This document shows, in pieces, positions 1-46,946 of a DNA stretch of 46,946 nucleotides. The first letter of the stretch is position 1, and the number at the start of each line of letters is the position of its first letter. Origin of the DNA: Syntrophorhabdales bacterium (GTDB lineage Bacteria; Desulfobacterota; Syntrophorhabdia; Syntrophorhabdales; WCHB1-27); assembly GCA_035541455.1 (NCBI GenBank), contig DATKNH010000041.1:1-46946 (forward strand), written 5' to 3'. The notes beneath the pieces are model-generated. The model made no database searches, was not told the DNA's origin, and saw only the letters and a list, made by a program, of their open reading frames with translations. The position numbers and the translations under genes were made by a program.

Positions 1-126
1 CCAGCTCGGGAGCTTGAACGTCAGACCGGCAATGAAGACGATAATGATAATGAAACCGATCCAGACGGACATCCAATCATCTTTTTTCCACAACGTCGTC
101 CAATCAATGCCCTGCTTGTCGGCCAT
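1..126 (-). CDS. Putative sulfate exporter (YeiH/UPF0324-type), N-terminal fragment
   Basis: Only the first 42 codons lie in the window; the gene runs off the left edge. The peptide starts MADKQGIDWTTLWKKDDWMS and then enters a hydrophobic helix (VWIGFIIIIVFIAGLTF). The tryptophan-rich start followed by a membrane segment is what I recall for deltaproteobacterial YeiH/UPF0324 putative sulfate exporters. The ATG at 124-126 is preceded by a strong ribosome site (GAGGAGG, about 6 bases upstream). It diverges from the AprA-like gene at 316. A sulfur-related exporter would fit the dsr neighbourhood, but this family's substrate is poorly established, and with 42 residues the call is tentative. Confidence 0.55.
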   Translation of the reverse strand, partial: MADKQGIDWTTLWKKDDWMSVWIGFIIIIVFIAGLTFKLPSW

Positions 127-277
127 GTTCAACCTCCTCGCGCGATATTATTAGACCGGTCACCACCAGAAACCTCGTTCCTCATTGTACAAAATTAAGT
201 ACCCTAGTTACAAAAGGTTGTCAAGAAAAATGGTTGTAGCAGCCATTGTACACACCTCTCGCTGGAGCACGTTTCGC

Positions 278-307
278 TTGACAACCCAGAGCTGCTCCGA
301 TTAGTAT
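278..307 (+). promoter_or_regulatory. Candidate sigma70-type promoter for the AprA-like gene
   Basis: TTGACA at 278-283 is followed, after 18 bases, by TAGTAT at 302-307. This would place transcription start only a few bases before the ATG at 316, and there is no purine-rich ribosome site before that ATG. The rest of the 127-315 gap is AT-rich, with two TTGTACA/TTGTACAC-like boxes near 195-200 and 247-252, and holds no convincing gene. Confidence 0.4.
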
Positions 308-315
308 GGTTTGTC

Positions 316-1977
316 ATGGGTAAGATCGAATTCAAAGAGCGCCACATCGAGACGGACGTGCTCTGCATCGGCGGCGGGATAGCGGGACTTATGGGGGCCA
401 TACGCGCGGCCGATGGTGGCGCGGAGGTGATCGTTGCGGAGAAGTCGAATGTGCTCTACAGCGGCTCCGGCGGCATGGGCAACGATCATTTCATGTGCTA
501 CATCCCGGAGGTCCACGGTCCCGACATCGAACCCATACTCGCCGACTTTCAGCGAGGTCAGCAGGGGGGCTTGAGGCCGCGCACTTTCATCCGGACCTGG
601 TTCGAGAGATCGTACGAAGTTGTCAAGCTGTGGGATCAATGGGGCATTCCCATGAAGTACAACGGCGCGTACGAGTTTGCAGGCCACGGATTCCCCGGCG
701 ACGTGCTCACCCATCTCCATTACGCCGGCAAGGAGCAGAAGAAGATTCTGACAAGAGAGGCCGAAAAACGTGGCGCCAAGATTCTTAACAGGATCATGTG
801 CTTCGAGTTGCTACGTTCACATGGGCTGATCGGCGGCGCTGTAGGGGTCAACACACGCGAGGACGAGGTTATTGTCGTAAAGGCAAAGGCGGTTATTATG
901 AGCACCGGTTCTGTGATGCGCCTTTACCCGGCCTCGACGCCTGCGAGAATGTTCAATACGCGCCTCTCTCCCACGTCGGTGGGAGACGGCAGAGCCATGG
1001 CCTACAGGGCGGGGGCAGAGCTGGCGAGCATAGAAGTACCGATGCTCAGGTGCGGCCCCAAATATATGGCGAAAGCCGGTAAAGCCACGTGGGCAGGTGT
1101 CCTGAGAGATCCAGCGGGCAGACCGGTGGGGCCCTTTGTTGATAAGCCCAACAACAAATACGGTGACCCCGTGGTCGATGTGTACCAGGATATATTTATC
1201 GATTACAAGAAGTCCGGCAGGGGACCGATCTACATGGATTGCAACGGGCTTTCAGACGAAGGCCTGGAGTACATGCTCTATTGGCTCAGGCATGAGGCCA
1301 ATGCGCCGCTGCTCAATAACCTGGATGAGGAAGGGATTGATATCAGGAAGAACCCGGTGGAGTTCACTACGTATGAGTACGAACTATTCCCGAGAGGCGG
1401 CATTCTTTACAATGAACGGGCGGAAGCTTCCTTACCAGGGCTGTACGCTGCGGGCGACGAGTTTTTCGGTGGTATCTCCGGCGCAGCGGTCTTTGGATGG
1501 ATCGCAGGAGAGAGCGCAGCAACCTACATAAAAGGGCGCGGACACATAGGGGATGATGCCATAGGGTCGTCCGTTGATGGAATGAAGGGCCTTGTCAGCT
1601 CGCTGAGACAGAGACGGGACGGGCCTGATTGGCAGGAAGCAAACACGTTACTTCAGCAGCTCATGTGGGATTATGCAGGACCGGTGCGCTCCGCAACCTT
1701 CCTTGAGGCGGGATATCGTGCGTTGCTGAAGCTACGACAGAAGGCCTACGGGAGCATGATGGCCTGTAACCCTCACGAGCTGACCCGCGCTCTGGAGGTG
1801 CTTAACCTCATCGAAATCGGAGAGCTTACGTTCCTGGCGGCGAGCGAGCGAAAGGAGACGCGGGGGAAACATAACAGGGTGGACTATCCCTTCACCAATC
1901 CGCTCCTCGAAAAACTGCTGGTCGTGAAGAAGGTGGACGGCAAACCTGTGATGGAATGGAGAACCATACGGAAGTGA
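316..1977 (+). CDS. AprA/fumarate reductase-family flavoprotein (AprA-like 1)
   Basis: A 553-residue FAD-dependent oxidoreductase. The FAD dinucleotide site is CIGGGIAGLMGAI (about residues 17-29), the family motif GRGPIYMD is at about 301-308, and a second flavin-binding stretch AAGDEFFGG lies at about 378-386. Length and motifs place it in the AprA/FrdA/SdhA superfamily. It is about 100 residues shorter than true AprA of sulfate reducers, so adenylylsulfate reduction is not supported. A ferredoxin follows at 2147 and a siroheme gene at 2524, suggesting an electron-transfer pair of flavoprotein plus two-cluster ferredoxin. The paralogue at 9669-11363 has the same arrangement. Where AprA has the motif HKFSSG this copy has ISGAAVFG, so the active-site His is not conserved. 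Substrate unknown. The start matches the paralogue's N-terminus. Confidence 0.8.
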   Translation: MGKIEFKERHIETDVLCIGGGIAGLMGAIRAADGGAEVIVAEKSNVLYSGSGGMGNDHFMCYIPEVHGPDIEPILADFQRGQQGGLRPRTFIRTWFERSYEVVKLWDQWGIPMKYNGAYEFAGHGFPGDVLTHLHYAGKEQKKILTREAEKRGAKILNRIMCFELLRSHGLIGGAVGVNTREDEVIVVKAKAVIMSTGSVMRLYPASTPARMFNTRLSPTSVGDGRAMAYRAGAELASIEVPMLRCGPKYMAKAGKATWAGVLRDPAGRPVGPFVDKPNNKYGDPVVDVYQDIFIDYKKSGRGPIYMDCNGLSDEGLEYMLYWLRHEANAPLLNNLDEEGIDIRKNPVEFTTYEYELFPRGGILYNERAEASLPGLYAAGDEFFGGISGAAVFGWIAGESAATYIKGRGHIGDDAIGSSVDGMKGLVSSLRQRRDGPDWQEANTLLQQLMWDYAGPVRSATFLEAGYRALLKLRQKAYGSMMACNPHELTRALEVLNLIEIGELTFLAASERKETRGKHNRVDYPFTNPLLEKLLVVKKVDGKPVMEWRTIRK

Positions 1978-1997
1978 AAGCGGTAAGAAGGACGATT

Positions 1998-2130
1998 CCA
2001 ATATCTAATATCGAATATCGAAATCCTAAACAATATCCAAACTCCAAAATTCCAGATCACGCCGCCGGGGCTGAAGCATCTCTTTTTTGGAATAGTTGGT
2101 ATTGTTTAGGATTTAGACACTAGATATTGG
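1998..2130. repeat. AT-rich inverted-repeat element, copy 1
   Basis: The outer arms CCAATATCTA (1998-2007) and TAGATATTGG (2121-2130) are perfect inverted copies. Inside them AAATCCTAAACAAT (2021-2034) pairs perfectly with ATTGTTTAGGATTT (2101-2114). It fills the gap between the AprA-like gene and its ferredoxin. Related copies occur at 2368, 3151, 14201, 15982 and 17125. Confidence 0.85.
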
Positions 2131-2146
2131 GATTCGGGGTAAAGAT

Positions 2147-2383
2147 ATGCCGCCTGTGATCAACAAAGATAAATGCAAACATTGCGGCAAATGCGCCGAT
2201 GCCTGTCCGAGCGATGTTTTCTACGGGTCGGTCATAGGTGAAATCCCTGCGGTCACCTATAAAGATGAGTGCTGGCACTGCAATGCGTGCGTTGAGGCCT
2301 GTCCGCACGAAGGCGCGATCAGATTGCGCATACCTCTTCCACTCACAATAATGTATCAGGACAAAACAAATTCTAAATCCTGA
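2147..2383 (+). CDS. Two-[4Fe-4S] ferredoxin, AprB-like (partner of AprA-like 1)
   Basis: A 78-residue ferredoxin with two cluster motifs: CKHCGKCADACP (about residues 10-21) and CWHCNACVEACP (about 44-55). The spacing, the connecting segment and the CWHC second site resemble the N-terminal half of AprB (adenylylsulfate reductase beta) without its C-terminal tail. It probably carries electrons to or from the AprA-like flavoprotein upstream. The MPPVI start is shared with the ferredoxin at 9169-9375, and the third one at 30647 begins MPPEI. The last residues (NSKS) and the TGA stop lie inside a copy of the AT-rich intergenic repeat, so the C-terminus appears to have been set by repeat sequence. 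Confidence 0.85.
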   Translation: MPPVINKDKCKHCGKCADACPSDVFYGSVIGEIPAVTYKDECWHCNACVEACPHEGAIRLRIPLPLTIMYQDKTNSKS

Positions 2384-2498
2384 TTTCGAAATTCCAAACA
2401 AGAGCGAATGACCAAAATTTCAGGTGCAACCGGGCCCGTTCCCCAGTTTGGGATATTTGATATTTGAAATTGTTTAGGATTTAGATATTAGATATTGG
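2368..2498. repeat. AT-rich inverted-repeat element, copy 2
   Basis: The left side holds AAATCCTGATTTCGAAATTC and a CCAAACAA variant (2375-2401). The right side is ATTGTTTAGGATTTAGATAT and TAGATATTGG (2469-2498). It begins inside the ferredoxin reading frame and ends 25 bases before the siroheme gene. Confidence 0.8.
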
Positions 2499-2523
2499 AA
2501 TTTGCGGTAAGCACCAGGAGAGC

Positions 2524-3168
2524 GTGCGCTTGAAGGCGAGTCCCTACTACCCCCTCTTTCTTGACCTTAGCGGAAGCTGCTGCGTCGTCATCGGCGGCGG
2601 CCCTGTTGCGGAGCGGAAAGTACGGGCGCTGCTCACATGTGGAGCGAACGTACGGGTTGTCAGCCCGAGCGCGTGCACGGGGCTCCGTGCACTAGGGGAA
2701 ATGAAGAAAATCAAGCTTAAGGTGAGGGCCTACCAACCAGCCGACCTCGAAGGCGCGACGCTCGCTTTTGCTGCCACGAACGATGAAGCCACAAATAAGC
2801 GGGTAAGCCGGGACGCCAAGGATAAGAGAATACCGGTCAATGTAGCGGATAGTCCTGATCTTTGCGATTTTATAGTGCCTGCTGTCGTGAGGCGCGACCC
2901 CATCCTGGTAGCAATTTCTACGTCCGGGATGCTACCCATGCTTGCGCGCAGGCTCAGGCAGGAGATCGAGAGACAGCTTCCGAAGGACCTTGCGCGCTAT
3001 GTTACAAAGGTGGGCAGGCTACGCAAGCTCCTGATAGAGAGGGTAGGGGATCGCAAGACGCGGCAGAAAATTCTCAAGGAAATAGGTAATGCCAGTATTT
3101 CCGAAATCGCAGGCATGTCAATGAGAGAGCTACGCGCCCGCTTCTTGGAAGCAAATTCGAAATCCTGA
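2524..3168 (+). CDS. Precorrin-2 dehydrogenase / sirohydrochlorin ferrochelatase (Met8/CysG-N type)
   Basis: A 214-residue protein of the family that oxidises precorrin-2 to sirohydrochlorin with NAD+ and, in bifunctional members, inserts iron to make siroheme. The N-terminal half is a Rossmann fold: YYPLFLDLSGSCCVVIGGG with GGGPVAERKV at about residues 23-32. The central NVADSPDLCDFIVPAVVRR and ISTSGMLPMLARRLR are characteristic of the family. Siroheme is the cofactor of DsrAB. The upstream steps are encoded by the CobA-HemD fusion at 32611. Start: GTG at 2524 sits only 3 bases after AGGAG, whereas TTG at 2530 has better spacing, so either is possible. The C-terminal NSKS and stop codon lie in a repeat element. 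Confidence 0.88.
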   Translation: MRLKASPYYPLFLDLSGSCCVVIGGGPVAERKVRALLTCGANVRVVSPSACTGLRALGEMKKIKLKVRAYQPADLEGATLAFAATNDEATNKRVSRDAKDKRIPVNVADSPDLCDFIVPAVVRRDPILVAISTSGMLPMLARRLRQEIERQLPKDLARYVTKVGRLRKLLIERVGDRKTRQKILKEIGNASISEIAGMSMRELRARFLEANSKS

Positions 3169-3190
3169 TATCGAAATCCTAAACAAATCC
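3151..3190 (+). repeat. Half copy of the AT-rich repeat (copy 3, left arm only)
   Basis: GCAAATTCGAAATCCTGATA followed by TCGAAATCCTAAACAAAT matches the left arm of the other copies, but no right arm follows. It supplies the last codons and the TGA of the preceding gene. After it come a short hairpin (CACCCG/CGGGTG with loop TTTG, near 3195-3210) and a run of CTCGAAACTCG-type simple repeats to 3283, with a T-run at 3276-3282 that might end transcription. Confidence 0.75.
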
Positions 3191-3283
3191 CGGGCACCCG
3201 TTTGCGGGTGATCAAGCGTTCAAAGCAGGAAGAAGGAGTCTCAAACTCGAAACTCGCAACGTGCGACTCGTAACGTTTTTTTC

Positions 3284-4288
3284 TCACACTCCCTTCAGCT
3301 TGAACAGCTTTGCTGCGTTTTTCCAGAATATCTTCTCAACGTCGTCTTTGGGCAGTTTTAGTGCTTTGACAAATTTGGCGACTCTTTCCGGTCCCCCGAT
3401 CGGATGGGCGTAGTCGGTTCCGATGAGAAGGCGATCGACGCCCATGTAGTCGATGCAACATTTCATCGCGGGCAGGTGGAAAGAGATCGTATCGACCCAG
3501 ACATTCTTCTTGTAGTACTCGGAGGGCGGCTTTGAAAGTGAATAGCCAAAATCCTTCTGGTACGTGTTGAAACAGTCGTCGATTCTGCCCACCATATACG
3601 GAAAGACTCCGCCGAGATGCGCATGGATGACTTTTAATTTCGGGAATCGCTCTATGACACCTTCGAAGATGAGGCCGGTAACTGCCATGGTCGTGTCGAG
3701 GATAAAGCCGTAAAGGGGCAAAGGCATACGAGCTTTTTTCATTGCGTCTGTGGTTAGCGGCGGCGCAGGATGCACGAAGAAGGGGAGGTCGAGGCTTGCC
3801 GCTGCCTCGTAAATGGGCAGGAATTCTTTCGAGTAAATTGGCTTGCCTGCAAGGTTGGAGAAGATAGTGACGCCTTTTACCCCGAGTTCCCGGTAAGCCC
3901 TGTCCAGTTCTTTTACTGATGCCTTGACATCCTGATAGGGCAGTGTGGCGAGCGCAAAGAAACGGCCTTTGTATTTCCTGCATGCCTCGGCTAGGTAATC
4001 GTTTATTTTTTTTGCCCACATGACGCCATCGGCTCTCGGAAACAGCTCCACGCCCGGTGTGGTCAAACTCACCATCTGGACATCGATGCCGTAGCTGTCC
4101 ATGTCTTTGATGCGCGGCTCCCAATCATAATGGCCCGGCTTTGAGACTGTCGCAAGGCGCATTCCCTGATGGGAAAAAATAAAATTGGTTGGACCGGTGC
4201 GCTTCATGGTCGGGGAGCCTTTCCTCCCTTCGAGATAGTCCATCCAGGGCTTGGGGTAGAGATGGTTGTGCACGTCTATTATCTTCAT
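3284..4288 (-). CDS. Amidohydrolase-2 family metal-dependent hydrolase/decarboxylase
   Basis: A 334-residue TIM-barrel protein of the amidohydrolase-2/ACMSD-like family, whose members hydrolyse or decarboxylate small, often aromatic, acids. Metal-site motifs visible are DVHNHL (His 7 and 9), FFVHPAP (about residue 172), HAHLGG (about 224) and GTDYAHP (about 293, catalytic Asp). The start ATG has a good ribosome site (AAGGAGA). It is the last gene of a run containing a GntR regulator, two TAXI binding proteins and a TRAP permease, so it probably acts on the imported substrate or a derivative. The substrate cannot be read from sequence. Confidence 0.8.
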   Translation of the reverse strand: MKIIDVHNHLYPKPWMDYLEGRKGSPTMKRTGPTNFIFSHQGMRLATVSKPGHYDWEPRIKDMDSYGIDVQMVSLTTPGVELFPRADGVMWAKKINDYLAEACRKYKGRFFALATLPYQDVKASVKELDRAYRELGVKGVTIFSNLAGKPIYSKEFLPIYEAAASLDLPFFVHPAPPLTTDAMKKARMPLPLYGFILDTTMAVTGLIFEGVIERFPKLKVIHAHLGGVFPYMVGRIDDCFNTYQKDFGYSLSKPPSEYYKKNVWVDTISFHLPAMKCCIDYMGVDRLLIGTDYAHPIGGPERVAKFVKALKLPKDDVEKIFWKNAAKLFKLKGV

Positions 4289-4355
4289 GCTATGTCTCCT
4301 TACTCCTCGTAGTAGTTTCTCTGTACGTGAAGACCCAGAGAAACGAAATGGGATG

Positions 4356-6302
4356 CTAAGCGGCCGCCGCTCTCTTCTTTGCCTTGTTCGCCTTTATTGC
4401 GGGAATCTGCCATGAGGTCAGCAGGGCGATCAGGGCGTACCCGATAATATCAGTGATCCAGTGCGGATACACGAGGAAGAAGCCCGCTATCATATAAAGT
4501 GTTCTCTCGCTCCAGGAGAGTGGGCGGAACAGATAACCGTGGAACATGATCGCCATGCAGGCGAGGCCGATGAACGCAGACAGAACGGGTCCGATGATGG
4601 ACAGAGGCGGTCCCATCAGGAGAAGCTGATTCGAGTAAATGTAGAGGTACGGTACCAGAAAAGATGGCAAAGAATAGAGGAACGTCAGGTTGGTGGTTTT
4701 GACCGGGTCTGTCTCAGCAATCCCTGCAGCCGCAAAAGAAGTGGGTGCCACGGGTGGGCTGATGTTTCCCAGAGCGCCGAAGAAGAAGCAGAAAAGATGG
4801 GCAGCCATAGGTGTGACACCTGCCTTGACGAGTGCCGGTGCAGCCAGTACTGCAAGGATCAAATAGCAGGTAACCGGCGGGAGCGGAAGCCCGAGGATGA
4901 GGGATGCGATCATGGTCAGGAAGAGCAGAAGGAACATACTGCCTCCTGAAACCTGGACGAGGATATCGGAAAAACGCATGCCCAACCCGGCCATGCTGAT
5001 GGTACCGGTAATAAGGCCTGCCGAGGCGCAGCACGCGGCAACGATGAGCGCCCCTTTGGCACCGCGTTCCAGCGCATTTACGGTTTTCTTCGCACCCATC
5101 CTTGTTTCGCGACGAAGCCAGCTTGCAGCCAGGCATGTGACGATGGCGAAGAAGCCGGCCTTTTGCGTGGAGATTCCCAGCCACGCAACGCAGTAGATGA
5201 GAACAGCAATAGGAAGGAGCATGTACCCGCGGTTGAAAAGCGCCTGCCTGAAACTCGGCAATTCAGATTTTGGTAGTCCAACCAGGCCGTACTTGGCAGC
5301 CTGCAGTTCCACGATCATGTACACCGAAACATAAAACAAAAGTCCCGGGATGAGCGCAGCTTTGCACACGTCCCAATACGTGCCTCCGATCATCTCGGGT
5401 ATGATGAAGGCTGTTGCACCCATGACAGGAGGAACGAGCATACCGCCTGTGGACGCAAGAGCTTCAACGGACGCGGCTACAATCGGCCGGTACCCCACCC
5501 GTTTCATAAGCGGGATGGTGAGCACGCCGACCGCGGTGACATTGGCCACCTGGCTCCCCGTCATCATGCCGAAGCCGCAGCTTGTTACCACCGCAGCCTT
5601 CGCCGGTCCGCCGCGATACTTACCGAACACGGAAAGACCCATGTCTATGAAGAAATTACCGGCACCCGATATCAGCAGAAAAGAGCCGAAGATGATAAAG
5701 ACTATGATGACGGTCGAAGAAACGCCCAACGGTAATCCGAGAATGCCTTCGGTACTGAAGAACATGAAGTTGACAACCTGATCAAAGGTGAAGCCTGTAT
5801 GCGCGATATACGACGGGAGGTACGTGCCGAAGCCCAGGTAGGCGAATCCTATCAGGGCCATGATCACAATAGACCACCCTATTGTCCGTCGCGTTGCTTC
5901 CAACACCAGGAGAATGCCTAATGTGCTGCACAGGTTGTCCATGAAGTTCGGCATGCCCGTACGAAAGCTGAGCGCTTCCCACTCGATGAAGACATAGACG
6001 CCGATAAAAAAGGAGCAGAGGACAAGAATTATGTCCAGCACCGTCAGCGTGCGAAATTCATCCGAGATCTTCGCTTCCTGTGATTCGTCCTCTTTTGTCT
6101 TGAAAGGAAACATCAAGAATATAAGTGCAAGCGCGAAGGAGAGATGAATGCTGCGCTGCTGGACGCCGGGCATAGGGCGAACACCCGCTGTCCACATGTG
6201 GAACAGGGCCATCGCCACCGCTATCACGAAAATCATGTAACGGCGGCTTGTCCAAGGTTTCGTCTGCTTGGGGGCTATACCAACCTGCTTCGGATCACTC
6301 AT
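4356..6302 (-). CDS. TRAP transporter permease, fused 4TM/12TM type
   Basis: A 648-residue polytopic membrane protein that combines the small (DctQ-like) and large (DctM-like) TRAP subunits in one chain, the form normally used with TAXI-type binding proteins. Hydrophobic helices occur throughout. Family-typical segments include GAGNFFIDMGLSVFGKYRGG (about 215-234), GFGMMTGSQVANV (about 243-255) and GALGNISPPVAPTSFAA (about 509-525). It probably imports an organic anion with a sodium or proton gradient. It starts 14 bases after the TAXI gene at 6317-7297 (ribosome site AGGAG) and is surely cotranscribed with it. Confidence 0.92.
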   Translation of the reverse strand: MSDPKQVGIAPKQTKPWTSRRYMIFVIAVAMALFHMWTAGVRPMPGVQQRSIHLSFALALIFLMFPFKTKEDESQEAKISDEFRTLTVLDIILVLCSFFIGVYVFIEWEALSFRTGMPNFMDNLCSTLGILLVLEATRRTIGWSIVIMALIGFAYLGFGTYLPSYIAHTGFTFDQVVNFMFFSTEGILGLPLGVSSTVIIVFIIFGSFLLISGAGNFFIDMGLSVFGKYRGGPAKAAVVTSCGFGMMTGSQVANVTAVGVLTIPLMKRVGYRPIVAASVEALASTGGMLVPPVMGATAFIIPEMIGGTYWDVCKAALIPGLLFYVSVYMIVELQAAKYGLVGLPKSELPSFRQALFNRGYMLLPIAVLIYCVAWLGISTQKAGFFAIVTCLAASWLRRETRMGAKKTVNALERGAKGALIVAACCASAGLITGTISMAGLGMRFSDILVQVSGGSMFLLLFLTMIASLILGLPLPPVTCYLILAVLAAPALVKAGVTPMAAHLFCFFFGALGNISPPVAPTSFAAAGIAETDPVKTTNLTFLYSLPSFLVPYLYIYSNQLLLMGPPLSIIGPVLSAFIGLACMAIMFHGYLFRPLSWSERTLYMIAGFFLVYPHWITDIIGYALIALLTSWQIPAIKANKAKKRAAAA

Positions 6303-6316
6303 TGCTTCTCCTGTTT

Positions 6317-7297
6317 CTATTTTTTTAGTATTCCGACTTCCCTGTAGTATTTCTCCGCGCCCGGATGAAGAGGCACCGGGATACCCTTCAGTGCGTTTTC
6401 GAGGGTCATATCCTTTGCGGACGTATGTATTGCGTAATAATCGGCCTTGTGGTCAAAAAGGTTTTTCAAGAGCGCGTAGACGTACTCGGTGCTCATACCG
6501 GAATGCGCCCAGAGTGCGGTTGCGAAGCCATAAATGGGCGTGTCCTGTTCGAGGCCCCTGTACGATTTGGCTTTGACGACTGTCTTGTAATAGTACGGGT
6601 GTTCCGCAACTACCTTGTCGAGAATCTTCTCATCCACCGGAACGATCCTTGCGTTCTGGCGTGCGGCAAGCTCGCTGTAAGAGGCTATAGGGTAGCCTCC
6701 GCCCACGAAGCCACCGTCGAGGCTCCCATCCTGCAAGCCTTCCACCACTTCCTTGTAATTATAGAAGTAGGGTTTGAAATCCTGCTTCCTTATGCCGAAC
6801 TGTTCGAGAAAAAGCATGGCGCTGTTAGCCACAGTACTGCCCGGACCTCCAATGCCTATGCGCTTGCCTTTGACGTCGTAAAATGACTTGATCCCGGATG
6901 ATGCCAGCGTGATCAGATACTGATCAGACGCATTGATGAAGACAATAGCCCTCAACGTAGTGAAAGGTTTTCCTGTGTACTCCGCCTCGCCCTTATAAGC
7001 CTTCCAGCCGTCAGGCGTTCCGAATACTGCGAGCGCAGGTTTCTTCATTGCCTCGCGTTGCATCATGCGCCTCACCATCTCCATCGTCCCGGTGGCCGCC
7101 TCGTGCACTACCTGAGTATCCTGCGTATATTTGTTCGTAACCGTGACGATGCCCGCGCCGAGCACGTAGGCGGTGCCTCCCGCCGGAGGCGTGTAGAGGG
7201 GTATAAGCTCGGCTGCTGCTCTGCCGGCGGACGGCATGCTACATACTGTCAGCACACAGGCGAAATAGACCATGATCAAGCTGTTGCGCCATTTCAT
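6317..7297 (-). CDS. TAXI-family TRAP solute-binding protein, copy 2
   Basis: A 326-residue periplasmic binding protein with an N-terminal signal peptide (SLIMVYFACVLTVCSMPSAG, cleavage near residue 28). The TAXI hallmark regions are a glycine-rich segment with GAGIVTVTNKY, GKRIGIGGPGSTVANSAM and DGSLDGGFVGGGYP. It delivers the ligand to the fused permease encoded 14 bases downstream. It is a close paralogue of the gene at 7314-8291, sharing the same C-terminal ending motif HPGAEKY(Y/F). The ATG is preceded by AGGAGGC. Confidence 0.93.
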   Translation of the reverse strand: MKWRNSLIMVYFACVLTVCSMPSAGRAAAELIPLYTPPAGGTAYVLGAGIVTVTNKYTQDTQVVHEAATGTMEMVRRMMQREAMKKPALAVFGTPDGWKAYKGEAEYTGKPFTTLRAIVFINASDQYLITLASSGIKSFYDVKGKRIGIGGPGSTVANSAMLFLEQFGIRKQDFKPYFYNYKEVVEGLQDGSLDGGFVGGGYPIASYSELAARQNARIVPVDEKILDKVVAEHPYYYKTVVKAKSYRGLEQDTPIYGFATALWAHSGMSTEYVYALLKNLFDHKADYYAIHTSAKDMTLENALKGIPVPLHPGAEKYYREVGILKK

Positions 7298-7313
7298 AAC
7301 AACGCCTCCTAGC

Positions 7314-8291
7314 TCACTTTTTGAGCCACCCTTGTTCCTTGAAATATTTCTCAGCCCCCGGATGAAGAGGAACAGTAATACCTTTGGTCGCTGTTTCAGG
7401 CTGCATGTCTTTAGTTGCCACGTGGATCTGGTAGTAGTCCTGCCGGTGATCGAAGAGATTTTTTACAATTTTATAGACGGTGTCGTTGCTCACACCTGCG
7501 TGTGTCCAGACCGCAGTTGCAAAACCGAGGATCGGTGTGTCTTTGTCAAGACCCTTGTAGGAACCAGCCTTAACGACCGTGGCGTAGTAATAGGCGTGCT
7601 CGGTAGTGATCTTCTTAAGCATCTTATCTTCAACAGGAACGATTCTCACAGCGTTCCGTGACGCCAGTTCACTGTATGATGCGATTGGGTAGCCGCCCGC
7701 AAGAAAGCCTCCGTCGAGGCTCCCGTCCTGAAAACCTTCCACTGTCTCCTTGTAGGTGAAGTAGTAAGGTTTGAAATCCTTTTTCTGAACTCCGTGCTGT
7801 TCCAGGAGGAAATGAGCGGTGTTGGCCACGGTGCTTCCAGGGCCGCCCATGGCAATGCGTTTACCTTTCGCATCGGCATAGGATTTGATAGGGGAATTCG
7901 CAGGGACGACGAAGTAAAGGTCTGTGCCCATGTTAAAGACAACGCCCCGTATGGTGGTGAAAGGCTTGCCTGCGTATTCTCCTTCGCCCTTGTAGGCGCG
8001 CCACGCATCGACGGCGCCGAATATACCGAAGACATCCTTTTTCTGGCTCTCCTTTTGCATCATGCGCCGCACGATATCCATGGTGCCTGATGCTGCCTCA
8101 TGCACCAGCTTCAGGTCAGTGAGGTACTTGTTGGTCACCGTCACGATGCCCGCACCGGTTATGTAGGCGCCGCCTCCGGCCGGCGGCGTGATGAACGAGA
8201 TCAACTCTTGAGCCTGCGCCGGGCCGGGAAAAGGAATGGTTACTGCTGCGAGCATACATAGAATGCCCAGGACAAATCTTACCCTCTTCAT
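7314..8291 (-). CDS. TAXI-family TRAP solute-binding protein, copy 1
   Basis: A 325-residue periplasmic binding protein. I chose the ATG at 8291, giving a standard signal peptide (MKRVRFVLGILCMLAAVTIP) behind AGGAGGC. A longer frame extends upstream to 8405, but that would put 38 unrelated residues before the signal peptide. The TAXI motifs GAGIVTVTNKY, GKRIAMGGPGSTVANTAH and DGSLDGGFLAGGYP are present. A tandem paralogue follows after a 16-base gap, so one permease is served by two similar binding proteins, perhaps with different ligand preference. Confidence 0.93.
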   Translation of the reverse strand: MKRVRFVLGILCMLAAVTIPFPGPAQAQELISFITPPAGGGAYITGAGIVTVTNKYLTDLKLVHEAASGTMDIVRRMMQKESQKKDVFGIFGAVDAWRAYKGEGEYAGKPFTTIRGVVFNMGTDLYFVVPANSPIKSYADAKGKRIAMGGPGSTVANTAHFLLEQHGVQKKDFKPYYFTYKETVEGFQDGSLDGGFLAGGYPIASYSELASRNAVRIVPVEDKMLKKITTEHAYYYATVVKAGSYKGLDKDTPILGFATAVWTHAGVSNDTVYKIVKNLFDHRQDYYQIHVATKDMQPETATKGITVPLHPGAEKYFKEQGWLKK

Positions 8292-8367
8292 GATTCTGCC
8301 TCCTGAATAAGTACTGTGCTCTGGCTCGACTGTTAGATCCAAGCCTCTGACAATCGGTATCATTGGT

Positions 8368-9159
8368 TCAGCCACTTTCAGCACCCCTTTTGGTACCGTC
8401 GGCAAGTTCCTTAAAACGGTCCCCTATCCCCAAAAGATGTGTTTCCAGCACCACCAGTGCCTTCTTTCGGTTGTGCTTCAGCAGGGCGTCGATAATTTGT
8501 TCGTGAGCATTGATGGTTCTTGATGTCAGTTCCGGGTCTGCGTCGAGAATACTGCGGAAATGGGCGACCACTGTCATGATTGATTCGACGAGAATGATGA
8601 ACAGATGATTCTTTGAGGCCCTCGCAAGCAGCTTATGGAATTGCGTGTTCTCCTCGTACGCCTGCGTGCCGCTGTCCATTCTTGCTCTGGCCTGTGAGAC
8701 GTTCTCCCTGAGGGCTTCTATATCCGCTTGATCCGGTTTATTTTCCATGAGGCTTTCCAGCACCATTTTTTCGATTGCGAGGCGGGCAAGGGTCAGTTCA
8801 TCAATCGTAATACGTCCCATCTGGAATGCGTCGAGAAAGGAATTACTGATCGTGTTCAAAATGGTGTCCACGACAACAGGTCCGCCGACGCCACCTTTCT
8901 GCATACGGATAAAACCTGAAAGTTCAAGCAGCCGCAGCGCTTCGCGGATTGTCTGGCGGCCCACCTTGAAGCGGCTTGCCAGATCGGTCTCCGACGGCAG
9001 CCTGTCGCCTGGTTTCAGAACGCCTTTGAATATGAGGCGCTTGATTTCGCCGGAGACCTCGTCGAAAGCCCTTTTCTGCTTGATAGGCTGGAAGACGTTT
9101 GCTGCCTGTCCTGCTTCCTGCAGGCCTGCCATCCGGCCTGCTTCGCGCTCATGGTTCAC
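8368..9159 (-). CDS. GntR-family regulator, FadR/FCD subfamily
   Basis: A 263-residue transcription factor. The winged helix spans about residues 30-100, with recognition region RLPSETDLASRFKVGRQTIR. The C-terminal FCD ligand domain (about 110-245) has the helical layout and His residues (FHKLLARAS, HEQIIDALL, ETHLLGI) that usually bind a metal and a carboxylate effector. The start is GTG at 9159, 5 bases after AGGAGG; an ATG nine codons later is possible. It lies between the AprA-like 2/ferredoxin pair and the TAXI/TRAP genes, all on one strand. It probably controls that uptake operon in response to the transported acid. Confidence 0.9.
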   Translation of the reverse strand: MNHEREAGRMAGLQEAGQAANVFQPIKQKRAFDEVSGEIKRLIFKGVLKPGDRLPSETDLASRFKVGRQTIREALRLLELSGFIRMQKGGVGGPVVVDTILNTISNSFLDAFQMGRITIDELTLARLAIEKMVLESLMENKPDQADIEALRENVSQARARMDSGTQAYEENTQFHKLLARASKNHLFIILVESIMTVVAHFRSILDADPELTSRTINAHEQIIDALLKHNRKKALVVLETHLLGIGDRFKELADGTKRGAESG

Positions 9160-9168
9160 CCGCGCCTC

Positions 9169-9375
9169 CTACACGTAGAGCATCTCAGGTCCGAACTTGA
9201 TTGTTATCGCTTTAACCGGGCAATCGAGCCGGCAGGAGCCGCAGTGCCAGCACTCATCCGGATACTTGACAATCGGCGTCTTCGTTTTCTTGTTGAACAG
9301 GATGACATCCAGAGGGCAGTGTAAATCACACGTGCCACAGCCTTTGCACTTTTTTAGATCAATCACAGGTGGCAT
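9169..9375 (-). CDS. Two-[4Fe-4S] ferredoxin, AprB-like (partner of AprA-like 2)
   Basis: A 68-residue ferredoxin starting at MPPVIDLKKC (ATG at 9375, behind AGGAGGG). Cluster motifs are CKGCGTCDLHCP (about residues 10-21) and CWHCGSCRLDCP (about 42-53). It is very similar to the ferredoxin at 2147-2383 and lies downstream of the second AprA-like flavoprotein in the same order. It ends nine bases before the GntR gene. The AprB C-terminal tail is absent. Probable role: electron carrier for the AprA-like 2 flavoprotein. Confidence 0.87.
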   Translation of the reverse strand: MPPVIDLKKCKGCGTCDLHCPLDVILFNKKTKTPIVKYPDECWHCGSCRLDCPVKAITIKFGPEMLYV

Positions 9376-9410
9376 ATTCCCTCCTAAGCGCAATTCATCT
9401 TCAAGCCCGA

Positions 9411-9538
9411 TGTCAATTCGTCTTCAGGCGTATACCTTCGTTGCCCTTCGGCCTGTTCTGCATCGACGTACCACCAGGTACGCCTTCGCAGCCCACACCT
9501 CGGAGCGCCTCGGTCTCCATCCTGAATACGAATTGACA
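9411..9538. repeat. 128-base inverted-repeat-bounded intergenic element (family B, copy 1)
   Basis: TGTCAATTCGTCTTCAGG (9411-9428) and the inverted CCTGAATACGAATTGACA (9521-9538) match at 17 of 18 positions. The interior has TACCTTCGTTG and GACGTACCACCAGGTACGCC, both nearly repeated in the element at 34637-34846. From about 9540 to 9640 a further partial copy (CATCTTGAAGCCAAATCGGC) follows. The whole gap 9376-9668 holds this material and no supported gene. Confidence 0.75.
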
Positions 9539-9668
9539 TAGCCATGCAAAATTCCTTAATTCTTCTTACTTCGCTGGCAGGAGCGCCTCGGCCCCATCTT
9601 GAAGCCAAATCGGCACATCGAACAGCTTTCCGAGCGAAGCTCGCTCCGATCGCGTCAAAAAAAGTTCC

Positions 9669-11363
9669 TCATTTTCCCGGCATAGTGTCATAGTCAAGCT
9701 TCTTGAGCCAGGTCTTTATCTCATTGCCGCTTTTCTGCACAATGATCTGGCCGTCGAACGCAGGATTGGTTTCAGGATAATCGGTCCGGTGATGGTACAC
9801 GTTGAATCTCGTCTCCTTGCGGGCGAGAGAAGCATGACACATCATCTTGCCGACCTGCAGGATCTGGTATCCTTCCGAGATACGCATCAATTCGTGGTAA
9901 CCCTGCGCGCGTATCTCGCCGTAATGTTTTTCCAGTTGCTCCAGTTTATCGAGCGCTACCTTCAGCGTATGCTCGTTTCTTGCCGGACCTGCATACAGCC
10001 AGAGCATCTTGCGCATGGCGTCCTCAAACTTCCGATGCGAAAGGGCGCCGGAGCCGCATAGCGGCGCAAATGTCCTCTGCTTCAACTCTTTGATCTGGGA
10101 CATATCTAAAGGTTTACTCTTCAGCTCGCGGGAATATTCGGCAGCTACTTTGCCGGAGAGATAACCGCCGGTGGTGCAGATATGCGTGCACCGCATCTGG
10201 TCGGCACAGTCTCCGGCCGCGAACAACCCCGGAAGCGTTGACTTGGTTTCTTCGTCTATCATGATGCCGCTTGAGCAGATTTCTGAAGGCCCGCCCTGCA
10301 TGCCTTCAGACGCCATGAGCTCCAGCATGTCTTTTCTCAGGTTTATTCCTTTCTGTTCTATAAAATCGGGCAGTGTATCCTTGTCGTATCCGAGGGTTTT
10401 GTACAAATGCGTCATATCCTTATCCGGCAGGTGGCGGCAGTCGACATATATCGGCCCTCTTCCTTCTGAAATCTCCTTCATTACGCCTTCGACCAGCTTC
10501 GATCGTGGAGCCCTGTTCCCCAGCGCGTGGTACCTGAGCATGAACTCCTCGCCTGTAGCATTAACGATCTTGCCTCCCATGCCTGTCAAGGCGTTGAGGC
10601 CGGCTGCGCTGAAACCTCTTGGGACCAGCGTTATTCTGACTATTTCCATATTGGCGAGTTGGGCGCCTGCTTCAAAGGCCATCATCTGGGCAGCACCGGT
10701 ATTCGCCGGGCATTGCCATGTGTTGAAAGGCATCCCTGTGGGGTTTTCGAATATCCGGTTTGTGTTCCCGGTAGCAAGAATGATCGATTTGGCCTTGATG
10801 ATGTAGAAGGTGCCTGTTCTGATATTGAAGCCGACTGCGCCGACCACTTGATCTTCGCTGGTGAGAAGCCCTGCGATAGCGCATTTCTCCAGCGTCCTGC
10901 AACCGAGGCGTCTCGCCTCTCTGGCGAGCAGGGGTTTCAGATGCTTGCCGTTGAAATTGATCATGTAGGGGCCCGGCAGGCCGAAGGAGGTCGTTCTGTA
11001 GTACGTGCCGTCCTGCTGTTTGAGTGTGCAGCCTATGCGGTCCATGCGCTCGACGGCTGCATCCAGTTCCCGGCAGAAGACGGCGTTCTGTACGCTCAAG
11101 TTGACCGCTCCGCGCGCCACTCTGCCCGCCCATTCCAGATACGCTTCCCTGGTGTCCCAGGAATCGGTCCCCAGATACGCCATGAAGTGGTCCACTCCGC
11201 CTGCTATGGCTCCACAGCGGTTTATGGAACTCTTGTCGGCAATGAGAACCCTCGCTCCCTTCTCGGCAGCACCTATCGCGGCATTGTTGCCAGCGAGTCC
11301 TCCGCCGACCACGAGCACATCGGTCCCGATGACCTCACCAAAATATTCAATTGTCTTTGCCAT
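9669..11363 (-). CDS. AprA/fumarate reductase-family flavoprotein (AprA-like 2)
   Basis: A 564-residue FAD-dependent oxidoreductase, paralogous to the gene at 316-1977. FAD motif VVGGGLAGNNAAI is at about residues 18-30, GRGPIYVD at about 301-308 and AAGDCADQM at about 382-390. Here the region corresponding to AprA's HKFSSG reads HICTTG (His 394), so a His is kept, unlike in paralogue 1. It is about 100 residues shorter than canonical AprA. A ferredoxin gene follows about 290 bases downstream after a repeat element, then GntR and a TRAP uptake system. Possible roles: reduction of an organic substrate or an electron-transfer flavoprotein. True APS reductase activity is not supported. The ATG has a GGGGGG ribosome site. 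Confidence 0.82.
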   Translation of the reverse strand: MAKTIEYFGEVIGTDVLVVGGGLAGNNAAIGAAEKGARVLIADKSSINRCGAIAGGVDHFMAYLGTDSWDTREAYLEWAGRVARGAVNLSVQNAVFCRELDAAVERMDRIGCTLKQQDGTYYRTTSFGLPGPYMINFNGKHLKPLLAREARRLGCRTLEKCAIAGLLTSEDQVVGAVGFNIRTGTFYIIKAKSIILATGNTNRIFENPTGMPFNTWQCPANTGAAQMMAFEAGAQLANMEIVRITLVPRGFSAAGLNALTGMGGKIVNATGEEFMLRYHALGNRAPRSKLVEGVMKEISEGRGPIYVDCRHLPDKDMTHLYKTLGYDKDTLPDFIEQKGINLRKDMLELMASEGMQGGPSEICSSGIMIDEETKSTLPGLFAAGDCADQMRCTHICTTGGYLSGKVAAEYSRELKSKPLDMSQIKELKQRTFAPLCGSGALSHRKFEDAMRKMLWLYAGPARNEHTLKVALDKLEQLEKHYGEIRAQGYHELMRISEGYQILQVGKMMCHASLARKETRFNVYHHRTDYPETNPAFDGQIIVQKSGNEIKTWLKKLDYDTMPGK

Positions 11364-11493
11364 TAATTCCCCCCAGAAAGCTCCGTACTACGCCCGTAGC
11401 CCGACGGACGGTGCTAATGTCAGACAATCATACTACATACTGGACCGGCAGAAGAAGTCAAGAAAAAAAGCTGTTATCTCGGGGTTGGAAAAG

Positions 11494-11763
11494 CTACTTT
11501 ACACGCGATACTTTCAGGGTCAGGAGATTGTAACTATCCGGGCAATTGAAGAGAGTCTCATCAGTGCCCCACGGATAGGACCCTTGGAACTGCATCACGT
11601 TAAGGGTGGGAAAGAGCGCATGATAAAGCCAGCCGCACATACCGGCCGTATCCCAGCAGTTGACATCAAACGTATCGCCGACTTTGTGTCCCGCATTGCA
11701 GGTGCCCTTCAGTCCCACCACTTCGGCCCTTAGTTTGATTCCTAATCCCGGGTCTTTAGCCAT
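11494..11763 (-). CDS. TIGR04076 family protein (function unknown)
   Basis: An 89-residue soluble protein recognised as TIGR04076-like from its pattern: a charged N-terminal strand (LRAEVVGLKGTCNAGHKVGD), the TFDVNCWDTAGMCGWLYHALFP core, and CPDSYN near the C-terminus. Four Cys residues (about 22, 36, 43, 74) could bind metal or be redox active, but nothing is established. It lies 71 bases after dsrP and may be the last gene of the dsr transcript. The 130-base gap before AprA-like 2 holds TTGACT and TATGAT boxes with poor spacing, plus a small CTACG/CGTAG hairpin. Confidence 0.75.
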   Translation of the reverse strand: MAKDPGLGIKLRAEVVGLKGTCNAGHKVGDTFDVNCWDTAGMCGWLYHALFPTLNVMQFQGSYPWGTDETLFNCPDSYNLLTLKVSRVK

Positions 11764-11834
11764 CGCTTCCTCCTTATTTTCAGATTCTGTCTTCCGCTTC
11801 CCGCGTCCGAGCGCGGAGCGCGGTCGTCCATCAT

Positions 11835-12986
11835 CTATTTTTCGCTCCGCACTCCCACAACGACCTTATACAGCACACTGATGACGAGGAAGCCGCATGC
11901 CCAGATGCCGGCAGTGATCAATGTCTCGGGTAGTGTGGGCACATAGGTCGTGATCTCGCCCAGAGGAGAAGGAATAAATCCAGGTACTATCAGACCGAGA
12001 CCCTTGTCAATCCATATGGCCACAAAGGCGGCGAGACATGAGACAAAGAGTATGGGCTCTCTCTTTCTCGTCGCAGGGTTGAGAAGCAGGATAAATGCTA
12101 TACCGATCAGCGTCAGTGAACTCCATGTCCACGGCACCAGGCTGGAGTGGCCGGACAAGCCGAAGAGCAGATACTCGAAATGCTCTTTATGCTCCGGCAC
12201 GCTGCTGTAGAAGACGGTAAACAGCTCAACCAACAGGAAGAAGATTGTGATCGCGAGAGCATAGGTAGCGATCTGTGCCACTTTCTGGACGGCTTCCTTT
12301 CCGGCGTCAAGACCGGAAAATCTTTTAAGGATCAGGCTGATCATGATGAGAAGTGCAGGCCCTGATGCGAACGCTGAGGCGAGGAAACGGGGCGCAAGAA
12401 GGGCGGTCAGCCAGAATGGCCGTGCTCCGAGACCCGAGTAGATGAACGCGGTGACCGTGTGAATACTTATTGCCCAGGGGATAGAGACATACACCAGGGG
12501 CTTGGCCCATCGAACAGGTGGTTCCCCTTTGTGTTCTGCGTCCAGTGATGCCCAGCCGATCAGCAGATTAAGGAACAGGTATCCATTAAGCACGATCATG
12601 TCCCAGAAAAGGAGAGATCTTGGCGAAGGATAGAGGAGTACATTCAACACACGGGCAGGCTGGCCCAGGTCCACAAAGATAAAGAGGACTGACATTATCA
12701 CAGCGCCCACGGCGAGGAATTCGCCAAGCACAGTCATCTTTCCGAATTCCCTGGTGTGATGGAGATAGTAAGGCAGTACGACCATCACCGCTGACGCAGC
12801 AACACCCACGAAGAAGGTGAAGTTGGCGATGTAGAGACCCCACGAGACGTTCCTGCTGAGGCCTGTCACTGAAAGCCCGAGGTTCCATTGGTGGAGATAT
12901 GAGAGAAAACCGACTCCGATGACCACAAGGAGGAATGCCAACCAACTCCAGTAACTGCGGCTTCCAGAAAACGCCTTCTCAATCAT
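11835..12986 (-). CDS. dsrP: DsrP, NrfD/PsrC-type membrane quinone-interacting subunit
   Basis: A 383-residue integral membrane protein with about ten predicted helices, of the NrfD/PsrC family. In the DsrMKJOP complex DsrP interacts with menaquinol and pairs with the periplasmic iron-sulfur subunit DsrO. Typical segments are WGLYIANFTFFVGVAASAVM (about 50-69) and LIGWASLDAEHKGEPPVRWA (about 142-161). It follows dsrO after 48 bases that contain CTTAAACCTTAAACG-type simple repeats. Start ATG with GGAGT nine bases upstream. Length is normal for the family. Confidence 0.92.
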   Translation of the reverse strand: MIEKAFSGSRSYWSWLAFLLVVIGVGFLSYLHQWNLGLSVTGLSRNVSWGLYIANFTFFVGVAASAVMVVLPYYLHHTREFGKMTVLGEFLAVGAVIMSVLFIFVDLGQPARVLNVLLYPSPRSLLFWDMIVLNGYLFLNLLIGWASLDAEHKGEPPVRWAKPLVYVSIPWAISIHTVTAFIYSGLGARPFWLTALLAPRFLASAFASGPALLIMISLILKRFSGLDAGKEAVQKVAQIATYALAITIFFLLVELFTVFYSSVPEHKEHFEYLLFGLSGHSSLVPWTWSSLTLIGIAFILLLNPATRKREPILFVSCLAAFVAIWIDKGLGLIVPGFIPSPLGEITTYVPTLPETLITAGIWACGFLVISVLYKVVVGVRSEK

Positions 12987-13034
12987 ACAAACAGACTCCA
13001 GACCTCAGACATCAAACCTTAAACCTTAAACGCC

Positions 13035-13796
13035 TTACATAAGATAGTAAACATTGGGTCCTGTACCCAGGGAAGGTTTCCTCTGGAGCACGAATCGTCC
13101 TTCGAGGAGTCTCCTGATCTCTGCTGCAGGATTGTTAAGATCACCGAAGTGAAGGCCTTTGTCCTTACACGCCTCGACGCACGCCGGTATCTGTCCCTTG
13201 GCAAGCCTTTCCTCGCAGAAATTGCACTTCTCCACCACTCCTCTGGTCCTCGTGGGAAAAGACTCGTTTATTGCCTGAATCGCGGGACGCGGATCCGACC
13301 AGTTGAAGCTGCGCGCACCATAGGGGCAGGCTGCCATGCAGTACCGGCACCCGATACACCGGTGGTAGTCCATCATGACAATCCCATCCTCTTCCCTCTT
13401 GAAGGTGGCCTTCGTCGGGCAAACAGACACGCAGGGAGGGTTATCGCAGTGGTTGCAGAGAACGAGCACGGGTCTGCGCTTGATATCGTCCCTGGTAAAC
13501 GGCCGCACCTGTTCCTGGAAGACTTCCGCAAACGGCGCATTCCATATCCATTTGATCTCCCGCTTTGGATCCTGGAATGAGGGCACGTTGTGAATGCGGT
13601 GGCACGCCGCGATACACTCAGCCCGGTCTTTATCATCCACGGATGCATGAAGATCCACAAGCATTGCCCATCTCTTCTTTGCGGATGCAGCCGAGGGCGC
13701 AGTCGGAGCAGAGAGCAGGGCGTATGCAGGCCTAAGCGTGAACCCGGCAATCACCAGCCCCCCGATTCTTAAAAAGCTTCTCCTGTTGAGGCTCAC
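13035..13796 (-). CDS. dsrO: DsrO, periplasmic ferredoxin-like subunit
   Basis: A 253-residue iron-sulfur protein of the DsrMKJOP complex. The N-terminus has a twin-arginine signal (NRRSFLR at 4-10, then a hydrophobic stretch), so it is exported folded. Cys clusters include CNHCDNPPCVSVCP (about 113-126), CIGCRYCMAACP (about 147-158) and CNFCEERLAKGQIPACVEAC (about 191-210), the pattern of HybA/DsrO-type ferredoxins. It should pass electrons between DsrJ haems and DsrP. The GTG start (13796, behind AAGGAGG) overlaps the dsrJ stop (GTGA). Confidence 0.92.
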   Translation of the reverse strand: MSLNRRSFLRIGGLVIAGFTLRPAYALLSAPTAPSAASAKKRWAMLVDLHASVDDKDRAECIAACHRIHNVPSFQDPKREIKWIWNAPFAEVFQEQVRPFTRDDIKRRPVLVLCNHCDNPPCVSVCPTKATFKREEDGIVMMDYHRCIGCRYCMAACPYGARSFNWSDPRPAIQAINESFPTRTRGVVEKCNFCEERLAKGQIPACVEACKDKGLHFGDLNNPAAEIRRLLEGRFVLQRKPSLGTGPNVYYLM

Positions 13797-14185
13797 TTGC
13801 GCGCCTCCTTAGGGAAGTTGTGACAGTCCCAGCAATAGGGCTGAACGTTCATGTAGTCGTGGCAACGGTCGCAGAACTTCGCCTTGTTGGAATGGCACTG
13901 GGTTAGACACGTATTTGTGAGGCTCATCGCGTATTCTTTTCCGGCCGAGGATACGTATGTTCTTCTGCCGTCCCTTACAACCGTTTCTTTCCAGGCATTC
14001 AACAGATCCACGTGGCTGGTGCGCATGTACTGAGTCGATTCCACGCACTCTTTCTGACCGCCGGGCGGCAACTCCAGTTTCGGCGCTCCCTCTGCGTTCC
14101 TGTTAAGCCAACCATACCAGATCGGCAGAGTGCCCACTCAGAGGAAGATTAGAATGATTCCAAATACCAGTTTCTTGTTATACAT
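13793..14185 (-). CDS. dsrJ: DsrJ, periplasmic triheme cytochrome c, with an in-frame TGA at codon 16
   Basis: Read from ATG 14185 the product would be 130 residues, starting MYNKKLVFGIILIFL, then a TGA stop (14138-14140), then VGTLPIWYGW and the rest of DsrJ. The upstream segment is clearly the missing membrane anchor, as DsrJ normally starts MYN plus one helix. Downstream are three c-haem sites: CLTQCH (CX3CH), CDRCH and CWDCH. The ECVES cysteine of DsrJ, a haem ligand in studied homologues, is also present. Homologues as I recall them have Gly at the TGA position, so a GGA to TGA change is the simplest explanation. Alternatives are a sequencing error, or reinitiation at the GTG right after the stop, which would lose the anchor. 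The ATG lacks a strong ribosome site. The gene overlaps dsrO. Confidence 0.85.
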
Positions 14186-14200
14186 CAGACGTTAAAGTCC

Positions 14201-14335
14201 GAATCTCTAATGTCGAAATCCTAAATAGTTTCAAATATCGAATATTCAAAACATAAGACGTAGACCAACAATGGCGCTGTTTTGAACCTTTGACTTCGAC
14301 ATCGTTTAGGATTTCGATATTAGGATTTAGAATTT
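14201..14335. repeat. AT-rich inverted-repeat element, copy 4 (dsrK-dsrJ gap)
   Basis: The left side has GAATCTCTAATGTCGAAATC and CTAAATAGTTTC. The right side has CATCGTTTAGGATTTCGATA then TTAGGATTTAGAATT. It fills the gap between the dsrK stop and the dsrJ start and has the same CCTAAA/TTTAGG core as copies 1 and 2. Confidence 0.75.
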
Positions 14336-15972
14336 TACTCCCTCCCTTGCTCATGACTCTCTGGTGCCGGTTGGTCCGTCTGTGCCAGCGGCTCGCCTCT
14401 CAAGTCGTTCGTGCGGGTTTCGCCTTTCATCACCAGTGCGTTGCCGACAAGTTCATGCACCCCGCATACTTCCACACCTGGCACCCAGTATTCGAAGAGT
14501 GGCGGAAGCGAAGCCTTATCAATAGCGCAGAGACATGCGACCATATTTACGCCATGCCGTTCCTTGACGTGCTTCACGGCGTTGGCTCGTGGAAAGCCTC
14601 CCCTCAGTCTCATCTCCATGTTTTCATCGGCTCCGAGCCCTGCACCGCTCCCGCAGCAGAAAGTCTTTTCCTTGATGGTATTTTCGGGCATGTCGTAGAA
14701 GTGGTTGCAGACGTTCTGCAGAATGTACCTCGGCTCAACATAGAGCCCTATGGCACGCGCCGGGTTGCAGGAGTCATGGAAGGTTACCCTCCAGCGGTCA
14801 TTGCGTGAGGGATCGAGTTTCAGCTTCTTATTCTTTATGAGGTCAGACGTGAATTCAGTGATGTGCACCATCTTGGTCGAGCGGGCGTGCTCGAACCTTG
14901 TGCCCGTGATGGGCGAGACCGGCTCTTCAAGAAAATTTGCAGGGCCATTGAACGTGTCCATATACTGATGGATGACGCGCCACATGTGGCCACATTCCCC
15001 GCCCAGGATCCACTTGACGCCAAGCCTGCGTGCCTCCGCGTAAATTTTGTGGTTGAGGCGTTTGGCTAATTCCGACGAATGAAAGAGACCAAAGTTACCA
15101 CCCTCCGAAGCATAGGTGCTCCATGTGTAATCGAGCCCGATCTCGTGGAAGAGCATCAGGTATCCGAGGAAGGTATGCCAGTGGGGGCTTGCGAAATAAT
15201 CGGCAGAGGGCGCGACGAAAAGTATCTCTGCCCCTTTCTTGTTTATAGGCACATCGATCGAAGTACCCGTAAGATCCTTGAGCTCGTCCACGGCAAATTC
15301 GAAGGTCTGTTTGAAGGCATGCGGTGGAATGCCGAGGTGGTTTCCGGTTCTGAAAGAGTTCGAAGCAGGTTCCACGACCCATTGAATGTTGCAGCCGACA
15401 AGGTTGAGAAGCTCCCTGGCGAACATGGTGATCTCGCACGTATCTATACCGTAAGGGCAATAGACGGAACAGCGGCGGCACTCGGAGCACTGGAAGAAAT
15501 AATAGAACCACTCTTTCAGCACGTCTTCTGTCAGATCCCGTGCGCCCGCCAGGCGGCCGAAGATCTTGCCCGCCACGGTAAAATAGCGCCTGTAGACCGA
15601 CCGAAGTAGTTCGGCTCTGAGAACGGGCATGTTCTTCGGATCTCCTGAGCCGAGGAAATAGTGGCACTTATCAGCACAGGCACCGCAGCGGACACAGATG
15701 TCAAGGAAGAGCTTGAACGAACGGTGGCGTTTCAACAGCCGCTCCATGCCCCCCAGAATAATCTCCCTCCAGTTATCCGGAAGCTTCCAGTCAGCGTCTG
15801 ACGGATTCCACTCTCTCTGGTTGGGCAGATCGAGATACTTCTGGTGTTTAAGGGGAGCCGCGTAACTGTAAGTACCTTTCTTGAAAGATGCGGACGCCAG
15901 GAGCCAGTCGCGGTCCGCGGGCTGGTAGTCTATATTGAGCATCTCTTCCGGTTTCAGTTTTTCTTCAGCCAC
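14335..15972 (-). CDS. dsrK: DsrK, HdrD-like catalytic iron-sulfur subunit
   Basis: A 545-residue cytoplasmic subunit of DsrMKJOP, thought to reduce the DsrC trisulfide. It has two ferredoxin-type motifs, CVRCGACADKC (about 93-103) and CSECRRCSVYC (about 162-172), and HdrD-type Cys motifs: GGECGHMW (about 324), HDSCNPAR (about 400) and CCGSGAGLG (about 439-447). I place the start at GTG 15972, which has GAGG about 7 bases upstream. A longer frame to 16032 would translate the adjacent AT-rich repeat (YSTFGF and so on). It lies between dsrM and dsrJ, each separated by a repeat element. Confidence 0.93.
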   Translation of the reverse strand: MAEEKLKPEEMLNIDYQPADRDWLLASASFKKGTYSYAAPLKHQKYLDLPNQREWNPSDADWKLPDNWREIILGGMERLLKRHRSFKLFLDICVRCGACADKCHYFLGSGDPKNMPVLRAELLRSVYRRYFTVAGKIFGRLAGARDLTEDVLKEWFYYFFQCSECRRCSVYCPYGIDTCEITMFARELLNLVGCNIQWVVEPASNSFRTGNHLGIPPHAFKQTFEFAVDELKDLTGTSIDVPINKKGAEILFVAPSADYFASPHWHTFLGYLMLFHEIGLDYTWSTYASEGGNFGLFHSSELAKRLNHKIYAEARRLGVKWILGGECGHMWRVIHQYMDTFNGPANFLEEPVSPITGTRFEHARSTKMVHITEFTSDLIKNKKLKLDPSRNDRWRVTFHDSCNPARAIGLYVEPRYILQNVCNHFYDMPENTIKEKTFCCGSGAGLGADENMEMRLRGGFPRANAVKHVKERHGVNMVACLCAIDKASLPPLFEYWVPGVEVCGVHELVGNALVMKGETRTNDLRGEPLAQTDQPAPESHEQGRE

Positions 15973-15981
15973 ACCGACCTC

Positions 15982-16112
15982 GCTAAATCCGAATGTCGAA
16001 TATCGAAATCCCAAACAAATCCAAATATCCAAATTGGATAAACAAATGTCTGATTGGATGGTTGGGAGGTTTGGTATCGTTTAGAATTTAGGAATTCAGA
16101 CTTAGGATTTGC
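15982..16112. repeat. AT-rich inverted-repeat element, copy 5 (dsrM-dsrK gap)
   Basis: The left side is CTAAATCCGAATGTCGAATA followed by TCGAAATCCCAAACAAATCC. The right side is GGTATCGTTTAGAATTTAGG and CAGACTTAGGATTTG. The inverted arms are more diverged than in copy 1, but the CCxAAACAAAT/TxGTTTAGxATTT core is evident. Confidence 0.75.
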
Positions 16113-16114
16113 TC

Positions 16115-17110
16115 TCATTGCTTCTCCACCGGCAATCCTGCTTCTTTCATCGCTGCGCCGAATTCATCCTCGTACTCTTGGTACGTGTGTACTTTGACCG
16201 GGTAAGCCCACGGGTTTACGTGCCGACGGCTGCGGCTGTTATTCTGCAGATTTCTTGTCGGACTCAAAAAAACACCTGGCGCGTGCATTAGTTTGCTGAA
16301 GGGAAAGAAAGCTGCGAGGACGCTGACCAGGAACAGATGAATGTAAAAGGCGAGTCCCAAGTTTTGCGGAACTGCGGGGCGAAGACTGACCAAGCCCAGA
16401 ATCAGCTCCTTTGTCTTTTCTGCGTCTATCTTGAAAAAGTGGCGCATGAGCACACCGGAGAGCACCACAGCAATAATGAGCAGAAGCGCAAAATAGTCGG
16501 ATGGCAGCGAAATCAGCCGCACCTGTGGGTAGGTAATTCTTCGAAAGAAGAGGTACGTGAGAGCGAGGAGAATCGCTGCATCCGTCAGGTAGAATGTCGG
16601 TAGACCCACATAAAATAGACCGTCAAGACTTTGCAGCAGAGCGATGCCCGGCAGCACAGGCTCGGTAAAGAATCGCAGGTGCCGGAAAAGGATGATGAGA
16701 AGCGACCAGTGGAAGAGCATTCCGCCCGCCCATAGAAAGCGGTTGGAGCTGTATATCAGTTTTTGTGGAGTCTTCAGTTCAGTTCTGTCGTTTCTGAAAA
16801 GACTCCTGAAGAAAAGCACTTCGAGGGCCATTCTCGCGAACACTTCCCCACTGCTCTGCGGGCTCTCCAGGTTGTTCGCCTTTATCCATGGCAGAGATTT
16901 CTGTTGTCCGCAGACTGTGGGGATATGGAAGGGGACAGGGGATTGGGCCCATTTCGCGACCCGGTAGATGAAGCCAACCACAAACATGACGCATGCGACG
17001 TATGGTACCACTGCGCCAAAGAGTGTAGTCAGTCCCGCCATGCCCACGCCGATCCAGGGTATGGCGACGAGGATCAGCACAGCGAGGAGCGCAACGCACA
17101 TTCCATTCAT
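16115..17110 (-). CDS. dsrM: DsrM, NarI-like haem b membrane subunit
   Basis: A 331-residue membrane protein. The N-terminal ~55 residues form two helices (MCVALLAVLILVAIPWIGVG and VVPYVACVMFVVGFIYRVAK), followed by a NarI-like core of about five helices. Candidate haem-ligand His residues lie in GMLFHWSLLIILFRHLRFF (about 130-148), SGVLMRHFFKI and AFYIHLFLVS. DsrM oxidises menaquinol and passes electrons to DsrK. Start: ATG 17110 with a weak GCGGAA ribosome site; a second ATG lies three codons in. Repeat elements flank the gene on both sides. Confidence 0.92.
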   Translation of the reverse strand: MNGMCVALLAVLILVAIPWIGVGMAGLTTLFGAVVPYVACVMFVVGFIYRVAKWAQSPVPFHIPTVCGQQKSLPWIKANNLESPQSSGEVFARMALEVLFFRSLFRNDRTELKTPQKLIYSSNRFLWAGGMLFHWSLLIILFRHLRFFTEPVLPGIALLQSLDGLFYVGLPTFYLTDAAILLALTYLFFRRITYPQVRLISLPSDYFALLLIIAVVLSGVLMRHFFKIDAEKTKELILGLVSLRPAVPQNLGLAFYIHLFLVSVLAAFFPFSKLMHAPGVFLSPTRNLQNNSRSRRHVNPWAYPVKVHTYQEYEDEFGAAMKEAGLPVEKQ

Positions 17111-17124
17111 GATTTCCGCATCAA

Positions 17125-17252
17125 ATCCTAATATCGAATATCTAAACTCTAAACAAATTCTGATATCAAATGTTCCAAATGGACAGATATCTCACGTGGA
17201 GATTCGGTCATTTGCTATTGTTTCGGATTTAGACATTAAAATTTAGGATTTA
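17125..17252. repeat. AT-rich inverted-repeat element, copy 6 (upstream of dsrM)
   Basis: The left side is AATCCTAATATCGAATATCT and AAACTCTAAACAAATTC. The right side is TTGCTATTGTTTCGGATTTA then GACATTAAAATTTAGGATTT. It ends at the stop codon of the RsbRD-N gene, whose TAA lies inside the arm. Confidence 0.75.
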
Positions 17253-17765
17253 ATCTTTCTCCTTCCCCATCGCCTGCACTACTCTTAATAATCGGTCTTT
17301 TTCTGCGCGGGCTTCTCCAACTTTTATGTCCGCAATTTGTTCACGACACGTCATGTAGAGATCAAATGCAGTGAGCGCCAGCTCGTCAATGCGTGATTCC
17401 ATTTTCGATAAGGTGCTTGTGAAGTCAGGATCTGCCACGGCATCGCCGCATTCCTCCCGGATTGCCCGTTTCAGATCGATGACGAACCTGACCGCTTCCG
17501 AGGGCTTGAAGTCCTGGACTGCCCTGATGCGAACGATGGCATCGAGTGAATGGCTCATTTCTTTTGTCTCGCGGCCTGCGATAAGGCCATCGAATAGGTT
17601 CTCCAGTTCCCGTCGAATTGTTGACCCGACCGGGTTGGCAAAAGGATCCTGCCGGTCCCTCAATAAAGGTATAGAGTCCTGAGCGTAGGTAGCGAAGACA
17701 AGGTCCAGCCATCGACCAAGGATTCCGTCTTTCTTTCTTGTCAACAGTTCCTGCAACATTGTCAT
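17250..17765 (-). CDS. RsbRD N-terminal domain protein
   Basis: About 171 residues from MTMLQELLTRKKDGILGRWL. The opening helix (ELLxxKKDxILxRWLDLV), the DPFANPVGSTIRRELENLFD segment (about 45-65) and the RIRAVQDFKPSEAVRFV segment match the globin-like N-terminal domain of RsbR/RsbRD co-antagonists. No STAS domain follows. Such stand-alone proteins are, to my knowledge, commonly found beside dsrM in sulfate reducers, with unknown role. Start is uncertain: ATG 17765 fits the domain edge but has no clear ribosome site, while ATG 17792 follows AGGGGA. The region upstream to 17868 contains AACTCGTAACTCGTAAC simple repeats. Confidence 0.78.
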   Translation of the reverse strand: MTMLQELLTRKKDGILGRWLDLVFATYAQDSIPLLRDRQDPFANPVGSTIRRELENLFDGLIAGRETKEMSHSLDAIVRIRAVQDFKPSEAVRFVIDLKRAIREECGDAVADPDFTSTLSKMESRIDELALTAFDLYMTCREQIADIKVGEARAEKDRLLRVVQAMGKEKD

Positions 17766-17868
17766 CGATCTGGCCTGTGACCTTTCACACATCGTCCCCT
17801 GAGGCAGCCCTGTGCCTCGCGAACTCGTAACTCGTAACAGCGCAGAAGGCGCCGGAACTCGCAACAGC

Positions 17869-19053
17869 TCAGCTAAAGAACTTTCCCTTCAGAATGAAAT
17901 TCCAGTACAGGCGCTTTAAAAGGCTGGTCTGCCACAACCAGTAAAGACGGGACTCCTTGATGGCCGATATGCTCTGAGCGTAATCGAATTCTGCAAAAAA
18001 AAGACTACCAAAGCCTGTATGGAGTGGTACCACCGTATTACCGTCATAGACGGCTGTGCCTTCTCCCCCATTGATACGCTCTTTGATGCGCCTTGCGATC
18101 ACTGCTGCCTGCCTTCGAGCCGCGGAGAACGTTTTTGCCGTAGGGTAATTTCCAGCATCGCCGATCGCATACACATTGTCGAAGTCCCTGTGGCGTAACG
18201 TGCTCTTGTCGCAGGTAACCCAACCGACGGGGTCCGCGAGTCCTTCGGAGTTCTGGATAATGTCAGCGCCTGAATGAGGGGGAATAATGGAAAGAAGATC
18301 GAAACCGATCTTTTCACCAAGGAAGTCCTCGCAAGACCCTTTTTTTGCATCGATTCTTGTTGGGGTGAACTCGATCTTCACTTCGATGCCACGTTCCCCG
18401 AGGAGCCGCTCCACATACCCGGCATAGGGTTCAATGCTGGGTGGCACCGAAGAATCGGGTGTGGTCAGGATGAAGCGGCACTTGTCACGGATTCCCCTGC
18501 GTCTCATCTCCGCTTCAGCTAGCAGGATGAAGCTTACAGGGGTTGCGGCGCACCTGATAGGCATCTCGCAGATGCATGAGACGATAGTACCACCTTCAAA
18601 CCTCTTAAGGGCATCGCGTAGCTTCAAAGCAGATTCAAGAAAGTAGAAGCTGAAAACATTCCTTCCGTTTTTCAGACCTTCCTTCAGGGCTTCAGGTTCA
18701 TCAGTTGTCAGCTTCGCACCCGTGGCAATGATCACATAATCAAAGGGAATAGTTCCGGATCGTGCGGTACTCACCGTGCCCTGAAGGTTTATTTTTCGGG
18801 CCTCGTCCGTAACGAGTGTTATCCCTCTGACAAGAAGGTCCTTTATGTCCCTGCTCAAATCTTCCTGTCTGTCGATGTCAAAGAGAAGCGTAAGGAGGCC
18901 GGGGTGATAAAAGTGTTTGCTGTTCTTCTCTATAAGGACAATTGCAGCACCCTCGCTCCCGATCTGCTTTCTGAGCCGGTTCGCGGCCATGATGCCGGCT
19001 GACCCGCCGCCGACAATCACGACCTGCTTCTTTTTCTCACCAGGCCTTATCAA
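17869..19053 (-). CDS. SQR/FCSD-like FAD-dependent oxidoreductase in the dsr operon
   Basis: A 394-residue flavoprotein. The FAD site is VVIVGGGSAGIMAANRL (about 11-27), ATGAK is at about 110-114, and the terminal flavin motif YAIGDAGNYPTAKT is at about 295-308. The segment CICEMPIRCAATP (160-172) matches the sulfide:quinone reductase redox-Cys region. The C-terminal half reads HTGFGSLFFAEFDYA, where SQRs I know carry their second redox Cys, and none is present; Cys 281 is the last one. The C-terminus ends with amphipathic aromatic helices (YWLWQTSLLKRLYWNFIL), suggesting membrane association. The TTG start at 19053 overlaps the upstream gene's TGA and follows GGAG. Possible function: flavin-linked electron transfer with the DsrM2/DsrK2-like subunits. 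Sulfide oxidation is only one option. Confidence 0.75.
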   Translation of the reverse strand: MIRPGEKKKQVVIVGGGSAGIMAANRLRKQIGSEGAAIVLIEKNSKHFYHPGLLTLLFDIDRQEDLSRDIKDLLVRGITLVTDEARKINLQGTVSTARSGTIPFDYVIIATGAKLTTDEPEALKEGLKNGRNVFSFYFLESALKLRDALKRFEGGTIVSCICEMPIRCAATPVSFILLAEAEMRRRGIRDKCRFILTTPDSSVPPSIEPYAGYVERLLGERGIEVKIEFTPTRIDAKKGSCEDFLGEKIGFDLLSIIPPHSGADIIQNSEGLADPVGWVTCDKSTLRHRDFDNVYAIGDAGNYPTAKTFSAARRQAAVIARRIKERINGGEGTAVYDGNTVVPLHTGFGSLFFAEFDYAQSISAIKESRLYWLWQTSLLKRLYWNFILKGKFFS

Positions 19054-20648
19054 AGCTGCTCCCAGGTAAGGAAGGGTTTTTGCAGATCAACCATAGCATT
19101 TACGATCAGTTCTACGAGCCCACCGTAGAAAATGCCGCTCTTCCGGGTTGCGCCATAAAACTCGAACATATCCCTCATGAGTCCTTTGCAGTTGGAACAG
19201 GGAGCGCAGACATACTTGTTTTGGGCAGGTTCGGAAACGTCAGCAAACGCTTCGAGGATCTGTTTCATCTTCATTCTTGCTGAAACGGAATTGCGCCAGT
19301 CAGGAAAATTCATTGACTGCATTATAGCAAAACCACTGCCGCCGCCACAGCAATAATTATCCACACCGTGGGGCTCCATTTCTCTGAATTGGGGGCAGAT
19401 GGCCCTTAGAATTTTTCTCTGTGGCTCCACGATGCCCATAAGGCGCACCATGTTGCACGGGTCGTGCAGGGTCACGGGAAAGTCGTTGCGTTTCGGGTCC
19501 AGCTTTATCTTTCCGCTCAGGACGAGATGTTCCAAAAGCGGTAATGCACTCTCTCTCGGGATATTAAGCTCTCCAGTCAAGACCCGATCTGCGATCACGA
19601 GGATTGCCTTGTGCGCGTGTCCGCATTCGCCCACGCAAATTTTCTTGACCTTGAGAGTGCGCGCCGCTTCTGCATGATGCACTGCTACCCGTGCCGCCTG
19701 GACATCGTCATACCATATGCCATAGTTGACTGCGTCGTAGCCGGCGATTTGACTCGAAAGCGTCCAGTCGATGCCGGCGGCATCAAAGAGGATTGCGAAG
19801 GCCTGGGGATTCTCGGGCCATGCCATAAACTCCCCCGCGTTGTGCACCAGCAGCACTTCTGCACCTTCTTTGTCCACGGGTATTTTTATTTTCCTGCCCG
19901 TCTTTTCCTCTATGTCGTCTTCCATGAAGGCGATGATGTTTGCAAGGGCTTTCGGCGTTATACCTGTGCTGGAACCCACCTTGAGCTGTTGGACCGTTCC
20001 CTGTTCGTGAAGTTCCCGGGCTGCGATCCCCATTTCCTGGCTGAAGAGTTTTCTGATTTCCCGGCTGATGAGCGCATTGTCGATACCCAAAGGACAGACC
20101 TGCGCGCATCGCCTGCAAAGGCTGCACCGGTACGCAAGTTCAGCCAGGCGTGCGAGAAGCGTAAAATTGAGCTCGATGTTGCTTGCCGTCAGCCTTGCGA
20201 GCAGGCTGTTTTCTTTTTTTAAGTACTTGTTGATGATGCGGCGGAGCACCTCGGGGCGAAAGGTCGGCCGGTAGATCTCCTGTTTTCCGCTCGACAGGTA
20301 CGCAGGGCAGGAGTCGTTGCAGAGCTGGCATTTCACGCAATAATCGAGTGAATGGAGGAGCGGCTGGATAAAGGTCCAGTTGTTTTCCTTCGATAGCAAT
20401 TTTTTGAGGCCTGACAGAAATTTAGCGACGAACTCCTCTTCCTCCTGAGCGTTGGCGGGTTTCGTCACGCCCAGGCCGACAATGCCGTCGAGGGAAGCTT
20501 CGTAGCGCTGGCGTTGCTCTTCGGTAAGCTCTTTGAGGGGACGCGGCTCGTCGTAGGGCGGCGGCAAGGGCAAGAGATCGGATGGTTCCAGTGTCACGAG
20601 CTGTTGGGCAGGCCTGGATAAATCTTCTATCTTCATCTTTCGTTTCAT
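19050..20648 (-). CDS. DsrK/HdrD-like iron-sulfur protein, second copy (DsrK2)
   Basis: A 532-residue paralogue of DsrK. Ferredoxin-type clusters are CVKCQLCNDSC (104-114) and CSLCRRCAQVC (175-185). HdrD-type motifs are VGECGHAH (about 339), LHDPCNM (about 394), CCGGGSGF (433-440) and CAPCSNCKG (481-489). The final motif makes the C-terminal site more complete than in the dsrK at 14335. The gene lies four bases after a NarI-like membrane gene and overlaps the SQR-like gene, so the three form one unit. Possible role: a disulfide or trisulfide reductase, or a quinone-linked electron module. DsrC is encoded next to it. Confidence 0.85.
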   Translation of the reverse strand: MKRKMKIEDLSRPAQQLVTLEPSDLLPLPPPYDEPRPLKELTEEQRQRYEASLDGIVGLGVTKPANAQEEEEFVAKFLSGLKKLLSKENNWTFIQPLLHSLDYCVKCQLCNDSCPAYLSSGKQEIYRPTFRPEVLRRIINKYLKKENSLLARLTASNIELNFTLLARLAELAYRCSLCRRCAQVCPLGIDNALISREIRKLFSQEMGIAARELHEQGTVQQLKVGSSTGITPKALANIIAFMEDDIEEKTGRKIKIPVDKEGAEVLLVHNAGEFMAWPENPQAFAILFDAAGIDWTLSSQIAGYDAVNYGIWYDDVQAARVAVHHAEAARTLKVKKICVGECGHAHKAILVIADRVLTGELNIPRESALPLLEHLVLSGKIKLDPKRNDFPVTLHDPCNMVRLMGIVEPQRKILRAICPQFREMEPHGVDNYCCGGGSGFAIMQSMNFPDWRNSVSARMKMKQILEAFADVSEPAQNKYVCAPCSNCKGLMRDMFEFYGATRKSGIFYGGLVELIVNAMVDLQKPFLTWEQL

Positions 20649-20652
20649 GAAC

Positions 20653-21558
20653 TCAGTTCTTCACCTGGTCGGCCCAGGATTGTCCACCTTTGATGTGAGG
20701 GGCTGCCCAGGTGACCTTCTGGCTCATCTGTTGCTGCAGTTCCCTTTCCAGCCGACTTCCCTGGAGATTCGGCTCATCATCCCACCGTATGAGGAAGAAA
20801 GCAAAAAGTCTGGTGATGTAATGCATCGACCGCGTAAAGGGCAGATAGATGAGGAACAGGTCAAAGAGCACGATGTGCAGTTCAGCGCCCGGGGCCACTG
20901 TGATGGGCCGCAAGGTGATCAGTCCCATCCAGAATTCCCTGTACTCGGAAAAAGTGGGGTCGACAAAATACCATGCGTAGAGTCCACTCAGGAACACCAA
21001 CAGACAGAAGAAATAGGTGAAATAATTTTGTGGAGTGGCGTAAAGCCGAAGATCTTCATCACTGAACCTTTTGATGAAAATTCCAATGCTGCCAAGAAGA
21101 CCGCTTACAAAACTGACAACCCCCATGAGGAGCAGAACGTAATAGAAAAGCCTTCCGGCTAAAAAAGAAGATTCCCCAGAGATCGGCAGCCCTAGAAGCG
21201 TGGCTGCAGCCGCGAAAAAAGTGAGGATGTGAAAACCGATGATCAGGATAAAGCCTACGTGCCATGGGTAGAGCGCCAGCCAGTAACTCTTGTGGCGCTT
21301 AAAGTATTCGCTCATCGAGAAGTATTCTTGAAGAAGGAAGAGGATGCTGCGCAAACGGCTTTTACTGCGGGTGCCATTGATCCAGTCGATTTCCTCGAAA
21401 TAGGACCCCCCGTACCTGTATCGCTCTTCATGCAGGACCGGATAAAGCTCCCAGCGCAGGTGGCGGGGTAGACGCAACCACTTTACCATCTTCGACGTAT
21501 ACATCGCGATGATAAAGATGTAGCCGATATAGGTCATTACGGCAAGAAATACTGCCAC
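20653..21558 (-). CDS. NarI/DsrM-like cytochrome b membrane protein (DsrM2)
   Basis: A 301-residue membrane protein with one N-terminal helix (VFLAVMTYIGYIFIIAMYTS) and a NarI-like four- to five-helix core from about 88. Candidate haem-ligand His residues are WHVGFILIIGFHILTF (about 99-114) and AELHIVLFDLFLIYLPF (about 225-241). Conserved features include YATPQNYFTYFFCLLVF. It is shorter than dsrM (331) and lacks its N-terminal double-helix extension. GTG start behind AGGGGGAGC. It probably anchors the DsrK2-like protein and exchanges electrons with menaquinone. Confidence 0.85.
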   Translation of the reverse strand: MAVFLAVMTYIGYIFIIAMYTSKMVKWLRLPRHLRWELYPVLHEERYRYGGSYFEEIDWINGTRSKSRLRSILFLLQEYFSMSEYFKRHKSYWLALYPWHVGFILIIGFHILTFFAAAATLLGLPISGESSFLAGRLFYYVLLLMGVVSFVSGLLGSIGIFIKRFSDEDLRLYATPQNYFTYFFCLLVFLSGLYAWYFVDPTFSEYREFWMGLITLRPITVAPGAELHIVLFDLFLIYLPFTRSMHYITRLFAFFLIRWDDEPNLQGSRLERELQQQMSQKVTWAAPHIKGGQSWADQVKN

Positions 21559-21623
21559 GTGCTCCCCCTGTTAAACCTGACCAAGTTATGTTCAGCGAGG
21601 CTTGTGTGAGCCTTACTACTCTT

Positions 21624-21941
21624 CTATACGCAACCCGTCGGTTTCGGCAGCCCTGCGACTTTGCATGCCCCTTTCGCCGGTCCGCCCGGGAAGAGTTCGT
21701 AAATCTTTTTGAGGTCGAGGCCGGTCTGTTTCACAAGCATACGGACCGGTGGGGCGATCTCAAACTTGAGATAGTAGTCCCTGAGGTAATTAACCAGCTT
21801 CCAGTGGTCTTCGCCCATCGGATAAGCATTTTCCGCTTTAGCCAGGTCTTCTGCCACTTCCTTATTCCACTTCCCCGGCTCCTGAATGAAGCCGTCCTCA
21901 TCGATTTCGATTTCCTGTCCACCTAGTGTGGCCTTTGCCAT
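21624..21941 (-). CDS. dsrC: DsrC, sulfur-carrier co-substrate of DsrAB
   Basis: 105 residues, exactly the usual length. The C-terminal arm GACKVAGLPKPTGCV keeps both redox cysteines, Cys93 and the penultimate Cys104, required to form the DsrC trisulfide during sulfite reduction; TusE proteins lack the first one. Other family segments are DEDGFIQEPGKWNKEVAEDL and PPVRMLVKQTG. Start ATG with AGGAGGG. It is placed between dsrN/YHS and the second dsrMK-like pair, so the trisulfide product may be handed to either DsrK. Confidence 0.96.
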   Translation of the reverse strand: MAKATLGGQEIEIDEDGFIQEPGKWNKEVAEDLAKAENAYPMGEDHWKLVNYLRDYYLKFEIAPPVRMLVKQTGLDLKKIYELFPGGPAKGACKVAGLPKPTGCV

Positions 21942-21971
21942 TGTACAGCCCTCCTATTTCTATTCTCTGTT

Positions 21972-22034
21972 CTATTTTTTGTCGTCGGAAGTGCCGGCGT
22001 TAGAGTTCACACCTTTCTTCATTGTATCTGCCAT
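21972..22034 (-). CDS. Possible 20-residue micro-ORF between YHS gene and dsrC
   Basis: The ATG follows the TGA of the YHS gene directly (TGAATG), and the frame runs 20 codons to TAG: MADTMKKGVNSNAGTSDDKK. The contiguous stop/start would allow translational coupling. There is no independent ribosome site and no family resemblance. It could simply be spacer sequence. Confidence 0.2.
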   Translation of the reverse strand: MADTMKKGVNSNAGTSDDKK

Positions 22035-22193
22035 TCAACTTTTGCCGCTGTCCTTGATGAAGCTTGCCGGCTGTTCATCAAACTGTTTCTTGCAGGCCTT
22101 GCTGTCAAAGTAATAGGTGATCTCGCTCACCGTGCTCGTGCCTCGCGCCTTCTTCTCTTCAACCTCTACCTTGCAGACCGGACAAATTGCCAT
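22035..22193 (-). CDS. Small YHS-domain protein
   Basis: 52 residues. It carries CPVCKVEVEE at the start (Cys 4 and 7) and TYYFDSKACKKQFDEQPASF, the YHS motif variant (Tyr-Tyr-Phe-Asp-Ser with Cys, then a helix). YHS domains are thought to bind metal and are often found with heavy-metal or Fe-S proteins. The ATG at 22193 has a strong AAGGAGGG site although it overlaps the last 35 bases of dsrN in another frame. The location between dsrN and dsrC suggests a link to DsrAB maturation or metal handling, which is inference only. Confidence 0.8.
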   Translation of the reverse strand: MAICPVCKVEVEEKKARGTSTVSEITYYFDSKACKKQFDEQPASFIKDSGKS

Positions 22194-23691
22194 AGCTACC
22201 CTCCTTCGCCTCCTTTTTCTCAACCTTACTTCGAGTCTTACCCTGTGCCTTGTATTTTCTTGCGAGAGCAGCAAAAGCCGGTGCCCAGCCCGGTGTGCCA
22301 AGCGCATGGAGATGCGCGTAGGAAGCCAGCAGGTTCTTGTATGCGAACCCGTCAACGCGACCGTCAATGCCGTGGCCACGCACAACCTTGTAGCACCAGT
22401 TTGCCTTCTGAAGCGCATCTTCGTTGCTGCTATGGTGCTCTGCTGCGATGAATCGTGAGTGGTGGAATTCGTGGCCGCGCAGCACCGTCCCTTGCGCAAA
22501 CCAGTGATTGTCAGCAGCAACCTCCAGCTCCATATATCCGTGCCCTTGAGGCCGGTTCGAGATCTCAACCTCCCCCGGTATCTTTCCGACCATCTCGTAG
22601 CGCTTTCCCTGCCAACGTATGGCCCGGGTGAGATACATCAGCCCGCCGCACTCGGCATACGTCGGAAGACCGCTCTCTATCTGTCGGCCTATGTCCCGGC
22701 GAAGCTCCTTGTTCTCCTCCAGCTCGGCGGCATAGAGCTCCGGGAAGCCGCCACCGATATAAAGCCCGTGAATCTGCGGAAGCACTCTGTCCGAAAAAGC
22801 GTCGATCCGCACGATGTCTGCCCCGGCATTGTGCAGTGCTTCAATGTTTTCTGGATAATAAAAGCTGAAAGCCCGGTCGGCTATGACCCCTATCCTGCAC
22901 GTGGGTTTTGCTGGCGGAGTACCGGGGACTTCGGGAATCAAATGATCCGGCGCCCGCTCTGCCAGCTCGATGATTGCCTCCAGGTCGAGATGTGGTGCAA
23001 CCTTGTCGCAGACAGCAGACACAATTGATTCGGCCTGTGCCTTCTCGCTCGATGGAATGAGGCCGAGGTGCCGCTCCGCAATAGAAAGTGCCGGATTCCT
23101 GGGAACTGCGCCCAAGACAGGAATATTGCAGTGGGATTCCACAGCGTCTTTGAGTTTTTCTACGTGACGACTTCCGGATACCCTGTTCAGGATCACTCCA
23201 GCCAGATCCGTCCCCGACTCGAAATGCTGGAAACCGGATACGAGTGCTGCGATGCTGCGTGTCATTCTTTCTGCATTGACCACCAGGATCACAGGCGCAC
23301 GCAGTAGGCGTGCGAGCCATGCCACGCTTCCTTCACCGTCGGCTGCAGGTGAATCAAAAAGACCCATGGCTCCTTCGACGATTGCGATGTCGGCTCCGCG
23401 TGATCTCCGGGCAAACGATGTAAGCAACGCGTCTTCAGGCATGAGAAAATTGTCGAGGTTGAAACACTCATTCCCGCTGGCAAGGCGAAGCCATGACGGA
23501 TCGATATAATCGGGGCCTTTTTTGAATGACTGAACAGCCAGCCCTCGGTTCTTTAGCATCCTCGCCAGAGCGATAGCCACCGTGGTCTTCCCGGACCTTC
23601 CCTGCGGGGCCGCAATCACAAGGCGGGGAGGCAGCCGCCTCATTAAGGAGCTATCTGATCGTTTGTCAGTCCTTTTTCTTTCTGTAGCCAC
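22159..23691 (-). CDS. dsrN: DsrN, cobyrinic acid a,c-diamide synthase-like siroheme amidase
   Basis: A 510-residue glutamine amidotransferase of the CbiA/CobB family. The N-terminal ATPase domain has P-loop GRSGKTTVAIALA (about 31-43) and FKKGPDYIDPSWL. The C-terminal class I amidotransferase domain has YIGGGFPELYAAEL (about 311-324), the nucleophile region YAECGGLMYL (about 347-356) and HEFHHS. In dsr clusters DsrN is proposed to amidate siroheme to the sirohydrochlorin amide used by DsrAB. Start is uncertain: GTG 23691 has only a weak site, and ATG 23643 would give 494 residues. The Lys/Glu-rich C-terminus overlaps the YHS gene. Confidence 0.92.
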   Translation of the reverse strand: MATERKRTDKRSDSSLMRRLPPRLVIAAPQGRSGKTTVAIALARMLKNRGLAVQSFKKGPDYIDPSWLRLASGNECFNLDNFLMPEDALLTSFARRSRGADIAIVEGAMGLFDSPAADGEGSVAWLARLLRAPVILVVNAERMTRSIAALVSGFQHFESGTDLAGVILNRVSGSRHVEKLKDAVESHCNIPVLGAVPRNPALSIAERHLGLIPSSEKAQAESIVSAVCDKVAPHLDLEAIIELAERAPDHLIPEVPGTPPAKPTCRIGVIADRAFSFYYPENIEALHNAGADIVRIDAFSDRVLPQIHGLYIGGGFPELYAAELEENKELRRDIGRQIESGLPTYAECGGLMYLTRAIRWQGKRYEMVGKIPGEVEISNRPQGHGYMELEVAADNHWFAQGTVLRGHEFHHSRFIAAEHHSSNEDALQKANWCYKVVRGHGIDGRVDGFAYKNLLASYAHLHALGTPGWAPAFAALARKYKAQGKTRSKVEKKEAKEGSYGNLSGLQGRG

Positions 23692-23734
23692 TCAACGACT
23701 CAACCGTTTTTTTGTCTGCGCTATGTCGACAAAG

Positions 23735-23935
23735 CTACTTTCCCTTCAGCTTGATAAAGGAGGCGCCCAGATAAATATACTCAATCTTATCCTCTTTGGC
23801 CAAGGCGGCAATCGCTTTGTCGACCAACGCCTTATCGTCACCCAATGCGCGTGCCACCTCTTTGTTCTTTGCGTGGGGCACGCCCTCGAGGTACTTGAGG
23901 ACCTTTTCCTTCAGCTCTTCTGTCACCTCAGCCAT
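23735..23935 (-). CDS. dsrD: DsrD, allosteric activator of DsrAB
   Basis: 66 residues forming a winged-helix-like small protein: EELKEKVLKYLEG, KNKEVARALGDDKALVDKAI and KIEYIYLGASFIKL. DsrD is characteristic of organisms using Dsr in the reductive direction and has been shown to stimulate DsrAB. I chose ATG 23935, behind GGAGGTGA; a longer frame to 23956 would overlap dsrB. It follows dsrB by 14 bases. Confidence 0.92.
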   Translation of the reverse strand: MAEVTEELKEKVLKYLEGVPHAKNKEVARALGDDKALVDKAIAALAKEDKIEYIYLGASFIKLKGK

Positions 23936-23949
23936 CGGCTCACCTCCGC

Positions 23950-25014
23950 TTACCACTTGAATTGAGTTGTGGTCCTGTACGTTTCAACCGCATGTGTAAA
24001 ATCGTCAATATGCTGTTCGGTAAACGGTATCTCGGTCCGGCGGAAGAAAGCTTCCCATCCTATGCGTTCTATCCACTCACCTATGCGTTCATAGGGTTTG
24101 GCGCCGGCAGCGTAAACGTTTATGATCTTCTTGATGGTCTCCACTACCTCGGGCCAGCGCGGTGGCCTGTTGGGAAGGAACGGCACTACCATACGGGAGA
24201 ACATCGGAGCTTTCCGCGCATTTGGCACTTTGCCGCCGACATAGATCGCAACCCCGTCACCTTCGGCATCGGCTAACGGCATGGCCGGACAGACCGTGAA
24301 GCAGTTACCGCAGTACATGCACAGGTCCTCTTTTACCACAACGCTTTTCACGTTCTGGTCAGGGTGGCGCCGTATGGCTCCTGTAGGGCATGACTGAATA
24401 GTGGTCGGTATCTCGCACTGCGCGACTACCCTGTCGTGGTCAGGCCTTGGAGGTTTTGTGTGAACACCGACGACGGCAATGTCGGAGCAGTGTACTGCGC
24501 CGCACATGTTGATGCAACAGCCGACCGCAATGCGCACGTGGTTTGGAAGCTTTGTCTCCACAAAGTGCTCATAGACTTCGTCCATGATCGCCTTCACGAG
24601 GCCCGATGCATCAGTTGCGGCACTGTGACAATGGATCCAGCCCTGCGTGTGGACTATGTTCGAAATGCCGGGACTGGTCCCCCCGACGGGAAGACCAAGC
24701 TTCTTCAGGTCGGCTATTATCAGGTCCACGTTTTTTTCGTTCGGGGTGAGAAACTCGATGTTGTAACGGCTCGTGAACCGGAGGTGCCCGTCACAATACT
24801 TGTCCGCCACATCGCAGATGTCGCGAATGAAATCGACGCTGACCAGCCTCGGGGAGCCGGCTCGCACCGAGAAGAGCACATCACCATTCTCGGCCACGTG
24901 CTTGAGCACGCCGGGCCTCGGTATCTCGTGGTACTTCCATGTTCCGTAATTCTTCTTTATGATCTCCGGGAGCATGTCGCGAAAATCGGGTGGTCCTATG
25001 TCTGTTCTGCCCAT
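23950..25014 (-). CDS. dsrB: DsrB, dissimilatory sulfite reductase beta subunit
   Basis: 354 residues. It catalyses six-electron reduction of sulfite together with DsrA, and the siroheme next to the DsrB-type Cys set is the catalytic one. Visible Cys ligands: Cys129 ([13 protein letters not shown]), Cys166/167 and Cys171 ([12 protein letters not shown]), and a ferredoxin insert with Cys209 and [11 protein letters not shown] (232-242). The C-terminal [11 protein letters not shown] matches the family ending. Start ATG 25014 behind AGGAGGC, 19 bases after dsrA. Nothing suggests decay, so the subunit should be functional. Confidence 0.97.
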
Positions 25015-25033
25015 GATTCGCCTCCTGTTATCC

Positions 25034-26203
25034 TTACTTGTCAAAAAAGACGTACGGGTTCGACCTGGGATACTTGACCATCTGCGGTACGGGCGGAAGC
25101 CCCATCTCCCGCAGGAACGTCTTAAACCCGAGTCTTTCTATTAACTCTGCAAGCCTCTCTCTTGTTCTGCCGTTCTCATCCCACCAATCCCAGATTTTCC
25201 TAAGCAGATCTTTAAGCTCTTCGTAGGGGGGCTCCATTTTCATGAAGGGCACGAGCACCCACGACAGGTAGGCGCCCTTAATGATCGGCGCCTTGCCTCC
25301 CACGAGAATCGTGGCACCTGTCTCTACACCGGGCCTCACTGCCTTGGGCATCACGTTAATGCAGTGCATACAGCGCACACAGTCTTCAGCAGAGAGTTTC
25401 AATTCTTTGGCCTTTGGATCCCAGGCAAGGGCTTCCGTCGGGCATCTGCGTACCACGAGGTTCTCAATGTCCAGACCACCTTTGGCATACTCCTTAACAG
25501 CTTGCTGGTCGATGCGCAGGGCATCGCGCCACGTGCCGATGATGGTGAAGTCTGCGCGGGCAATTGCCGCAACGCAATCATTGGGGCAGCCAGACGCCTT
25601 GATTTTGAACTTGTACGGCCACCTCGGTCTGTGGATTTCGTCCTGGAATTCAACGGTCAGATCATGGATCAGTCCAAGCGTGTCGATGTTTGACCATTCG
25701 CAACGCGCCTTGCCGACGCAACCTGCAGGCGTGCGGAGCGCGGAGCCTGAGCCTCCCAGATCAAACCCGGCATCAGAGAGTGTGTCAAAACAGGGCTGCA
25801 GGTTCTCTGTAGTTGTCCCGAGAAGAATGATGTCCCCTGTAGAGCCGTGAAAGTTGGTCATGCCGCTGCCATACTTTTCCCAGATATCACAGATCGTGCG
25901 AAGTGATTTCGTGGTGTAAAACCATCCTGCAGGCTGGTTTATGCGCATGGTGTGAAATGACGCGGCACCAGGAAACTTCTCCGGCGCGTCGCAGTATCTT
26001 CCTATCACGCCAGCACCATAGCCGGTGACACCTACTATGCCTCCATGTTTCCAATGGGTTATCCTGTCTTTGTACGATTGTTCCTGGATGCCGAGCAGGT
26101 CTTTGGCCGCGGCGTTCTTCTTTGCCATACGTTTGATCTCTGTCACATAGCTCGGCCATGGGCCTTTCTCCAATTCATCCAACAAGGGTGTGTCGTCCGC
26201 CAT
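25034..26203 (-). CDS. dsrA: DsrA, dissimilatory sulfite reductase alpha subunit
   Basis: 389 residues. The siroheme-linked [4Fe-4S] ligands are CVGKARC (162-168) and CPNDC (206-210), and the ferredoxin domain has Cys254 and CVRCMHC (275-281). [20 protein letters not shown]-type substrate-channel sequence is present at about 102-121. It ends at SNPYVFFDK, about 25-30 residues earlier than Desulfovibrio DsrA as I recall it, so the C-terminal tail is shortened. The ATG at 26203 follows AGGAGGT. It is the first gene of the long minus-strand dsr cluster. Its upstream region (26204-26298) holds TTGATG and GATAAA boxes but no clear-cut promoter, and is shared with a divergent small gene. Confidence 0.97.
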
Positions 26204-26298
26204 GCAAACCTCCTTTTGCACCACCGGTTTTTGACGCTATACACTTCAGGGAAGCTAGGAGTTTATCACAAAGATTCAAAGTACATCAAGGGGCATTT

Positions 26299-26508
26299 AT
26301 GAGTAAAGCACTCATAATTAACACGAGAGAATGCGAACTACAAGGGGGGTTGAAGATCGAGCCTGCCGCCGACGGGCAAGTTTGGTGGGGCTATGTCATA
26401 CCGATTGGAGTCAAGTTGGAGACCGGAGGCCGCAGTGAGGAGCCGACGCCGGCGTACTATAAGTACGTCAAGGAGGGCGACGCAGCGAGAACGACGGTAT
26501 ACACTTGA
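26299..26508 (+). CDS. Small protein of unknown function, divergent from dsrA
   Basis: 69 residues starting MSKALIINTRECELQGGLKI and ending in AYYKYVKEGDAARTTVYT. I do not recognise a family. The ATG at 26299 has AAGGGG six bases upstream. The frame stays open upstream to 26158, but that part is antisense to dsrA and unlikely coding. There are no membrane helices, one Cys, and a compact mix of strands with WWGYVIPIGVKLE. It is transcribed away from dsrA with a 95-base shared upstream region, and its stop lies 12 bases from the tctA stop. It could be a regulator or accessory protein of the dsr locus, but that rests on position only. Confidence 0.5.
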   Translation: MSKALIINTRECELQGGLKIEPAADGQVWWGYVIPIGVKLETGGRSEEPTPAYYKYVKEGDAARTTVYT

Positions 26509-26520
26509 ATACAATCGGTA

Positions 26521-28032
26521 TTACTGGTCTTCGGCGACTTCGCGATACTTAGCCACCTTCTTTGCGACAAAAGGCATGATTGAGGTGATCAGCAGGAGAG
26601 CGGCGAGGCCGAGGGTCACGGCGGAGATGGGACGGGTAAAGAACGTCAGGAAACTTCCCTCCGACACAAGCAGCGCCTGCCTGAGGTTAAGATCGAGCAT
26701 GGGTCCCAGTACGAAGGCTAATACCAGGGGCGCCCCTTCGTAGTCGAACTTCCTGAAGAGGTAGCCCACGACTCCAAAAACGATCATGATAATAACGTCG
26801 AACACGCTGTTGTTCATGCTGTAGGCGCCCACAAGACAGAAGAGGAGAATAAGAGGGTAGAGGAGCTTCGCAGGAATCTTCAACACCTGGACCCACATGG
26901 GGATCAGAGGAAGGTTTAACACAAGGAGCATGACGTTACCCAAATACATGCTGCTGATCACTCCCCAGAAAAGGTCGGGGTGATCTTTGAGAAGGAGAGG
27001 CCCAGGCGTGACACCGTGGATGAGAAAAGCACCAAATAAAACAGAGAGACTTACATTAGGCGGAATGCCGAGCGTAAGGAGCGGAATGAAGGATGAGGAA
27101 GCAGCGGAGTTGTTGGCAGCTTCGGGAGAGGCCACACCCTCAATTGCTCCTGTTCCAAATTTCTGAGGTTCCTTTGAGACCCTCTTTTCCAGACCGTAGG
27201 ACATAAAGGAAGCGAGAACCGGGCCTCCACCAGGCAGGATACCGAGGAAGAAGCCTACAAGTGTTCCGCGCACCAGCGCCCACTTTGATTGAATCCAGTC
27301 GAGCTTCGACGGGAAGAGGTGCTTGAGCTTTGCCCTTATCACCTCCTGCGTGACTGCCTGTTCAAGGTTGATGAGCACCTCGCCGATGCCGAACAGACCC
27401 ATGGCCACCGGTGCAATGCCGACTCCATCGAAGAGTTCAAGGATGCCGAATGTCATGCGCGGACTGGAAGTGATGGGGTCCAAACCGATGTTGCTGAGCA
27501 TGAGGCCGAGGCATGCCATCATAACTGCTTTCAGCATCGATCCGTGAGAGAGATAGGTCACAAAGGTCAGGCCGAGAATAATGAGCGCAAAGTATTCGTG
27601 AGGACCAAAGTCAAGCGCAAAGCGGGAGAGCGGTTTCGCGAACAGCATCAGTCCGACGATACCTACCGTCCCTGCGATGAAGGAGCCAAAGGCAGCCATG
27701 CCGAGCGCCGGGCCCGCTCTGCCTTTAAGCGCCATCTGGTGGCCATCCATGCAAGTAATCACAGATGCCGCTTCGCCAGGGATGTTGACGAGAATTGATG
27801 TCGTTGAGCCTCCGTACATGGCCCCATAGTAAAGACCCGCGAGCATGATGATGGATCCTGTAGCTGAAATTTTGAACGTTATAGGCAAGAGGATCGATAT
27901 CGCGCCGACAGGGCCGATGCCCGGCAGCACTCCCACGAGCGTTCCCAGCACGGACCCTATGAAACAGTAAAAGATATTCTCGGGTTGTAAGGCGACGGAG
28001 AACCCGTATAACAGACTGTTCAGGGCTTCCAC
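26521..28032 (-). CDS. tctA: Tripartite tricarboxylate transporter large permease (TctA)
   Basis: A 503-residue membrane protein with about 11-12 helices. TctA signatures are GVLPGIGPVGAISILLPITF (about 34-53), YYGAMYGGSTTSILVNIPGE (about 67-86) and GILPGGGPVLASFMSYGLEK (about 260-279). It is the main transport channel of the TTT system for carboxylates. GTG start behind AGGGGTGAG, 28 bases after tctB. The substrate is set by the TctC protein at 28651 and cannot be read from sequence. Confidence 0.93.
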   Translation of the reverse strand: MEALNSLLYGFSVALQPENIFYCFIGSVLGTLVGVLPGIGPVGAISILLPITFKISATGSIIMLAGLYYGAMYGGSTTSILVNIPGEAASVITCMDGHQMALKGRAGPALGMAAFGSFIAGTVGIVGLMLFAKPLSRFALDFGPHEYFALIILGLTFVTYLSHGSMLKAVMMACLGLMLSNIGLDPITSSPRMTFGILELFDGVGIAPVAMGLFGIGEVLINLEQAVTQEVIRAKLKHLFPSKLDWIQSKWALVRGTLVGFFLGILPGGGPVLASFMSYGLEKRVSKEPQKFGTGAIEGVASPEAANNSAASSSFIPLLTLGIPPNVSLSVLFGAFLIHGVTPGPLLLKDHPDLFWGVISSMYLGNVMLLVLNLPLIPMWVQVLKIPAKLLYPLILLFCLVGAYSMNNSVFDVIIMIVFGVVGYLFRKFDYEGAPLVLAFVLGPMLDLNLRQALLVSEGSFLTFFTRPISAVTLGLAALLLITSIMPFVAKKVAKYREVAEDQ

Positions 28033-28060
28033 AGCTCACCCCTGTGACACCGGTCTTGCT

Positions 28061-28516
28061 TTACCATCTGAAAGGCCCCCTTGGGAACTCGATCTGCAGC
28101 GCATAATGGAAAATGGCATAGGTCAATGCAACCGTCACAAGCGCACTCACCACCACAACCCAGACCTTCATTCTACCCACGGCGTAGAGTACAGCCATGA
28201 AAGCTGTGGTTGCAATGACGAAGCCCACTTTCACGAGAACGAGACTGTAAAGCACGAGGGCGACCACCGCTATGACAACATTACCCCAGCTCAGCCCGTG
28301 CCACAACTCGGCAATTCCTTGTTTCCCGCTGCTAGCCACAAGAGCCTTTACCACAAGGATTATTGAGAGCAGGCCGAAGAGGACACTCGACCAGAAGAGC
28401 ACGAAGCCGGCTCCCGGTGCGGAGACCGTCCCTACCCCCAGGTCAAGGGCTTGCGTGAGCACAAAGATCGCGGCTGCTAACCAGAAAAGGCCGCTTACGA
28501 GGTCACGTTTGTTCAC
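28061..28516 (-). CDS. tctB: Tripartite tricarboxylate transporter small permease (TctB)
   Basis: 151 residues, four hydrophobic helices (for example LVSGLFWLAAAIFVLTQALD, GNVVIAVVALVLYSLVLVKV, VGFVIATTAFMAVLYAVG, VWVVVVSALVTVALTYAIFH). Length and helix layout match TctB. GTG start with GGAG seven bases upstream. It sits between tctC and tctA as usual. Confidence 0.87.
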   Translation of the reverse strand: MNKRDLVSGLFWLAAAIFVLTQALDLGVGTVSAPGAGFVLFWSSVLFGLLSIILVVKALVASSGKQGIAELWHGLSWGNVVIAVVALVLYSLVLVKVGFVIATTAFMAVLYAVGRMKVWVVVVSALVTVALTYAIFHYALQIEFPRGPFRW

Positions 28517-28528
28517 GCATCAACTCCG

Positions 28529-28645
28529 GTGAAGCGATGAAGCGTTAAAGCGAGGAAGCGAGGAAGCGTAGAAGCGTATAAGCGGCACTACAAAATGAGT
28601 GGTTTGCCCGCATCATCGCTTCATCCCTTCTTCGCTTCGTCGCTT
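28529..28645. repeat. Octamer tandem array with inverted octamers (tctC-tctB gap)
   Basis: Seven consecutive 8-base units of the form NNgAAGCG (GTGAAGCG, ATGAAGCG, TTAAAGCG, AGGAAGCG twice, TAGAAGCG, TATAAGCG) span 28529-28584. After 29 unique bases, four inverted units (CATCGCTT, CATCCCTT, CTTCGCTT, CGTCGCTT) span 28614-28645. The two halves could fold into a long imperfect hairpin in the tct transcript. Confidence 0.85.
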
Positions 28646-28650
28646 ATCTT

Positions 28651-29652
28651 TCAGTACGGTTGTGTAGCCGGCTCTTTAATGAGACCTGTTTCTTTCAGCG
28701 TCTTTTCGAGCCTTACCCACGATTCTTTCAGAAAGCGATCATACTCCTTACTATTGTAGTAGACCGGCACCAGATCCAATTTGTCCATGACCGTCTTCAC
28801 TTCCGGGCTGTCCTTCGCTTTGGTGAAGGCGCTTTCAAGCTTTGCGACCACGTCCGCAGGAAGACCGGCCGGTCCCAGAATAGAGAAGACAGTCTCATTT
28901 ACGAAATCATAGCCCAGTTCTTTGAGCGTTGGCACATCCGGCTGCTTGGGATTCCGCTTTTCCTCCGTATATGCAAGGATCCGCACCTGACCGGCTCTGG
29001 CGTAAGGAACGTGCTCCGGCCCGGATGAGCATACATCGACATGCCCTCCAAGGAGCGCAGTCATTGCGTCAGCGGTGCCCTTATATGGCACGTGTATCCA
29101 TTTTATCTTCTCCTGGTGTTCCAAATAGGCCATGGCATGATGCTGGGCGGACCCCACGCCCGTGCTGCTGTATTTGATTTTGTTCGGGTTCTTCCTGGCG
29201 TAGTCGAGAAGTTCCTTCAAGGATTTCCATGGAGCGTCCGATTTGACCACGATGGCGTTCTGCGGCGTGGCATAACCGATTATGGGCGTGAAACTCTTCA
29301 AAGGCTTATACGTCACCTTCTGCATTTGAGGTGCGCGTACTATGCCGGTGCTTGTACCGGCGCAAAGCGTGTAGCCATCCGGTTTTGCGTTTGCTACCAG
29401 CGCCAGCGCAATAGTACCCGCGGCTCCTCCCTTGTTGTCGACAACGATGGGCTTGCCAAGATATTTTTCGGCTGCTGACGCCATGGCACGTGAGGCCATA
29501 TCCATCGAGCCGCCGGGGGCAAAAGCCACGTCCATAGTGATCGGTCTGTCAGGATATTCTGCTCTTGCAGACGGAAGGAAGGACGACGCGAGAAGGAGAA
29601 TAGACAGCGCCACGGCCGCAACAAATTTCCCAGATTGCCAATGTATCTTCAC
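28651..29652 (-). CDS. tctC: Tripartite tricarboxylate transporter binding protein (TctC/Bug family)
   Basis: A 333-residue periplasmic receptor with signal peptide (VALSILLLASSFLPSARA, cleavage near residue 31). Bug-family features: YPDRPITMDVAFAPGGSMDM (about 33-52), GKPIVVDNKGGAAGTIALAL, and YSSTGVGSAQHHAMAYLE. It captures an organic acid for TctAB. GTG start behind GAGGAG. The gene is first in its operon, with a candidate promoter at 29681-29709. Confidence 0.93.
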   Translation of the reverse strand: MKIHWQSGKFVAAVALSILLLASSFLPSARAEYPDRPITMDVAFAPGGSMDMASRAMASAAEKYLGKPIVVDNKGGAAGTIALALVANAKPDGYTLCAGTSTGIVRAPQMQKVTYKPLKSFTPIIGYATPQNAIVVKSDAPWKSLKELLDYARKNPNKIKYSSTGVGSAQHHAMAYLEHQEKIKWIHVPYKGTADAMTALLGGHVDVCSSGPEHVPYARAGQVRILAYTEEKRNPKQPDVPTLKELGYDFVNETVFSILGPAGLPADVVAKLESAFTKAKDSPEVKTVMDKLDLVPVYYNSKEYDRFLKESWVRLEKTLKETGLIKEPATQPY

Positions 29653-29680
29653 CGCGGCTCCTCTTGATTAAAGTCATGCT

Positions 29681-29709
29681 TATTTACCACGCTGCCAGGT
29701 AGTTGTCAA
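29681..29709 (-). promoter_or_regulatory. Candidate promoter of the tctCBA operon
   Basis: On the minus strand TTGACA (29704-29709) is followed after 17 bases by TAAATA (29681-29686), about 30 bases before the tctC start. The -35 box is perfect and the -10 box is weak. The remainder of the 29653-29776 gap shows nothing else. Confidence 0.4.
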
Positions 29710-29776
29710 TGAATACGTCCGTGGCACGTGGCGTGTCCTTGCGTACTTCACTCACGCGTTTTGAGGCATTGCTAAC

Positions 29777-30388
29777 TCAAGGGCCTGAGCCGCTTCTCAG
29801 GCCCAGCGCGCGAGACGCAAAAGCCACGGCTGATTCTGCAATTTCGTCAATCTGTTCGTCGCGCTTGAAATCAAACCAAAAGGTGATCCACGTCATCATG
29901 CCGATTAAAAAGAGCGCCGCCCACGAAGGCTTTAGAGTGGGAGCCACCCGCCCGCTACGCTGCAGGATTACAATAGTGTCTCTGAGAAGGATGTAATGGT
30001 TCTTCCATGCCTTCTTTACCTGGAGAAAATACTTGTCCTTGAATCCGAGGGTCTCGTGAATAAGGAACCTGAGTTCCGGTTGTGCGCAGATCATCTTTGT
30101 GTAGGCCCTGATCATGAAGAAGAGTCGCTCTTCGGGATTCTCCATTGCGGTGGCTGCCTCAATGTAAGGGGTCAAAAAGCGATTCAGATGACTTTCGTGC
30201 AGAGAAAAAAGAAGGTTTCGTTTACTGCCGAAATAGTAGTAGAGTGTTGGTTTCGCGAGTTTCGCAGCCGAACAGATATCGTTCGTCGATGTTGCGTTGT
30301 ATCCCTTCTTGAGAAAAAGCTGCAGCACAGTACGAAGTATTTCCTCTTTCTTCTTCTCCGAGTCTTTCCTTGTTCTTTTTGGCCGCAT
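29777..30388 (-). CDS. TetR-family transcriptional regulator
   Basis: 203 residues. The N-terminal DNA-binding domain holds KKEEILRTVLQLFLKKGYNA and TSTNDICSAAKLAKPTLYYY, the canonical TetR helix-turn-helix ending in YYFGSK. The C-terminal ligand domain is helical and diverged. ATG 30388 follows AAGGAG. It lies upstream of tctC on the same strand and divergent from the ferredoxin/acyl-CoA ligase genes. By analogy with TetR regulators of fatty and aromatic acid metabolism it may respond to an acyl-CoA, which is inference. Confidence 0.88.
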   Translation of the reverse strand: MRPKRTRKDSEKKKEEILRTVLQLFLKKGYNATSTNDICSAAKLAKPTLYYYFGSKRNLLFSLHESHLNRFLTPYIEAATAMENPEERLFFMIRAYTKMICAQPELRFLIHETLGFKDKYFLQVKKAWKNHYILLRDTIVILQRSGRVAPTLKPSWAALFLIGMMTWITFWFDFKRDEQIDEIAESAVAFASRALGLRSGSGP

Positions 30389-30501
30389 CCATTATCTCCT
30401 TGCGAGAGTGACCGCCCTATTTGATCGGCGTGAGCCGGAAAATTGCTTACGGCAGTATAGCGCATTGTCACTTTTGTGTGCGTTGCCAGACACTTCTCTA
30501 T

Positions 30502-30542
30502 ACCGACGGTTAAGTATAATGAAGAGAATTCCGGCTTGTCAA
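30502..30542 (-). promoter_or_regulatory. Candidate tetR promoter with adjacent palindrome
   Basis: On the minus strand TTGACA (30537-30542), an 18-base spacer and TATACT (30513-30518) form a good sigma70-type promoter. Just downstream, ACCGACGGT (30502-30510) is a perfect 9-base palindrome where transcription would start, a plausible autoregulatory operator. On the plus strand a weaker TATAGT box at 30609-30614 may serve the ferredoxin gene. The rest of 30389-30646 is featureless. Confidence 0.45.
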
Positions 30543-30646
30543 TCTGTAGGCTGACGGAAGCGTGCGCCAGGGCGTCATACTGCTAGTGCAACTGCGTGGT
30601 GTTTGGTGTATAGTAAAAGCAAGTCGCATCCCGTGGGGGTTGGAGA

Positions 30647-30898
30647 ATGCCGCCGGAAATAGATCACGAGAAATGCACTGCATGCGGGGTGTGCGTCGAT
30701 GTGTGCGCGGAAGACGTATTCTTCGACGAGACAGGCACCGGCGGACTGAGCGATGAAGATGAACGGCAAAGAGATAAGAAGAAGCCGGGGGTGACATACC
30801 CCGAGGCATGTTTTCACTGCTATCTGTGCGCACAGACATGCCCTCAGGGAGCGATCACTATAAGGACGCCGCTGATCATGCATGTTCCCTACAAGTAA
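30647..30898 (+). CDS. Two-[4Fe-4S] ferredoxin, AprB-like, third copy
   Basis: 83 residues. Cluster motifs CTACGVCVDVCAEDVF (about 10-25) and CFHCYLCAQTCP (about 55-66) are separated by an acidic/basic insert (SDEDERQRDKKK). It shares the MPPxI start and overall plan of the ferredoxins at 2147 and 9169, but no AprA-like gene is adjacent. Instead an acyl-CoA ligase follows after 95 bases. It may supply electrons to an acyl-CoA or aromatic-acid pathway encoded outside the window. Confidence 0.82.
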   Translation: MPPEIDHEKCTACGVCVDVCAEDVFFDETGTGGLSDEDERQRDKKKPGVTYPEACFHCYLCAQTCPQGAITIRTPLIMHVPYK

Positions 30899-30993
30899 GC
30901 AGGCTTCAGGGTCTTCGTTCTGGTCACGGACCGGATTCATGGACCAGGCAGACCAAATAATAAGGTACAACAAAAAAACGGAGGACACAGAAA

Positions 30994-32604
30994 ATGGCCG
31001 ATGAATTTTTGCTGAAAGAATTGTGCCGCTACCGAATCGGAACATGGGCAGACATCATGTACCGGAATGCGCTGTTGTATGGGGGAGAAATAGTCTGGAT
31101 TTACAAGTCGGAAAGGGTGACATTCTCCGGCTACAACGAGCGGGTAAACAGGTTGATTCATGCGCTCAACGGGTTGGGGGTTCGCAAAGGTGACGGTATT
31201 GGTATTTTTTCCTGGAACTGCCTGGAGTATCCGGATGTGTACGGGGCCGCAATGAAGGGTGGTTTCGTCATATCGCCGTTCAACCCAAGGCTCTTGGCAA
31301 ATGAGATCGAGTACCTGGTCAACTATTCGGAAGTGAATACGCTCTTTGTCGGCCCGGAACTGGTGGAGACCATTTCTTCCCTCAAGGATCGTTTTCCCGG
31401 TGTCAAACAGTACGTTGCCCTGGAAAAGCCGGCCGACAACATGATCTACTATCCTGACCTTCTGGCCAAGGGCTCCAAAGAAGAGCCGGACGTCGACATC
31501 AAGGAAGACGATCCCCTTCTGATCTTTTACACCAGCGGGACAACCGGTGTGCCGCGGGGGGCTCTATACACGCATAACCGCACTATGGATAATGCGCTCG
31601 TCAAGATGAGCCAGTTGGGGGCCGAGGCGGGCGACAAGCACATCATGGTGCTTCCTCTTTTTCATATCGGAGGTCATAGCCACTTCTGGGCCTTCTATTA
31701 TGGGGGCGGGAGCAACGTGATCATGCCACAGAGGTCCTTCGATCCCCCGGCGACGCTCAAGGCCATTCAGGACGAAAAGGCGACGGACATTCATATTGTG
31801 CCCACCCAGCTCGTGGCCATGTTGGCAGTGCCTGACGTCGAGAGATACGACCTCAGCAGTCTCAAGCGCATATGGTATGCTGCCTCGCCCATGCCTGTGG
31901 AACTCCTGAGAAGGGGTATGAAGAAATTCGGCTCGATATTCATGCAGGGCTACGGCCAGTCGGAGTCGGGACCCGACATTACGTTCTTCAATAAGAGAGC
32001 GCATAACGTGCTCGACAAGACGCCCAAAGAGCAAGAGATATTGGCTTCCTGCGGCCAGCCCTGTCTTAATGTACACGTTAGGATCGTGGACGAGAATGAT
32101 AAGGATGTGCCGCCCAATACTACAGGGGAGATAATCGTGCAGAGCAAGAAAGTGATGCGTGAGTACTGGCGCAAACCCGAGGAGACGAAGGAGGCTATGG
32201 CGGGCGGATGGCTCCACACAGGCGACATGGGGTTCTATGACAAGAACGGGTACATCTATATTGTCGACAGGAAGAAAGACATGATAGTGACGGGAGGAGA
32301 GAACGTCTATCCGCGGGAAGTGGAAGAGGTGCTCTACCGTTTCCCTGCAGTTCAGGAGGCGGCCGTAATTGGTCTTCCTGATGATGTCTGGGTGGAGCGG
32401 GTGCACGCGGTCATTATCTTGAAAGAAGGACAGCCGGCTACCGCCGAGGAGGTCATGAATTTTTGTAAGCAGAACCTCGCGCGCTACAAAGCGCCGAAGT
32501 CAGTGGAGTTTGTAAAGGAATTACCGAAGAATCCCCAGGGCAAAATACTGAAGCGGGAGTTGAGGGAGAAATACTGGAAGGGCAGAGAGCGGCGGGTAGG
32601 ATAA
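30994..32604 (+). CDS. Acyl-CoA synthetase (AMP-forming acid-CoA ligase)
   Basis: A 536-residue ANL-superfamily enzyme that activates a carboxylic acid with ATP and CoA. Motifs: YTSGTTGVPRGALYTH (about 176-191, AMP binding), PLFHIGGHSHFW (about 213-224), GYGQSESGPD (about 315), GWLHTGDMGFYDKNGYIYIV (about 408-427), DRKKDMIVTGGENVYPREVE (about 428-447) and the catalytic C-terminal Lys in NPQGKILKREL. The acid cannot be predicted with certainty. GGAGGA lies upstream of the ATG. It precedes cobA-hemD by six bases, an unusual pairing of substrate activation with tetrapyrrole synthesis. Confidence 0.92.
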   Translation: MADEFLLKELCRYRIGTWADIMYRNALLYGGEIVWIYKSERVTFSGYNERVNRLIHALNGLGVRKGDGIGIFSWNCLEYPDVYGAAMKGGFVISPFNPRLLANEIEYLVNYSEVNTLFVGPELVETISSLKDRFPGVKQYVALEKPADNMIYYPDLLAKGSKEEPDVDIKEDDPLLIFYTSGTTGVPRGALYTHNRTMDNALVKMSQLGAEAGDKHIMVLPLFHIGGHSHFWAFYYGGGSNVIMPQRSFDPPATLKAIQDEKATDIHIVPTQLVAMLAVPDVERYDLSSLKRIWYAASPMPVELLRRGMKKFGSIFMQGYGQSESGPDITFFNKRAHNVLDKTPKEQEILASCGQPCLNVHVRIVDENDKDVPPNTTGEIIVQSKKVMREYWRKPEETKEAMAGGWLHTGDMGFYDKNGYIYIVDRKKDMIVTGGENVYPREVEEVLYRFPAVQEAAVIGLPDDVWVERVHAVIILKEGQPATAEEVMNFCKQNLARYKAPKSVEFVKELPKNPQGKILKRELREKYWKGRERRVG

Positions 32605-32610
32605 GAGCAG

Positions 32611-34194
32611 GTGAAAAAAGGGAAGGTCTATCTCGTCGGCGCCGGGCCCGGTGACATCGGGCTGATGACGATCAAGGGACTCAGGTGTCTGCAACGGGCG
32701 GACGTCGTCATCTACGATTTTCACATCAACGCCCAGGTGCTCAACCGGATAAGAGGGGAAGCAGAATTTATTTACGCGGGCAAGCGTGGCGGCCACCACG
32801 CCATGACCCAGGATGAGATCAACGAAGCGCTCATCGGACGCGCATCTCGAGGAAAGACCGTCTGTCGCCTGAAAGGCGGCGACCCCTTTGTTTTCGGACG
32901 GGGCGGTGAAGAGGCTGAGGTTCTCGCCCGGGCAGGCATCCCTTTCGAAATTGTGCCCGGTGTCAGCTCGATCACCGCTGTTCCGGCGTGTGCAGGCATA
33001 CCCTTGACACACAGGGACCATGCTTCCTCGTTTGCAGTGATTACGGGGAATGAGGCAGCCACAAAGACGCGGAGTTCCATTTACTGGTCGGGGCTTGCGA
33101 AGAGTTACGACACGCTCGTTTTTCTTATGGCTGCCAGGAACGTTTCGGCCATAAGCCGGAACCTCATAGATAACGGCAAGCCTCCCGAAACACCGGCTGC
33201 ACTGATTCGCTGGGGAACCAGGCCCGATCAAAAAGTAGTCGTTGGTACGCTGGAGACAATCGGCGGTCTGCAGAAGGAGAGTAATATCGGGTCTCCGGCA
33301 GTCATGGTAGTGGGGGACGTGGTGCGGCTCAGAGAATCCCTTGCATGGTATGAAAAGAAGCCCCTCTTCGGTCATCGTATTTTGATTACGCGGGAGTATA
33401 CAGCCGATTATGAACCGCTTGAAGAGATGGGCGCAGAGATTTTTGAGTTCCCCACCATCAAGACGGTCGCTCCGAAGAGCTACAGAGCTCTAGACCAAGC
33501 GATAGCGAGGATTGAAACATACGACTGGCTTGTCTTCACCAGCGCCAACGGCGTGCGCTATTTCATGGGGAGGTTCCTGAGCAAAGGACGCGACGTGAGA
33601 GACCTGAAAGGGATCCGGCTCTGCGCGGTGGGATCGAAGACCGCAGAGGCTCTCGCGGTTTACGGGATGAAGGTGGAACTCGTACCAGACGAATTCAACG
33701 CAGAAGGGCTTTCAAAAGCGTTTCTACGTCTCTCAGGCCCAAGCACAGGAAGTCTTAAGGGTGTGCGGTTTCTGCTGCCGAGGGCCGAGGAGGCTCGTGA
33801 ACTTTTTCCGGCGCAGATACGCTCATTGGGCGGAGAGATAGAAACTCCGGCTGCGTACCGGAGCGTAAAATCTGAAAGGCACGGCAAGCTGATGAAGCGC
33901 TTTCTCCTTGAGGGCCGCATATCGGTGGCGACCTTCACGAGCGGCGCTACATTTACAAATTTTCTGGATATCGTGGGGCGCGACGCACTGCCGATGCTTC
34001 AAAAGGTTGCGATTGCCGCCATCGGTCCGGTAACTAAAAAGACGATTGAGAAAAGCGGGCTGGAAGTGCATATACTACCTAATGAGGCCACTATAAACGC
34101 GATGGTGCAGGAAATTATAGAGTGGGCGAAAAGGCAGGGGTCACGGGTCACTGGGCATGGGTCACGAGGAGAGGGATGGAAAGGGGAGGAATAA
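32611..34194 (+). CDS. CobA-HemD fusion: uroporphyrinogen-III C-methyltransferase / synthase
   Basis: A 527-residue bifunctional protein. Residues 1-245 are SUMT: VYLVGAGPGDIGLMTIKGL (about 4-22), CRLKGGDPFVFGRGGEEAE (about 87-105) and PGVSSITAVPACAGIPLTHR (about 118-137). Residues about 255-510 are uroporphyrinogen-III synthase (ILITREYTADYEPLEEMGAE, FTSANGVRYFM, FTSGATFTNFL). The product is precorrin-2, the substrate of the enzyme at 2524 in siroheme synthesis for DsrAB. GTG start with a weak ribosome site, so translation may be coupled to the ligase upstream. The final ~18 residues (RVTGHGSRGE) derive from GGGTCAC simple repeats and are not family sequence. Confidence 0.93.
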   Translation: MKKGKVYLVGAGPGDIGLMTIKGLRCLQRADVVIYDFHINAQVLNRIRGEAEFIYAGKRGGHHAMTQDEINEALIGRASRGKTVCRLKGGDPFVFGRGGEEAEVLARAGIPFEIVPGVSSITAVPACAGIPLTHRDHASSFAVITGNEAATKTRSSIYWSGLAKSYDTLVFLMAARNVSAISRNLIDNGKPPETPAALIRWGTRPDQKVVVGTLETIGGLQKESNIGSPAVMVVGDVVRLRESLAWYEKKPLFGHRILITREYTADYEPLEEMGAEIFEFPTIKTVAPKSYRALDQAIARIETYDWLVFTSANGVRYFMGRFLSKGRDVRDLKGIRLCAVGSKTAEALAVYGMKVELVPDEFNAEGLSKAFLRLSGPSTGSLKGVRFLLPRAEEARELFPAQIRSLGGEIETPAAYRSVKSERHGKLMKRFLLEGRISVATFTSGATFTNFLDIVGRDALPMLQKVAIAAIGPVTKKTIEKSGLEVHILPNEATINAMVQEIIEWAKRQGSRVTGHGSRGEGWKGEE

Positions 34195-34637
34195 TGGAGA
34201 AAAGAGGGAAGGTAAGAGATCTGCAGTCCCGGATCGCTGATGCGATGAAGCAATGGCAGAAGATGGAGGATGCATCTCTTGCCTCCACGGGGCGCATCAT
34301 CGAGAAGACGACGAATCCGATCATACGCCTGATCATGGAGATTATCCAGCGTGATTCACAGATGCACCACAACGTGGAGAAGTGGGTTGCGGAGAGCATG
34401 GAGAGCGCAACTGTTTCCTTCACGCCCGACGAGCTGAGAAAAGTGTGGACGATGATCGAGAGCCATATCGAGCTTGAAGAGAAGATGATCGATACGGTAA
34501 AGAAGTTACTTCCCGCGCTCAAGGGTAAGCGCATGGTGGTGCAGGAGTATCTGCTCGATTACCTGCTGAAGGACGAGACCAAGCACGCGTACCTGCTGCG
34601 GCGTCTGGAGATCATCAAGCGCGGCATGCTCCCCTAG
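34194..34637 (+). CDS. Helical protein coupled to cobA-hemD, possibly ferritin-like
   Basis: 147 residues, all-helical in character. Its ATG overlaps the cobA-hemD stop (TAATG), with GGAGGA just upstream. Possible metal-ligand pairs are MHHNVEKWVAESME, ESHIELEEKMIDTV and KDETKHAYLLRRLE; the E/D-x-x-H spacing is reminiscent of ferritin-like or hemerythrin-like four-helix proteins. I do not recognise a named family. The link to siroheme synthesis makes iron supply or redox sensing plausible, but this is inference. Confidence 0.6.
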   Translation: MEKRGKVRDLQSRIADAMKQWQKMEDASLASTGRIIEKTTNPIIRLIMEIIQRDSQMHHNVEKWVAESMESATVSFTPDELRKVWTMIESHIELEEKMIDTVKKLLPALKGKRMVVQEYLLDYLLKDETKHAYLLRRLEIIKRGMLP

Positions 34638-34846
34638 TACCGATTTTGCCTTCAAGCGCCTACCTTCGTTGGGCGACCCGGGTATCAAAGTTTTGGAGCG
34701 CCCGGGTGCCCCGCACAAACTGTTGGTTCCGCGACGTGCCGCAAGGTACGCCGTCGTGCACTGATCTGATTTAGCCGGGTACCCGCGCGGAACTGTATTC
34801 ATGTTCGCGGGTGGCGACGGTAAGCATCTTGAATCCAAATCGGTAC
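34637..34846. repeat. 210-base inverted-repeat-bounded intergenic element (family B, copy 2)
   Basis: The left arm GTACCGATTTTGCCTTCAAG (34637-34656) pairs with the right arm CTTGAATCCAAATCGGTAC (34828-34846), with one gap and a few mismatches. The interior shares TACCTTCGTTG and GACGTGCCGCAAGGTACGCC with the element at 9411. The left arm starts at the stop codon of the preceding gene. 34847-34946 holds CCTCAACCTCAATC-type simple repeats and no gene. Confidence 0.75.
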
Positions 34847-34946
34847 GGAAAGCCTATCTCTTAAATGCAGACGTGATTTGCACCAAATCTACTGCAGATT
34901 TTGATCGATTCTTTGCCTGAACCTCAACCTCAATCTTAACCTGTTA

Positions 34947-35426
34947 TCAAGGTGGGTTGTCGAGTGATGTGATTAACTTCATGTTAACGTCTTTGAACCG
35001 CACAATTTCCTTCCCCTTGTGCTCATTCAAAAACTTCTTCGCATCAGCTTCTTTTTCAAAGGGAACGAGTTGGTGACCCATGGGCCCGAGGACATCGCTC
35101 CAGATGATATAGAATGCATTCTGCGCGTTGATCGATTCCCCCGAGTAGTAATCTTTTACAGAAATGGCCGTTATATCAGCCTGCCTTTTTTGCGGATTGT
35201 ATTTCTTGACGTCAAGATAATATTTGAACATATCCTTCGGGCCGTCGAATATCGCGTTGGTACCATCCTTAAACTCGATCTTCGAAATCCATTTCGGGAA
35301 CATCGCAGTAGGCATGCCGCAGACCGCACACCTTTCTTTCTGGCTGTGCATCATATCTGCAGCTCCTGCTGCGAATGAAGAGGCGATGATGCAGAGTGTA
35401 AACACAATCGAAAGCGTAGTTCTCAT
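34947..35426 (-). CDS. NosL-like periplasmic protein
   Basis: 159 residues with a signal peptide (IVFTLCIIASSFAAGAA). The NosL signature is CAVCGMPTAMFPKWISKIEF (about 33-52), where CxxCGM is the expected copper(I) site, followed by FDGPKDMFKYYLD and the DYYSGESINAQNAFYI segment. Classical NosL is a lipoprotein of the nitrous-oxide reductase locus; here the lipobox Cys is missing and no nos genes are near. It is last in an operon with an ABC exporter, suggesting metal or cofactor handling in the envelope. ATG behind GGGGGCC. Confidence 0.85.
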   Translation of the reverse strand: MRTTLSIVFTLCIIASSFAAGAADMMHSQKERCAVCGMPTAMFPKWISKIEFKDGTNAIFDGPKDMFKYYLDVKKYNPQKRQADITAISVKDYYSGESINAQNAFYIIWSDVLGPMGHQLVPFEKEADAKKFLNEHKGKEIVRFKDVNMKLITSLDNPP

Positions 35427-35469
35427 AAGGCCCCCGTAAGGTCTAAATCATGTACCGACTCTCGTGTAT

Positions 35470-36210
35470 TTAGATACTTTGCGATGCTGCTTGCATGGAA
35501 GGGCTGTGAGTTCCTTCCTCAACCTGGCGAATCCGGCCGTCCTTCATCTCGAGTATCCGGTCCGCATAGCGCGCCAATTCCGGGTTATGTGTGACCATGA
35601 TTATCGTGAGACCCTCATTTCTGTTAAGCGTCTTGAGGACCTCGACGATCTCTCCCGACCGTTTGGTGTCGAGATTGCCCGTCGGCTCATCCGCGAGGAG
35701 TATCTCTGGTCTGTTGACCATGGCCCTGGCTATTGCCACCCTCTGCATCTCACCGCCGGAAATCTGGCCAGGCAGGTGATCCTTCCGGTGTCCTATTCCG
35801 AGAAGGCCGAGCAGTTTGTCTGCTTCGGGCTCTGTTGCCGGTTTCCGGTAAAAGGTGAGTGGGAGTACCACATTCTCCTTCACAGACAGCGTCGGGATGA
35901 GATAAAAATTTTGAAAAATATAACCGAAGGTCTCCCTGCGGACCTTGGTCAGTTCGCGCTCGGATAGGCGTTTGCCTTTGCCGAATATCGCACGGCCTCC
36001 GAGGAGAAGCTCACCGGAGGTCGGGTTGTCGAGGCAGCCCAAAAGGTTTACCATTGTGGTCTTCCCTGAACCTGACGGCCCAATGATCGAAACGAACTCA
36101 CCTTTCTTTATTGCGACGGTGATGTCGTTTACGGCTCTGATTTCCTCGGCACCCCGGTGGTAGACTCTTGTCAGGTTTCTTGCTTCCATTGCTACAGAAT
36201 TCTCACTCAT
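35470..36210 (-). CDS. ABC transporter ATP-binding protein (MacB/LolD type)
   Basis: 246 residues from ATG 36210, which overlaps the permease stop (ATGA). Walker [10 protein letters not shown] (about 46-54), signature [14 protein letters not shown] (about 145-158), Walker [13 protein letters not shown] (about 165-176) and the switch His in MVTHNPELA (about 200) are all intact. It belongs to the MacB/LolD subgroup that powers mechanotransmission by FtsX-like permeases rather than ordinary import. The permease is the gene at 36207. Confidence 0.93.
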
Positions 36211-37400
36211 CTCGAGGCCTCCCCTCTGATCGCCTCGAGAGGCCTGATCCTGCCTGCCTTCCACGCGGGGTATACGCCGCTGAGGAGGCCTATGCAGATG
36301 ATGCCGAGGAGGGTGGTCAGGATTAATTTGAAATCTATGATCACCAGCCCACCGCTCGGGGCATAAGGCAGAACAGCGCGCATCGCCATGTCAGTAACTC
36401 TCGAGAGAATGAGTGCGAAGATGATGCCCAGGATACCTCCGGCAGTGCAGAGAATAATGGTCTCGATCCAGACCAGTTTGAATATGTCCCATGGCATGGC
36501 GCCGACGGTTTTGAGAATGCCTATCTCCTGGAATCTCTCCCACACGGATGTGAGAATCGTGTTGATCACGCCGACTATCGCAATAAGAATGGCTATGCTG
36601 GCTATTGAGAGCACCATGACCTGCGCTGTGGAAATGAGTTTCATAATGGTATCTTTCACCTGCGCGAGGCTGACTATCTGAACATCCGGGAGCTGATACA
36701 GCTTCTCTTCGAGCCGGGCGCTGTCAACGCCTTTCTTTAGCTTGATGCCGATCGTGGTAATCTCGGTCGGCCTGTTAAAGATCTTTTGCGTTGTCTTGAG
36801 CGGCACAAATATTGTTCCGTCGTCCTGCGTGCCTGACCTTTCAAGTATGCCCACCACTTTGAACTGGACATTTTTCTCGGGCATGAGGATCATGTCTCCT
36901 ACCTCACGCTGTTCGAGTTCTGCAGCCTCGTAACCCATGACAGCCTCATTGCCTTCGCTGCTTTTGAACCAGCCGCCCTGTTTGAATTTGAGAAAGGGCT
37001 TCATTTCAGCAAAGCTCTTCGGCTCGATGCCGAAGTATGCTGCTATGCCCCCGTTTTCACCCTTATTCGGGTCGAAGACGGCTGACATGAGAATCGGCGT
37101 GATCTTCTCCACCTCAGCCTCTTTGGCCACATCCTTTACAATAGACTCTTCCATGTATTTGAGTCCTGTACCGCCTTTCAGCATCAAGGTGGCGGCCTCA
37201 TAGGGGCAGCCCTTGGCCATGACCATCAACTGAAAGCCCATGTTGTCTATGTCTTTATCGAGGGATGTTTCGTAGCCTTTGTTAAAACCCAAAAGACTTA
37301 CAAGCACCCACGCAGAAACCGCAATGCCCGTCAGCGTGAGCAGGCTGCGTACTTTTTTTCGCAACAGATTTTTGTAAGCCACCTGAAACTTCGTGATCAT
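36207..37400 (-). CDS. ABC transporter permease, MacB/FtsX family
   Basis: 397 residues with four helices in MacB topology: one near the N-terminus (SLLTLTGIAVSAWVLVSLLG), a large periplasmic domain of about 220 residues, and three C-terminal helices (MVLSIASIAILIAIVGVINT, IETIILCTAGGILGIIFALI, LTTLLGIICIGLLSGVYPAW). The ending PLEAIRGE is the family C-terminal motif. It is coupled by ATGA overlaps to genes on both sides. Confidence 0.92.
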   Translation of the reverse strand: MITKFQVAYKNLLRKKVRSLLTLTGIAVSAWVLVSLLGFNKGYETSLDKDIDNMGFQLMVMAKGCPYEAATLMLKGGTGLKYMEESIVKDVAKEAEVEKITPILMSAVFDPNKGENGGIAAYFGIEPKSFAEMKPFLKFKQGGWFKSSEGNEAVMGYEAAELEQREVGDMILMPEKNVQFKVVGILERSGTQDDGTIFVPLKTTQKIFNRPTEITTIGIKLKKGVDSARLEEKLYQLPDVQIVSLAQVKDTIMKLISTAQVMVLSIASIAILIAIVGVINTILTSVWERFQEIGILKTVGAMPWDIFKLVWIETIILCTAGGILGIIFALILSRVTDMAMRAVLPYAPSGGLVIIDFKLILTTLLGIICIGLLSGVYPAWKAGRIRPLEAIRGEASR

Positions 37401-38101
37401 TTCTTGGGTACCTCCTGCGTTGATGCTCCCGCTTTTGCGGAAAAAACGAACTCATCCATGAGAATGAGATTCTTCTTCGTAGCTCTGAGTGCAGCCTTGA
37501 AATCAGTCTCCGCCTCCGGAGCCGGATTCTTTATAGCCTCGACCTTCCCGGATCCTTTTCCTGAAGCCACATTATACTGGTCGAAATCTTTCAGCGTCAG
37601 GCCGACAAACTGCTTGCCGAAGTTCGCATCGCGCAGTTTCCCCGCATACTGGCTCGTCATCTTCTGGATATAGAAGCCTTTTATTGTTCCATTGAGGTCG
37701 AGAACAAGAAATACCTGGATGCCTCCGAACTGACCTTTCTCATTGACGCCGTGTATGTAGCCGACTTTTTTCTTGCCCGCATAGATTTCATAAATCGTAT
37801 ACGGAACATCGATAGTCTCATAGATGCCTTTGAACTTATCACCGAGACGCGCCTCCACAGTCTCGAACAGCTTCTGCCCGCCGATTTTCTGGATCGAAGT
37901 ATAAATTGTCTTGTAGCCGGTGGATTCCGGAAAGAGCCTTGCTACATCACGGTCCGGGTCGTTTAGATCGCAGCCCACCGCGGCCCAGCCCGACGTGCAG
38001 ATCGCGAGAACGATGAGGAACCCCGGGGCAAACAGTTTCAGAACAGCGACGAACTTATTTTCTTTTCTTCTCATTTTCGCGTCCATCCATTCTTTTTTCA
38101 T
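37397..38101 (-). CDS. Membrane-anchored, FMN-binding-like protein
   Basis: 234 residues. One N-terminal helix or signal (LFAPGFLIVLAICTSGWAAV) precedes a periplasmic domain: YTIYEIYAGKKKVGYIHGVN, GGIQVFLVLDLNGTIKGFYI, and GKQFVGLTLKDFDQYNVASG. This resembles the RnfG/NqrC FMN-binding domain, but the covalent-flavin motif SGAT is not present (the region reads SGKGSGKVEAIKN), so flavin attachment is doubtful. Its ATG overlaps the barrel gene stop. Role within the operon is unknown. Confidence 0.55.
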   Translation of the reverse strand: MKKEWMDAKMRRKENKFVAVLKLFAPGFLIVLAICTSGWAAVGCDLNDPDRDVARLFPESTGYKTIYTSIQKIGGQKLFETVEARLGDKFKGIYETIDVPYTIYEIYAGKKKVGYIHGVNEKGQFGGIQVFLVLDLNGTIKGFYIQKMTSQYAGKLRDANFGKQFVGLTLKDFDQYNVASGKGSGKVEAIKNPAPEAETDFKAALRATKKNLILMDEFVFSAKAGASTQEVPKK

Positions 38102-39096
38102 ATTGGCGTATAGTAATAAAACTGGAAGACAACCCTGTTGTCACTGGGGTTATCATTGTAGGTGTACATGACGCGGAGGGTTAAGCTTGATGTGACTAAG
38201 CTTGAGAAACAGACTGATCCCTGAAAATTCCTTTCATCGCCGTACTTCCACCACGCAGGCTGGAATTCCAGCTTGTATCTGTTCTCCTGATCCAGGTTAA
38301 TGCCGAAGCGGTAGAGCCCTGCATACGTATTCTGACCGAGCCATTCTCCCCCGAGCAAATCAAAGCGGTGCTCAAACCTGTTCCACAAGAATGCCGCATC
38401 GACTCCAACAAGGCGCATATTCTCGGGATCAGGCTGTAATAGCTTGTAACCCATGGTATCGAGGGTCCTGCCGTAGCCCAGGGAAAAACCTACGTTGTAG
38501 TTATCACGGCTCAACACGCCGCAGGAGATCCTGGCAGCGCTCATGTTGTTGCCCTTCGTGTACACAGGCATACCTGAGCCGGTTGTCTGCGTAGCCGAAA
38601 TATCACCCCATGAGAAGTCCTTATATAGCCCGACTCCCCAGTCCCTGTCGTAGCCGAAGCCCTGAATCGCAAGGGTGCGAAGCAGCAGGGCATGGCTGTC
38701 CAGGTAAGAACCGAGCCCGAAAGCAGGACGGTTATGACCGGCCCAGACATAGGGTCCGCCATCGGGAGTCTTAACCTTAAAGTACGCGTTGTATACCTGC
38801 GGCTCCAACTGATAGCTATCGGCGCCATTGGTACCGTTGACTGTCACGGCAAAGCGTCCCTGCAGCGCGAAGCTTGCCCAGTCACCGGTTTCACCAGAGA
38901 AGCGTTGCAGGTAGTCGAAGCCTACGCTCGGCTTCTGCATCTCAGCGTCCGGGTTCTGAGAATAGTAGATAGTCTTCTTCTGCTCCGTGGAATAGCCGCC
39001 GATTCCCTGCGCCTCGAAGTAGAGAAGATGGTCAGAAGCGCACAGCGCAGTTGTGAGTGATAGAAAGGCCAGGCAGGTGGCCAGAATCCTACACAT
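38098..39096 (-). CDS. Predicted outer-membrane beta-barrel protein
   Basis: 332 residues. A signal peptide (ILATCLAFLSLTTALCASDH) is followed by alternating aromatic/hydrophobic strands and turns rich in Gly, Asp and Asn (YNVGFSLGYGRTL, YKLEFQPAWWKYGDE, SLTLRVMYTYNDNPSDN), ending RVVFQFYYYTPI. This is the pattern of a barrel, with an aromatic near the C-terminus. No named family recognised. It overlaps the genes on both sides, so it is translationally coupled to them and probably provides the outer-membrane step of the ABC system. Confidence 0.65.
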   Translation of the reverse strand: MCRILATCLAFLSLTTALCASDHLLYFEAQGIGGYSTEQKKTIYYSQNPDAEMQKPSVGFDYLQRFSGETGDWASFALQGRFAVTVNGTNGADSYQLEPQVYNAYFKVKTPDGGPYVWAGHNRPAFGLGSYLDSHALLLRTLAIQGFGYDRDWGVGLYKDFSWGDISATQTTGSGMPVYTKGNNMSAARISCGVLSRDNYNVGFSLGYGRTLDTMGYKLLQPDPENMRLVGVDAAFLWNRFEHRFDLLGGEWLGQNTYAGLYRFGINLDQENRYKLEFQPAWWKYGDERNFQGSVCFSSLVTSSLTLRVMYTYNDNPSDNRVVFQFYYYTPI

Positions 39097-39568
39097 CGAA
39101 ATTGTATCTGCCTCTGAAGATCACCTTCCCATCTTTGAGGATAGAAAGTCGTACTTCCCAATCCCCGGGCATTACGATATTTATGGGCAGAAGGTAGTCG
39201 CCTTTCTTGGAGACCGCGAAAGTCTTCTCTCCGGTCTCGTGCGCGCCTTTCATGGAAGGCATACCAGCATCTGCCTTTGCCTCAACGGAGGTGGTCTTTT
39301 TACCGTCTGCCGTGAAAATCTCGACCTTCATGATCACCGTGCCCAGCTTCGGTTTCTTGTCGAAGCCGTACGTCAGGTAGTAACCCCCTTCCATCGGGAC
39401 CTTCTTGCCGGGTCCGGGCATGGAGGGGTATGTCGGAGCCTTATCGGCTGCTGGCACGCCGGTGGACGCGCCGGGTGGGTTTTTTGGCTCCGCCCCGGAC
39501 AATAAAGAGGGGAAAACCGAGAAGGTTGATAATGACAACACCACTAAAGCACAAAGGAACAGTTTCAT
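39089..39568 (-). CDS. Periplasmic YtkA/FixH-like domain protein
   Basis: 159 residues with signal peptide (LFLCALVVLSLSTFSVFPSL). A Pro-rich linker (residues about 29-60) precedes a beta-sandwich-like domain: LGTVIMKVEIFTADGKKTTS, GMPSMKGAHETG and NIVMPGDWEVRLSI. Met/His-rich GMPSMKGAH is suggestive of a YtkA-type metal-binding domain. It is the first gene of the six-gene operon ending in nosL, with GGAGG upstream and a promoter at 39625-39653. Confidence 0.62.
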   Translation of the reverse strand: MKLFLCALVVLSLSTFSVFPSLLSGAEPKNPPGASTGVPAADKAPTYPSMPGPGKKVPMEGGYYLTYGFDKKPKLGTVIMKVEIFTADGKKTTSVEAKADAGMPSMKGAHETGEKTFAVSKKGDYLLPINIVMPGDWEVRLSILKDGKVIFRGRYNFDV

Positions 39569-39624
39569 CTGACCACAACCTCCAATTGCTCTCGATGAGG
39601 AATAGACAAGTTCGGTAGGCGAGT

Positions 39625-39653
39625 AATATATGCATTTTCAAGCTAAAGGTCAA
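39625..39653 (-). promoter_or_regulatory. Promoter of the YtkA-barrel-ABC-NosL operon
   Basis: On the minus strand TTGACC (39648-39653), 17 bases, then TATATT (39625-39630): near-consensus sigma70 boxes at ideal spacing, about 57 bases before the ATG. The rest of the 39569-39832 gap has one small hairpin (GTTTC/GAAAC, near 39774-39787) and no supported gene. Confidence 0.6.
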
Positions 39654-39832
39654 TGGGGCGTAAAATGCTAGGCAATGTCAAAAATCATTGTGGCCCTGCA
39701 AAGTATAGTTTAACCAGCAAACACGAACGGCTATGCTGAAGAATAAAGCAACCGGGGAAGAAGGAAAGTCCTGTTTCGCAGGAAACGACCGGCCTGTATG
39801 AACGGGAACCTTCTGATGGTAAGAGAGTGGCG

Positions 39833-41089
39833 TTATGTGCCTTCGCGGGCCCTGCGGCCGCTCTCCGGGATCAGGAGGGCTACGACTGCCCATAGGATAC
39901 CGGTAACCGCAAGAACAACCAGTGCGAGATTGAAGCTTCCGGTGGCATCAGCGATCCGGCCTGCGAGCCAGGGCCCCAGAAGTCCACCGATGTACCCGAT
40001 GGACAGCACGGTACCGGTAGCAATACCCGCAAATTCGTTAGGCAGCAGTTCCAGGGGAAGCGCAAGTGTCATAGAAAAGGTGCCGCTCGTAGCAACGCCC
40101 ACGAGCACCATCAAGGGCCAGCCAAGCGGGACAGGTATGTATATGGCAGCCCATGAGGTGAGGGCGAGAAGGAGTGCGGAGCCCCACATGAATGGTTTCC
40201 TCAACCCGACTTTGTACGACGCCCAGGGCATCAGGAAGATTACCGGAAAGCCCGCCCATCCCCTGCATGATGCCATCAATCCGGCCAACTCCGGAGACGC
40301 GCCTTTCATAATGAATATTGCCGGGCTCCATCCCGACCATATATAGAAATGGATATCGTTAAAAAAGAGTAGAAGAGCGATATACCACATATTCTTGTCT
40401 TTCCAGAGGGAATAGGAGGAGGTGTGCGTGCGCATTCTTTGCGCTGTCTGAGCAAGAGGGCTATTTGTGACGGGCGGGTCTTTGGCGACGAGCCACCACA
40501 GGACGGCCGCAGCCACTGAAGGGATGCTCCATATAACGAAGGTGCCCTGGATGCTGTTTGTCAGAGGATAGATAAGGGGCAGCGTAATTGCGAGCGCTAC
40601 AGCACCGGCTGTGGTTATGCCGGTTGAATAGACCCCGGTTGCGAGACCCACCTTCTCCCGTGGAAACCACAGTCCCACAAGCTTGGGCAGGTTGGGGTAG
40701 ATTATACTGAAGCCGACTCCGTAGATAATCGTGAAGATCATGAGCTCGCTAAAGCTCGTTGAGATCCCGCGCAATAGGCTTCCCGCTGCCATTACCACAG
40801 CGCCGATGCCGACAGCTTTTTGTGTACCGAGTCGGTCCGCGAGAAACCCGCTCGGTATGGCGAGCGCGATCAGCGCAGTAACCGGTACGGCAAAAAGCAG
40901 ACCCACCGCAGCGTTGCCCACGAGGAGTTTCGCCGTAATGATATGAGCTATGGGCGGTATGCAGAGCATAGGCGCGTACATGGCAAAGCCCAGCAGCCAG
41001 GCGCATGCAACCATGAGCCAGGCATGCTCGAGGTGCCTGGGCTCAGACGCGGCCTGTGCCGGACCGGTTGTGAGAGAAGACTTACTCAT
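39833..41089 (-). CDS. Major facilitator superfamily transporter
   Basis: 418 residues with 12 predicted helices. The MFS motif between helices 2 and 3 is seen as GFLADRLGTQKAVGIGAVVM (about 76-95), and the N-terminal half has the YGVGFSIIYPNLPKLVGLWF stretch common to CynX/NarK-like carriers. A loop of about 45 residues separates the halves. Substrate unknown. Weak ribosome site. A perfect inverted repeat lies just upstream (41102-41125), and the histidine-kinase gene precedes it by 134 bases. Confidence 0.85.
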   Translation of the reverse strand: MSKSSLTTGPAQAASEPRHLEHAWLMVACAWLLGFAMYAPMLCIPPIAHIITAKLLVGNAAVGLLFAVPVTALIALAIPSGFLADRLGTQKAVGIGAVVMAAGSLLRGISTSFSELMIFTIIYGVGFSIIYPNLPKLVGLWFPREKVGLATGVYSTGITTAGAVALAITLPLIYPLTNSIQGTFVIWSIPSVAAAVLWWLVAKDPPVTNSPLAQTAQRMRTHTSSYSLWKDKNMWYIALLLFFNDIHFYIWSGWSPAIFIMKGASPELAGLMASCRGWAGFPVIFLMPWASYKVGLRKPFMWGSALLLALTSWAAIYIPVPLGWPLMVLVGVATSGTFSMTLALPLELLPNEFAGIATGTVLSIGYIGGLLGPWLAGRIADATGSFNLALVVLAVTGILWAVVALLIPESGRRAREGT

Positions 41090-41101
41090 CGGCAGGATTC
41101 C

Positions 41102-41125
41102 GCAACATGTATAATACGATGTTGC
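41102..41125. promoter_or_regulatory. Inverted repeat upstream of the MFS gene (candidate operator)
   Basis: GCAACAT (41102-41108), 10 bases, ATGTTGC (41119-41125): perfect 7-base arms. On the minus strand the central part holds TATAC, a possible -10 box, with TTTACT about 18 bases further upstream. A dimeric repressor bound here would block transcription of the MFS gene, whose ATG is 13 bases away. Confidence 0.45.
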
Positions 41126-41223
41126 AGGAAAAGTAAACTATTTTGCAATGTGAAGCGCTGAAACCGGCTGAGGTGGGATGGGACGGGCAGGCAAGGGATG
41201 AAGCGTGGGCTTTGGCGGGGTGA

Positions 41224-44200
41224 TTACGATCCGAACGTGATTGTGAACGTGGTGCCGTTTCCTCGATCGAGGCGGATTGTCCCGTTGAGCTGATCGACCA
41301 GCGAATTTATTAGTGTCAGCCCCAGGGATGGCGATTTTCTGAAATCTATCTCTTGCGGAAAGCCGATGCCGTTGTCGCTGACGATCAGTCTGACCTGCTT
41401 TGTTTCCGTTCTCTTCAGTTCAACCTTGATCTCTCCTGGTTGACCTTTCTGAAAGGCATGCTTCAGCGCGTTGGAGACCAGTTCATTAATAATGAGTCCA
41501 CAGGGTATCGCCTCATTTATGCCCAGACTGATAGCTTCGAGATTGAGCCTGAGCCTGATGTGACCATCCTCAGGCAGGTAGGACTGCTGCAGGTCTGACA
41601 CCAGATTCTTGGTGTACTTGCCCATGTCTACGCTGGCGAGATCGGGCGATGCGTACAGCCGCTCATGGATGAGAGCCATCGATTTGATGCGGGTCCGGCT
41701 CTCCTGAAGAGCGGAGACGGCCTCCGTGTGATCAGTTCTGGTCGATTGCAGATAGAGGAGGCTCGATATTATCTGGAGATTATTTTTTACACGATGGTGA
41801 ATCTCTTTCAGGAGCACCTCTTTCTCCGCCAGCGATGCCTTGATCTTCTCTTCGGCACGCTTGCGTTCCGTTATATCTCTTTGTATTACCTGGATAACTT
41901 TCTTGCCCTGGTAGTAAGAAATTGCCGCAGTCGCCTCGACGTGGACGGTCGAGCCGTCGCGACGCACAATCCTTATCTCTTTGAGAGGGACGGGCAAACC
42001 TGTTGTCATAATGAAATGCGTCCGGTTCTGTATCGACTCTCTGTCGTCCGGATGAATAATGTCGAACGCGTTGAGGCCGTACATTTCCTTCGCGCTGAGA
42101 GCGCCGTACAGGCGGACTGCCGCCGGGTTTACATACAGGAATTTCCCCCCGTCGTGGAGGAAAATAGCATCAGGCGATGTTTCGACGAGGCTTCTGTAGC
42201 CTTCTTCACTGACGCGCAGGGCCTCCTCAGCGCGACTCCGTTCACGGAAGAGCTCCGCATTGGAGACCGTGCCGGCAATCTGGCTGGCAACATTCTCTGC
42301 CAACCGGGCCTCTCTTTCCCTGTACGCGTGTGGCTGTTTCGACCAGAGAGCCAGACTTCCGATCACCTCTCCACGCGTCAGTAAGGGTACGGAGAGCCTG
42401 GAGTGAAGGCCCGCCTCGAAGGCGTAGATGAGTGACGGGTAGCGATCGAGCACCTCTCCAACGGACTCTGATTCTATGATTACGGGCGCACCCGTGTGCA
42501 GCATCTGCTCGGTGATGCTGCCCTCGATAGGCAAGACGACTCCTTTTATTCTCCCCTCCACTACCATGCCCGCGGTGTAAGCCGTGGTGAGAGTGCCATC
42601 CTGCTTGTTAATGAGATTGATCAATATCCGATCAAAAGGAATCAGCTTGCGCACCTCTTCGGCAAAACGCTCGTACACCTCTTCAAGGTCGAGACTTGAG
42701 TTCATGATACGGCCGAGCTCAGCGATGACCGCGGTCTCCTGTGCAAGTCTCAGGGCTGCCTCTTCACTGCCCCTCAACGCCTCTTGCGCTTTACGTCGCT
42801 CAGTGATGTCACGGATGACCAGGAGCAGACAGTCCCGGTTGCCCATAGTGATCTTCGTGCCGTTCAATTCCACCCAGAACGTGCTCCCGTCTTTTCTTCT
42901 TGCTGCCCACTCGTAGAGAGCCGGCGTACCCTTGCTGACTTGCTCATAATAGGTCATAAGGCGCGCACGCCGCTCCTCCACAGACTCCCCGGCACCGAGG
43001 CTTCCCAGCGGCAAAACTTTGAGTTCCTCAAATCCGTAGCCCCACAACTCGCAGAATCGGCGATTCACATCGAGAAGCTCAAGGGTCTGAGCATCACGGA
43101 CTGCAATGCCGTCGCGCACACTGTCGAAAAGGTATCTGAATCTGCTTTCGCTCTCCCGCAGAGCCTCTTCTGCTGCCCGTCGCTCAGTGATATCGCGGGC
43201 CACAGCGAGAAGCGATTCCCTGCCTCCCATGAATATGCGTTTAACGTTTACCTCCACCCAGAAGGTGCTCCCGTCCTTTCTCATGGCTTCAGCTTGAAAA
43301 AGTCTCGACAGTCCCTCGTTTGCCAGGGTGTAATGGGCGCTCAGGCGTCGTTCTCTTTCAGACGGGGATTCACCTGCAGACAGGCTGCCGAGGGGCAAAC
43401 TCTTGAGCTCTTCAAGACTGTACCCATACATTTCGCAGAACCGTTTGTTCGCATCAATGAGTTCAAACGTGGTAACATCCCACACTGCGATGCCGTCATG
43501 GATGCTGTCGAAGATCTGCCTGAACTTGGCTTCGCTTTCTGCCAGCGCCCGAATGACCTCTTTAGTTTCGGTAATGTCTCTCGCGTAGACTGCGATTCTT
43601 GTTACCTTACGTTCTGAATCAAGAAGAGGGTAGCCGCACACGTCGAGTGAGCGTCCATCCGACGATGTGTCTTCGAAAAGTAAGGGTTCACCGGTGACCA
43701 GTACTTTCTGGAGCTGCAACTGCCTGAAAGCGGCCGCCTCTTCAGGGAAGAATTGAAACACAGTTTGACCAATCAACTCTTCCGGTTGTTTGCCGAGACG
43801 ATGGGCAAAGACCCGATTGGCGGCAATGATCTTACCCTTCGTGTCGATGAGTACGGCCAGATCACTCGTGGCATTGAGCAGGGACTTCACAGCCTCTTCG
43901 CTTTCGCGGAGGTGCAACTCGGCGTCCTTGGCTGCCGTGATGTCCTGGATCATTGCCAGCGTGTAGCGAATGTTTCCGGATCGGTCGGTGATAGCTCGCA
44001 CAGAAAGACGTCCCCACGCAAGAGAGCCATCCTTGCGGAGGTAGCGCTTCTCCATCTCGAACCCGTTGATTTCCCGGGCAAGCACCTTGCGCGTCTGCTC
44101 CATGCTGGATGGGAGATCGTCCGGGTACGTGAGGTCCTTGAAGGTAAACCGTGTCAGTTCCTCGCTTGTGTAACCCGTGAAACGGCAAAAGGCTGTATTC

Positions 44201-44373
44201 GTCCTTGTGAAGAGGCCGTTCGTTGCGTCGAGAATGGCGGCCCCGACAGGCGACTGGTCAAAGGTGAGCCTGAACGTTTCCTCATGCTCAGTCACATCTG
44301 TCACGGCACGGTTGGGCGTTTCCGCCTTTGCTTTTTCTGGTGAATCACCTTTCATTGTATTCTTGGGAGTCAC
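41224..44373 (-). CDS. Multi-PAS/GAF sensor histidine kinase (HisKA_2 type)
   Basis: 1049 residues, soluble. Domain order: PAS (about 28-150), PAS (about 155-275), PAS (about 280-400), PAS (about 405-525), GAF (about 545-700), PAS (about 715-835), HisKA_2 dimerisation domain with phospho-acceptor KEIHHRVKNNLQIISSLLYL (about 858-877), and HATPase with NELVSNALKHAF and SDNGIGFP. PAS 3 and 4 are recent-looking duplicates, sharing RFCExxGYxxEELKxLPLGS. No transmembrane helix, so the signal is cytoplasmic (redox, gas or small molecule). No response regulator is adjacent. Start: GTG 44373 is close to AAGGAA; ATG 44355 is possible. Confidence 0.9.
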   Translation of the reverse strand: MTPKNTMKGDSPEKAKAETPNRAVTDVTEHEETFRLTFDQSPVGAAILDATNGLFTRTNTAFCRFTGYTSEELTRFTFKDLTYPDDLPSSMEQTRKVLAREINGFEMEKRYLRKDGSLAWGRLSVRAITDRSGNIRYTLAMIQDITAAKDAELHLRESEEAVKSLLNATSDLAVLIDTKGKIIAANRVFAHRLGKQPEELIGQTVFQFFPEEAAAFRQLQLQKVLVTGEPLLFEDTSSDGRSLDVCGYPLLDSERKVTRIAVYARDITETKEVIRALAESEAKFRQIFDSIHDGIAVWDVTTFELIDANKRFCEMYGYSLEELKSLPLGSLSAGESPSERERRLSAHYTLANEGLSRLFQAEAMRKDGSTFWVEVNVKRIFMGGRESLLAVARDITERRAAEEALRESESRFRYLFDSVRDGIAVRDAQTLELLDVNRRFCELWGYGFEELKVLPLGSLGAGESVEERRARLMTYYEQVSKGTPALYEWAARRKDGSTFWVELNGTKITMGNRDCLLLVIRDITERRKAQEALRGSEEAALRLAQETAVIAELGRIMNSSLDLEEVYERFAEEVRKLIPFDRILINLINKQDGTLTTAYTAGMVVEGRIKGVVLPIEGSITEQMLHTGAPVIIESESVGEVLDRYPSLIYAFEAGLHSRLSVPLLTRGEVIGSLALWSKQPHAYREREARLAENVASQIAGTVSNAELFRERSRAEEALRVSEEGYRSLVETSPDAIFLHDGGKFLYVNPAAVRLYGALSAKEMYGLNAFDIIHPDDRESIQNRTHFIMTTGLPVPLKEIRIVRRDGSTVHVEATAAISYYQGKKVIQVIQRDITERKRAEEKIKASLAEKEVLLKEIHHRVKNNLQIISSLLYLQSTRTDHTEAVSALQESRTRIKSMALIHERLYASPDLASVDMGKYTKNLVSDLQQSYLPEDGHIRLRLNLEAISLGINEAIPCGLIINELVSNALKHAFQKGQPGEIKVELKRTETKQVRLIVSDNGIGFPQEIDFRKSPSLGLTLINSLVDQLNGTIRLDRGNGTTFTITFGS

Positions 44374-44393
44374 TTCCTTCTGCTTCTATGACA

Positions 44394-44753
44394 TTACACC
44401 ATCTCTTCGTCTTCTGATCGCCAGGCAGGATCTACGATGCAAAGGAAGAGAAGATCTGAGGGCCCGGTATTCTGGATATGCTGTGTCGAGTGAGGAGGGA
44501 TGTAGACTGCCTGACCTGGTTCCACCGGTCGCGATTCCTCATCGATGGTCATGACTCCTTTTCCCTCGAGGATATAATAGACCTCGGTGGACCGCAGCCT
44601 GTGGGGCTTTGTCACTTGACTGGGTTTTACGCGGGCATAGCAGAGGCTGTAGCGGCATGCCACATCCATCTTCTCGGGGTGGATGAGTTGCCTGAGGAGC
44701 GACTCGTCACTGGCTATGAATTCCTCGGCATCATTCAGATCCTTGACGTGCAT
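44394..44753 (-). CDS. Small cupin-domain protein
   Basis: 119 residues with a single cupin barrel. Motif 1 PHRLRSTEVYYILEGKGVMT (about 50-69) keeps one His and the Glu. Motif 2 PGQAVYIPPHSTQHIQNTGP (about 79-98) keeps PP and His. This is a mannose-6-phosphate-isomerase-like or cupin_2 fold that may bind a metal. The function cannot be named. It lies 17 bases after the nifS-like gene and 20 before the kinase, probably in the same transcript. Confidence 0.82.
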   Translation of the reverse strand: MHVKDLNDAEEFIASDESLLRQLIHPEKMDVACRYSLCYARVKPSQVTKPHRLRSTEVYYILEGKGVMTIDEESRPVEPGQAVYIPPHSTQHIQNTGPSDLLFLCIVDPAWRSEDEEMV

Positions 44754-44770
44754 GCGCTTGAGGCATTCCT

Positions 44771-45931
44771 TCAGCTGCTTTTTTTATTGTAGAACGGAGA
44801 CATGCTCCGCAGGAAGTCTACAGATTTCTTGAGCGCACCGAAAACGACATCCACTTCCTCCAGGGTATTTTCTATGCCGAAGGAGAAGATAAGCGTGCCC
44901 TGGGTCGTCATGTAGTCGCGGCCGCAGGAGACAAGCACGTGTGAGGCCCGCAACGAACCTGTGGCGCATGCCGACCGGGTGGAAACGCAAATCCCCTCCT
45001 CGTCCAGCATCAGCACCAGCGATTCCCCTTCCACATACTTCACTGAGCACGAGATCAGGTTTGGCAGGCTTTTGGTGGGATGGCCGTTGATGATTATCTC
45101 ATCGATAGTTGAAAGGCGTTCCAGGAATCTCTTCTTGACCTGGTTGAGATGCTCCAGCCTCGATGACATTTCTCTCTTTGCCAGCTCTGCTGCCTTACCC
45201 ATGCCTACGATGCCTATCATGTTGTGTGCACCGGCCCTGAGATTCTGTTCCTGGATGCCTCCGTCCAGAAGTGGAATGATTTTGGTTCCGGGGCGGACAT
45301 AGAGGGCCCCCACGCCTGCAGGGCCGTAGAATTGATTCGCAGCTATGCTCAGCAGGTCAACCCCTAACTCGTTGACGTCCGTCGGCACTACTCCGCCGGA
45401 TGCGACTGCATCGCTGTGAAAGGTTATGCCTCTCTTCTTCGTAATCTCGCCGATCTCTGCTATGGGCTCGAGGGTCCCGATCTCGTTGTTTGCATGCATG
45501 ATGCTGACAAGGATGGTCTCATCGGTGATCGCTTTCTCAACATCCTTCGGATCGACCAATCCGTATTCGTCCACCGGAAGGGACGTTACATCATATCCGA
45601 GGTGCATCAGCATGCGCACGGAGCGGAGCACTGCCTGGTGCTCAATATTGGATGTGATGATGTGTTTGCCTTTCTCGGCAAGTGCAAAGGCCACGCCCTT
45701 GACAGCGTGATTGATGGACTCGGTGCCGCCGGAAGTGAAGATCACCCCCTCCGGATTGGCATTGATGAGCTGCGCCACATCGTTGCGGGCTTTCTCCAGG
45801 GCCTCAGCTGCCGCATCCCCCAAACGATGCTGGCTCGTCGGATTGCCGTATCCGTTATCGATGTAGCCTATCATTGCCTGCTTCACTTCCGCGTGAAGCG
45901 GTGTCCCTGATATATTATCCAAATAGATCAT
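44771..45931 (-). CDS. NifS/IscS-like protein lacking the PLP-binding lysine
   Basis: 386 residues from ATG 45931 (AGGGGA upstream); a longer frame to 46069 would overlap the NifU-like gene. Fold-type I aminotransferase motifs are present: SGGTESINHA (67-76), HANNEIG (146-152), and the mobile active-site Cys322 in RSACATGS. The cofactor lysine motif, normally SAHKxYGPKG, reads AANQFYGPAG: Gln200 stands for Lys and Asn199 for His. The PLP-contacting Gln of HxDAxQ is also changed (HSDAVASGG). It therefore probably cannot form the PLP Schiff base. Archaeoglobus fulgidus IscS is a described case of such a loss that still pairs with IscU. Likely role: scaffold partner of the NifU-like protein using free sulfide. 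Confidence 0.88.
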   Translation of the reverse strand: MIYLDNISGTPLHAEVKQAMIGYIDNGYGNPTSQHRLGDAAAEALEKARNDVAQLINANPEGVIFTSGGTESINHAVKGVAFALAEKGKHIITSNIEHQAVLRSVRMLMHLGYDVTSLPVDEYGLVDPKDVEKAITDETILVSIMHANNEIGTLEPIAEIGEITKKRGITFHSDAVASGGVVPTDVNELGVDLLSIAANQFYGPAGVGALYVRPGTKIIPLLDGGIQEQNLRAGAHNMIGIVGMGKAAELAKREMSSRLEHLNQVKKRFLERLSTIDEIIINGHPTKSLPNLISCSVKYVEGESLVLMLDEEGICVSTRSACATGSLRASHVLVSCGRDYMTTQGTLIFSFGIENTLEEVDVVFGALKKSVDFLRSMSPFYNKKSS

Positions 45932-45968
45932 CGGTCGGTCCCCTGTCATCGTTGTGGAGGTGGCCCTG

Positions 45969-46478
45969 CTACGCCGTTGATTTGCCGCAGTTGGCGCAGA
46001 TCGGCGCACCGGAGGCGACTTCGTGTTCACAATAAGGGCAGCGGCAGTGGGTGTCCTTTGCGTGAACATGCTCGTCTTTACCCCCCCGTTCCTTCCTGAT
46101 TCTTCCGGCCTGACGATCCAGGTAATTCATGATCGCCTTGTGGAGGGCTTCGGGCCCAAGGTGTGAACAGTGGAGTTCGTTCTTCGGCAGCTCTCCGAGG
46201 TCTGTCGCGAGCGTTTTTGCATTGATCTGCAAGGCTTCGTCAAGGGTTTTACCCTTCGCTTTCTCAGTGACAATGCTCGATACGGCAACTGCAGCGCCGC
46301 AGCCCAGCGTCTCGAACCTGACGTCAGCCAGTCGTCCTTCCCTCACCTTTATGGTTATTGTGGTCATGTCGCCGCAAACCGGGTTGCCCACCTCTCCGAT
46401 GCCGTCGAAATCCTCTACTTTTCCTCTGTTGCGCGGATTCTGAAAATGCTCTTTAACCAGGTCTGAATAGGGAGACAT
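45969..46478 (-). CDS. NifU/IscU-like Fe-S scaffold with C-terminal zinc-ribbon tail
   Basis: 169 residues. The IscU domain (about 1-125) has all three ligand cysteines: NPVCGD (about 33), LGCGAAVAVSS (about 61) and ELHCSHLG (about 104). The tail after KERGGKDEHVHAKD carries CRCPYCEHEVASGAPICANC, a four-Cys zinc-ribbon-like module, rather than the usual NifU C-terminal domain. The ATG at 46478 (about 10 bases after AGGAGG) is preferred over GTG 46487, which is too close to the ribosome site. It precedes the nifS-like gene by 37 bases. Upstream, 46488-46586 is AT-rich with a TATACT box and no clear -35. Confidence 0.9.
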   Translation of the reverse strand: MSPYSDLVKEHFQNPRNRGKVEDFDGIGEVGNPVCGDMTTITIKVREGRLADVRFETLGCGAAVAVSSIVTEKAKGKTLDEALQINAKTLATDLGELPKNELHCSHLGPEALHKAIMNYLDRQAGRIRKERGGKDEHVHAKDTHCRCPYCEHEVASGAPICANCGKSTA

Positions 46479-46586
46479 ACGTGACACACCTCCTTGCGAG
46501 CACGGTTTGTACGCTTAAGTATAATCTGTTTGTAATTATTTTTAAAGTGACTCAGGGCTTTACCCGGTGTGGCGCAACTGAGAAAT

Positions 46587-46946
46587 CTATCGCGATATCA
46601 GGATGACCATTGAGCGGGCTGCCAGTACGCATTGGTCCTGAGGTTTCAAAAGCTTTTCTTTCCCGGGTTCGGCAGCGTCGTCGGGGGAGTTCTTCGATGT
46701 ATCGATCGCGACACGCCAGCGTCTGCCCTTTCTTGCCGGCGGCACTTCAAATGTCCTGTCTGCAGCATCAGCGTGGAACATCATGTAGAGGTCTTCGCTA
46801 CCAAAAATCAAGCAGGCGAAACTTCTGTTTTCCGGACCCCAGTTTGCGTGTCCTCCGTCCCAGCTATACCAGGTTATGTCAGCGTCTGTGTAAAATTTGA
46901 CCTCCCTCAGCGGAGCATGGCGATCACGAAAACGGATCATCTGGCT
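46587..46946 (-). CDS. Glycogen debranching/isoamylase-type protein, C-terminal fragment
   Basis: The last 119 codons of a gene entering from the right edge. Sequence features FYTDADITWYSWDGGHANWG, FACLIFGSEDLYMMFHADAA, VPPARKGRRWRVAIDTS and the ending ARSMVILI match the C-terminal beta-sandwich domain of GlgX/TreX-type glycogen debranching enzymes, which cleave alpha-1,6 branches. The catalytic domain is outside the window. It points to storage-glycogen turnover, unrelated to the neighbouring Fe-S genes. Confidence 0.82.
   Translation of the reverse strand, partial: SQMIRFRDRHAPLREVKFYTDADITWYSWDGGHANWGPENRSFACLIFGSEDLYMMFHADAADRTFEVPPARKGRRWRVAIDTSKNSPDDAAEPGKEKLLKPQDQCVLAARSMVILISR

Follow-up and report, generated by a model that had tools for sequence, protein, structure and literature searches.

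A NifS homologue lacking the PLP lysine is conserved beside NifU and linked to dissimilatory sulfite reductase genes in Desulfobacterota

Here we describe a NifS-like protein from a Syntrophorhabdales bacterium (Desulfobacterota; GenBank assembly GCA_035541455.1) in which the PLP lysine of cysteine desulfurases has been lost together with a histidine, a glutamine and an arginine of the active site. The gene adjoins one for a NifU scaffold and is linked to genes of dissimilatory sulfite reduction. We consider it somewhat better than an even bet, with a probability of roughly 0.55, that the protein is a desulfurase-dead partner of NifU, in which Cys322 acts as a ligand or landing site and which is fed by sulfide, or by sulfide-derived persulfide, from DsrAB-DsrC. 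The DNA analyzed, referred to throughout as the window, is a stretch of 46,946 nucleotides of contig DATKNH010000041.1. Its features are listed in Table 1.

Table 1. Positions in the window of the genes and active-site codons discussed in the text.
Feature	Position	Strand	Remarks
Lys-less NifS-like protein	44771..45931	(-)	386 aa; PF00266 E 8.8e-80
Ile348 replacing conserved active-site Arg (E. coli R354)	44888..44890	(-)	
Cys322 kept, loop cysteine (E. coli C328)	44966..44968	(-)	invariant in 84/84 Lys-less relatives having the column
AANQFYGPAG motif, residues 197-206, replacing S(A/G)HKxYGPKG	45314..45343	(-)	
Gln200 codon CAA at PLP lysine position (E. coli IscS K206)	45332..45334	(-)	
Asn199 codon AAT at His position (E. 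coli H205)	45335..45337	(-)	
Ala177 replacing PLP-contacting Gln (E. coli Q183)	45401..45403	(-)	HSDAVA vs HxDAxQ
Asp174 kept (E. coli D180)	45410..45412	(-)	invariant in 85/85 Lys-less relatives
His98 kept (E. coli H104)	45638..45640	(-)	invariant in 85/85 Lys-less relatives
NifU/IscU-like scaffold directly upstream of nifS	45969..46487	(-)	PF01592 E 7e-41
Zinc-ribbon-like NifU tail (CRCPYC...CANC)	45972..46049	(-)	PF13248 E 2e-4, under cut-off
dsrA, dissimilatory sulfite reductase alpha	25034..26224	(-)	TIGR02064 E 1.9e-170
dsrB	23950..25044	(-)	TIGR02066 504 bits, over cut-off
CobB/CbiA-like gene at dsrN place	22159..23691	(-)	TIGR00379 467 bits
dsrC (match extent)	21627..21926	(-)	TIGR03342 E 1.2e-34
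dsrM-like	20653..21558	(-)	PF02665 E 3.8e-8
dsrK-like	19050..20648	(-)	NF045796 DsrK 355 bits, under cut-off 400

Results

Active-site residues of the lysine-less NifS

The region homologous to NifS runs from the ATG at 45931 (MIYLD...) to 44771, with an alternative in-frame start lying upstream at 46069. Both the PF00266 match and the AlphaFold (AF2) model (pLDDT 87, with low values in loop 323-327) place the protein in the aminotransferase class V fold. The model gave TM-scores of 0.92-0.94 with E. coli IscS and human Nfs1, and of about 0.91-0.93 with A. fulgidus IscS. The best NCBIfam model was TIGR03402 NifS, at 442 bits, which is under its cut-off of 530.75. Amongst the characteristics of group I cysteine desulfurases, the fold and the loop cysteine are present, whilst the PLP lysine, the conserved arginine and a sufficient TIGR03402 score are missing.

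Active-site residues were surveyed in an alignment of 55 lysine-bearing and 85 lysine-less bacterial relatives, in which the numbering of the window NifS is that of E. coli IscS minus 6 throughout. The PLP lysine was found in 55/55 lysine-bearing and 0/85 lysine-less proteins, as was the active-site arginine, the site of which holds no charged residue in the window NifS. The corresponding figures were 54/55 and 2/85 for the PLP-contacting glutamine, and 54/55 and 0/85 for the histidine of the HK pair (E. coli H205). This separation of the two sets is far above chance. The first-pass annotation of the window had described the replacement of lysine by Gln200 and of histidine by Asn199, the loss of the HxDAxQ glutamine and the retention of Cys322, all of which were confirmed; the change of arginine to Ile348 is an additional loss, absent from that annotation.

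At the lysine site, the 85 lysine-less proteins carry Gln (65), Pro (13), Thr (4), Ile (2) or Leu (1), a variability which makes a catalytic role for the glutamine unlikely. The first-pass annotation had named a different lysine taking over the role as an outcome that would overturn its reading. The alignment yielded none: K17, K266 and K383 are over-represented in the window's group, and K328 in a second lysine-less group described below, with none of these being both conserved set-wide and absent from the lysine-bearing set. In E. coli IscS, the K206A, H104Q and Q183E variants have zero desulfurase activity, some PLP is still held by K206A, and R354K is active (PMC9978102).

Conservation and phylogeny

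The lysine-less NifS is conserved under purifying selection, with a dN/dS of about 0.03-0.08 (0.055 for the intact paralogue). Over 20 Syntrophorhabdales genomes encode the AANQFYGPAG-type motif, at 64-78% identity. In a sample of 394 Desulfobacterota genomes with a completeness of at least 90%, 56 encode a close relative (E ≤1e-125), and the lysine is absent from all 56. A second, more distant lysine-less group is found in Chloroflexota, Omnitrophota, Aminicenantes, Planctomycetota and some Desulfobacterota, with a gene order that is mostly S then U.

Phylogenetic trees were computed with the active-site columns removed. In a tree of 34 rows, the bacterial lysine-less rows split from the lysine-bearing rows with a support of 100/99, and A. 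fulgidus IscS grouped with lysine-bearing archaeal rows (support 97/96). A single origin that included A. fulgidus IscS, tested as one clade on the same 34 rows, was 12 log units worse (AU p 0.052). The lysine was therefore probably lost more than once; judging from these trees, its loss in A. fulgidus IscS is probably independent of that in the bacterial set. A partial NifS that retains the lysine was also noted in a genome of the same family (G002; L222, 1-717). Its front half resembles the lysine NifS and its back half the window's group, and it begins at a contig end, i.e., it may reflect recombination or a chimeric assembly.

Other NifS-like genes of the genome and the order

An intact lysine NifS (L002, motif GHKVYAPKG) is encoded elsewhere in the same genome, not adjoining the lysine-less nifS, together with another PLP desulfurase-like gene (L001). 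Because of these two genes, the suggestion in the first-pass annotation that a desulfurase would be dispensable in such a cell is unsupported. Downstream of the intact lysine NifS (L002, 2783-4042) are genes for a ferredoxin-domain protein and then another conserved protein, a neighbourhood which we take to be, perhaps, a sulfide-using homocysteine cluster.

A second type of iscU-linked NifS occurs in the order (L122-L137 and L226-L245; e.g., G001:C309, G005:C4 and G010:C50). It too is lysine-less, with the motif S(P/A/S)HQFYGPKG or similar, which ruled out the identification of these pairs as intact lysine IscS; the glutamine and arginine are likewise missing, and the cysteine is kept in a longer loop. 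An apparent loss of this cysteine proved to be an alignment artefact of the longer loop (SGSACASNMMAVDETGLKASH), with the residue kept in 11/11 sequences checked. The second type groups with the lysine-bearing PDB entry 9wep (support 97/94), and a single clade uniting it with the first lysine-less set was marginally rejected (AU p 0.048). Six genomes have a matching iscU locus without an adjoining NifS. No second iscU-NifS pair was seen in the window's own genome, the assembly of which is 97% complete; given that relatives have such a pair, this absence may be an assembly gap.

Pairing with NifU

The NifU of the window keeps the cluster cysteines and aspartate (VCGD, LGCG, HCS), has LPKNE instead of LPPxK, and is the sole NifU_N match in the assembled genome. 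Its zinc-ribbon-like tail is common to the NifU partners of the NifS orthologues. In all 56 Desulfobacterota genomes with the lysine-less nifS, a NifU gene adjoins it, and amongst the compared loci only nifU and nifS recur together. NifU has LPKNK/E for LPPxK in most lysine-less pairs of the window's type, a motif which we regard as a further sign of a specialised NifU-NifS pair.

Two neighbours of nifU were observed in addition. A YeiH-like membrane protein (PF03601) is encoded beside it, usually divergently, in 12 loci (L041, L151-L154, L157, L158, L163, L164, L166, L168 and L169). A small protein without a confident Pfam match (window 34122-34637; L158, L224) recurs beside nifU in G002 and beside dsrA in G033.

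Linkage to dissimilatory sulfite reduction

The Dsr cluster of the window (26224-19050) lies on the same contig and strand as nifS, about 18.5 kb away. The order nifU-nifS-dsrA-dsrB-dsrN is found in three other genomes (G039, G010 and G189); nifU-nifS lies right before dsrA in G007, whose contig breaks off within that gene, whilst in G032 and G033 the distance to dsrAB is no more than about 3 kb. No dsrD match was obtained in the window's own genome, a result that carries no weight because the controls were silent as well. Across the Desulfobacterota sample, dsrA was present in 52 of the 56 genomes with the lysine-less NifS as compared with 151 of the 338 others (Fisher p 1.5e-12, uncorrected for kinship). 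The lysine-less NifS is absent from 151 of the 203 dsrA-bearing genomes. Within the order, 20 genomes have both genes, three NifS only, one dsrA only and 22 neither (p 1.2e-8, also uncorrected for kinship), with contrasts in NifS and dsrA presence occurring within genera g5 and g14. Of the three genomes with NifS only, G023 gave a strong match for dsrC, and its lack of dsrA may be no more than a gap. A search for dsrA was also made in the 34 genomes behind fetched loci; for the second lysine-less group, the genomes behind 17 loci included one with a full dsrA and one with fragments.

No aprA was found in the searched genomes of the order Syntrophorhabdales, so these bacteria would more likely use sulfite or organosulfonates than reduce sulfate. 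The first-pass annotation had proposed that proteins of this kind be mapped onto sulfidogens. In the present case, sulfidogen would not stand for sulfate reducer; the product of DsrAB, with whose genes the lysine-less NifS co-occurs, is sulfide.

Directly upstream of dsrA lies a TctABC-type transporter set (window 26521-29652), conserved in G001 (L225), which possibly imports an organosulfonate or a comparable compound. Beside dsrK, the region 17869-19053 of the window resembles the model for type III selenoprotein sulfide:quinone reductase (281 bits, under the cut-off of 525).

Discussion

The lysine-less NifS has parallels in archaea. Archaeoglobus fulgidus IscS has been crystallised with IscU (PDB 4eb5, 4eb7, 4hvk, 4r5f; Marinoni 2012; Yamanaka 2013; Pagnier 2014), 4r5f being the structure of a D199K variant; it carries Asp at the lysine site, and is reported to be inactive and to ligate the IscU cluster through its own cysteine (PMC7585200). 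As in the window NifS, the lysine is lost, the histidine is replaced by Asn and the glutamine by Ala, and the cysteine is kept, whereas the arginine is replaced by Leu rather than by Ile348. The combination that typifies the A. fulgidus protein, i.e., an absent lysine, a kept cysteine and an IscU partner, thus recurs in the window. The two differ in that the bacterial proteins have Gln, Pro or Thr where the archaeal one has Asp, and form what is probably a separate lineage, linked here to dsrAB. Methanosarcina acetivorans IscS1, also archaeal, is similar by its description as an IscS homologue beside IscU without the lysine (PMC7585200).

Two further systems can be compared. The minimal ISC system (MIS) is likewise a two-gene module of NifS/IscS and NifU/IscU, but is described with a cysteine desulfurase (PMC12192291), whereas the S subunit of the window is, judging by its sequence, without the catalytic residues. 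The SMS system (SmsCB) of Methanocaldococcus jannaschii similarly provides Fe-S assembly able to use sulfide in an anaerobe (PMC12192291), but has a SufBC-type scaffold and no NifS-fold partner. In a literature search beyond whose reach most subscription papers lay, the lysine-less precedents were archaeal cases only. What is new here is a bacterial variant of the known lysine-less IscS, with a strong tie to sulfide production.

We propose that this NifS/IscS-fold protein no longer desulfurates cysteine, because the residues that hold and drive PLP (lysine, histidine and glutamine) are gone, as is the active-site arginine. It would be kept as a dimeric partner that docks the scaffold NifU, with the loop residue Cys322 serving as a ligand or a landing site whilst a cluster is being formed. 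Sulfur would enter as inorganic sulfide, which DsrAB-DsrC would produce within the cell, or as a persulfide derived from it. The features retained without exception are the fold, the pairing with NifU and the cysteine on the loop, again as in A. fulgidus IscS. The catalytic parts have been lost, yet the protein is strictly conserved and travels with sulfide-producing genes, which argues that sulfide or related reduced sulfur probably feeds cluster assembly. A sulfide-fed NifU partner like A. fulgidus IscS had already been put forward in the first-pass annotation. The joint losses with the cysteine kept, the NifU neighbour, the linkage to dsrAB and the archaeal parallel speak for that idea; the second lysine-less group, which is mostly without dsrA, does not.

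Given that the second group is mostly without dsrA and partly beside DsrE2, a persulfide relay has to be taken seriously as an alternative, although we regard it as unlikely. Here a carrier (DsrE2, TusA/YedF, DsrC or polysulfide) would load sulfane sulfur onto Cys322, which would hand it to NifU, making NifS a sulfurtransferase and not a mere scaffold. The loop cysteine is found in every lysine-less sequence examined, the second iscU-linked type included, but a cluster ligand would need it too. In eight loci of the second lysine-less group or its allies (L053, L054, L056-L059, L034 and L101), the lysine-less nifS or nifS-iscU is followed closely by a DsrE2 gene (PF13686), a candidate persulfide donor there. 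No DsrE2 match was found, however, in the window or amongst the loci fetched for its own group. The Dsr cluster of the window does include dsrC, the product of which is one of the carriers considered.

His98 and Asp174, which contact PLP in IscS, are invariant here, although a pure scaffold has no obvious need of them. They count against the desulfurase-dead scaffold, as do the PLP retained by E. coli IscS K206A (PMC9978102), the scarcity of dsrA in the second group, the many dsrA-bearing genomes without this protein, the dsrA statistics being uncorrected for kinship, and the coexistence of an intact lysine NifS. These two residues, the behaviour of K206A and the intact paralogue would all fit a protein that binds PLP non-covalently, or another small molecule, and performs an altered chemistry, either by itself or paired with that paralogue in a heterodimer whose inactive half it would form. 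This appears improbable: the residue at the lysine site varies, the arginine and glutamine contacts have been lost too, and the intact paralogue is not adjacent. An assembly error or a decaying copy, suggested by the 173 contigs of the assembly and the position of the gene close to a contig end, has next to no chance and is refuted by conservation in other genomes, since the same change occurs in open frames in dozens of independent genomes with a dN/dS below 0.1; the first-pass annotation was therefore justified in arguing, from the joint loss of contacts, against a random error, the lysine being absent from 85/85 relatives.

Returning to the desulfurase-dead partner of NifU, we put forward, tentatively and with more doubt than confidence, a broader version of it. 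The bacterial proteins might constitute a deep NifS-like branch, apart from the archaeal case, in which a former desulfurase has come to serve NifU as a partner that accepts sulfide or persulfide. In Desulfobacterota its work would be coupled to sulfite reduction by Dsr, whilst part of the second group shows an association with DsrE2. That His98 and Asp174 never vary would then indicate a continuing function of the former PLP pocket, e.g., binding another small molecule or guiding sulfur as it comes in.

Fe-S assembly of the ISC/NIF type is regarded as drawing its sulfur universally from cysteine desulfurases, and the proteins described here are named NifS by annotation pipelines. The natural Gln, Pro and Thr variants provide a bacterial system for testing the proposal. 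If it is true, many anaerobes would make clusters from inorganic sulfur via an ISC-type scaffold, which bears on Fe-S assembly before oxygen and on the sulfur donor of ancestral ISC systems.
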